A stretch of DNA of 38,509 bases from an uncultured Flavobacteriaceae bacterium (GTDB taxonomy: Bacteria > Bacteroidota > Bacteroidia > Flavobacteriales > Flavobacteriaceae): positions 1 through 38,509 of the forward strand of contig CAJVZM010000004.1 of assembly GCA_913020475.1 (NCBI GenBank), read 5' to 3'. The position numbers and the translations under genes were made by a program. The notes below the pieces were generated by a model that saw nothing but the letters and a program-made list of their open reading frames with translations, did no database searches and was not told the origin of the DNA. This document shows positions 1 to 38,509 of the stretch, in pieces; positions within the stretch are counted from its first letter, which is position 1, and each line of letters begins with the position of its first letter.

Positions 1-869
1 GTGAAGCATTGGCTACATTGGTTGTAAATAAACTAAGAGGTGCACTTAAAATCGCAGCTGTCAAGGCTCCAGGTTTTGGTGATCGAAGAAAAGCAATGCT
101 TGAAGACATCGCCATCTTGACGGGTGGAACGGTGATTTCTGAGGAAAGAGGTTTTACACTAGAAAACACCACCATTGATATGTTGGGCTCTGCTGAAAAA
201 GTAACAATTGATAAAGATAATACTACGGTAGTTAATGGTGCAGGTGAAAGTAAAATGATCCAAGGAAGGGTTAATCAAATTAAATCACAAATTGAGACAA
301 CAACCTCTGACTATGATAGAGAAAAACTTCAAGAGCGTTTAGCCAAACTATCTGGAGGAGTAGCAGTTCTTTATGTAGGAGCCCCCTCAGAAGTTGAAAT
401 GAAAGAAAAGAAAGACCGTGTAGACGATGCACTTCATGCCACCAGAGCAGCTGTAGAAGAAGGCATTGTTGCCGGTGGTGGTGTTGCGCTATTGAGTACC
501 CAAAAAAGTCTTTCAAAACTTAAACCTGACAATGCTGACGAAGGTACAGGTGTTCAAATCATCAACAAAGCAATCGAATCCCCGTTGAGAACCATAGTCG
601 AAAACTCCGGTGGTGAGGGATCAGTTGTTGTATCCAAGGTACTTGAGGGTAAGGAAAACTTCGGTTTCAACGCTAAAGAAGGCACTTTTGTGGACATGCT
701 AAAAGAAGGAATTATTGATCCCAAAAAAGTTGCTCGTGTTGCTTTAGAAAATGCTGCTTCAGTCGCAGGAATGATTCTAACCACAGAGTGTGCTTTAGTC
801 GACATCAAAGAAGACGCTCCAGCCATGCCTCCAATGGGCGGCGGCGGCGGAATGCCCGGAATGATGTAA
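1..869 (+). CDS. groEL: Chaperonin GroEL (60 kDa), 5'-truncated by window edge
   Basis: ATP-driven folding chamber of the cytosol, working with GroES. The reading frame is already open at base 1 (first full codon at base 3), so the N-terminal part lies outside the window. The visible part covers the rest of the apical, intermediate and equatorial domains. It opens with the apical [17 protein letters not shown] segment, continues through the intermediate-domain sequence around [19 protein letters not shown], and ends in the typical Gly/Met-rich tail [10 protein letters not shown]. Stop TAA at 867-869. The 288 visible codons are intact with no frameshift. groES is expected just upstream, outside the window. 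A strong terminator follows. The identification is secure; only the missing start limits it. Confidence 0.98.
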
Positions 870-893
870 TCTATTCTATTGTTGTCTGTAATA

Positions 894-922
894 AAAACCT
901 GCTTTTCAAGCAGGTTTTTTTA
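894..922 (+). terminator. Rho-independent terminator after groEL
   Basis: A perfect 9-bp stem (896-904 paired with 908-916, sequence AACCTGCTT / AAGCAGGTT) with a 3-base loop is followed by a run of T. An A-run precedes the stem, so it could also serve the convergent metal cassette ending at 927. It lies 25 bases after the groEL stop. Confidence 0.9.
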
Positions 923-926
923 TTTA

Positions 927-1265
927 TCATTCTTTCCTATCGTACTGGCAACAGATGGGAAGGTCATAATAAGATTTCTCCTTGGCTTTGACCTCAGAGG
1001 TGTCATGTCCTTGGGCTGCAATAACAGTATGAATTTTTTCCAAATCTACTTTTCTAGGATCATATATTAAGCTAATTTGATTGGAGGGAATGTCCCAGTC
1101 GGCCAACTTTACCCCTTTTAAGTATAAGGCTGCTTTTTCAATTCTCTTTTCACACATTTCACAGTTTCCGTTAACCACAAATTGTACTTTTATACTCTTT
1201 TTCTTTTTGTCTTGAGAAACCATTACTAATGGTAATACAAATAAGATTATTAGGATTTTTTTCAT
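927..1265 (-). CDS. Secreted heavy-metal-associated (HMA) domain protein
   Basis: Small exported metal-binding protein, 112 residues from the chosen start. MKKILIILFVLPLVMVSQ is a clean signal peptide, so the protein acts in the periplasm or on the surface. The mature part is a single ferredoxin-like HMA fold whose metal motif reads NGNCEMCEKRIEKAA, the CxxC of copper chaperones. A second Cys pair (ICC) lies near the C-terminus. An in-frame ATG at 1283 shares its A with the stop of the upstream receptor gene (TAATG), so MINLYIMKK is an alternative start; the internal Met gives the better signal peptide. It is the last gene of the four-gene cassette that starts at 4710. Copper is the likeliest metal by family, but the sequence does not prove it. 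Confidence 0.85.
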   Translation of the reverse strand: MKKILIILFVLPLVMVSQDKKKKSIKVQFVVNGNCEMCEKRIEKAALYLKGVKLADWDIPSNQISLIYDPRKVDLEKIHTVIAAQGHDTSEVKAKEKSYYDLPICCQYDRKE

Positions 1266-1282
1266 TATATACAAATTGATCA

Positions 1283-3508
1283 TTAAATTTTAATTCGTAA
1301 ACCAGAATAAACCATTCCCCCAAAAATAGGTGCATAAACTTGAGCCGCATCAAAGTCAGCTCCAAAAGGATCCTTAGATCCAATAATGGGAGACAGCTGT
1401 TTGTAATTTCCTATGTTTACGCCACCCAAATAAATTTCAAATTTTTTCGAGAACAAATAAGTCAACTGTGTGTTCCACAACGAATAATTAGGTGAAAAAC
1501 CTCCAGGACGATCGATGAGATTGTGAACCAATCGCTGTGCCCCAACATAATTATAGGTGAGATCATATCGCCATTGTTTTCCCCCTGTAGTGGTTTTGCT
1601 TTCCCAACCCAAATTGACAAAAAAGCGATTCTTGGCCAATAACGGCTTTTCTAAAAAGCCATTTTTGTAGTCCATTTTAACGTCGTAATTTTTATATGCA
1701 GCTCTGAAATTAAAAAAGTTTCGATAATAATAATCCAATTCTATTTGAAAACTTTTTGCAGCACTCTCCCCTTCTAAATTGTAAAAAGAAACTTCACGCG
1801 GCTTTTCGAGGTCCACCAACACTTGGTTGATAAAGTTAGTTATATAGTAATCGGCAGATAGGTTAATTTGGTGGGAATTTCTGATGAAAAACGATTTGGA
1901 AAGACCCAATCCATAGTTCCACGCTTTTTCAGGATCAAGTCCGTAAATTTTACCCAAAGAGGATTGGATAGTTATAGACCTATTAGTCGCAAAAAGAGTT
2001 TGATTTTCTGCAAAAATATTAGCTGCTTTTCTGCCACTCCCCGCTGATAACCTTATGACAAATTTATCAAAGGGTACATATCTAAGATGTAACCTAGGGG
2101 TAAAAAACCTTCCTAAATTATTGTGGAAATCCAAACGGATACCGGTTATCAAACTAAAGTTATCATTGTTGTCATGGCTAAACTCAAAAAAGCTGCCCAC
2201 ATTTCGATCCGTCCTACCGAATATATCACCATCAACCTGTTCAACGTAGTCATCAAAACTATAGTTTAAACCTACTTTAAATTTATTTAGGGTGCTGCCT
2301 ATTATGGAGTTGAAAATTAAATTCATGTAAGAACTATCTTGGCTGATGTCATAAGTTCGCAATCCATAATAAGAATCTTGATCGTGACTGCTATAGGCTG
2401 TTTGAAAACCAAAACTTTGATAGGGCTTTTTAGGAAAAACATAGCCCAACTTATATGAGCATTCCAATCGTTTTGTTTTAATTTCACTGCCCCAGCGATA
2501 TTTTATTCCCCGATCTATTTCAGGGTTAAAGTTTAAAGTTCCAGATAGTTTTTCATCTTTCATATACCTCCAACTCAAAAAACTGACCCATCCCTTATCC
2601 ATATCCGTATGTTGCCAACGGTTCATCACATTGATTTGTTTTGAAACAGGAAGATCCAAAAAACCATCATTGTTGTTGTCGAACTTTTGATTTCTTTTAT
2701 TCCAGTGAATATACAGGCCTGTACTCCATTTTTCACTGACTTTTTTATTAAAATGCGTATTCATTTCATACCTGCCATTAATGGAGCTGAATAGATTGAG
2801 AAAAAAGGGAATATCGTTGCTTGGCTTTTTCAATTCGGTATTAATTTGTCCTACAATACTTTCAAACCCATTGGTTACTGACCCTACCCCTTTGCTGATT
2901 TGAATACTTTCTACCCAGGTTCCCGGTGTAAAGGTCAATCCATAGGCCTGTGAGGCACCGCGAACTATGGGAATATTTTCTTCCGAAATCAATAAGTAAG
3001 GGCTCGAAAGCCCCAACATTTTGATTTGTTTGGTTCCAGTAAGTGCATCTGCAAAATTTACATCTATAATCGGATTGGTTTCAAAACTTTCTGAAAGATT
3101 ACAACAAGCCGCTTTTAGCAATTCTTCATTACTAACCTTTAGGACGTTTTGCGTCTCGATGAAAGACTTTTGAGAAGCTTTCTGAACTTGAGTGAGAGTG
3201 ACCTCGTCCAATTCATCATCCTGATTTTGGATCATTTTATAAGATATAAAAGGAGTTTTTATTTTTAATGTATCAGTCTTAAAACCGACATAACTTATAA
3301 TTAATAAATCCGTTTCAGGTATTCTTTCCATCTGGAAAGTACCTTTCTCATCCGTAACCGTTCCGATAGTAGTATTTTGCCAAAAAACATTGGCTCCGGT
3401 CAGGGGATATGTTTTATTATTTTCTTGATATTGTACAATTCCATTTAGAGAGTCTTGTGAAAAGACAACGCCACACGAAATACATACAATAAATATGTGT
3501 TTTATCAT
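1283..3508 (-). CDS. TonB-dependent outer-membrane receptor, probable copper/metal receptor
   Basis: Outer-membrane receptor of 741 residues that would import its ligand with TonB-ExbBD energy. A signal peptide (about 1-17) is followed by a carboxypeptidase-regulatory-like beta-sandwich (about 21-85, SYVGFKT at its end), a plug domain (about 120-235, with VESIQISKGVGSVTNGFES) and a long beta-barrel. An unusual Cys pair, C135-C136 in AACCNLSESFETNP, sits at the start of the plug. No SusD partner lies nearby, so it is not a typical polysaccharide receptor. Its neighbours are HMA proteins on one side and a HYC_CC_PP protein on the other, which points to metal, most plausibly copper. Stop and next start overlap as TAATG, so translation of the downstream HMA gene is probably coupled. 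Confidence 0.9.
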   Translation of the reverse strand: MIKHIFIVCISCGVVFSQDSLNGIVQYQENNKTYPLTGANVFWQNTTIGTVTDEKGTFQMERIPETDLLIISYVGFKTDTLKIKTPFISYKMIQNQDDELDEVTLTQVQKASQKSFIETQNVLKVSNEELLKAACCNLSESFETNPIIDVNFADALTGTKQIKMLGLSSPYLLISEENIPIVRGASQAYGLTFTPGTWVESIQISKGVGSVTNGFESIVGQINTELKKPSNDIPFFLNLFSSINGRYEMNTHFNKKVSEKWSTGLYIHWNKRNQKFDNNNDGFLDLPVSKQINVMNRWQHTDMDKGWVSFLSWRYMKDEKLSGTLNFNPEIDRGIKYRWGSEIKTKRLECSYKLGYVFPKKPYQSFGFQTAYSSHDQDSYYGLRTYDISQDSSYMNLIFNSIIGSTLNKFKVGLNYSFDDYVEQVDGDIFGRTDRNVGSFFEFSHDNNDNFSLITGIRLDFHNNLGRFFTPRLHLRYVPFDKFVIRLSAGSGRKAANIFAENQTLFATNRSITIQSSLGKIYGLDPEKAWNYGLGLSKSFFIRNSHQINLSADYYITNFINQVLVDLEKPREVSFYNLEGESAAKSFQIELDYYYRNFFNFRAAYKNYDVKMDYKNGFLEKPLLAKNRFFVNLGWESKTTTGGKQWRYDLTYNYVGAQRLVHNLIDRPGGFSPNYSLWNTQLTYLFSKKFEIYLGGVNIGNYKQLSPIIGSKDPFGADFDAAQVYAPIFGGMVYSGLRIKI

Positions 3509-3558
3509 GATTTTAGGGTTAGATTCAATGTTAAAGAAGAAGCGTATTTAAACTCGAA

Positions 3559-3972
3559 TCAACCGTAAAAAATAAAGCTTTGATATAATATGAAGATTTT
3601 TTCCCTTGAAACTCGAGGTTTAGGTTGGGTAAAAACCGTCTTTAAAAAGATGGTTTTAGAGGCTTTAAATTGGAAGGGTTTGTTTGATGAAAATCCAATA
3701 TATTCAAGCTGAATTTCGTGATCAATATTTTGTTGAGGTTCGTTATTTTGGATAAAAATGGTTTGATCCTGACAGCAGTGCTTTTTTGTAAAGTTAAAGC
3801 CCTGATGTGAGTCCTGGGATTTTTCCAAGGGCATTCCACAACCCACGGCATTCCAGGCCAGAACAATTCCCTCAATGTATCCTCCACAATAGTGAACATT
3901 CAAAGCCACCCCGATTTTTGAAGTTAAAAAAATCAAGGCAAAGAAAACGGCTTTAAAATTCTTTACATTCAT
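3559..3972 (-). CDS. HYC_CC_PP family protein (small cysteine/histidine-rich secreted protein)
   Basis: 137 residues of unknown biochemical function. The N-terminus looks like a signal peptide (about 1-23). The mature part starts with the HYCGGYI motif, then has a CGMP stretch, a KHCCQDQ pair in the middle and a conserved-looking end (QPKPR, SFIFYG). This is the layout of the Bacteroidota family named after its HYC, CC and PP motifs; here the PP motif is relaxed to PKP. Members tend to accompany TonB receptors and HMA proteins, as here. The His and Cys residues could bind a soft metal, which is inference. It lies 50 bases upstream of the receptor in the same direction and is probably co-transcribed. 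Confidence 0.75.
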   Translation of the reverse strand: MNVKNFKAVFFALIFLTSKIGVALNVHYCGGYIEGIVLAWNAVGCGMPLEKSQDSHQGFNFTKKHCCQDQTIFIQNNEPQQNIDHEIQLEYIGFSSNKPFQFKASKTIFLKTVFTQPKPRVSREKIFILYQSFIFYG

Positions 3973-3999
3973 AGTATAAATCTAAGGATTTTATAAGAA

Positions 4000-4710
4000 T
4001 CAATTAAGTAACATGGCCACTGCCATAACAAGCATGAGTATATTTTCTATCAACGTTGCCTCGGTCATGGGTAACTTCAAAGCAGTTCCCAAACAGGCAC
4101 AATCGATTCTATTTTTATCAAAAAGGGAATAAACTACACCAACGGTGGTGATAGATAAGATTATAATGGTGGCAATGAAAGCAAAATTCAACTGCCAGCG
4201 CATCAATAACATCAAACCTAAAACGGTCTCAATAAAAGGGTAGGCATTACCGTAAAGATTACTTCTTTTGGCCAATGGATCATATTGAGCAAATACAGAG
4301 GGAAATCCCTTGTAATCCAAAAATTTAAAAAAACTGAAAACCACAAAAAACAGACCCATAAAATCAATCATAAAATTGGTAATACGTAAGGTGTTTTTTT
4401 GTAAAAGTACAGCGCCCACAACCAAGTAAACAAAAATTAAAAAAAGAGGATAGAGTTGTTTTAATTTTGAAGTAGACTCCGTCATAGGAAAGCTATTATC
4501 ACTTTTCGATTCAAATGAAGGAATGTATTTTGGAAATAATACCTCTGAGAGGTTTTTCAACGTTTGTATTTTTAAGACCTCCATCTCGACACTTCCGCTG
4601 GCCAAATCAATTTTGAGATCTTCTACCTGATCCAGTCCGATCAATTTTTCAGTCACAGAGGTAACACAACTTTCACAAGTCATCCCAGAAATTTTTATAT
4701 TTTGTTTCAT
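4000..4710 (-). CDS. HMA domain fused to MauE/DoxX-like membrane protein
   Basis: 236 residues in two parts. Residues 1-65 are a cytosolic HMA domain with the canonical GMTCESC metal motif. After a short linker come four hydrophobic spans (about 85-235) resembling MauE/DoxX-type redox membrane proteins, with a DCACLG Cys pair near the end of the third and fourth spans. The fusion suggests a membrane protein that receives or hands over a metal ion, or reduces a metal-bearing cysteine site. MauE relatives are linked to periplasmic disulfide chemistry, so a redox role is also possible. It is the first gene of the cassette and lies divergent from purH. Confidence 0.8.
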   Translation of the reverse strand: MKQNIKISGMTCESCVTSVTEKLIGLDQVEDLKIDLASGSVEMEVLKIQTLKNLSEVLFPKYIPSFESKSDNSFPMTESTSKLKQLYPLFLIFVYLVVGAVLLQKNTLRITNFMIDFMGLFFVVFSFFKFLDYKGFPSVFAQYDPLAKRSNLYGNAYPFIETVLGLMLLMRWQLNFAFIATIIILSITTVGVVYSLFDKNRIDCACLGTALKLPMTEATLIENILMLVMAVAMLLN

Positions 4711-4807
4711 TGTTGAAAAGTGGGCTTTTTTTGGTTAATTAAACCCTGTAAATAAGGGAAAAATTAAGTTTTTACAATCATGTTTTTAATACTTTTGTCA
4801 AATTAAA

Positions 4808-4815
4808 TAGTTTTG
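4808..4815 (+). promoter_or_regulatory. Possible -7 promoter element for purH
   Basis: TAGTTTTG fits the Bacteroidota -7 consensus TANNTTTG and lies about 90 bases before the purH start. There is no good TTTG at the usual distance of about 19-20 bases upstream, only a T-rich stretch near 4784-4788, so the call is tentative. Confidence 0.3.
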
Positions 4816-4905
4816 TTTAAAGTAAAATTAGTTAAAAAAATGCATCTGTGTCAAATCAAAAAAATCAATTCCCCAATTAAATATTCATCGAATAAGAAAA
4901 AATAA

Positions 4906-6429
4906 ATGAGTAAAAAACAAATTTTATCTGCTCTCATCTCTGTTTTCGACAAAACAGGATTGGATCCCATCATTCATAAATTAAATTCATATGGGGTTAC
5001 CCTCTACTCCACCGGTGGTACAGAAAAATTTATTCGCGATTTGGGCTACGATGTTATCGCTGTTGAGGATTTAACTGGATATCCCTCAATTTTGGGGGGT
5101 CGGGTAAAAACACTACATCCTAAGGTTTTTGGTGGAATTTTGAACCGCCAAGAAATTTCGGATGACCAAACCGCTTTAGAGCAATTTGAAATACCACAGA
5201 TCGATTTGGTCATCGTGGATTTATATCCTTTTGAAGATACTGTTGCCGCAGGTGGGAGTGAACAAGAAATTGTAGAAAAAATAGATATCGGAGGAATTGC
5301 ACTTATAAGAGCTGCCGCTAAAAATTTTATGGATACTTTCTGCGTTTCTGATAAAGAAGATTACTATGATTTTATGGATATTCTTACCGAATCTAATGGT
5401 GCACCCAATATAGAACAAAGGAAAAGATATTCCGTCAAAGCTTTCCAAACCTCTTCCCACTATGATGCAGCCATTTTTAACTATTTCAACCAAGAAGAGG
5501 AGGTGCTAAAATTGAGTGTAAAGGATCCCAAAACCCTCCGTTATGGAGAAAATCCTCATCAAAAAGGTCAATTTTTTGGTCTATTATCCGACCTTCTAGA
5601 GCAAGTTCATGGGAAAGAAATTTCGTATAACAACCTTTTGGACATCGATGCAGCAGTAAATCTCATGCTCGAATTTTATGAAGGTAATTGCAGCTTTGCC
5701 ATCCTCAAACACAATAATGCATGTGGGTTTGCTACACGCTCCACCCTCAAAGAAGCATACGTTGATGCTCTTGCTGGGGACCCTGTATCCGCTTTTGGAG
5801 GAGTATTGATTACCAATAAAACTATTGACTTAGATACGGCCAATGAAATCGATAGCCTGTTTTGCGAAGTGGTAATCGCTCCCAATTACCAGGAGAACGC
5901 CTTAGAGCTTTTGAAACGAAAAAAGAACAGAATATTACTAATTCAAAAAGATATCCCGCTCTCCTCCACAACCATTAGAAGCTGCCTCAACGGTATACTA
6001 GTTCAGGACAGAGATTCAAAAACAGATATTGCGGAAGAACTCAAATTTGTGACTTTCAACAAACCAAACTCGCAAGAGATTAAGGATTTGATTTTTGCCT
6101 CTAAAATTTGTAAACACACCAAATCAAATACCATTGTTTTGGCGAAAAATGGTCAACTACTAGCCTCTGGAACGGGTCAAACCTCGAGAGTAGACGCATT
6201 AAATCATGCCATTGAAAAAGCCAAACACTTCAATTTTGACCTAAACAGTGCCGTAATGGCAAGTGATGCTTTTTTTCCATTCCCCGATTGTGTGGAGATC
6301 GCTCACATGGCCGGGGTCAAAAGTATACTTCAGCCAGGAGGATCTGTCAAAGACCAACTTTCCATAGATTATTGCAACGAAAATAATTTATCTATGGTCT
6401 TTACAGGTACGCGTCATTTTAAGCATTAA
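4906..6429 (+). CDS. purH: Bifunctional AICAR transformylase / IMP cyclohydrolase
   Basis: Catalyses the last two steps of purine synthesis: formylation of AICAR with 10-formyl-THF, then ring closure to IMP. The protein has 507 residues, normal for the family. The N-terminal MGS-like cyclohydrolase domain (about 1-150) contains LYSTGGTEKFIRDLGY and GGRVKTLHPKVFGG. The transformylase domain follows, with the catalytic Lys-His pair in KHNNACG (K268, H269). It ends with DAFFPFPDCVE and FTGTRHFKH, typical of the family's C-terminus. The ATG is preceded by an A-rich stretch rather than a Shine-Dalgarno site. It is followed by mreB after 36 bases, so the cell-shape genes may be partly transcribed with it. 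Confidence 0.98.
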   Translation: MSKKQILSALISVFDKTGLDPIIHKLNSYGVTLYSTGGTEKFIRDLGYDVIAVEDLTGYPSILGGRVKTLHPKVFGGILNRQEISDDQTALEQFEIPQIDLVIVDLYPFEDTVAAGGSEQEIVEKIDIGGIALIRAAAKNFMDTFCVSDKEDYYDFMDILTESNGAPNIEQRKRYSVKAFQTSSHYDAAIFNYFNQEEEVLKLSVKDPKTLRYGENPHQKGQFFGLLSDLLEQVHGKEISYNNLLDIDAAVNLMLEFYEGNCSFAILKHNNACGFATRSTLKEAYVDALAGDPVSAFGGVLITNKTIDLDTANEIDSLFCEVVIAPNYQENALELLKRKKNRILLIQKDIPLSSTTIRSCLNGILVQDRDSKTDIAEELKFVTFNKPNSQEIKDLIFASKICKHTKSNTIVLAKNGQLLASGTGQTSRVDALNHAIEKAKHFNFDLNSAVMASDAFFPFPDCVEIAHMAGVKSILQPGGSVKDQLSIDYCNENNLSMVFTGTRHFKH

Positions 6430-6449
6430 TTTTCTTAACTTTAATGCTT
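6421..6449 (+). other. Inverted repeat at the purH stop, between purH and mreB
   Basis: AAGCATTAA (6421-6429, containing the purH stop codon) pairs perfectly with TTAATGCTT (6441-6449) across an 11-base loop. No T-run follows on the plus strand, so it is not a classic terminator. It could be an RNA 3'-end stabiliser or a weak attenuator between purH and mreB. Confidence 0.4.
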
Positions 6450-6465
6450 ATAAAATTAAAAAGCT

Positions 6466-7485
6466 ATGGGTCTGCTGACCGAGGAAATCGCAATAGATTT
6501 AGGTACCGCAAATACATTAATCATCCACAATGATAAAGTTGTGGTAGACAGTCCTTCAATAGTGGCCATAGACAGGACAACCAACAAAATCATTGCCATA
6601 GGTGATGAGGCCAGTATGATGCACGGAAAAACGCATGAAAACATCAAGACAATTAGACCTTTGAAAGATGGTGTCATTGCTGATTTTAATGCCTCTGAGC
6701 AAATGATCAATACCTTGATTAAAAGTATCCCCACACTCAAGAAAAGATTCTTTTCCCCTTCATTAAGAATGGTAATTTGTATTCCTTCGGGAATTACAGA
6801 AGTGGAAATGAGAGCAGTAAAAGAATCTGCAGAGCGAGTTAATGGAAAAGAAGTCTATTTGATACACGAACCCATGGCAGCTGCAATTGGAATTGGGATT
6901 GATATCATGCAGCCCAAAGGAAACATGATTGTTGACATAGGAGGAGGAACCACTGAAATAGCAGTAATCGCATTGTCTGGAATTGTGTGTGATAAATCTG
7001 TCAAGATTGCTGGTGATGTTTTTACCAATGACATCGTCAACTATATGAGAAGTAAGCACAACCTATACGTTGGAGAGCGCACAGCCGAAAAAATAAAAAT
7101 ATTAATCGGTTCCGTCATCGAGGATCTTGAAAATCCTCCAGAGGATATGTCTGTTCAAGGAAGAGACTTGGTCTCTGGTAAACCCAAACAAGTCATGATT
7201 TCTTTCACTGAAATCTCCAAAGCATTAGACAAGTCCATCATAAGAATTGAAGATGCCATCATGGAAGCGTTATCTCAAACCCCGCCAGAATTAGCAGCCG
7301 ATATATACAATACGGGGATTTATCTTGCTGGAGGCGGAGCACTTTTAAGAGGACTGGATGTCAGACTTTCTAGAAAAACTGATCTGCCTGTCTATATCGC
7401 TGAAGACCCGCTACAAGCCGTTGTGAGAGGGACTGGAATCACCTTAAAAAATATAGAGCGATATAAAACCATTTTGATCAAATAA
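6466..7485 (+). CDS. mreB: Rod shape-determining protein MreB
   Basis: Bacterial actin homologue, 339 residues, forming membrane-bound filaments that steer lateral wall synthesis. The phosphate-1 motif reads IAIDLGTANTLI, the second phosphate loop MIVDIGGGTTEIAVI, and the adenosine region GIYLAGGGALLRGLD. Length and motifs are normal. The N-terminus is short (MGLLTEE) compared with many MreB proteins, but the family core begins immediately. mreC follows after 6 bases, and mreC-mreD-mrdA-rodA are tightly coupled behind it. Confidence 0.97.
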   Translation: MGLLTEEIAIDLGTANTLIIHNDKVVVDSPSIVAIDRTTNKIIAIGDEASMMHGKTHENIKTIRPLKDGVIADFNASEQMINTLIKSIPTLKKRFFSPSLRMVICIPSGITEVEMRAVKESAERVNGKEVYLIHEPMAAAIGIGIDIMQPKGNMIVDIGGGTTEIAVIALSGIVCDKSVKIAGDVFTNDIVNYMRSKHNLYVGERTAEKIKILIGSVIEDLENPPEDMSVQGRDLVSGKPKQVMISFTEISKALDKSIIRIEDAIMEALSQTPPELAADIYNTGIYLAGGGALLRGLDVRLSRKTDLPVYIAEDPLQAVVRGTGITLKNIERYKTILIK

Positions 7486-7491
7486 TGACTT

Positions 7492-8298
7492 ATGCGGCAG
7501 CTCATCAATGCCCTACTTAAGTACAAAAACACTCTATTATACTTGGGTTTATTGATCATATCACTTGTTTTTTTAAACCAACGAAGTTTTTACCACGAAT
7601 CAATTTTTAGTAGTGTTGCACTAACATTTTCAAGTAAATTTAATAAGGCAGGAAAAAGTGTCTCTAGTTATCTTGATCTTTCCAACAATAACAAAAAGCT
7701 AATTGCTGAAAACATTAAACTCAAGGCACTAGAATTGATGGATTTTACAGAAAAATCGGACAAAGTCAGGGTTATTGATTCTTTCGCTTTTCAGGTTTTG
7801 GGTGCAAGAATAATCAAAAATAGTTATAATCGTGCGAGAAATTACTTGATAATAGATCAAGGATTCAAACACGGAATTGAAACAGAAATGGGTGTAATAT
7901 CCAGCGATGGTGTTGTAGGGATTGTCAATCAAGTTACTGCCGATTTTTCAAGTGTAATTTCTATATTACACCGAGATTTAAAAATCAATGCTGGTTTCAA
8001 AAAAAATGGAGCATACGGTTCGCTGTCTTGGCAAGGGAAACACCCCAAAAGAATGAAATTGAATGACGTTTCCACCCTAAACCCTGTAATGCTAGGAGAC
8101 ACAATAGTTACCGGTGGCATGTCGGATTATTTCCCTCAAGGCATCCCAATTGGAAAAGTTTTTAACTTTCAAAAACCCGAATTCGAAGGGTATTACGATA
8201 TTGATATTGAGCTATTTAGTAATCTTACACAGAAAGAGTTCGTTTATATCTTAAAAAATATGAAGAAGGGTCAACTCAATAAATTGAAAAGTGAATAG
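7492..8298 (+). CDS. mreC: Rod shape-determining protein MreC
   Basis: 268-residue bitopic inner-membrane protein linking MreB filaments to the periplasmic wall-synthesis enzymes. One membrane span (about 14-30) is followed by a coiled region (NNNKKLIAENIKLKALE) and the periplasmic beta-barrel MreC domain, recognised by ARIIKNSYNRARNYLIIDQG and by GVISSDGVVGIVNQV. It is shorter than proteobacterial MreC but of normal Bacteroidota size. Its stop overlaps the GTG start of mreD by eight bases. Confidence 0.93.
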   Translation: MRQLINALLKYKNTLLYLGLLIISLVFLNQRSFYHESIFSSVALTFSSKFNKAGKSVSSYLDLSNNNKKLIAENIKLKALELMDFTEKSDKVRVIDSFAFQVLGARIIKNSYNRARNYLIIDQGFKHGIETEMGVISSDGVVGIVNQVTADFSSVISILHRDLKINAGFKKNGAYGSLSWQGKHPKRMKLNDVSTLNPVMLGDTIVTGGMSDYFPQGIPIGKVFNFQKPEFEGYYDIDIELFSNLTQKEFVYILKNMKKGQLNKLKSE

Positions 8299-8797
8299 TG
8301 ATAATTTAATTTCAATTTTTCAGTTTTTTCTTCTGTTGTTACTGCAGGCTTTTTTGCTTAACAATATTAATTTTTTTGGATTTATAAATCCCAATATCTA
8401 CCTATTATACATTATTGTATATCGTTTAGATGGCAATCCTACTTTAATAATTATTTTGGGTTTTATCATGGGAATACTGCTCGATTTATTGTCACAAGGA
8501 TCGGGAGGTCATACCATCGCCACCTTAACCATAGCTTTCATAAGGCCTTTTATCATTAGGTTCTCCTTTGGGGTAAACTATGATGTCCCTATGGGAATGA
8601 TTAAGGGAAGTTTACTTAATCAAAGATTATTATATCTATCAATGATGGTGGTAATTCACCATTTGATACTCTACAGTGTTATTTTCTCTAGTTTTGAAAA
8701 CATCGTTAACATTTTAAAAAATACTCTTTTTACATCTTTTTTTACCTTTATACTTGTTTTCGTTTCCTTGGGGTTATTTAAAGAGAAAAATGATTAG
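8291..8797 (+). CDS. mreD: Rod shape-determining protein MreD
   Basis: 168-residue polytopic membrane protein of the elongasome with five or six hydrophobic spans. The sequence is poorly conserved, as usual for MreD, but GFINPNIYLLYIIVY and GFIMGILLDLLSQGSGGHT match the family pattern, and its position between mreC and mrdA is diagnostic. The start is GTG at 8291, giving an eight-base overlap with mreC (GTGAATAG); no ATG is available near the expected N-terminus. Its own stop overlaps mrdA by eight bases as well. Confidence 0.9.
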   Translation: MNSDNLISIFQFFLLLLLQAFLLNNINFFGFINPNIYLLYIIVYRLDGNPTLIIILGFIMGILLDLLSQGSGGHTIATLTIAFIRPFIIRFSFGVNYDVPMGMIKGSLLNQRLLYLSMMVVIHHLILYSVIFSSFENIVNILKNTLFTSFFTFILVFVSLGLFKEKND

Positions 8798-10655
8798 GCG
8801 ATTTTTTTTACCGGCAGTAACACTTTTAACCGCTATAATTTTTGTTGGTAGGCTGATCAGCATACAATTGCTCAACACCTCCTATAAACTACTCTCAGAT
8901 GGAAATGCTGTAATTGAAAATTCTATTTATCCAGAACGCGGCTATATTTATGATCGTAACAAAAAACTCTTGGTTTCCAACCAACCGGTATACGATTTTA
9001 TGGCCATACCCGAAAATATCCAGGCATTTGACACCCTTGAACTCTCAAAAATATTGGGTGTTTCAAAAGCTGAACTCAAAGAAAAAATCAAATTCTCAAG
9101 AACTTTTTCTATAAAACTTCCTTCCATCATTGTTGGTAAAATTTCAAGAGAACACAATGCTGTAATTCAGGAAAAAATATGGAAATATCCTGGTTTTTTT
9201 CTACAAAAAAACTCAGTTAGAAACTATCCTATCTCTATAGCTTCTAACCTATTGGGTTATGTAAGTGAAGTCAACAAAAATGACATGAAAAAAGATAATT
9301 ATTACCGTATTGGAGAATTGATCGGTAGGCAGGGTATTGAGGAATATTATGAATATTTTTTAAGAGGGAAAAAAGGGAAAAATTTTTATCAAAAAGACCG
9401 ATTTAATAGGATTATAGGATCCTATGAAGATGGAAAATATGATGTCCCTAAGGAGGGTGCACAAAATCTTTACCTTACAATTGACAGAGAACTTCAGCAA
9501 TACGGTGAAGAATTGTTTCGAAATAAAAGGGGAGGTATTGTAGCAATAGAACCAAAAACAGGAGAAGTACTTTCTCTGGTCTCAGCACCAAGCTATGACC
9601 CCAGTATACTCGTAGGTAGAAAACGATCCAAAAACTATCGAAAATTAGCATTGGACACTTTGGCAAAGCCACTCTTTGACAGAAGTCTTCAAGCTCAATA
9701 TGCTCCAGGATCTCCATTCAAATCCCTCAACGCTCTAATTGCACTTCAAGAGGGTGTCATCGACAAAGAGACCTCTTACATATGTCAAAAAGGCCACTTC
9801 TATGCCCGTGGTATATTTATGGAATGTCATTGCAGCCCAGGAACTAAAAACAATTTACGCTCAGGTATTTTCCGATCATGTAATACATATTTTGCTAATA
9901 TTTACAGAAGGATTATTGATCAAGCAGGAGAAAATGTTGAAGATGGTATTAACATATGGAATAAACATTTAAAGAGTTTTGGTTTGGGTAATTATCTCGG
10001 ATATGACTTACCTGTTGGTAAAAAAGGTTTTGTCCCCGATGCAGATTATTACAATTATTGGTACAAAAAAGGGGGCTGGAAGTCCGCTACGATTGTTTCC
10101 AATGCTATTGGTCAAGGGGAATTGTTAACAACTCCCATTCAAATGGCCAACTTTACCGCTGCAATTGCCAACAGGGGGTATTTCATCCAACCTCATTTCC
10201 TGAAAGCAGTCAGCAATAACTCCTTAAACAAAGTATATGAAAAGAAAGAAACCTCTATTGATTCTATTCACTTTGAAACGGTGATCGATGGTATGCATCA
10301 GGTCGTTGAAAGAGGTACTGCGAGAATTGCCAAAATCAAAGGGATTGAAGTTTGCGGAAAAACCGGAACAGTTGAAAATTTTATGAAAATCAAGGGCGTA
10401 AAAACCCAGCTGACAGATCACTCCATTTTCATTGCTTTTGCACCTAAAGACGATCCTAAAATTGCTATTGCAGTTTATGTAGAAAATGGTTATTGGGGTG
10501 CAAGATGGGCCGCTCCTATCTCGAGCTTGATGATTGAAAAATACCTCAATGAAAATGTAAAAAGAAAATGGTTGGAAAACAAAATCCTGAATGGGAGTTT
10601 GATCGCAGAATACGATAAACCTTATTCAGGAGAACCTTTTGTTATTAATGAATAA
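8790..10655 (+). CDS. mrdA: Penicillin-binding protein 2 (elongation transpeptidase)
   Basis: Class B PBP that cross-links peptidoglycan during cell elongation with RodA. From ATG 8790 it has 621 residues; an upstream in-frame ATG at 8754 lies inside mreD and is unlikely. A single N-terminal membrane anchor (about 6-22) precedes the dimerisation domain and the transpeptidase domain. Catalytic motifs are S308-P-F-K311 (SPFK instead of the common STFK), S363-C-N365 and K524-T-G-T527. All three are intact. It overlaps mreD and rodA by eight bases on each side, so expression is likely stoichiometric with them. Confidence 0.96.
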   Translation: MIRRFFLPAVTLLTAIIFVGRLISIQLLNTSYKLLSDGNAVIENSIYPERGYIYDRNKKLLVSNQPVYDFMAIPENIQAFDTLELSKILGVSKAELKEKIKFSRTFSIKLPSIIVGKISREHNAVIQEKIWKYPGFFLQKNSVRNYPISIASNLLGYVSEVNKNDMKKDNYYRIGELIGRQGIEEYYEYFLRGKKGKNFYQKDRFNRIIGSYEDGKYDVPKEGAQNLYLTIDRELQQYGEELFRNKRGGIVAIEPKTGEVLSLVSAPSYDPSILVGRKRSKNYRKLALDTLAKPLFDRSLQAQYAPGSPFKSLNALIALQEGVIDKETSYICQKGHFYARGIFMECHCSPGTKNNLRSGIFRSCNTYFANIYRRIIDQAGENVEDGINIWNKHLKSFGLGNYLGYDLPVGKKGFVPDADYYNYWYKKGGWKSATIVSNAIGQGELLTTPIQMANFTAAIANRGYFIQPHFLKAVSNNSLNKVYEKKETSIDSIHFETVIDGMHQVVERGTARIAKIKGIEVCGKTGTVENFMKIKGVKTQLTDHSIFIAFAPKDDPKIAIAVYVENGYWGARWAAPISSLMIEKYLNENVKRKWLENKILNGSLIAEYDKPYSGEPFVINE

Positions 10656-11907
10656 AAGTATTTTTTTTCGTCTTGATTGGTTGCTTCTCGTTGTATATTT
10701 TGCATTAATATCTTTTGGTATTCTTAATGTATATTCTGCCACCTTCAACGAAACATCCAGAGGGATGTTTGACCTCACTCAAGCTATTGGAAAACAATTT
10801 TTTTTTCTCATATTCAGTATGTTCACTGGCATTATTATTCTTTCGATAAACAGTAAGTTTTTTGAGCAATTTTCATTATTGGGCTACTTTATAAGCATAC
10901 TTCTGCTGGCGGGTCTTTTTATTTTTGGCAAAACCGTTTCGGGAGCCACCTCTTGGTACAACATTGGCGGGTTGAGTTTTCAACCCTCTGAACTGGCAAA
11001 AGTTACTACTGCATTGGTCATTGCTAACCTAATGAGTAAGTTTCAATCAGATATCAAAACCCCAAGAACTTTACTTAAAATAGGAGCATATGTTCTACTC
11101 CCATTTTTACTGATTGTTTTTCAACCCGACCCAGGATCTGCATTAGTTTTTGGTGCTTTCTTTTTTCCTATGTTCAGAGAAGGGCTTAACTATTCCTATT
11201 TGATAATTTTCCTCACCGTTTTATCCCTATTTTTTATCACCCTAAGTTTCCCTTTTGGCGTGGTTGTCGCAATCATCACTATGATTATCCTCTTACTTTA
11301 CTTCATATTTAAAAAACTGAATCCAAAAATAAAAATTTGGCCTTTTCTAATTTTCTTGGTGATTTCCATCGGATTTTCATTCTCGGTAGACTATATCTTT
11401 GATAATGTTTTTCAACAACGTCATCGTGATAGGATCAATATTGTTTTGGGGAAAGAGATAGATGCCCAAGGAGTGGGATACAATATTAATCAATCTAAAA
11501 TCGCTATCGGTTCTGGAGGATTAAAAGGAAAGGGGTTTTTAGAGGGCACACAAACCAAAGGAGATTTTGTTCCCGCTCAACACACTGATTATATCTTCAG
11601 TACGATTGGTGAGGAGTGGGGGTTTTTGGGAAGTTTCTTCCTGATTTTTCTTTTTTGTATACTAGTATTTAGAATCATTTTACAAGCTGAAAAACAAGTT
11701 AATAAATTCCGAAGAATTTATTCTTATGGGATCGCTGGGTTAATTTTTATCCATTTTTTTATCAATATCGGAATGTCTTTGGGCATGGTTCCCACAATTG
11801 GGATTCCACTCCCTTTTGTAAGCTATGGTGGTTCTAGTATTCTGGCCTTCAGTATAATGGTATTTATCCATCTAAACTTCGACGCTAATAGACTCATTGA
11901 TTCGTAA
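10648..11907 (+). CDS. rodA: Peptidoglycan glycosyltransferase RodA (SEDS family)
   Basis: SEDS-family polymerase that makes glycan strands for cell elongation, partner of PBP2. From the ATG at 10648 it has 419 residues and about ten membrane spans. Family motifs seen include SGATSWYNIGGLSFQPSELAK, PDPGSALVF, the loop AIGSGGLKGKGFLEGTQ, and VPAQHTDYIFSTIGEEWGF. The C-terminal GIPLPFVSYGGSSI is the SEDS signature. A TTG at 10639 is an alternative, but the ATG reproduces the eight-base overlap (ATGAATAA) seen upstream. It is the last gene of the cluster and is convergent with the permease, only 2 bases away. Confidence 0.96.
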   Translation: MNKSIFFRLDWLLLVVYFALISFGILNVYSATFNETSRGMFDLTQAIGKQFFFLIFSMFTGIIILSINSKFFEQFSLLGYFISILLLAGLFIFGKTVSGATSWYNIGGLSFQPSELAKVTTALVIANLMSKFQSDIKTPRTLLKIGAYVLLPFLLIVFQPDPGSALVFGAFFFPMFREGLNYSYLIIFLTVLSLFFITLSFPFGVVVAIITMIILLLYFIFKKLNPKIKIWPFLIFLVISIGFSFSVDYIFDNVFQQRHRDRINIVLGKEIDAQGVGYNINQSKIAIGSGGLKGKGFLEGTQTKGDFVPAQHTDYIFSTIGEEWGFLGSFFLIFLFCILVFRIILQAEKQVNKFRRIYSYGIAGLIFIHFFINIGMSLGMVPTIGIPLPFVSYGGSSILAFSIMVFIHLNFDANRLIDS

Positions 11908-11909
11908 GC

Positions 11910-12989
11910 CTAATGCTTTACATCCAAAATATCTCTAAGACAGTTCCCCAAAGTCATAAAGGCCAAAACCAAACTCATTATAGCCAGTCCAGGCAGTAAG
12001 GTTAAAAAAGGCTTGCCCAGCAATAAATACCTAAAGTGATCTTTTACCATCCCTCCCCAACTGGGCGCAGGAGGCTGGGTACCTATTCCCAAAAAACTCA
12101 ATCCACTTTCAATCAATATTGCACTGGCAAAATTTGCCGCCGAAATAACTATCAATGGCGGGATAAGCAAAGGAAAAATATGATACCAAATGATTCGCGC
12201 TTTACTATAACCTAACGTATGGGCAGCTTTGATAAAGGTTTTCTCCTTTAAGGTTATAACCTGCCCTCTTACGACCCTCGCAACCTCTACCCACATGGTT
12301 AAGCCCACAGCGACAAAAACTTGCCAAAAACCGCGACCCAAAGCTAATGTGATAGCAATGACCATCAATAAGGTTGGAATAGACCAAAAAACATTGATCA
12401 ACCAGATAATCCCTTTATCCAAATAACCTCCGAAAAAACCAGCTAAAGCCCCTAAGACAACACCAAGCAAAAGGGAGATAAATACAGAAATAAAACCTAT
12501 GGAAAGTGATATCCTTGACCCAACGATCAACCGACTCAACAAATCTCTACCGTATTTGTCTGTCCCTAACAGAAATCTTTTCTCTTGTAAATGTTGCTTT
12601 TTAAAGCTGAAATCAGAAAGTGGAGATTGCAGTTTAGACAAATCGATAAAATCATAGTAATCTGATGGAGAGCCATATGGTTGAATTTCAACCCCATCGG
12701 ATTGTAATCGATAATCTTGAATGGGAATTTCAGTGTTGCCATTCACATCCCCTGAAAAAAAAGACTTATTGCTTGAAGAGATATTCTCAGATTGAAGTAA
12801 CAACATATTCACTTTAAAACCAGGGGGTTTAGAGTGAATCGACAAATGCATTTGGTTGGCATTGGATGTACTGTCAGGGGCAATTTGATAGGCGAAAATG
12901 GCAACCAAAACTAATACAACAATATATAAAATACTGAATACTGCCCAAAGATCTTTTAGGAATTTTTTGTAGAGTGTGATCTCCCTCAA
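11910..12989 (-). CDS. ABC transporter permease, OppC/DppC type
   Basis: 359-residue inner-membrane permease of the peptide/nickel ABC transporter class. An N-terminal membrane span (about 15-35) is followed by a large extracytoplasmic insert and the OppC-type core, with FLLGTDKYGRDLLSRLIVGSRISLSIG and the EAA loop KAAHTLGYSKARIIWYHIFP, which contacts the ATPase. It ends GNCLRDILDVKH, a typical DppC end. No partner permease, ATPase or binding protein is adjacent, so it is an orphan here and its substrate cannot be named. It lies 10 bases downstream of the protease gene in the same direction. Confidence 0.88.
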   Translation of the reverse strand: MREITLYKKFLKDLWAVFSILYIVVLVLVAIFAYQIAPDSTSNANQMHLSIHSKPPGFKVNMLLLQSENISSSNKSFFSGDVNGNTEIPIQDYRLQSDGVEIQPYGSPSDYYDFIDLSKLQSPLSDFSFKKQHLQEKRFLLGTDKYGRDLLSRLIVGSRISLSIGFISVFISLLLGVVLGALAGFFGGYLDKGIIWLINVFWSIPTLLMVIAITLALGRGFWQVFVAVGLTMWVEVARVVRGQVITLKEKTFIKAAHTLGYSKARIIWYHIFPLLIPPLIVISAANFASAILIESGLSFLGIGTQPPAPSWGGMVKDHFRYLLLGKPFLTLLPGLAIMSLVLAFMTLGNCLRDILDVKH

Positions 12990-12999
12990 AATATCAATA

Positions 13000-15114
13000 T
13001 TACTTTTTAATCTGAGCTACAGGGAAATTCTCGAGATTGATATTCAAATCTTCCAAAATACTCACTGCTTCTGAAATATAAAAATCCTTTTCTAGTCCTT
13101 CAATCCACCTTTTCTTTCGTTCTTTAACCACTTCATCAATCGGAAATCCAGGGTCCTGCAACCATTCAAAGTGGAGATCTGACTTGTAATCTTTGAGAAC
13201 ACTAAATTTATCTGATATTTTTTTGTTAGTATCCTGCTCTGTTAAATAGTCCTTATAATTAAGAGTATATAAATAATTATCCTGTTGATCTTCAATTCTT
13301 CTAGCCTGTAGCGCTAACAAATGGATATAGGGATTATCTTTTAATCTAATGGCACTCTGATTTAAAGCATATTTATAGTTGGTTTGATTTTTCCACTTTT
13401 TAAAAGGTACAGGATCAATTCTATCCCAAGCCAAAGGATTTTCCTGATCTTTTTCACCCATCTCAATATAGGAATATTGATTCTTAAGAATGATATCACT
13501 TCGAACCCCCTCCAATTGTGTAGAGCCTCCATTGATGCGGTAAAATTTATCAGTTGTAAGCTTTACTGCACCTAAGTCACCGTGAGTTCCTCCTGAGATA
13601 ATACGATTCAAATCGATTACATTTTGAACAGTCCCTTTTCCAAAGGTTTGTTTACTTCCCAAAATAATCGCTCTTTTATAATCTTGGAGTGCAGCTGCTA
13701 AAATTTCGGAGGCCGAAGCAGAGAATTGATTGACCATAACAACCAACGAACCATCCCAAATAATGGAAGGGTCTTCATCATACAATATATCTTTGGAACC
13801 TCCTGTACTTTTTACTTGAACTACTGGGCCTTTGTCAATAAAAAACCCGGTAATGTCAACAACCGTTTTAAGGGATCCACCACCATTATTTCTCAAATCT
13901 ACTATAATTCCACTAACATTCCTCTTTTTAAGAGCATCCAATTCTTTTCTAACATCACCGGCAGCATTTCTGCTATTTTGATCTTTGAAATCAATATAGA
14001 ATTTTGGCAATTGAATCAGACCATAATTTTTTCCATTCTTTTTAATGATACTTGATTTTGCATAGGACTCCTCCAACTCAACCACATCCCGATTGATCTC
14101 AACTTGCTCTATTATACCGCTTACTCTCCTAACAGTCAAAAACACCTGAGTACCCTTGGGTCCTTTGATCAGTTTGACCGCATCACTGAGGCGCATTGGT
14201 CCGATTTCAACGGCATCCTCGTCTTTTTGAGCCACTTTAAGTATTATATCGCCCACCTCTAGCGCTTTGGCTTTCCAAACGGGGCCTCCAACGATCACCT
14301 CTACGATCTCAACTACTTGATCTTTCTTTTGTAATCTTGCACCAATACCCTCAAACTTTCCTGAAATATTTTGATCAAACTTTTCTTTATCATCTGGAGC
14401 AAAATAGTTACTATGTGGATCAAACTCAAGAGTTATAGAGTTCACGTAAATAGAAAACCAATCCTTGCGTTCTACCTCATCAAAAATCTCAAAATAATTT
14501 TCAATGTTTTCTCTAGTCTTTGATCGAGCCTCCTCTTCTAAGACAATTATTGATCTAATTTGATATGAACTGTCTACCTCTCTTTCAAAATCTTCCTGTT
14601 CCACCAAATCTGAAAAGTATTCTAAGGTAGAAAGTTTAAATCTTTTTCGCCATAAGTCTTTTAGATCATTTAAAGTTCTGGCATAAGGAAGCTCCTCAAA
14701 GTTTAGATTGATTGAATCCTTCACACTAAAATCAAAAGGCTCAACCAATAACTCATCATAAAATTGTTTTACCTGACCCATTCTTGCAATCAATCTATTA
14801 TAAGTCAAATTGAAAAAGGAAACATCGGCATCCCTAATTTGATCGTCTATTTCGACTTCATATCTTTTGAAATTATTTATGTCAGATTGAAGGAAAAATC
14901 GCCGTTGTCCATCAATGCCCTGGATGTAGTTGTCAAAAACACGTTCTGAAAAAGTATCATCAATATTTTTGGGATCGTAGTGACCTTTCTGCATTACATA
15001 AGTAATCACCTCAATCAATAATTTATCCTTATCCGGGTTGTCTAATCCAGAATTAGTGCTTGCTATCAGAACGAATGCAAAAATGCCAACGACAAATAGT
15101 CCGAAAAATCTCAT
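13000..15114 (-). CDS. prc: Tail-specific (C-terminal processing) protease, S41 family
   Basis: Periplasmic Ser/Lys protease of 704 residues that degrades proteins with unstructured C-termini and trims envelope proteins. It has a signal peptide or anchor (about 1-18), an N-terminal helical region, a PDZ domain (about 240-335, with GIGARLQKKD and VGDIILKV) and the S41 catalytic domain. The catalytic Ser is probably S467 in NQFSASASEI, with K493 in TFGKGTVQ. A C-terminal extension like that of E. coli Prc (about 545-704) is present. The length is close to E. coli Prc. It is divergent from surE. Confidence 0.95.
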   Translation of the reverse strand: MRFFGLFVVGIFAFVLIASTNSGLDNPDKDKLLIEVITYVMQKGHYDPKNIDDTFSERVFDNYIQGIDGQRRFFLQSDINNFKRYEVEIDDQIRDADVSFFNLTYNRLIARMGQVKQFYDELLVEPFDFSVKDSINLNFEELPYARTLNDLKDLWRKRFKLSTLEYFSDLVEQEDFEREVDSSYQIRSIIVLEEEARSKTRENIENYFEIFDEVERKDWFSIYVNSITLEFDPHSNYFAPDDKEKFDQNISGKFEGIGARLQKKDQVVEIVEVIVGGPVWKAKALEVGDIILKVAQKDEDAVEIGPMRLSDAVKLIKGPKGTQVFLTVRRVSGIIEQVEINRDVVELEESYAKSSIIKKNGKNYGLIQLPKFYIDFKDQNSRNAAGDVRKELDALKKRNVSGIIVDLRNNGGGSLKTVVDITGFFIDKGPVVQVKSTGGSKDILYDEDPSIIWDGSLVVMVNQFSASASEILAAALQDYKRAIILGSKQTFGKGTVQNVIDLNRIISGGTHGDLGAVKLTTDKFYRINGGSTQLEGVRSDIILKNQYSYIEMGEKDQENPLAWDRIDPVPFKKWKNQTNYKYALNQSAIRLKDNPYIHLLALQARRIEDQQDNYLYTLNYKDYLTEQDTNKKISDKFSVLKDYKSDLHFEWLQDPGFPIDEVVKERKKRWIEGLEKDFYISEAVSILEDLNINLENFPVAQIKK

Positions 15115-15242
15115 AAATTTTATTTAAAAAGTAAATTTAACCAAAAACACCTATAAAGCCTAAACCCTAAAAAACTTTTTGTTGATGCTAAATTGATATG
15201 GAGGGGTTAATATTTTTTAAATTTACTTCGTATTAAAAATCT

Positions 15243-16016
15243 ATGGAAAAAAAACCCCTCATACTCGTAACCAATGACGATGGGATTTCAGCCCCTGGAA
15301 TAAGAAAATTAATTGAAGTGATGAACGAGATCGGAGAGGTTGTTGTTGTTGCTCCAGACAGGCCACAGTCAGCAATGGGACATGCCATAACCATAAACTC
15401 TCCACTGCATTCCACTGAGATCCAAGTCAAAGAAGGAACCCATTTAGAATACAGTTGTTCTGGAACTCCAGCGGACTGCGTAAAATTAGCAATAAATGAA
15501 ATTTTAGACCGTAAACCCGACCTATGTGTATCTGGAATCAATCACGGATCCAATTCTTCAATCAATGTCATTTACTCAGGAACCATGAGCGCAGCCATTG
15601 AGGCAGGGATTGAAGGCATACAAGCCATCGGTTTTTCTTTGTTAGATTATCGTTGGAATGCAGACTTTGGCGCCATAAGGGATTATGTCAAGAAAATCAC
15701 CTTTAGCGCTTTGGAGAACAAAATCCCCTCCAATATTGTTTTGAATGTCAATTTCCCAAAACTGAGTAGGGAGGAAATAAAAGGTGTCAAAATTTGTCGT
15801 CAAGCCAAGGCCTATTGGATAGAGGAATTCGATAAAAGAACCAATCCCATGGGACTCGATTATTACTGGCTAACTGGTAAATTTGTTAACGAGGACAAGG
15901 GAGAAGACACGGACGAATGGGCGCTGAGCCAAGGCTATATCTCTGTAGTCCCAATAGAATTTGACCTTACGGCACACTATGCCATCAAACTATTAAATAC
16001 ATGGAATTTTGATTAA
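15243..16016 (+). CDS. surE: 5'/3'-nucleotidase SurE
   Basis: Metal-dependent phosphatase acting on nucleoside monophosphates, 257 residues. The metal-binding motif TNDDGISAPGI lies at the N-terminus (D12, D13), followed by VVAPDRPQSAMGHAIT, CSGTPADCVKLA and SGINHGSN, all standard SurE signatures. The first ATG is used. It begins a three-gene run with a small membrane protein and lpxB; the eight-base overlap TTGATTAA joins it to the next gene. Confidence 0.97.
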   Translation: MEKKPLILVTNDDGISAPGIRKLIEVMNEIGEVVVVAPDRPQSAMGHAITINSPLHSTEIQVKEGTHLEYSCSGTPADCVKLAINEILDRKPDLCVSGINHGSNSSINVIYSGTMSAAIEAGIEGIQAIGFSLLDYRWNADFGAIRDYVKKITFSALENKIPSNIVLNVNFPKLSREEIKGVKICRQAKAYWIEEFDKRTNPMGLDYYWLTGKFVNEDKGEDTDEWALSQGYISVVPIEFDLTAHYAIKLLNTWNFD

Positions 16017-16290
16017 TAAAAAACTTTTTCAGGGTGTAATTGCCAGTTTTTTTGCCAGTTCAAGTGCAATAATTTTTATACTGCTCTATTTTTCGGAGGA
16101 ACCTATTGAGGACGTTATTGTCTCTTTATTTCAACAAAAAAAGTTAGGAGGGCTCATCAGCATGGGTGCCCTAATCAATTTGCCCTTATTCTTTTTGGGG
16201 ATTCACAAAAGAAAAACCAATTTTGCCAAAGGTGTTATGATTACCTCGATTATTATCGTCATTATGGTTGCGTTTCTAAAAATTATTTAA
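16009..16290 (+). CDS. Small conserved-type membrane protein between surE and lpxB
   Basis: 93 residues with three hydrophobic segments (about 8-27, 47-64 and 74-92) and a charged loop between the first two. No catalytic motif is visible. The TTG start at 16009 overlaps the surE stop by eight bases; no ATG gives the first membrane span. lpxB begins one base after its stop, so it is surely co-translated with its neighbours. I do not recognise the family; a role in the envelope is only suggested by position and topology. Confidence 0.75.
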   Translation: MINKKLFQGVIASFFASSSAIIFILLYFSEEPIEDVIVSLFQQKKLGGLISMGALINLPLFFLGIHKRKTNFAKGVMITSIIIVIMVAFLKII

Positions 16291-16291
16291 A

Positions 16292-17401
16292 TTGAAATAT
16301 TACATCATTGCCGGCGAGGCCTCAGGTGATCTTCATGGATCAAAATTAATGGAAGCCTTAAAAGAAAAGGATAACAAAGCCTCAATACGCTTTTGGGGAG
16401 GTGATTTGATGCAACAGGTCGGTGGGGTATTGGTAAAGCATTACAAATTATTGGCTTTTATGGGTTTTTGGGAAGTAATCACCCACTTGGGAACTATACT
16501 AAAAAATATCAAATTTTGTAAAGAAGACATTACCGACTTTCAGCCAGATGTAATTATATACATTGACTATCCAGGATTTAATCTCCGAATTGCAAAATGG
16601 GCCAAGCAAAAAGGATTTAAAAATCATTTTTACATCAGTCCTCAGGTATGGGCTTGGAAGGAAAATAGGGTACATCAGATGAAAAAAGATATAGATGCAC
16701 TCTACGTCATACTTCCTTTTGAAAAGGATTTTTTTGAAAATAAGCACCAATTTAAAGTGGAATTTGTAGGACATCCACTTCTGGATACCCTAACTCAAAG
16801 AAAAAAATCAACCAATTTTCAAAAACAAAATCAATTATCCGACAAAAATAACCTTATTGCATTATTGCCGGGCAGTAGAAAACAAGAGATAAAAAAAATG
16901 TTACCTATTTTTCTAAAGGTATCGAAAGTGTTTCCAGAATTTGAATTTGTCCTTGCAGGAGCTCCAGGAATAGACCCAGAGTGGTATCAAAAATTCTTTG
17001 GTAAAGAAAAAGTCAAAATTATACAAAATAAGACCTACGACCTCCTTTTACACTCTCGGGCAGCCTTGGTTTCCAGCGGAACAGCCACGCTTGAGACTGG
17101 GCTACTAATGGTTCCTCAAGTAGTTTGCTACCGCAGTAGTTTTTTGACGTACTTGATTGCAAAATGGCTTGTAAAGCTAAAATTTATTTCCCTAGTCAAT
17201 CTGATTTTGGATCGAGAAGTCGTCAAAGAACTAATTCAGGGTGCATTTAATGTCGTGGAAGTAGCACATCATCTGCAATACATTCTTTCCGATAAAGGAC
17301 AAAAAAAACTTAAGCAAGATTATGAAGAACTCCGAATAGCTCTTGGTGCTGGAGGAGCAAGTAAAAAAACTGCTCAGCTAATAATCGAGTCCATATTATA
17401 A
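16292..17401 (+). CDS. lpxB: Lipid-A-disaccharide synthase
   Basis: Glycosyltransferase (family GT19) that joins UDP-2,3-diacylglucosamine and lipid X to make the lipid A disaccharide at the inner membrane. 369 residues. The start is TTG at 16292; the family begins exactly there (MKYYIIAGEASGDLHG). Further signatures are FWGGDLMQQVGG, YIDYPGFNLRIAKWAK, FYISPQVWAWKENRV, FVGHPLLD, LLPGSRKQEI and SSGTATLETGL. It is complete. The following 700 bases hold a destroyed comEC. Confidence 0.97.
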   Translation: MKYYIIAGEASGDLHGSKLMEALKEKDNKASIRFWGGDLMQQVGGVLVKHYKLLAFMGFWEVITHLGTILKNIKFCKEDITDFQPDVIIYIDYPGFNLRIAKWAKQKGFKNHFYISPQVWAWKENRVHQMKKDIDALYVILPFEKDFFENKHQFKVEFVGHPLLDTLTQRKKSTNFQKQNQLSDKNNLIALLPGSRKQEIKKMLPIFLKVSKVFPEFEFVLAGAPGIDPEWYQKFFGKEKVKIIQNKTYDLLLHSRAALVSSGTATLETGLLMVPQVVCYRSSFLTYLIAKWLVKLKFISLVNLILDREVVKELIQGAFNVVEVAHHLQYILSDKGQKKLKQDYEELRIALGAGGASKKTAQLIIESIL

Positions 17402-17427
17402 TTTTTTTCTTAAAATAAATTCAGGTT

Positions 17428-18109
17428 ATGAAGAAAGGGACTGAATTTACCATCTATCTATTAAGACTGCTTTTTGTCAGTGGTAAGTTGATTTCGAATT
17501 AGGTCTAAAACCTTTTTCTCATTGGTTTACCGATCCTCTTATTATTTTTGTTAGCCTAAATAAAAAATATCGTTTCTGTATTTACCTTATTTTACTCTCC
17601 TTCGGTGTGATTCACCACAGACAGCCCTGTGGAGTAACCGACTAGCATTTCACAAACTTGGAAAAGGAAGGGAAGCGGAACACTGATGATAAAATTGACA
17701 TAAACATTAAAAAATAATAATTGTAGATTTTTTGGAAAAGTTATTTACTTAGATGAAAAAAAATCACGGAGAAAGGTCAGTCAATTAATGATTTTAAAAA
17801 TAAAAATCGCATGGATTTCTTAAAATAGATGCTTTCAAAAATGCTTTTATCAACAACAACTTAAGCCTTTTGGTTTTATATGAAAATAATATTTATAATA
17901 TTCCAAATTTCGAGTCTACACATCTTTTGATATAAGTTAATCTTAGTTTGAATCCAGATCGCTTATTGGAAAATCTTCGTCCCAGAATGATGTTTACCGA
18001 TGGGGTTAATTCCACTTGAAATATTTCTAGATCGAAAATAAGCTGTCAGAAATAAAACACTCCCATTGAAAACTTAAAGAAAGACGGAGCTTACGTTATC
18101 AACCTCTAA
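17428..18109 (+). pseudogene. comEC: comEC/rec2 remnant (DNA-uptake channel), internally deleted
   Basis: This 700-base stretch has no usable ORF but translates into recognisable ends of ComEC, the inner-membrane DNA-uptake channel. An ATG at 17428 opens MKKGTEFTIYLLRLLF and stops at 17500-17502. A shifted frame from 17550 gives NKKYRFCIYLILLSFGVIHH, like the second N-terminal hydrophobic span. From 17822 to 18109 one frame reads KIDAFKNAFINNNLSLLVLY, then NIPNFESTHLLI, LENLRPRMMFTDGVNST and KKDGAYVINL, ending in TAA at 18107-18109. This matches the C-terminal metallo-beta-lactamase part of Bacteroidota ComEC, where LxPxxxxxDGSN and a final G-A/Y-x-x-I are usual. Three in-frame stops (17933, 18017, 18053) interrupt it. 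Since ComEC is normally some 650-750 residues, most of the middle is deleted. The end runs a few bases into the convergent thioredoxin gene. Confidence 0.8.
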
Positions 18110-18641
18110 ATTTAGGCCTAAAGTTTTTGCGATATTTTTCAAAATCATCGGGTTTACTGAAAATCATATAATCTCCTTGTTTGATCATTTTGAGATAAAG
18201 CTCTATTTGTTGTGGTTTTTGATAACCTACCAAAGGGGTAATCAAATCCCCCGTTTCACTAATAAATATAACCGTTGGATATCCCTTAACCTCTAAAAAT
18301 TGAGTAAACTGGTGGGTTGAGTTCCTTCCATTTCTGTTGGGATCATAATTGGGGTTGGTGTAAGTATTCCCGAAGTAATTGATGGTTTCTTCCCCCTCAG
18401 CGTTAAATTTTACTGCATAATAATGTTCGGAAATATAGGCCGCTACATCTCGGTTTTGAAAGGTTTTTTTATCCATCAATTTACATGGGCCACACCAAAC
18501 GGTATATACATCGACCAATATTTTTTTTGGTTTTTTTTTCTGTGCCTCCAGAGCTTCTCCAAAAGTCATCCACTCTATAGCTTGGGAATGAATCCAAAAA
18601 CCATTAAGGCAAAAAACAATTAATAAAAGTCTCCTTTTCAT
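18099..18641 (-). CDS. Secreted thioredoxin-family protein
   Basis: 180 residues from the chosen start at 18641. The signal peptide (about 1-19, ending FWIHSQ) exports it to the periplasm. The thioredoxin fold carries the active site W-C50-G-P-C53-K and a cis-proline motif KGYPTVIF. A loop rich in Asn (about 80-100) is inserted between the two halves. It probably reduces or exchanges disulfides of envelope proteins. A longer reading frame to 18740 would overlap the transporter and lacks a signal peptide at its start. It starts five bases after the transporter stop, in the same operon. Confidence 0.88.
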   Translation of the reverse strand: MKRRLLLIVFCLNGFWIHSQAIEWMTFGEALEAQKKKPKKILVDVYTVWCGPCKLMDKKTFQNRDVAAYISEHYYAVKFNAEGEETINYFGNTYTNPNYDPNRNGRNSTHQFTQFLEVKGYPTVIFISETGDLITPLVGYQKPQQIELYLKMIKQGDYMIFSKPDDFEKYRKNFRPKFRG

Positions 18642-18646
18642 ATTAA

Positions 18647-20008
18647 TCAGATCGTTTTGTTTATTAAATCCTCTGCCCCATGTGAAAGGCGTTTTAAAGG
18701 TTTCAATATAGCAATTATCAAAAATGCAAATAATGTGCAAAAGATAAAAATTCCAGTAAAAGTTTCCTTCTCTCCTGCAGCTTGCGCATTCTCCCCAATG
18801 GTAGCTGCCAACTTATTCCCCAGGCCAGTAGCCGCCCAGAAAACCCCCATGATAAGGGAAGCATATTTTTCAGGAGCCAATTTGGTAATGTAGGATAATG
18901 ATACGGGGGAAGCGCACAACTCTCCCACCGTATGGAACAAATAGGCCAATACCAACCAATACATCGACGAATGTCCCATCAACTCATATTCTGAGGATGC
19001 AAAACGCATGAATAAAAACCCAAATCCCATAATAACAATGCCCAATGCTATTTTAAAGATAGCAGAAGCTTCTTTTCCTTTGGCTTTTATTCTCATCCAC
19101 ATACCTCCTATTATTACTGCAAGCGTAACAATAAAAAAAGCATTCAATGATTGAAACCAAGAAGCTGGAATTTCAAATCCTAAGAGCATCCGATCGGTCT
19201 TTTGTTTGGCATACAAATTCATCAGTCCACCAGCCTGTTCAAAAGCGCCCCAGAAAATAATTATCATTAAAAATGATATCAATAATACCTTGATCCTGTC
19301 CTTTTCAATAGATGTCAACTTTGTTTGTTTGAGACGGTTTTTTTCTTCCTTACTGGAAAAAACCAAATCACCAACTCCTACAAGATATTTTTGACCATAA
19401 AAATAGGTGACTTGTCCAATGGCCATACCAACGGCTGCCAAACCAAAACCATAATGCCAATTGTAGGTTTCTCCAACCCAGCCACATAATAGTGGAGCAA
19501 AAAAGGCACCCAAATTGATACCCATATAAAATATATAAAATCCCAAATCTCTTCTTTCATCTCCTAGAGGGTAGAGTCCACCCACCATACTTGAAATATT
19601 GGGTTTGAGTCCCCCTACCCCAAAAATGATAAATGCGCAACCCAAGTAAAAACTTAACTCACTGTCGAAAGATAGGATGCCATGCCCCAAACAAAGCAAA
19701 AGCCCACCCATCATTACAGTTTTTTTTTGACCCAATAAATTATCTGCGATCCATCCACCGGGAATGGCGGCAATATATACCAACATGGTGTACCAACCGT
19801 ACAGCCATATCGCCTCCTCATTCGACCATCCAAAACCGGGGTTTTGACTTGTGGTTTCCGCTACCAAAAAAATGGTAAACAAGGCACGCATTCCGTAGTA
19901 AGAAAAACGTTCCCAAAGTTCCGTAAAAAACAAAACATACAAACCAATGGGATGCCCCATAAAATTCCTTTGATGGGGGAGTTTAGGAGGGGTTTCAGTC
20001 ATGATCAT
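18647..20008 (-). CDS. Proton-dependent oligopeptide transporter (POT/PTR2 family)
   Basis: Inner-membrane proton/peptide symporter, 453 residues with about 12-14 membrane spans. The POT signature ELWERFSYYGMRALF (ExxERFxYYG, proton and peptide coupling) is in the first span, and GGLKPNISSMVGGLY is in the fourth to fifth region. It imports di- and tripeptides. An alternative start is the Met at 20002 (MTETPP). It heads a two-gene run with the secreted thioredoxin and is divergent from HMG-CoA reductase. Confidence 0.95.
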   Translation of the reverse strand: MIMTETPPKLPHQRNFMGHPIGLYVLFFTELWERFSYYGMRALFTIFLVAETTSQNPGFGWSNEEAIWLYGWYTMLVYIAAIPGGWIADNLLGQKKTVMMGGLLLCLGHGILSFDSELSFYLGCAFIIFGVGGLKPNISSMVGGLYPLGDERRDLGFYIFYMGINLGAFFAPLLCGWVGETYNWHYGFGLAAVGMAIGQVTYFYGQKYLVGVGDLVFSSKEEKNRLKQTKLTSIEKDRIKVLLISFLMIIIFWGAFEQAGGLMNLYAKQKTDRMLLGFEIPASWFQSLNAFFIVTLAVIIGGMWMRIKAKGKEASAIFKIALGIVIMGFGFLFMRFASSEYELMGHSSMYWLVLAYLFHTVGELCASPVSLSYITKLAPEKYASLIMGVFWAATGLGNKLAATIGENAQAAGEKETFTGIFIFCTLFAFLIIAILKPLKRLSHGAEDLINKTI

Positions 20009-20076
20009 TCGTTTGAGGCGCTAAAGTTACTGAATTTCTTAAATAGAAGAGGATGAGGCCTAAATTTGATACGCAA

Positions 20077-20103
20077 TTGTAAATACATAATCATGTATCT
20101 TTG
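20077..20103 (+). promoter_or_regulatory. Bacteroidota-type promoter of the HMG-CoA reductase gene
   Basis: TATCTTTG at 20096-20103 fits the -7 consensus TANNTTTG. A TTG at 20077-20079 lies 16 bases upstream as a possible -33 element, slightly closer than usual. Transcription would begin about 20110, leaving a leader of roughly 15 bases before the ATG at 20125. Confidence 0.5.
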
Positions 20104-20124
20104 TGTATCATTCTAAAGCAGAAT

Positions 20125-21438
20125 ATGTCAAAGAAAATTGAGGGGTTTTCAAAACTTTCCAAAATAGAAAAAATTAATTGGATTACCCAAATGCATTTTG
20201 AGGATGCCCCAAAGGCAAAAGAGATTCTTTCCACATACAACCACAACGATGAGAAAGTCCAAAAACATCACGATGAGTTCATTGAGAATTCCATTGCCAA
20301 CTTCTACCTCCCTTTAGGAGTAGCCCCCAATTTTGTGATTAATGGAAAGGAATATACCATTCCCATGGCCATAGAGGAAAGTTCTGTAGTGGCTGCTGCC
20401 TGTAAAGCTGCAAAGTTCTGGGCTTCTAGAGGGGGATTCAAAACTCAAATTTTGGGAACCCAAAAAATTGGACAAATTCACTTTTTATTTGATGGGAATA
20501 AAGGACTATTGCAGTCTTTTTTCAAACAAAAGAAACAACTGCTTATCGACAGTAGTTCCTCACTCACTTCAAATATGCGTCAAAGAGGGGGAGGAATAAT
20601 TGATATTGAACTCAGAGACAAATCTGATTTGATAGAAGACTACTATCAGTTGCACATCACTTTTGAGACTGTCGACTCCATGGGAGCCAATTTCATCAAT
20701 TCTTGTCTTGAAAAGATCGCCAAAACACTACAAAAATTAGCAGCAGATCACGATGCTTTTTTAAAAGAACAACTTTCTATGGAAATTATCATGAGCATTC
20801 TTTCCAATTATGTTCCACAATGCTTGGTGCAAGCGGAAGTAAAATGCCCTGTAGGAAAACTGGAAGTTTCATCCGAAATGTCGGGGATACAATTTGCCCA
20901 TAGATTTATTCAAGCATTAGAAATTGCACAAAAAGAACCTTACCGGGCAGTAACCCACAACAAAGGGATAATGAACGGTGTCGATGCGGTTGTCATTGCT
21001 ACCGGGAACGACTTTAGAGCAGTAGAGGCCGGTGTTCATGCCTATGCTGCTATGAAAGGAGCTTATTCGAGTCTGAGCCATGCATTTTTAGAGGGAGACG
21101 AATTCATTTTCAAACTCAAATTACCGCTTTCACTGGGAACTGTAGGAGGGCTTACACAATTACATCCCATGGTGAAATGGTCTATGAAATTGTTGGGCAA
21201 TCCCAACGCCAAAAATCTGATGGAGATCGTCGCAGTTGCTGGTTTGGCGCAAAACTTTGCTGCAGTAAGATCACTGATCACCACTGGAATTCAAAAAGGT
21301 CACATGAAAATGCACCTTCTCAATATTCTCAATCAACATCATGCAACAGTCGGTCAAAAGGAAAAAGCCTTAGAATTTTTTAAAACCCACAAGGTCACTT
21401 ATAGTGCTGTAGGAGATTTTTTAAAATCAAACCCCTGA
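20125..21438 (+). CDS. mvaA: Hydroxymethylglutaryl-CoA reductase, class II
   Basis: Converts HMG-CoA to mevalonate, the committed step of the mevalonate route to isoprenoids. 437 residues from ATG 20125. The class II features are visible: ENSIANFYLPLGVAPNFVIN, the catalytic Glu in MAIEESSVVAAA, the DSMGANFIN dinucleotide segment, the catalytic Lys in VTHNKGIMNGVDAVV, TGNDFRAVEAG, and the C-terminal His in KGHMKMHL. An upstream TTG start is unlikely because the promoter element overlaps it. The kinase gene follows after four bases, so this is a mevalonate operon. Confidence 0.96.
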   Translation: MSKKIEGFSKLSKIEKINWITQMHFEDAPKAKEILSTYNHNDEKVQKHHDEFIENSIANFYLPLGVAPNFVINGKEYTIPMAIEESSVVAAACKAAKFWASRGGFKTQILGTQKIGQIHFLFDGNKGLLQSFFKQKKQLLIDSSSSLTSNMRQRGGGIIDIELRDKSDLIEDYYQLHITFETVDSMGANFINSCLEKIAKTLQKLAADHDAFLKEQLSMEIIMSILSNYVPQCLVQAEVKCPVGKLEVSSEMSGIQFAHRFIQALEIAQKEPYRAVTHNKGIMNGVDAVVIATGNDFRAVEAGVHAYAAMKGAYSSLSHAFLEGDEFIFKLKLPLSLGTVGGLTQLHPMVKWSMKLLGNPNAKNLMEIVAVAGLAQNFAAVRSLITTGIQKGHMKMHLLNILNQHHATVGQKEKALEFFKTHKVTYSAVGDFLKSNP

Positions 21439-21442
21439 TCCT

Positions 21443-22342
21443 ATGACTAAATACTACAGCCACGGAAAACTTTTGCTTACGGGAGAATATATGGTTTTGA
21501 GAGGTAGTGATGCATTGGCTGTTCCCACCAAAATGGGACAATCCCTTAAATTTGAATCCGACGATTCTAAAATATTGAAATGGGAAAGTTGGGATTCTAA
21601 AAATCAATTATGGTTTTATGCCACCTTAAACTTAAAAGATTTTCGCATTTCAAACACCAATGATTCCAAAATTGGTATTAGTCTGGTTCAAATATTAAAA
21701 GCAGTGCGAGATCTAAAAAGTAATTTTTTAAGGGAAAAAGGTGGAACAGTAAAAACCCATATGGAATTTGACCGGCATTGGGGTTTGGGAACTTCCTCTA
21801 CCTTAATCTCCAATTTGGCGAGCTGGTCTGAAGTCGATCCCTATAAACTGCTCCAAAACAGCTTTGGGGGAAGTGGATACGATATTGCCTGTGCAACAGC
21901 CAAGAGTCCGCTCGTCTTTCGCAAACAGCCCTTTGAACCCCATGTTGAAATATGCGAGTTTGATCCCCCATTCAAATCCAACTTATTCTTTGTCTATCTA
22001 AATCAAAAGAAAAACAGCAGAGAAGCTATTGAAGAGTTTAAAAAGCAAAACATCGGTGAGGACCAAATCGCTTACGCCTCAAAACTGACAAGGTCGATAA
22101 TCAAGGCACATAGCTTGATTGAATTTGAGCAAATACTCAATGAACATGAAGATTTTATCTCAAAAATTTTGAGCGTAGTCCCAGTAAAAGAAAAACTGTT
22201 TTCCGATTTTCAGGGATCAATCAAAAGTCTTGGAGCTTGGGGTGGTGACTTTGTTTTGGCCACAGGGAATAAGCATACGCCTGAGTATTTTAAGAACAAA
22301 GGCTTCAAGGTAGTTATGACTTATCAAGAAGTGGTTCTCTAA
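21443..22342 (+). CDS. GYDIA-family GHMP kinase (mevalonate-pathway kinase candidate)
   Basis: 299-residue GHMP-fold kinase. The N-terminal YYSHGKLLLTGEYMVLRG matches mevalonate and phosphomevalonate kinases. The ATP loop reads RHWGLGTSSTLIS, and the family label motif GGSGYDIACA follows. The C-terminal glycine stretch (LGAWGGDFVLAT) corresponds to GHMP motif 3. Position directly behind HMG-CoA reductase argues for mevalonate or phosphomevalonate as substrate; the sequence does not decide which. It ends convergently with the foldase gene, overlapping by four bases. Confidence 0.88.
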   Translation: MTKYYSHGKLLLTGEYMVLRGSDALAVPTKMGQSLKFESDDSKILKWESWDSKNQLWFYATLNLKDFRISNTNDSKIGISLVQILKAVRDLKSNFLREKGGTVKTHMEFDRHWGLGTSSTLISNLASWSEVDPYKLLQNSFGGSGYDIACATAKSPLVFRKQPFEPHVEICEFDPPFKSNLFFVYLNQKKNSREAIEEFKKQNIGEDQIAYASKLTRSIIKAHSLIEFEQILNEHEDFISKILSVVPVKEKLFSDFQGSIKSLGAWGGDFVLATGNKHTPEYFKNKGFKVVMTYQEVVL

Positions 22343-24453
22343 TAGTACAATTGACGATTGTCCTGAATCTGAGCACTAGAGCGTAAAGCTTCATAAATGG
22401 AGCTATTAATTCTAGTATTCTCCTCATTTTGAAGAGCACTTGCGTAGGCCTTATAACTTTCCATCTCTTGGGCAATTTCTTTGGAGGTAACTTCAATCAT
22501 GTAAACTCCATTATTCCCTTCGATCAAATCTGAAACTTGGTTGATATCCATTGAAAAAGCGGTACCGATTACATAGGGTTCTGTTCCCGCACCGGCCAAG
22601 ACAGTATTTTCTTGGGTTACTGCCGAAGCAGTTTCAATTTCCTTATCCGTAGCACCGGACAAAGCATCCAAAGAATTTTTATCAGCATGTGTTTCTAACA
22701 AATGGGCCGCTTTTCTCTTTTTCATTATTTCTTGAACTACTTTGAGCTTAACCGACTCAAAATTAACGGTTCCGTCGGGAATAATTCCAGTCATTTGAGC
22801 CACAACATATCCCCCGTTGGTCATGCTGAAACGTTTGACATCTCCTATTTCAATTTCATCGTCGAACAACCACTGAACCAAATTTCTTTGGCGCGGTAAC
22901 CCTGGGAGATTTTCGTCTAAAAGATTGACTTTTTGAACAAATTTTACGTCATAGTTGTAATTCTTGGCAATCGTATCCAACTGTTCAGCTCTAATGCTCT
23001 CCATCTCAAACTGTGTGGTTTTTTGAAAAACACCATTTGAAGTTTTCTCAGACGGAACAATCTCTTTGGTTACATCTGCAGTCAAAACCACGTCCTGCTT
23101 ATCAGTAACCTTGATGATGTGAAAACCAAACTCTGTTTCCACCAATCCAATTTTCCCAATCTTAGATCGGTTACAAAAATCGAAGAACTTATCAGTCATC
23201 ATACCCTCTTGGAAGAAACCCAAATCTCCCCCCGTTGTCTTTGAAGGGCCATCTGAACTTTCAGTCGCTAACTGGCTAAAATCGGTAGTATTTCTTCTAG
23301 CTTTGCTGTATAGTTGTTCAGCAAATTTTTTGGCCTCTTCTCTGCTTCTTGTGATTTCAGGATTGGCTCTTGTTGCCCCTTTAAAGGCAACTAAAATATG
23401 GCTAGCTTTGATTGAACCTCCCTTTTTTCGATCCAGAAAACGAGATATTTTCAATGTATTACCATCTTTGTACGGCCCAAAAATCTCGCCGGGATTCAAT
23501 CCGAAAAGTATATCTGCATATTCATTGGCCAGTGCTCCTTTAGTTTTAAATATCGAATCAAAGGGAGTTTCGGAAAATTGCTCAATGAAATCTGTAATAT
23601 TCTGAGTTGAGGCAAAACCTTCGATGGTATCGGGAAGTTTCGACACATCATTATACTCAATTCGTTGGGTTTTGAGTTTTTCTAAATCCAAACGGATTTG
23701 ATTTTCATCGGCTTCAGAAGCTACTTCAGGGAAAGTTACATAACGAACACTTCTGCTCATTTCGGTTTCATAATTCTTTTTATTAGCGCTAATATATTGC
23801 TTTATATCAGCATCAGTTACTTTAAAAAGACTATCGGGCACCTCTTCATAGGGAAGCATTACGAACTTTATGTTGACCTTGTCATTCTGGCTGTGGTAGG
23901 CAATTTTTCCTTCCATTTCTGTAAATCCGGTGCTGGACTTGACCAAGTCATAATAAATTTTTTCCTTGGCCATACCAACGATATTGTCCTCTTGGATTTT
24001 CCAGTTGTTATAAGCTTGAGGATTTTCAACGCGCAATTGGTTGATATAATCTGTAAATATTCCAAAATCAAAAAAACCTGTCTCATTTTGGAATCTGGGA
24101 TCTTGGACAATTCTCTCGTCCTGCATCAAAATCATTTGGATCTGTTCTCTTCCAGCATCAATTCCCAAACGCTCAAATTCTTGTCTGAAAATAGTGGCCC
24201 TGAGTAATTGATCCCAAACAGAATTTACGGCCTGCATAGTTGAGAGGTTATAAGTTCTCTCAGAGTTTTTAACTAATTGTCTATAAAAAGTAAGATCAAT
24301 CTCTTCATCATTAACAACTGCAATAGGATCACTGGGACCACTGGATGCAGTATTCCCATCGAAAACTCCTGAAATTACAAAGGCAAATAATGCCATACCA
24401 ATTACCAGAATAAGAAATACGGAACGTTGTCTAATTTGACCTAATACTGCCAT
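22339..24453 (-). CDS. ppiD: PpiD-like periplasmic peptidyl-prolyl isomerase / chaperone
   Basis: 704-residue inner-membrane-anchored foldase for proteins leaving the Sec channel. A short cytosolic tail and one membrane span (about 11-30) precede a SurA/PpiD N-terminal chaperone domain. A parvulin domain lies at about 345-455, with KASHILVAFKG, GGDLGFFQEGMM and ETEFGFHIIKVTDK, followed by a long C-terminal region. The length is typical of Bacteroidota PpiD. It is the last of the colinear run starting with coaX, separated from the CNNM protein by 120 bases with no visible gene. Confidence 0.93.
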   Translation of the reverse strand: MAVLGQIRQRSVFLILVIGMALFAFVISGVFDGNTASSGPSDPIAVVNDEEIDLTFYRQLVKNSERTYNLSTMQAVNSVWDQLLRATIFRQEFERLGIDAGREQIQMILMQDERIVQDPRFQNETGFFDFGIFTDYINQLRVENPQAYNNWKIQEDNIVGMAKEKIYYDLVKSSTGFTEMEGKIAYHSQNDKVNIKFVMLPYEEVPDSLFKVTDADIKQYISANKKNYETEMSRSVRYVTFPEVASEADENQIRLDLEKLKTQRIEYNDVSKLPDTIEGFASTQNITDFIEQFSETPFDSIFKTKGALANEYADILFGLNPGEIFGPYKDGNTLKISRFLDRKKGGSIKASHILVAFKGATRANPEITRSREEAKKFAEQLYSKARRNTTDFSQLATESSDGPSKTTGGDLGFFQEGMMTDKFFDFCNRSKIGKIGLVETEFGFHIIKVTDKQDVVLTADVTKEIVPSEKTSNGVFQKTTQFEMESIRAEQLDTIAKNYNYDVKFVQKVNLLDENLPGLPRQRNLVQWLFDDEIEIGDVKRFSMTNGGYVVAQMTGIIPDGTVNFESVKLKVVQEIMKKRKAAHLLETHADKNSLDALSGATDKEIETASAVTQENTVLAGAGTEPYVIGTAFSMDINQVSDLIEGNNGVYMIEVTSKEIAQEMESYKAYASALQNEENTRINSSIYEALRSSAQIQDNRQLYY

Positions 24454-24573
24454 ATCATTTTTTTGAGTCGGATGCGAAAATACGATTTCCTTTTTGATTA
24501 TAAAAAAGATTCGCTTTGTTATTTAGGGACTTACAGCACTGCATTTACTCTACTCACAAGGGATTTAATATTT

Positions 24574-25848
24574 TCATGAATCATCTTTTACCCTGAGAAT
24601 TACTCTTTCAATTTTTGTTGAGGATACTTCTTTGATTTCCAACTCATAGTTTTCAATTTCAATCAAACTTCCTTTAGTTGGAATTTCCTCTTTCAGGTAA
24701 ACGATCAGTCCACCCAGCGTTTCATAAAACTCTTTTTCAGGAAGTCTAAGGTCATAATTTTGATTGATATAATCGACTTCCATTCGGGCAGAAAACTCAT
24801 ATATATCCTCATCAATTTGTTTTTCAAAAAGGGCAATATGATCGTGTTCATCTTCAATTTCACCAAAGAGTTCTTCGATGATATCTTCGACCGTAATTAT
24901 TCCCGAAGTACCCCCATATTCGTCCAATACCACAGCAATACTTTTCCGTTGTTTGGTCAATAATTTTAATACTTCGCTGATTTTCATAGATTCTGGAACA
25001 AAAGCAACGGGGAGTAATATTTTTTTTAGGTCTGTAGGTTTTTTGAATATTTCAAAGGCGTGAATATAGCCCAAGATATCATCGATAGAGTTTGAAAAAA
25101 CAGGGATTTTGGATAGTCCACTGGAGGTGAAAAGTTTTTTAATCTCTGACAAGGAAGCGGTTATTTCTGAGGCGACAATTTCCGTTCGTGGAACCATGGC
25201 CTCTCTGACTTTTACCTCCGAAAAGTCCAATGCATTTTGAAAAATCTGTATTTCACTGTCAACACTGTTTATGTCTTTAGTTGATTCCAATTGTTCTTCT
25301 ATATAATTACCCAGCTCAATCTTAGAGAAAGTCAATTGAACCTGATCCCCTTGGGTCTTAAAAAACTTTATCAAAATAAAGTCCGACAACATGATAATCA
25401 TGGAAGTTATTGGGGAGAACAAAGTATAGAAAAAAGCAGTGGGAAAGGCAAAAAGCTTCATCAAAGCATTGGAGAATTGTTGAAAAAAAACTTTGGGAAG
25501 GAACTCTGCTGTAAGCAAAATAATAATGGTTGAGATTACTGTTTGTATAAAAACTATTTGGATGCTATTTACTACTCCCAATGAGGTCTCAGGGAATAAA
25601 AATTGTAATATACGATCGCCCATAAAGATTCCATAGATGACCAACGATATGTTGTTTCCCACCAACATGGTGGCAATGAACCGAGAGGGATTTTTGGTAA
25701 TAAAGTTTAAAAACTTAGCATTAATTCCGCTTTGCTGTTTTTCAATTTCCAAATAAATTCTATTAGCGGAAACAAAGGCAATTTCCATCCCAGAGAAAAA
25801 GGCTGAAAGAATCAGACAAACAAGAATAACAAGGTCCGTGACGATCAT
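24574..25848 (-). CDS. CNNM/CBS/CorC_HlyC transmembrane protein (hemolysin-family, GldE-like)
   Basis: 424 residues. A CNNM (DUF21) transmembrane domain (about 1-185) has the usual FFSGMEIAFVSANR start. A CBS pair (about 200-325, with VREAMVPRTEIV and VLDEYGGTSGIITVEDIIEELFG) and a CorC_HlyC C-terminal domain (about 340-420, ending near LRVKDDS) follow. Members export magnesium or regulate divalent cations; flavobacterial GldE of the gliding apparatus has the same architecture, but no other gld gene is next to it, so I do not use that name. Its start overlaps the small upstream gene by four bases (ATGA). Confidence 0.92.
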   Translation of the reverse strand: MIVTDLVILVCLILSAFFSGMEIAFVSANRIYLEIEKQQSGINAKFLNFITKNPSRFIATMLVGNNISLVIYGIFMGDRILQFLFPETSLGVVNSIQIVFIQTVISTIIILLTAEFLPKVFFQQFSNALMKLFAFPTAFFYTLFSPITSMIIMLSDFILIKFFKTQGDQVQLTFSKIELGNYIEEQLESTKDINSVDSEIQIFQNALDFSEVKVREAMVPRTEIVASEITASLSEIKKLFTSSGLSKIPVFSNSIDDILGYIHAFEIFKKPTDLKKILLPVAFVPESMKISEVLKLLTKQRKSIAVVLDEYGGTSGIITVEDIIEELFGEIEDEHDHIALFEKQIDEDIYEFSARMEVDYINQNYDLRLPEKEFYETLGGLIVYLKEEIPTKGSLIEIENYELEIKEVSSTKIERVILRVKDDS

Positions 25849-26042
25849 TTTGAGGAATTTCCCCTTTTATTAAACTTATTTCGGTAGTGCCTTCTAAAAA
25901 GTGCCATAAAGATTGAAAGAATGGCAAATCCTATGAAAATATACGCCTTTTGACGGTCAGTGCTCCAATGGTTATAAGTTTCATATGTGGCCACTAATGT
26001 AATTACCCAGTATATAATTTCAGAAATTTTATAGCTTTTCAT
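25845..26042 (-). CDS. Small two-span membrane protein
   Basis: 65 residues with two hydrophobic segments (about 8-22 and 33-48) and a basic tail (RRHYRNKFNKRG). No motif for a function is seen. It overlaps lptC by 14 bases and the CNNM gene by four, so it is translated within the operon. The topology and tight packing support a real gene; the family is not one I can name. Confidence 0.75.
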   Translation of the reverse strand: MKSYKISEIIYWVITLVATYETYNHWSTDRQKAYIFIGFAILSIFMALFRRHYRNKFNKRGNSSK

Positions 26043-26616
26043 CGACGGTCAAAGAGTCTTTTTGTTCTTCTACCAATATGGTGCCAGATAACTTACCAGT
26101 TTGAAATTTACTAAATTCTTTGTTGGTATCCAATCGAGTGGCAGCAATATCTTCATTCTCACTTTTAAAAATGAAGGGTTGCTCAGTAAAAAGCCACTCT
26201 TTTTCGGAATCCCAGTACATCTGACTGGTCTCTAACCGAGAGCCATCATTGGACAAAAGCACTACATTACCTTGTAGGTCAACGATTCTCGTCTGATTGT
26301 AAAGTATTCCATAATCAGCAACTAAAGTATTTTCCTCATTATTATCGTTGTAAAATATAATTTTTAAACCTTCAGGGAATTCGGAGTACTTGAAGCTTAA
26401 ATGAGTGTAATCCATGTTTATAGGAGCTGTCAAAATTGCTTTCACCATTGCCGAATCAGTATAGGTCATGCGAATATCATAGGCAATACCGACGGGATTC
26501 TCATTGAACTGGTTGATCTCTTTGAGTATTGGGCTACCCCCATCACAAGAAAAAAAGAGGGCCAAAGTAATAACTAAAAACTCTTTTTTAAAAAATTTAT
26601 AACGTAGCTGTTGCAT
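26029..26616 (-). CDS. lptC: LPS export protein LptC
   Basis: 195-residue protein of the LPS transport bridge between inner and outer membrane. The N-terminus is a lipoprotein signal (LALFFSC, Cys at about 24), as in Bacteroidota LptC, instead of a membrane span. The mature part has the repeating beta pattern of the LptA/LptC fold: ADYGILYNQTRIVDLQGNVVLLSNDG, then LETSQMYWDSEKEWLFTEQPF, the family's characteristic core. It lies directly downstream of the TPR gene, whose stop adjoins its start. Confidence 0.9.
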   Translation of the reverse strand: MQQLRYKFFKKEFLVITLALFFSCDGGSPILKEINQFNENPVGIAYDIRMTYTDSAMVKAILTAPINMDYTHLSFKYSEFPEGLKIIFYNDNNEENTLVADYGILYNQTRIVDLQGNVVLLSNDGSRLETSQMYWDSEKEWLFTEQPFIFKSENEDIAATRLDTNKEFSKFQTGKLSGTILVEEQKDSLTVDEKL

Positions 26617-28005
26617 TTATAGTTCTGGAACTTTAACACTACTTTTAATCCAACAATCGAATTTTATGGTAGCTCCTTGATTGCCCTCAGTAAAAATTTC
26701 AGTTTTAGAGGGTGCTCTACCTTCATAGCTTCTGGCTGTTTTGAGGGCCTGTTTTTTGATTGAAGCATCCACCTCGCCGGCTTTGTATGCCATTTGGGCA
26801 GCCAACCAGTAAACAGCTCTTTTATTGAATTGGGTTTCCCCACAATCATTTGCACTTCCAGCATAAATGTTAGAAATCATCAAATAGGCACGACCCATAG
26901 AGGGCTGAAAACTCAGTGCTTTTATTGCATAGCTACGGGCAGAAGATTTTCGTCCAGCATTCTTAAATTTGATGGCAATCTTGTAAAGAATTTTAGCCTT
27001 TTTGTATGGATCAGTTTGGAGAGAAATAGATTCTTCATAATATTTTAAAGCCTCGCTGCTGTCTCCAGCTTTATCTTTTAATATACCAAGGTAGTATGCA
27101 GAATCAGCCGAAGGGTCTAAAGTGTGTAAAGACTCTACAAGGGTTACGAAAAAGGGGTCATCAGAACATTCCTTACTGTCCATTCGAGAAGCGGCACGTT
27201 TTAACCAAACAGGGTCGGTTCTAAACTCCTCAAAGTTTCTTTTGTATAACGGTACCAAATTGACACAAGTAGCCTCTTTGGAAATAATAGCGTCTAAATT
27301 GGAAAGAAAAGTCCCAATAGCATTACTATTGATGCCATAAACTCTTTTACTTCTAACTTCACGACTGTTTAGAGGAACACCCTCTTCCTCCTTTTTCAGA
27401 ATGACATCCAATTTCTTGGCCAAGTTGACAGATTCTATCTCAAATTTTTCAGAGACCTCCTCGTATTTATTAAACAATTGTTCCATTTTCACCCCTTGAT
27501 CCCCTTCCTTATATAGGTCATATAACGTTTTGAAATAATTATATAGTTCTTTGGGGTTACTAAAACTTTTTGCATCAGTTTGATAGGCCAAGTCAAAGGT
27601 TTTGTACACCTCCATTTTATCGGAAGTTTTGTAATCCAGCATGGCTTGGGCCTTACTGCTGATGATGTCTCCCTTTACACTAATATTTCTTCTGAAAGGG
27701 AAATTATCCAACCATTCGTCGTAGAGTTTCATCAAATCTGCTGTCTCGGCACCAATAGTCTCGGGCGTTGCATTTTTAATTCTGTCTTTGATAATACGCT
27801 CTCCATAAGAAAAGATTGCAACATTGAGTGATGGACATTCTTTCCTTACAAACATCCAAGGCTCATAGGCATCATCATAGTTCTTGACTTTTGCGTATTC
27901 AGCAAAAATGGATAAATTTTGTAAACATTCTTGACTGTCTTGCGCTACTAAGGTTTGAGTCATCAATACTACTATCCCTAGACTAAATATTTTAAAAAAT
28001 TTCAT
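26617..28005 (-). CDS. Secreted tetratricopeptide-repeat protein
   Basis: 462 residues with a signal peptide (about 1-21). Helical repeats follow. The clearest TPR units lie in the C-terminal half, around DSAYYLGILKDKAGDSSEAL, KILYKIAIKFKNAGRKSSAR and RAYLMISNIYAGSANDCGE. The end (TIKFDCWIKSSVKVPEL) is the usual end of this flavobacterial protein. It probably scaffolds an envelope complex; no enzyme motif is present. It is encoded between the barrel protein and lptC, suggesting a role in the outer membrane or LPS export, which is inference. Confidence 0.85.
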   Translation of the reverse strand: MKFFKIFSLGIVVLMTQTLVAQDSQECLQNLSIFAEYAKVKNYDDAYEPWMFVRKECPSLNVAIFSYGERIIKDRIKNATPETIGAETADLMKLYDEWLDNFPFRRNISVKGDIISSKAQAMLDYKTSDKMEVYKTFDLAYQTDAKSFSNPKELYNYFKTLYDLYKEGDQGVKMEQLFNKYEEVSEKFEIESVNLAKKLDVILKKEEEGVPLNSREVRSKRVYGINSNAIGTFLSNLDAIISKEATCVNLVPLYKRNFEEFRTDPVWLKRAASRMDSKECSDDPFFVTLVESLHTLDPSADSAYYLGILKDKAGDSSEALKYYEESISLQTDPYKKAKILYKIAIKFKNAGRKSSARSYAIKALSFQPSMGRAYLMISNIYAGSANDCGETQFNKRAVYWLAAQMAYKAGEVDASIKKQALKTARSYEGRAPSKTEIFTEGNQGATIKFDCWIKSSVKVPEL

Positions 28006-28015
28006 TATTATTTAT

Positions 28016-29281
28016 TTAGTTAAATTTTCTCTTTATAAACCATTTATCGTTTAAGGAAAAACCAATCCTAAATGACCAAAATTTTTCTTTAAATGCACTC
28101 CCCACTCCACCATCTCTACTTACATATTCAAATCCTAAATTAGTATTGGAGAAACCAGACAATGGTAAACCAATTCCAAAATTAATACCAGTTTCCTTTA
28201 GTCCAAAATTATTTACTACTGTACCTGTTAGTTCATGACGAAAACCCATCCTAAAAACAATTCTTTTCCAATAGCTGGTTATGGAACTGAAATCTGGAAT
28301 GAAAAAACCTCCTAACGAAAATTGATACCCATTTTCATAGTCTACATTAGCTAAGTTTATGAATTCGTGACTAAAGTCTTTCATGGCATTCATCGTATAT
28401 TGGGTTCCTGCAAACCACTTTCTCTCCTCGCCTACTCCCACTCCAAAAGAAATAACATGTGGTATTCTGATGTATGTTCTTTTTAAACCAAAATCTATAA
28501 GGACAACTTCTAATTGGCCCCCAGAGCTTGATGACCCTGAAAAGGAACGCGTATTAAAAAATCTAGAATTTGTTGAAGTCAAATTTGCTTCAGGTGAATA
28601 GGAAAGCATTGCTTGAATCTCCAAATTGTCATTCACGGGAATTTCTAAATGTGAGGAAAGCTTTAAATCTAAACCGGATATACTTGATCTATTTTCCAAG
28701 ATGGTTCCCAATGTAACCTCGTTTTGAAATCTCCCTGTTTCATATATAATCTTACCAAAGTTATAATTTAAAGTAACTCCAAAACTAAGATTTTTTAAAG
28801 CCTTAAAACCAACTGATAAAAAAACTTTATTGATCCCACCCTCTCCTTCAAATAGGTTTAATATGTCGTCATCATTATTTTCAGAAGACTCCAAATACGA
28901 AAGCTTGTACCCGACGGAGGTGTATGGAATAATTCCAAAGCCAAAACCGAAATACTTAGTAGGCACTGCTACTCCAATATAATCTAGGCCAGCGGAGGCA
29001 ATGCTTTTCGACTCATTTGCCCCTGTTATATAATTGGTTCTGTAATTTAAACCTAAGGTGTAATTAGTTAATTTCAGCTTTGCATAGGAAGTAGGATTGG
29101 AAAGATTAGCGTGGATGGAGTCATTGTAAATTTCGAGCCCACCCATAAAACGATTTATCTGTGTTCCCCTAAAATTTACCTCACCCAATCCCGTGTAAGA
29201 ATAAGGAGAAGTGGTGCCTGTTTGGGAAAATAAAAAAGAACCCGTGAACAGCGCTAAAAGTTTTAATGTATTCCTAATCAT
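28016..29281 (-). CDS. Probable outer-membrane beta-barrel protein
   Basis: 421 residues with a signal peptide (about 1-20, ending LFSQ). The rest alternates hydrophobic and polar residues in strands separated by Gly/Asn/Ser turns, e.g. KYFGFGFGIIPYTSVGYKL and YQFSLGGFFIPDFS. This suggests a barrel of the FadL/OmpP1-like size class. The early motif TTSPYSYTGLGEVNFRGTQ is common in flavobacterial barrel proteins next to coaX. The substrate is unknown. Its start overlaps the coaX stop by four bases. Confidence 0.8.
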   Translation of the reverse strand: MIRNTLKLLALFTGSFLFSQTGTTSPYSYTGLGEVNFRGTQINRFMGGLEIYNDSIHANLSNPTSYAKLKLTNYTLGLNYRTNYITGANESKSIASAGLDYIGVAVPTKYFGFGFGIIPYTSVGYKLSYLESSENNDDDILNLFEGEGGINKVFLSVGFKALKNLSFGVTLNYNFGKIIYETGRFQNEVTLGTILENRSSISGLDLKLSSHLEIPVNDNLEIQAMLSYSPEANLTSTNSRFFNTRSFSGSSSSGGQLEVVLIDFGLKRTYIRIPHVISFGVGVGEERKWFAGTQYTMNAMKDFSHEFINLANVDYENGYQFSLGGFFIPDFSSITSYWKRIVFRMGFRHELTGTVVNNFGLKETGINFGIGLPLSGFSNTNLGFEYVSRDGGVGSAFKEKFWSFRIGFSLNDKWFIKRKFN

Positions 29282-30009
29282 GGACCGATATTCAATTTTA
29301 ACAAGTGGAACATTCCCTCTGCTAAAAAATTTGAATGGGCAAATATGCTATTTTTTAATGTTTTAGGCAACTTATTGGCATCGCCACCTGTTAATAAAAC
29401 CGTTAAAGAATCATATTTATTGTTGTAGTATTCAATTCTTCCATTGATTTCATCTATTATTCCATAATAAATCCCTGAATGAATCGCTTGATCTGTATTC
29501 TTTCCCATAGGGTTTTCGGCTTTTTTCACCTCCAAGAGTGGAAGGTTTCCGGTGTAGTGATTAAGTGACTTATACCTCATTTCAAAACCTGGTGATATGC
29601 CCCCTCCATGGTAAATGTTGTCCGCGTCCAAAAAATCATAGGTAATGCAACTCCCCAAATCGATGATCAATACGTTGGTATTCGGGTAATTTTTACAAGC
29701 AGCCGCAACCAATACAATTCGGTCTGATCCCAGACTATTTGGGCTTTCGTAACTATTTTCAAAAGGCAATAACAACTGAGAATTAACCCCAATAATGGGA
29801 AATAGAGCAGATAACCTTTCAAAAAAATCGCCAGCTCGTTTACTCACGTCACTGTAAATCAAACCCTTAATGCCCGAATAATTAGAAATTAAAGATTTCA
29901 CCGTAACATCAAATTTTTCTACTGCAACCTTTTGTTTTATATCGCATTTATCCTTCTTAAATAAGAAAAATTTGGCCAATGTATTCCCGAGATCAACAAT
30001 CAGATACAA
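29278..30009 (-). CDS. coaX: Type III pantothenate kinase
   Basis: Phosphorylates pantothenate, the first step of coenzyme A synthesis. 243 residues, normal for the family, of the ASKHA fold. The N-terminal phosphate loop reads YLIVDLGNTLAKFFLF; the second signature is VLIIDLGSCITYDFLD, followed by HGGGISPGFEMRYKSL, the family's substrate loop. It is first in the minus-strand run leading to lptC and ppiD; the upstream space holds a decayed tRNA. Confidence 0.95.
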   Translation of the reverse strand: MYLIVDLGNTLAKFFLFKKDKCDIKQKVAVEKFDVTVKSLISNYSGIKGLIYSDVSKRAGDFFERLSALFPIIGVNSQLLLPFENSYESPNSLGSDRIVLVAAACKNYPNTNVLIIDLGSCITYDFLDADNIYHGGGISPGFEMRYKSLNHYTGNLPLLEVKKAENPMGKNTDQAIHSGIYYGIIDEINGRIEYYNNKYDSLTVLLTGGDANKLPKTLKNSIFAHSNFLAEGMFHLLKLNIGP

Positions 30010-30039
30010 ATCATAATAAATTAATAACTAAAAGTAATC

Positions 30040-30175
30040 AAAGATTTTAGAGTAAATCCTTTGTAAGGAATGAAAAAGAATTTTATTATTTCACACCCTC
30101 TTCGGCACCATTAGCTAAGTTGATAAAGTAAAGGATTATAAATTGTAGTGTACCTGGTTCAATTCCTTAGGGCAA
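30040..30175 (+). pseudogene. Decayed copy of tRNA-Phe with its promoter region
   Basis: About 135 bases align almost without gaps to 36860-36997, the promoter and body of the intact tRNA-Phe. The upstream halves share AGAGTAAATCCTTTG. In the tRNA part, TTAGCTAAGTTGATAAAGT stands for TTAGCTCAGTTGGTAGAGC, and ACCTGGTTCAATTCCTT for CCCTGGTTCGATTCCTG. The acceptor, D and anticodon stems no longer pair; the anticodon GAA has become ATA, and one base is inserted at the acceptor/D junction. The -33 TTTG survives (30060-30063) but the -7 element is broken. It is therefore a dead duplicate. The tRNA-like part begins about 30104. The rest of the 30010-30268 gap holds nothing recognisable. Confidence 0.8.
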
Positions 30176-30268
30176 AGGGTTGGTCCTAAATAAATTATTA
30201 ACTTGGAAATAAATTACCAAAAAAACTCTTTGTAAATAATCTATTGAATTATCAAACAAATATTAATT

Positions 30269-31390
30269 ATGAAAAATAAATATTCCGTTTTTTTAACCTG
30301 CGCTTACATTTTACTTTCACAAACTATTTTAATGTCTCAAAATGAACATAATCATTTTACACATAATGGTGAGCACATAAATCATGAGTCCAATAAGTCA
30401 GGGTTTAGTAAATCTCCAGAGGAAATTAAACTAGTTACTGGACAGGGAGATTTTATTTTTACTTGGGATGAAGGGCTTACCTCTGCATTTCCAAATGAGG
30501 CTATTCAATTTGAGAAAAAAATGCATGGAGGTTTTAATGAAGACTCAGAAACAGGAATTGTTTACACAGGAATTCGTGGATATGGACTATGCTCAATTAG
30601 CCCTGACTTAAGAAAATGGAAAACTATTGGGGTTGATGAAAGGTTAAAGGATAATATCCATGGAATAGTTCATTTTAAACATAAAGGAAAAAAACTCCTT
30701 GCTATTGCTCAAGAAGGAAAAAGGGTACTTATTTTAAATACTGAAGGCAAAATTTTAAGCGAAATTCTAAAACCTACAGGAAATGAATTTGAGTTTGATT
30801 TGGCAAATAAATTTTTTAGCTCAAAAGAAAGTAATTTCGGTGTGACTGACGTTACATATTTAGATGATCTAATCTATGTTGCTCATGGATATTCAGAGGG
30901 CGACTTTATACTTACAATTGAAGAAAAAAATGGTATTTGGCGATGGGGTAACTTAGCTTGGGGCGGAAAAGGAGATCTGCCAGGTCAATTTCAAACAGCT
31001 CACGGCATTTATGCTCATGAAAATCATATTTTTGTCGCTAGTCGAGCTGCAGGTGAAGTAGTTAAGTTTACAAAAAATGGACAGTTTGTCAATATTTTTA
31101 ATAATATTCCAAAGGGGAGTCTAGTTTGTAATTTATCATACAAATCAGAACATTATTTTATGAATGCTTTACAGGCAATAGGGGATCAAAAGTCTGCACC
31201 TATATATGTTCATACAAGTAATCAATTGAAATCGACTATCATTCCAGGAGACCTAGAAATCCCTGGGTTAACTAATATTCACCAGGTGTGGCCTCATATA
31301 GTTATTAATTCAAATGGTTTAAAAGAACTATATCTTTTGGTCCATGGATGGAATAAGGGAAAATATGCTGTTTTAAAATTAGCCAATTGA
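30269..31390 (+). CDS. Secreted NHL-type beta-propeller protein with His-rich N-terminus
   Basis: 373 residues. A signal peptide (about 1-23) is followed by a short His-rich segment (H27, H29, H32, H36, H39). The body reads as beta-propeller blades. One clear NHL-like blade is HGIYAHENHIFVASRAAGEV, preceded by GGKGDLPGQFQTA; others are THIN-type strands such as GIVHFKHKGKKLLAIAQ. The His-rich segment could bind metal. No catalytic motif is obvious. It is more A/T-rich than the core genes and stands alone on the plus strand between the decayed tRNA and the rhamnose operon. The function is unknown; a link to the rhamnose genes is possible but unproven. Confidence 0.7.
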   Translation: MKNKYSVFLTCAYILLSQTILMSQNEHNHFTHNGEHINHESNKSGFSKSPEEIKLVTGQGDFIFTWDEGLTSAFPNEAIQFEKKMHGGFNEDSETGIVYTGIRGYGLCSISPDLRKWKTIGVDERLKDNIHGIVHFKHKGKKLLAIAQEGKRVLILNTEGKILSEILKPTGNEFEFDLANKFFSSKESNFGVTDVTYLDDLIYVAHGYSEGDFILTIEEKNGIWRWGNLAWGGKGDLPGQFQTAHGIYAHENHIFVASRAAGEVVKFTKNGQFVNIFNNIPKGSLVCNLSYKSEHYFMNALQAIGDQKSAPIYVHTSNQLKSTIIPGDLEIPGLTNIHQVWPHIVINSNGLKELYLLVHGWNKGKYAVLKLAN

Positions 31391-31464
31391 AAATAGTTTA
31401 ATTCTCTTTTGTGTTAATGATGATTTTAGAATAAAATAATTTTAAGCAAGTAATTTTTTAAGGT

Positions 31465-31667
31465 TTATAGAATCGAATCCGGTTTTAATTTAACCACCAT
31501 TAGAGTTTGCCACAAAACATTGGTTGTTAAACCTCCCAACAATATCAACAGAATGATCATATTATTTCAAATAATATATTTTTACTAATCGAGTTGTAGT
31601 TGTTTGAAATTGCAATTCACATGAAGCCTCCCACATTTATTTTCGAGAATGAATGCCAAAACTAAAA
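31465..31667 (-). pseudogene. Remnant of a RhaT-like sugar/proton symporter
   Basis: No intact ORF, but the minus strand codes for fragments resembling L-rhamnose/proton symporter RhaT. Around 31621-31667 a frame reads FSFGIHSRK, stop, MWEAS, like the family's SFG-x-x-AGK-x-MA-x-A span. From 31566 down to 31465 another frame reads NNMIILLILLGGLTTNVLWQ and then LMVVKLKPDSIL, which matches the NNxxxxxxLLGGxTTNxxWC membrane segment of Bacteroidota RhaT, including the following Lys-rich loop. The frames differ and stops intervene. It lies directly downstream of the kinase gene, where a transporter gene of the operon would fit. The remaining bases of the 31391-31713 gap hold nothing else clear. 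Confidence 0.55.
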
Positions 31668-31713
31668 AAGGTACTTAAAATATCACAAACAATTAATCCC
31701 AAGTGGGATTGAA

Positions 31714-33030
31714 TTAAAATTCGAAATTATTATCAATCAACATTGCTGAACCAAGGGCGCAAGAATATGATGATGGTTTAGATTTGATTTTTTGATCAGG
31801 AAATTTCCTTTTCAAGATTTCTATAAAAATATTATTATCACAAAACCCACCGTCTACATAAATATATTTTGGTAGGATTTCACAAATAACATTAATCTGA
31901 TTTTGAAGTAATTCAACTAGCTCCTTAATTAATTGATAATAAGCAATTTCAAATTTAGAGAAATCCAAATCATCATAATTAGGGGCAGAACTATTATCTA
32001 AATACTTCCAATGAAAGCAATTTTTTGATTTTTTTAATACTTTTTTTAAAATTATATGATCAAATTTTAACTCGCGATGATAAAACTTTGGAAGGTTAAA
32101 CTGATTTATTAATTTTTGAACTTTCAGTCTGTGTTCTTCTCCTAAAAACAAACGTGAAGATTTCACGGGACTCCCGTCTATTTTCATGTAAGCAGTAGCA
32201 CCTGCCTTGATCTGGTTTAAATTAAATATGCTATCTCTAGTGAATGGGTTAAAATTGATACACCAAGTTCCTGTTGATAAAAGTAGAAAAGAGTCCTTGC
32301 CCATTAAAAGGTAGGTCAATAAAGCGGCGGAGCTATCATGAATTCCTATACCAAAAGTTATTTTTCTAGAGCCAAATTTTTTGATGACTGTTGTTTGTGT
32401 TTTTACAATTGGGGGGAAAAGGCTATCCAAACTTTCAGCTTCAACCCAATGATGATATTTTTTTTTTTGAAAATCCCAAAGATCTGTATGGCATCCTATG
32501 CTGGTATATTCAGAGTACATCTTTCCAGTAAAAACATAACTTAGGTACTGAGATAAATGAAGGGTTTTATGAATTTTTTTGAAAATTTCTGGACGTTTAT
32601 GTTTCAACCAGTAAAGTTGTTTTCCAGAGTTTAGAAAATTTAAGTTTTTCGAACCGGTCTGAACAATAAAAGAAGACTCAGGACCATAATCACGGAAAAA
32701 TGGAATTAAGGTATCTGCCTCAAAAGTCTTATGATAATCATATACTGATGATGCAAGATTACCTTCTTTATCTAAGTGAACCATAGTAGCCCCAAAACCA
32801 CAAAAATTCACTTTTTCAATTTGAAATTTTTTTGATAATAGTAAAATTTCGAAGGACGCTTTCATCCAAGACACAATTGCTTTTATATCCTCAGCAATGT
32901 GACCATCCTCGTCCTCTATTTTGGGAATTGAGATTTTAGTTCTAGCTAAAATCTTATAGTTTTTATCAAAAACAAAATATTTTTGGTTGGTCTTGCCAAT
33001 ATCAAATACTAAACAACAATTTAATTTCAT
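31714..33030 (-). CDS. rhaB: FGGY-family carbohydrate kinase, probable L-rhamnulokinase
   Basis: 438 residues. Likely phosphorylates L-rhamnulose to L-rhamnulose 1-phosphate. The N-terminal phosphate loop reads CLVFDIGKTNQKYFVFD, an FGGY variant; GFGATMVHLD, GIGIHDSSAALLTYL, LLSTGTWCINF and YVDGGFCDNN follow in FGGY order. The end PSSYSCALGSAMLI matches the family's ALGAA motif. Its start shares one base with the isomerase stop (TAATG), so it is translationally coupled. It is visibly richer in A/T than its partner genes (13 G/C in 32041-32100 against 26 in 34141-34200, in the isomerase). No frameshift is seen. Confidence 0.8.
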   Translation of the reverse strand: MKLNCCLVFDIGKTNQKYFVFDKNYKILARTKISIPKIEDEDGHIAEDIKAIVSWMKASFEILLLSKKFQIEKVNFCGFGATMVHLDKEGNLASSVYDYHKTFEADTLIPFFRDYGPESSFIVQTGSKNLNFLNSGKQLYWLKHKRPEIFKKIHKTLHLSQYLSYVFTGKMYSEYTSIGCHTDLWDFQKKKYHHWVEAESLDSLFPPIVKTQTTVIKKFGSRKITFGIGIHDSSAALLTYLLMGKDSFLLLSTGTWCINFNPFTRDSIFNLNQIKAGATAYMKIDGSPVKSSRLFLGEEHRLKVQKLINQFNLPKFYHRELKFDHIILKKVLKKSKNCFHWKYLDNSSAPNYDDLDFSKFEIAYYQLIKELVELLQNQINVICEILPKYIYVDGGFCDNNIFIEILKRKFPDQKIKSKPSSYSCALGSAMLIDNNFEF

Positions 33031-34304
33031 TAAAGTCCGCTTGATTTTGAATCTAGTCCACGAGTGGCAATTAGTTTTTTGCGAACATTTAAATCACGAT
33101 AAGCAGCAAGTGAATCCAATGCGCCACCCCTTTGGTAAATAGCTTCTTTAACCAATGGTCTAACATCAGTCCTGAAGGCATCTTGAAGAACAGACTGGGA
33201 AGTCGCAACATCATTTTGTGCTTGGGCGTCTTTCAATTGATTATAATCCACGATTAAAGCTCTTGCGTAAGCAATTTTTATACTTTCTACTGATTGGAGT
33301 AAATCTTCCATAGGGTCTTTGAGGTTATGACTTGCATCGATCATCCAAGAGGGTTCTGGATTCAAGGTTTCACGCATTCCTTGAACTAGTTCGCAAAAAA
33401 TAAGAAACAATTGATAAGGTTTGATTGCCCCAACAGTAAGATCATCATCTCCGTATTTACTATCATTGAAATGGAATCCACCTAGTTTATTAATATGCAT
33501 TAATAACGAAACAATCTGTTCAACATTGGTATTTGGCAGATGGTGACCTAAATCAACTAATGTACTTGCCTGATCACCTAATTTTGAGGCAAGTAAGTGG
33601 GAAGTTCCCCAGTCAGGGATTACCATAGAATAAAAATTTGGTTCATAAGGTTTATACTCAATTAGTAATTTCCAATCAGAGGGTAAATGATCATAAATTT
33701 CCTTAAGAGAGTCCAATGTTCTTTGAAACGCACCTCGAAAGTTGTGTTGACCTGCAAATGAGCTACCATCTGCCAACCAAACCGTCAATGCTTTAGAACC
33801 CAATTCTACCCCATGATCAATTACCTCTTTATTGTGTTGAATGGCCTCTTTTCTCACTTCTGGATCAATGTGAGACAATGATCCAAATTTATAGGAATGA
33901 ACATTGTTGGTCTGATCCTGAAAAGTATTGGAATTAACCGCATCGAATTTAATGTCCAATTCATTGGCTAAAGTCTTTATGGCAGTGAAGTCCTTAGGGA
34001 TGTCCCATGGGATGTGAAGACTGACTGCGCCACTGGACTTGTTGAGGGTGTGAAGAACACCAATATCTTTAATCTTATTCACTAGGTTAGAGGGTTCACC
34101 ACCTTCAGGAAACCTACCAAAACGGGTACCTCCTGTTCCCAAGGCCCAACTGGGAATTGCAACCTGGAAATCACCGATTTCATTTAGGATCTTATCCACA
34201 TCAATTCCTTTATGGTTAAGTGATTCCGATAAAAAACCCCAATGCTTCTGATGGTCAAGTAATCTTTCTTTATTAAAGGCCTTTACTCTATTTGGATCAA
34301 CCAT
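33030..34304 (-). CDS. rhaI: L-rhamnose isomerase (RhaI type)
   Basis: Interconverts L-rhamnose and L-rhamnulose. 424 residues, the size of the Pseudomonas stutzeri-type enzyme and not the E. coli RhaA type. TIM-barrel signatures: IPSWALGTGGTRFGRFPEGG near the N-terminus, AVSLHIPWDIP, LTVWLADGSSFAGQHNFRGA, LLIEYKPYEPNFYSMVIPDWG, and the metal-binding strands VDLGHHLPNTNVEQI and GFHFNDSKYGDDDLTVG. All expected metal ligands (E, D, H, D) are present. It lies 11 bases after the aldolase/dehydrogenase gene and is coupled to the kinase. Confidence 0.92.
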   Translation of the reverse strand: MVDPNRVKAFNKERLLDHQKHWGFLSESLNHKGIDVDKILNEIGDFQVAIPSWALGTGGTRFGRFPEGGEPSNLVNKIKDIGVLHTLNKSSGAVSLHIPWDIPKDFTAIKTLANELDIKFDAVNSNTFQDQTNNVHSYKFGSLSHIDPEVRKEAIQHNKEVIDHGVELGSKALTVWLADGSSFAGQHNFRGAFQRTLDSLKEIYDHLPSDWKLLIEYKPYEPNFYSMVIPDWGTSHLLASKLGDQASTLVDLGHHLPNTNVEQIVSLLMHINKLGGFHFNDSKYGDDDLTVGAIKPYQLFLIFCELVQGMRETLNPEPSWMIDASHNLKDPMEDLLQSVESIKIAYARALIVDYNQLKDAQAQNDVATSQSVLQDAFRTDVRPLVKEAIYQRGGALDSLAAYRDLNVRKKLIATRGLDSKSSGL

Positions 34305-34315
34305 AATTCTATTTT

Positions 34316-36412
34316 CTATCTAACAAAGGCATTAGCAACACCTCCATCAACATTAATAATATTGCCTGTACTTTTGTCTAAAATGGCCAAAAAGGAAAAT
34401 ACTGCATTTGCAATGTCATAGGGTCGGATGATCTGATTCAAAAGATTTCTTTTGGCATAAAAAGCAGGTAACTCCTCCACAGAAATCCCATAAGCTTTTG
34501 CGCGACCTTCTGCCCAATCACCCTCCCAAATTTTACTGCCAATAATTACCCCATCAGGGTTTACAGTATTTACTCGAATACTGTCCGAAGCCAATTCTGT
34601 AGCCAACAGTCTTGACATGTGCATTTGTGCTGCTTTGGCAGAACCATAGGCAACGTTGTTGGGTCCAGAAACCAATCCATTTTTACTTACTATATTAATA
34701 ATGTCCCCACCCTTATTTTGTTTTTTCATAATATTGGCAGCCACTTTTGACAACATGAATTGTCCTTTGACCAATACATCATGAAGTAAATCCCAATCAG
34801 CTTGGGTGGTGTCGGCCAAAGTTTTGGAAATGGCTAGACCAGCACTGTTAACTATAATGTCTATACCACCGAATTGTAAGCAAGCCTCTTTTACTGCTGC
34901 TTCAATACTCTGTATTTTGGTTACATCGCAATGGAAACCTATCGCTTGATCGGAATGGTAGGCTTTGGTAGCTTCATTTAGGTATTCCTTTGAGATATCG
35001 GTAAATAAAACATTTGCTCCCTCTAAAATTAACTTATCGGCAATGGCTCTTCCAATTCCTCCTCCAGATCCAGTGACCAGAGCAACTTTCCTTGAGAGAG
35101 GTTTTTCTTTAGGTTGTCTCTGTAGTTTGGCCTCTTCCAACAACCAGTATTCAATGTCAAATGCCTCTTGGCGTGGTAATGAGGTATATTTTGAAATTGC
35201 TTCTGCACCTCGCATTACATTGATGGCATTGATGTAAAATTCACTTGCAACTCTTGCTGTTTGTTTATTTTTGGCAAAAGTGAACATTCCCACCCCAGGA
35301 TATAAAATAACCACAGGATTGGAGTCCCTTATTACGGGGCTATTCTTGTGCTTACAGGCATCATAATAGTCCTGGTATTCTTTTCGAAACTTCAATATTG
35401 AATTGGATAATTTATCGAAAATATTTTGGTTATCAGATAAATCTTCATCAGGTGATAATTCTAGTATTAATGGTTTAATTTTTGTTCTTAAGAAATGGTC
35501 GGGACAAGAGGTACCCATCGGAGTCAAACGTTCCAAATCATTGGAGTTGATATATTCTAATACTTTATCGTCATCAGTGAAATGACCAATCATGGAGTTT
35601 TCAGAGGAACACAAACCTCTCAAAATAGGAGCCAATTGAGCTGCTTTATTCTTTCTCTCATCGGAGGATAAGCTTTTAATTTTTTCTCCTCCAAATACAC
35701 TTCCATTTTTGGCAATTTGATCCTCAATGTATTGAGAAGCTTCTTCAATCACCTCTAGGCTATTGATATAACACTCATAGGACGTTTCACCCCAAGTAAA
35801 TAGACCATGACTGCCCAAAACAATCCCTTTAATACCTTGGTTTTCATTTAAACAGACTTCCAATTGCAATCCCAAATCGAAACCAGGACGCTGCCATGGA
35901 ACCCATCCCATAGAATCTCCCCAAATTTCTTTAGTAATTTTTTTACTATCTTTTGCTGCTGCAATGGCTATTAAAGCATCTGGGTGTAAATGATCTATAT
36001 GTTTAAAGGGAAGTAACCCATGAAGAGGGGTGTCAATAGAGGGAGCCCTGCTGTCAAGATCATAGATACAATGATTGAAAAGAGCAACCATTTCATCCTC
36101 ATACTCTAAACCACGGTACACTTTTTTTAGATCGTGAAGCCTTTGATTATATAAACCTGCGATGCCATCTCTCTTTAGGGTTCCAATATCACCTCCAGAG
36201 CCTTTAATCCACATAACCTCAACATTTTCTCTGGTTAAAGGGTCCTTTTCCATTACTTTACAACTGGTATTACCCCCTCCGTAGTTGGTAATTCTTAGAT
36301 CGGCTCCTAATATATTTGAACGATACAAAAAAAGTTCTAATTCATTCCCTCGTAATTCTCTAGCTTTTTTATCGTCCCACAGATAATCAACGTGCTTAAA
36401 TTTCTTGACCAT
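34316..36412 (-). CDS. rhaD: Bifunctional rhamnulose-1-phosphate aldolase / short-chain dehydrogenase
   Basis: 698-residue fusion. Residues about 20-400 are a class II aldolase domain (GGGNTSCKV, the zinc site around FKHIDHLHPDALIAIAA, and GIVLGSHGLFTWG) that splits rhamnulose 1-phosphate into DHAP and L-lactaldehyde. Residues about 430-698 are a short-chain dehydrogenase with the NAD motif VTGSGGGIGRA and the catalytic Y-x-x-x-K in YGSAKAA, which would oxidise or reduce the lactaldehyde. This is the known fused enzyme of Bacteroidota and Bacillus-type rhamnose operons. It is the first gene of the three-gene operon. Complete, without stops. Confidence 0.94.
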   Translation of the reverse strand: MVKKFKHVDYLWDDKKARELRGNELELFLYRSNILGADLRITNYGGGNTSCKVMEKDPLTRENVEVMWIKGSGGDIGTLKRDGIAGLYNQRLHDLKKVYRGLEYEDEMVALFNHCIYDLDSRAPSIDTPLHGLLPFKHIDHLHPDALIAIAAAKDSKKITKEIWGDSMGWVPWQRPGFDLGLQLEVCLNENQGIKGIVLGSHGLFTWGETSYECYINSLEVIEEASQYIEDQIAKNGSVFGGEKIKSLSSDERKNKAAQLAPILRGLCSSENSMIGHFTDDDKVLEYINSNDLERLTPMGTSCPDHFLRTKIKPLILELSPDEDLSDNQNIFDKLSNSILKFRKEYQDYYDACKHKNSPVIRDSNPVVILYPGVGMFTFAKNKQTARVASEFYINAINVMRGAEAISKYTSLPRQEAFDIEYWLLEEAKLQRQPKEKPLSRKVALVTGSGGGIGRAIADKLILEGANVLFTDISKEYLNEATKAYHSDQAIGFHCDVTKIQSIEAAVKEACLQFGGIDIIVNSAGLAISKTLADTTQADWDLLHDVLVKGQFMLSKVAANIMKKQNKGGDIINIVSKNGLVSGPNNVAYGSAKAAQMHMSRLLATELASDSIRVNTVNPDGVIIGSKIWEGDWAEGRAKAYGISVEELPAFYAKRNLLNQIIRPYDIANAVFSFLAILDKSTGNIINVDGGVANAFVR

Positions 36413-36480
36413 TTTTTTGGTTTATTTTGCTAATTTATAAATAAGTTAAAGTATATCTTTCCTTATCAATCCTGCTTTTT

Positions 36481-36519
36481 TTAATTAATTATCCTTAATA
36501 ATAAAATTTTATTAATTAA
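36481..36519. repeat. AT-rich inverted repeat upstream of the rhamnose operon
   Basis: TTAATTAAT (36481-36489) and ATTAATTAA (36511-36519) form a 9-base inverted repeat with a 21-base spacer, about 70-105 bases before the aldolase/dehydrogenase start. It could be an operator or simply a result of A/T richness. Confidence 0.3.
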
Positions 36520-36540
36520 TCGAATTTAATAATAATCAAT

Positions 36541-36743
36541 ATGTTGTTTTTAGAAATGATGATCTTTAATCATATATATGTTGAGGATAGTTCTCGAAAA
36601 CCAAAATACATTAAAATTGTTGATTCAATCATTGATAACATCAATGGTCAAAACCTTTCTAAATGAAGAATTTTTTAATTTCAAGAGATATAGTTGAGAA
36701 GACATATAATATTCTCAATATCAAGAGCTTGAAGTTTTTATGA
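36541..36743 (+). pseudogene. Remnant of a GntR-family transcriptional regulator
   Basis: Divergent from the rhamnose operon. An ATG at 36541 opens 41 codons including FNHIYVEDSSRKPKYIKIVD and SIIDNINGQNLSK before a TGA at 36664. This is the first helix region of a GntR winged-helix domain (usually SRVPKYxQIVxSIIxxIxxGxL). After a deletion of roughly 14 codons, a different frame (36675-36740) gives LISRDIVEKTYNILNIKSL, matching the recognition helix (LSRDTVxKAYxxLxxxGLI), and stops at 36741. The sensor domain is not recognisable, and 36744-36860 shows nothing I can identify. It is probably the former regulator of the adjacent operon. Confidence 0.7.
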
Positions 36744-36880
36744 TGCAACCTTTTGCTCCTTAGAGAACTGATACAAATTAAGTAAGAAAATGCGATCAAT
36801 ATATTCCCAAAACCACCAATTGGATAAAATTCACGATAATCTAATAGCTTAGGTTGATAAAAGATTTTTAGAGTAAATCC

Positions 36881-36912
36881 TTTGGGAGGGATAAAAAAGG
36901 ATTTTATATTTG
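36881..36912 (+). promoter_or_regulatory. Promoter of tRNA-Phe, Bacteroidota consensus
   Basis: TTTG at 36881-36884 and TATATTTG at 36905-36912 (TANNTTTG) are separated by 20 bases, the spacing known for Bacteroidota sigma-ABfr/RpoD promoters. The tRNA starts 14 bases later, at 36926. Confidence 0.8.
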
Positions 36913-36925
36913 CACACTTTCAATG

Positions 36926-37001
36926 GGTACCTTAGCTCAGTTGGTAGAGCAAAGGACTGAAAATCCTTGTGTCCCTGGTTCGATTCCTGGAGGTACCACC
37001 A
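36926..37001 (+). tRNA. tRNA-Phe (anticodon GAA)
   Basis: 76-base cloverleaf with encoded CCA. The acceptor GGTACCT (36926-36932) pairs with AGGTACC (36991-36997), followed by discriminator A and CCA. The D stem GCTC/GAGC (36935-36938/36947-36950) is good, and the anticodon stem AAGGA/TCCTT (36952-36956/36964-36968) encloses the loop CTGAAAA with anticodon GAA at 36959-36961. The T arm has TTCGATT, with CCTGG on both sides, leaving one U-U mismatch at 51-63. A decayed copy lies at 30040. Confidence 0.95.
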
Positions 37002-37044
37002 AAATCCTTGATAATCTATTGATTGTCAAGGGTTTATTTTTTTA
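37002..37044 (+). terminator. Terminator after tRNA-Phe
   Basis: AAATCCTTGATAATC (37002-37016) pairs with GATTGTCAAGGGTTT (37021-37035), with two G-U pairs and a 4-base loop, followed by a T-rich tail. It begins right after the CCA. Confidence 0.8.
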
Positions 37045-37363
37045 CTCTGTTTCTACACCACCATGTGTACCATTTAATTGAAAGTGGAACACCACCAAGA
37101 ATAATTTAGTCAATGACCGGTCACTAATAACAAATAGCTTTTGATGGATACTATGAAATTTTGAAATAACACCGAATGAAAAATAATGATAAAATCTTCA
37201 CCACTAGTCTAATTCAAATTAAAAAGAAAAATCAAAGTTTACTCACACCTCACTAATAAAATGAATTCAAATTACTGTAATACCAATCAGACAAAGTTCC
37301 CTATATTTATTATAAAAAATAATTAACTTAGTAAAACAAAGACACTTATCTAGTAAATGATTA
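37045..37363. other. Non-coding stretch with one palindrome
   Basis: About 320 A/T-rich bases between the tRNA-Phe terminator and the cytochrome-type gene. No coding frame or RNA gene is recognisable. The only structure I see is the 10-base palindrome TGACCGGTCA at 37114-37123, which stands out by its G/C-rich centre and could be a protein-binding site. Confidence 0.4.
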
Positions 37364-38509
37364 ATGATGATGGAAAAGATTTTCGCTCTCAATTTTGTTG
37401 CTTGGATTTTTCTCTCATGCTCAATTGAAATTCCCGAAGTAATATCCGACGAGTACAGCGCTTTACCTGAGATAATCGACTTCAATTACCACGTCAAACC
37501 TATACTCTCTGACCGATGTTATCAATGCCACGGGCCCGACGAAAATACTCGAAAGGCAGGACTAAGGCTGGATGTAGAATCCATTGCCTTTTCCAAACTT
37601 GAAAGTGGTAAAAGAGCTTTCAGCCCTGGTAGTTTATACAAAAGTGAAAGTGCTCATAGGATACTACACGATGATCCCGACGTGGTCATGCCACCACCTG
37701 AGGCCAACTTGGCATTGACCAACAGAGAAAAAGCCATCATTTTTAAGTGGATTGAACAAGGAGCAGTATGGAAAGAGCACTGGGCTTTTCTCCCCCCCCA
37801 AAATCAAAATTCTATAACTAATGAGAAGTCTTTCAAAAATCCCATTGATGCTTTTATCAAAAAAAGATTGGAACAAGAAGGTTTAGATTTTTCTCCGAAG
37901 GCTTCCAAATCGATATTAGCAAGAAGGGTTTATCTGGATTTGACAGGATTGCCCCCCTCGGTTATAGAACTGGATGCTTTTCTTAATGACAAAAGCGATA
38001 AGGCGTATGAAAATTTAGTAGACCGACTCCTTAGCACTGATGCCCATGCAGAACGTATGACCCTCGATTGGCTCGACCTCTCTCGCTATGCCGATTCCCA
38101 CGGTTTACACGCCGATGGCAACAGAACCATGTGGCCTTGGAGAGATTGGGTACTTAAAGCCTTTAAGGAAAATATGCCCTATGACCAATTCGTAACCTGG
38201 CAACTTGCAGGAGATCTCCTACCCAAAGCCACCCAAGAACAAAAACTAGCTACTGCTTTCAACAGAAACAGTCCCATGACCGCTGAGGGAGGAGTCATAG
38301 ACGAAGAATGGCGTTTACATTATGTCTTTGACCGAACCGAAACCCTTTCCACTGCTTTTTTGGGTCTCACCGTAGCATGTGCCAAATGCCATGACCATAA
38401 ATTCGATCCGATTTCTCAAAAGGATTATTTCCAGCTAACCGCTTTTTTTAACAACATCAGAGAATTGGGTATGACTGGCGATGATGGAGACTATGGACCC
38501 CTATTGGCA
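37364..38509 (+). CDS. Lipoprotein with planctomycete-type cytochrome c and DUF1549 domains, 3'-truncated by window edge
   Basis: 382 codons are visible, open to the window end. The start is one of three successive ATGs (37364, 37367, 37370) behind a TGA at 37358. A lipoprotein signal ends at FLSCS. A PSCyt1 domain follows with heme motif CYQCH in SDRCYQCHGPDENTRKAGLRLD and a distal VVMPPPEAN (probable Met ligand). A DUF1549 (PSCyt2) domain comes next, with DAFIKKRLEQEGL, ARRVYLDLTGLPPS, LDLSRYADSHG and a second heme-like motif CAKCHDHKFDPIS. A DUF1553 (PSD1) domain is expected beyond the window. These proteins are abundant in Planctomycetes and occur in marine Bacteroidota, often near sulfatase and polysaccharide genes; their reaction is not established. 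Confidence 0.9.
   Translation, partial: MMMEKIFALNFVAWIFLSCSIEIPEVISDEYSALPEIIDFNYHVKPILSDRCYQCHGPDENTRKAGLRLDVESIAFSKLESGKRAFSPGSLYKSESAHRILHDDPDVVMPPPEANLALTNREKAIIFKWIEQGAVWKEHWAFLPPQNQNSITNEKSFKNPIDAFIKKRLEQEGLDFSPKASKSILARRVYLDLTGLPPSVIELDAFLNDKSDKAYENLVDRLLSTDAHAERMTLDWLDLSRYADSHGLHADGNRTMWPWRDWVLKAFKENMPYDQFVTWQLAGDLLPKATQEQKLATAFNRNSPMTAEGGVIDEEWRLHYVFDRTETLSTAFLGLTVACAKCHDHKFDPISQKDYFQLTAFFNNIRELGMTGDDGDYGPLLA

Follow-up and report, generated by a model that had tools for sequence, protein, structure and literature searches.

The window analysed here, a stretch of 38,509 nucleotides from an uncultured Flavobacteriaceae bacterium, carries a four-gene operon on its minus strand, from position 4710 to position 927, which encodes an HMA domain fused to a MauE-type membrane domain (HMA-MauE), an HYC_CC_PP family protein, a TonB-dependent receptor and a secreted HMA protein (Table 1). 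The gaps measure 27 nt between HMA-MauE and HYC_CC_PP and 50 nt between HYC_CC_PP and the receptor, and the receptor and the secreted HMA gene share a 1-nt overlap (TAATG). All four open reading frames were confirmed with the strand, spacing and overlap given by an earlier sequence-only reading; the cysteine motifs it had listed (CESC, DCAC, HYC, CC, C135-C136, CEMC and a CC in the C-terminal region) are present, and its four-span membrane part agrees with four hydrophobic regions in the hydropathy profile after the HMA domain of HMA-MauE. A chance arrangement is unlikely, because the four-gene set recurs in synteny across many genera, a co-occurrence on which that reading had staked its proposal. 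An Rfam scan of positions 900-4900 of the window gave three matches with E of 1.6 to 10, all under the gathering scores.

Table 1. Features of the cassette and its surroundings (coordinates in the window).
Feature	Coordinates	Strand	Score or remark
HMA (CESC) fused to MauE-type membrane domain (DCAC), 236 aa	4000..4710	-	HMA 1.3e-8, MauE 3.4e-20
HYC_CC_PP family protein, 137 aa	3559..3972	-	53.4 bits
Hairpin between HYC_CC_PP and receptor	3511..3570	-	-13.1 kcal/mol, z -3.6; conserved and co-varying in relatives
TonB-dependent receptor, 741 aa; CarboxypepD_reg-like domain, then plug starting with ELLKAACCNLSESFET	1283..3508	-	
C135-C136 codons of receptor	3106-3101	-	
Secreted HMA protein, 118 aa; CEMC, GHDT, C-terminal CC	927..1283	-	HMA 2.1e-6
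Terminator-like stem, between the neighbouring chaperonin-like gene and the convergent operon end	893..919	+	consensus match only

The receptor has the plug and beta-barrel of the TonB-dependent family, the plug match of 22.6 bits lying just below the cut-off of 23.9. In its structural model the barrel is rich in strands with pLDDT mostly above 70, and the plug stands at about 30-40, too low to place the Cys pair, which the sequence-only reading had taken for a putative metal gate. Foldseek matched it to Cir, BtuB and XusA and, from rank 29 on, to OprC; sequence searches against solved structures returned SusC/RagA, colicin I, enterobactin and other receptors, not OprC. The cysteine pair C135-C136 belongs to a motif ELxKAACC and is followed by NLSESFETN. 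The sequence-only reading had made its case depend on this pair being kept in orthologues. A sample of 148 Bacteroidota genomes yielded 35 receptor matches above 490 bits outside the window's own genome, and all 35 have CC; at most seven candidates were scored per genome in this sample, and receptors may have been missed. All five lower-scoring matches fetched from this sample have CxxC instead. A second set of loci, the named relatives, comprises the best 80 of 587 confirmed loci, found by peptide patterns that contain the receptor motif and therefore biased to near relatives. The 141 receptors behind the list of conserved Met and His residues were selected by their ACC motif, so that this list is uninformative on CC conservation, for which the unselected count is that of the phylum sample. 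Within the genus, an AACC-type match is absent in 3 of the 21 other drafts.

OprC of Pseudomonas aeruginosa is likewise a TonB-dependent receptor; it takes up copper, and uptake here is putative (PMC8610252). OprC uses CxxxM-HxM (PMC11213822), whereas the present receptor has ELxKAACC, and in the window neither Cys has a Met at the fourth position after it. An OprC-type receptor was rejected, as CxxxM is absent from the plug and no OprC-named model appears among the matches at E up to 10. Nor does the receptor fit the CrtA type: CrtA, for which a PepSY_TM neighbour is typical, has orthologues with no conserved Cys or Met (PMC9426467, PMC12914433), whereas the plug CC is invariant in all 35 orthologues fetched here. 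The receptor would import copper, as ion or chelate, across the outer membrane, and the vicinal Cys pair where the plug begins, with the HMA protein as periplasmic partner, would receive Cu(I) and hand it over, for example to the heme-copper oxidase. COX1 is present in the window's own genome.

The secreted HMA gene lies in the operon in 78 of the 80 named relatives (best 80 of 587) and in 19 of the 35 phylum loci. HMA-MauE is found in the operon in 27 of the same best 80 and, with a model built on Flavobacteriaceae, in 1 of the 35 phylum loci. It may be an optional inner-membrane copper handler, and in some other genera the operon carries a Cu(I) P1B ATPase in its stead. The proposed passage of a soft metal from the outer membrane to a cytosolic HMA domain thus stands only in part: the cassette is conserved, but with HMA-MauE optional it is doubtful that the route to the cytosol is obligatory.

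The HYC_CC_PP protein scores well above the curated cut-off of 28 bits for its family (NF047658). It has a hydrophobic, signal-like N-terminal segment (assigned from hydropathy, not by a signal-peptide program), H27/C29, C45, C66-C67, a PKP and a conserved C-terminal tail. The residues H27, C29, C45, C66 and C67 are invariant in 35 aligned sequences, conservation of the tail extends up to the stop codon, and the spacing from CC to PP and from PP to the end is near-fixed in relatives: among 86 of them, 61 have 15-16 residues after PP and 15 have 12. In the window, residues 117-119 of the 137 read PKP where most relatives have PP, and in the 22-residue tails compared within the genus PP occurs at two loci only, so that a Pro-Pro arrest is doubtful in the window's genus. 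Three loci of the same genus have the receptor and no HYC match. Furthermore, HYC_CC_PP is not the first gene of the operon in the window, since HMA-MauE precedes it.

Two copper-responsive leaders offer a comparison. CutF, from the cutF-cutO operon of Rhodobacter capsulatus, is a DUF2946 protein whose multicopper oxidase is raised with copper; the CutF survey lists many Bacteroidota proteins as CutF-like and reports, across all phyla, CusA-, CusC- and TonB-type neighbours, and characterizes such leaders by fewer than 150 aa, a signal peptide, metal-binding residues and a same-strand downstream gene (PMC9973294). HYC_CC_PP has these features, with 137 aa, the hydrophobic N-terminal segment, H27/C29/C45/C66/C67 and a same-strand receptor 50 nt downstream. 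As in cutF-cutO, a small exported Cys protein directly precedes a (here putative) copper gene whose start would be shielded by a stem-loop, and the C-terminal prolines of CutF have their counterpart in the PP of most relatives and the PKP of the window; unlike CutF, HYC_CC_PP lacks a DUF2946 match, has another Cys pattern and continues its tail past PP (PMC9973294). No DUF2946 match was obtained for the window protein at E up to 1, or for six HYC-like relatives and eight other leaders at E up to 10; the sole weak family match of note in the leader scans was DUF6660 (E 0.017), in one locus. CruR of Bordetella pertussis is a copper-sensing upstream ORF before bfrG/crtA that acts via Rho-dependent termination, and it resembles the present arrangement in being a Cys-motif leader before a copper TonB-dependent transporter with a long gap after it; its arrest motif RAPP lies near the C-terminal end, whereas the HYC tail mostly runs 12-16 residues past PP (PMC9426467, PMC12914433). 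CutF and CruR, the closest analogues, respond to copper in opposite senses (PMC9973294, PMC9426467).

The gap after HYC_CC_PP is occupied by a predicted hairpin, absent from the sequence-only reading, of which the 5' arm (3570-3547) holds the last three HYC_CC_PP codons and the stop codon (3561-3559) and the 3' arm (3535-3511) stops 2 nt short of the receptor ATG (3508-3506); its energy is equalled by 1 of 200 shuffles. The gap after HYC has a median of 74 nt and is 30 nt or shorter in 1 of 86 cases, and the gap from receptor to secreted HMA is that short in 61 of 89. Of the 85 HYC gaps, 68 have a folding z below -2 and the other 17 have z of -2 or above; in the two control sets, z lies below -2 in 10 of 28 and 11 of 36 gaps. 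Closing stems of at least eight pairs occur in 75 of 85 HYC gaps against 39% of shuffles (control gaps, 5/28 and 7/36), the stop codon lies inside the stem in 69 of 85 against 27% of shuffles, and when arms were swapped, the native pairing surpassed 95% of the swapped ones in 45 of 85 HYC gaps, compared with 3/28 and 3/36 in controls. Co-variation was seen as 12 cells changed on both sides against 5.1 expected, a value reached by 0 of 500 shuffles, with no excess of pairs changed on both sides (75/500) or of further pair types (334/500). Receptor-to-HMA gaps of matched length fold somewhat too (median z -2.04, 7 of 14 below -2). RNAalifold was weak on the genus alignment of ten sequences (-2.96 kcal/mol, covariation term unfavourable), and shuffles, swapped arms and slid structures were relied on instead. 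A stem-loop over the downstream start, as described for CutF in R. capsulatus (PMC9973294), is thus both predicted and co-varying here. HYC also precedes CusA-type genes at loci without the receptor: among HYC loci from the family search, a CusA-type gene lies downstream in 12 of 29 folded gaps, and the stem is present in 10 of these 12. The CusA/CzcA model that these downstream genes match spans several metals.

Because of the long gap, the co-varying hairpin over the stop codon and the recurrence before CusA-type genes, we read HYC_CC_PP as a putative CutF/CruR-like copper-sensing leader that would control translation of the receptor, and not as the link in a metal relay that it had been taken for. 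This small exported protein, with its invariant Cys/His set and conserved tail, would be chiefly a sensor rather than a carrier. The hairpin that includes its stop codon would hide the start of the next gene, and, on the model of CutF and CruR, ribosomes pausing as they finish HYC would keep the hairpin open and allow the receptor to be translated, while copper bound to the nascent chain would alter pausing. Were HYC_CC_PP to persist in the periplasm and bind Cu(I) there, between the receptor and HMA-MauE, its five invariant residues could together coordinate the ion in the mature protein behind the evident signal-like segment, and the hairpin would be incidental; this is unlikely, as the hairpin is conserved and co-varies, HYC stands before CusA-type genes where the receptor is missing and its tail is conserved to the stop. 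Its AlphaFold2 model is of low confidence, too low to judge a metal site; the mean pLDDT of 59 is compatible with a poorly structured protein but proves nothing. Stem-loops between operon genes can set expression ratios, arrest is putative, and the window's protein lacks PP. The hairpin could accordingly be an mRNA processing or stability element, or provide simple translational coupling, with no metal sensed by nascent HYC; we consider this improbable, since the invariant Cys/His residues, the near-fixed CC-to-PP and PP-to-end spacing and the repeated association with copper-type genes suggest sensing.

Copper is the best-supported metal for the cassette, in line with the first suggestion from the HMA motifs. 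A P1B ATPase lies in the operon of 7 of the 80 relatives (best 80 of 587), never together with HMA-MauE; the Cu-type motifs YN and MxxSS were found in 8 of 8 ATPases examined, both full-length ATPases scanned score 592 bits with TIGR01511 (cut-off 397), and one of the seven relatives with the ATPase in the operon also has a DUF326 gene there. A TIGR01511 match at 1e-30 is absent in 21 of 22 drafts of the genus. Mercury uptake by MerT/MerP also combines a periplasmic HMA protein with a membrane protein, some with an HMA domain; here, unlike there, an outer-membrane receptor is central, and MerT/MerP transport was rejected with MerTP models at 25.4 and 21.4 bits against a cut-off of 180. CopZ models, too, matched the cassette proteins below cut-off in the curated model scan. 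It is quite unlikely that the cassette serves detoxification or scavenging of another soft metal (Hg, Ag, Zn or Cd) or of a metal chelate: HMA domains are not copper-exclusive and MerTP and mercuric reductase models match weakly, but these matches are far under their cut-offs, and the ATPase of some relatives carries a Cu(I) signature, with DUF326 beside one of them.

On balance, the cassette is probably a copper-acquisition operon with its receptor under translational control by an HYC_CC_PP leader. More tentatively, HYC_CC_PP proteins may form a phylum-wide set of Bacteroidota copper-sensing nascent-chain switches, distinct in sequence from DUF2946 and each with a stop-codon hairpin, which precede both import (AACC receptor) and export (CusA) operons and here gate a copper receptor of a third kind, whose plug bears a vicinal Cys pair and which is served by a sometimes tethered HMA; since one module stands before both operon types, the sensor design would be read with opposite outcomes. 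Among the literature matches listed, no title or abstract start describes the cassette, and the only proposal for outer-membrane copper uptake in Bacteroidota is an OprC-like one in one species. If true, the proposal would add a receptor clade and a periplasmic acceptor, and would make HYC_CC_PP, a family of unknown function, a sensor during its own translation; one leader type before importer and exporter would also provide a sharp test. The tethering itself is seen in five other genomes, where natural fusions place the secreted HMA protein at the N terminus of the receptor and link the two physically.

The four cassette genes are arranged head to tail between a groEL-like and a purH-like gene, in a draft genome of 1.5 Mb with a completeness of approximately 80%.

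Features of the cassette, its surroundings and a related extended operon
Feature	Position	Strand	Basis or content
groEL-like chaperonin gene	9-869	+	named by eye from sequence
secreted HMA protein	1283-927	-	HMA family match
TonB-dependent receptor	3508-1283	-	CarboxypepD_reg-like domain; plug match just below its cut-off
hairpin over HYC_CC_PP stop	3570-3511	-	
HYC_CC_PP	3972-3559	-	53.4 bits, cut-off 28
HMA-MauE	4710-4000	-	HMA and MauE family matches
purH-like gene	4906-6429	+	named by eye from sequence
extended operon, locus L048	2730-10652		HYC, 256-aa protein, double-HMA secreted protein, 277-aa lipoprotein-like protein, Cu ATPase, receptor, secreted HMA

Within the genus, a receptor of the same clade is matched in 18 of the 21 other genomes; none was seen in the drafts G001, G004 and G006, whose best matches reached about 180–210 bits. 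All four genes are kept in the window and at loci L008–L013, L015–L017, L020 and L021. The HYC_CC_PP (HYC) match is absent at the genus loci L018, L019 and L023, L014 retains just a fragment, and contig ends truncate L022, L026 and L036. The best 80 of 587 confirmed relatives, found with search patterns that included the motif and with transcription units delimited by our own calling, carry the secreted HMA gene in the receptor unit in 78/80 cases, HYC in 69/80 and HMA-MauE in 27/80. Neighbor clusters identified by eye recur around these 80 loci (GAF protein in 69, purH in 61, groEL in 59), so the genomic place of the cassette is also conserved.

In a wider sample of 148 Bacteroidota genomes, including the window's own and with at most seven candidates scored per genome, 53 gave a receptor profile match at E 1e-60. 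The Cys pair at the plug position is found in all 35 receptors above 490 bits from other genomes, and CxxC replaces it in all five examined of about 33 lower-scoring matches. At the 35 phylum loci, the HYC model is matched in the unit in 19, or 30 when other small Cys-rich ORFs are counted, and secreted HMA occurs in 19, four times fused to the receptor. With L027 added, such fusions are known from five genomes (G025, G028, G133, G129, and G041), those of G028 and G133 having two HMA domains. By these unit counts and the invariant pair, the co-occurrence of the genes and the conserved receptor cysteines, on which the sequence-only reading of a metal cassette depended, were both borne out.

The window's own genome has a second AACC receptor copy adjoining two secreted HMA genes (contig C88, L002 3-3426). 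This second type of cassette is also present at L092, L099 and L100, and in L002 and L092 a downstream gene encodes a lipoprotein-like product bearing a WAYSTAAPS motif. The own-genome paralog L003 (contig C19, 1360-3606) has CxxC (NCSIC) in its plug, not CC, and it is possible that the CxxC receptors are a sister clade with another metal. L003 adjoins a DtxR/MntR-type metal regulator, and similar receptors occur at L211–L215. Several NCBIfam TonB-dependent receptor models carry the motif names CU, FCYXU and PCPU, in which U is selenocysteine; the receptor CC might be their cysteine counterpart. Stops or frameshifts interrupt the receptor genes in L023 and L026 (G018 and G019), L040 and L207, with intact copies in other genomes.

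The identity of the metal is not settled by the HMA domains alone, and the operon content is better evidence. A Cu-type P1B ATPase bearing the motifs CPC, N(x6)YN and MxxSS precedes the receptor in its unit in 7 of the best 80 relatives and also at L024. On the TIGR01511 copper ATPase model (cut-off 397), two full-length operon ATPases score 592 bits, compared with 510 for the incomplete sequence at L024. At L102, the secreted HMA gene is followed by a gene for a DUF326 protein, a family that stores copper, and COX1 marks the own genome as a copper user. The ATPase and HMA-MauE share a unit in 0/80 of the best relatives, where the sequence at one ATPase locus (L057) breaks off close upstream of the ATPase. 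At 1e-30, TIGR01511 has no match in 21 of the 22 genus genomes (drafts, 65–99% complete), and the sole match falls below the cut-off; this lack would be unusual if real rather than due to draft incompleteness. Given both observations, HMA-MauE may be a stand-in for the Cu ATPase, as its co-occurrence pattern suggests. The extended operon of L048 is also found at L056 and L094.

HYC, earlier read as a metal relay, has the features of a candidate leader. The gap from its stop to the next gene has a median of 74 nt and is at most 30 nt in 1/86 cases; junctions this short make up 61/89 for receptor to secreted HMA, 20/23 for HMA-MauE to receptor and 8/10 for secreted HMA to receptor. An alignment of 35 sequences shows no variation at H27, C29, C45, C66, C67 and one Pro, and the C-terminal tail is conserved right to the stop. 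After 5 of 91 proteins in which PP or CC was not measurable were dropped, the CC-to-PP spacing is 54–56 residues in 63/86, and PP lies 15 or 16 residues from the end in 61/86 and 12 in 15/86. HYC resembles CruR of Bordetella pertussis and CutF of Rhodobacter capsulatus in export, a Cys motif, C-terminal prolines and a following copper gene (PMC9426467, PMC9973294). Since the window protein has PKP in place of PP and its relatives conserve 12–16 residues past PP, the sequences disfavor a simple Pro-Pro arrest and suggest that the tail or stop codon would be the site of any pause.

In the window, the 5′ arm of the hairpin takes in the final three codons of HYC with its stop codon and the next 12 bases, and the 3′ arm stops 2 nt short of the receptor ATG. 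Its energy of -13.1 kcal/mol (z -3.6) is equalled by 1/200 shuffles. The 85 HYC gaps of 30–200 nt have a median folding z of -3.13 (below -2 in 68), vs. -1.16 (10/28) for receptor to secreted HMA gaps and -0.61 (11/36) for other junctions, some of which really follow small Cys-rich leaders. The p values of this comparison are overstated, because related sequences are not independent and receptor to secreted HMA gaps also fold moderately (7/14 below -2 when length-matched). A gap-closing stem of at least 8 pairs is found in 75/85 HYC gaps vs. 39% of shuffles, and the stop codon lies within the stem in 69/85 vs. 27%; the two controls have closing stems in 5/28 (shuffles 27%) and 7/36 (34%). In 45/85 HYC gaps, the arms outpair 95% of arms swapped between loci, compared with 3/28 and 3/36 of the controls. 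When ten sequences of the genus are compared, the hairpin has 86% of its cells paired vs. 29–55% in slid structures, a comparison that favors the reference, taken from one of the ten. Cells changed on both sides number 12 vs. 5.1 expected (0/500 as many); in the same ten sequences, neither pairs with both-side change (75/500) nor further pair types (334/500) are in excess, and the RNAalifold consensus is weak (-2.96 kcal/mol).

The hairpin extends beyond the labeled HYC set. At some loci the receptor is preceded by small Cys-rich ORFs that our HYC model left unlabeled, some of which weakly match NCBIfam HYC_CC_PP. In this set, where L028 and L185 are one genome and an extra 15-nt gap was excluded, at least 8 pairs close 12 of the 15 folded gaps, and the stop codon is part of the stem in 11. 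The products from L185, L187 and L198 carry QPP followed by three final residues, a C terminus that closely resembles the RAPP end of CruR. Among the 29 folded gaps from an HYC family search (L146–L175), 12 precede CusA/CzcA-type genes, assigned by motif and in five cases checked by model; z is below -2 in 10/12 and a closing stem is present in 10/12 vs. 31% of shuffles. Some of these 12 genomes have an AACC receptor at another locus. Thus, by sequence, the putative leader with its hairpin precedes both importer-type and exporter-type genes.

From the operon, its conservation, the fusions, the hairpin and the co-variation, all observed by computation, a mechanism can be proposed. The receptor would import copper, and its Cys pair and HMA would pass Cu(I) onward. 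A ribosome at the end of HYC would open the hairpin, and copper on the nascent chain could alter this opening. For the importer, receptor synthesis would be expected at copper scarcity, like CruR; for cusA the response would be opposite, like CutF.

In its available text, the CutF survey (PMC9973294) lists CutF-like proteins in Bacteroidota, so the class has already been seen there; it gives CusA-, CusC- and TonB-type neighbors for all phyla together, and gap lengths were measured while stem-loops were tested in R. capsulatus alone. Arrest-peptide papers name CruR and CutF. One describes leaders that lie before secDF in Bacteroidota. Another found none of the RAPP/RGPP type for copper-related genes of this phylum, a result consistent with HYC having another arrest motif, or none. 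Among the literature matches listed, no description of the four-gene cassette was found. An OprC-like receptor is proposed in a Flavobacteriaceae copper paper (PMC11213822).

Elsewhere in the window (31714-36412, minus strand), three genes resemble by eye a sugar kinase, isomerase and aldolase/dehydrogenase set, apparently of the rhamnose type.
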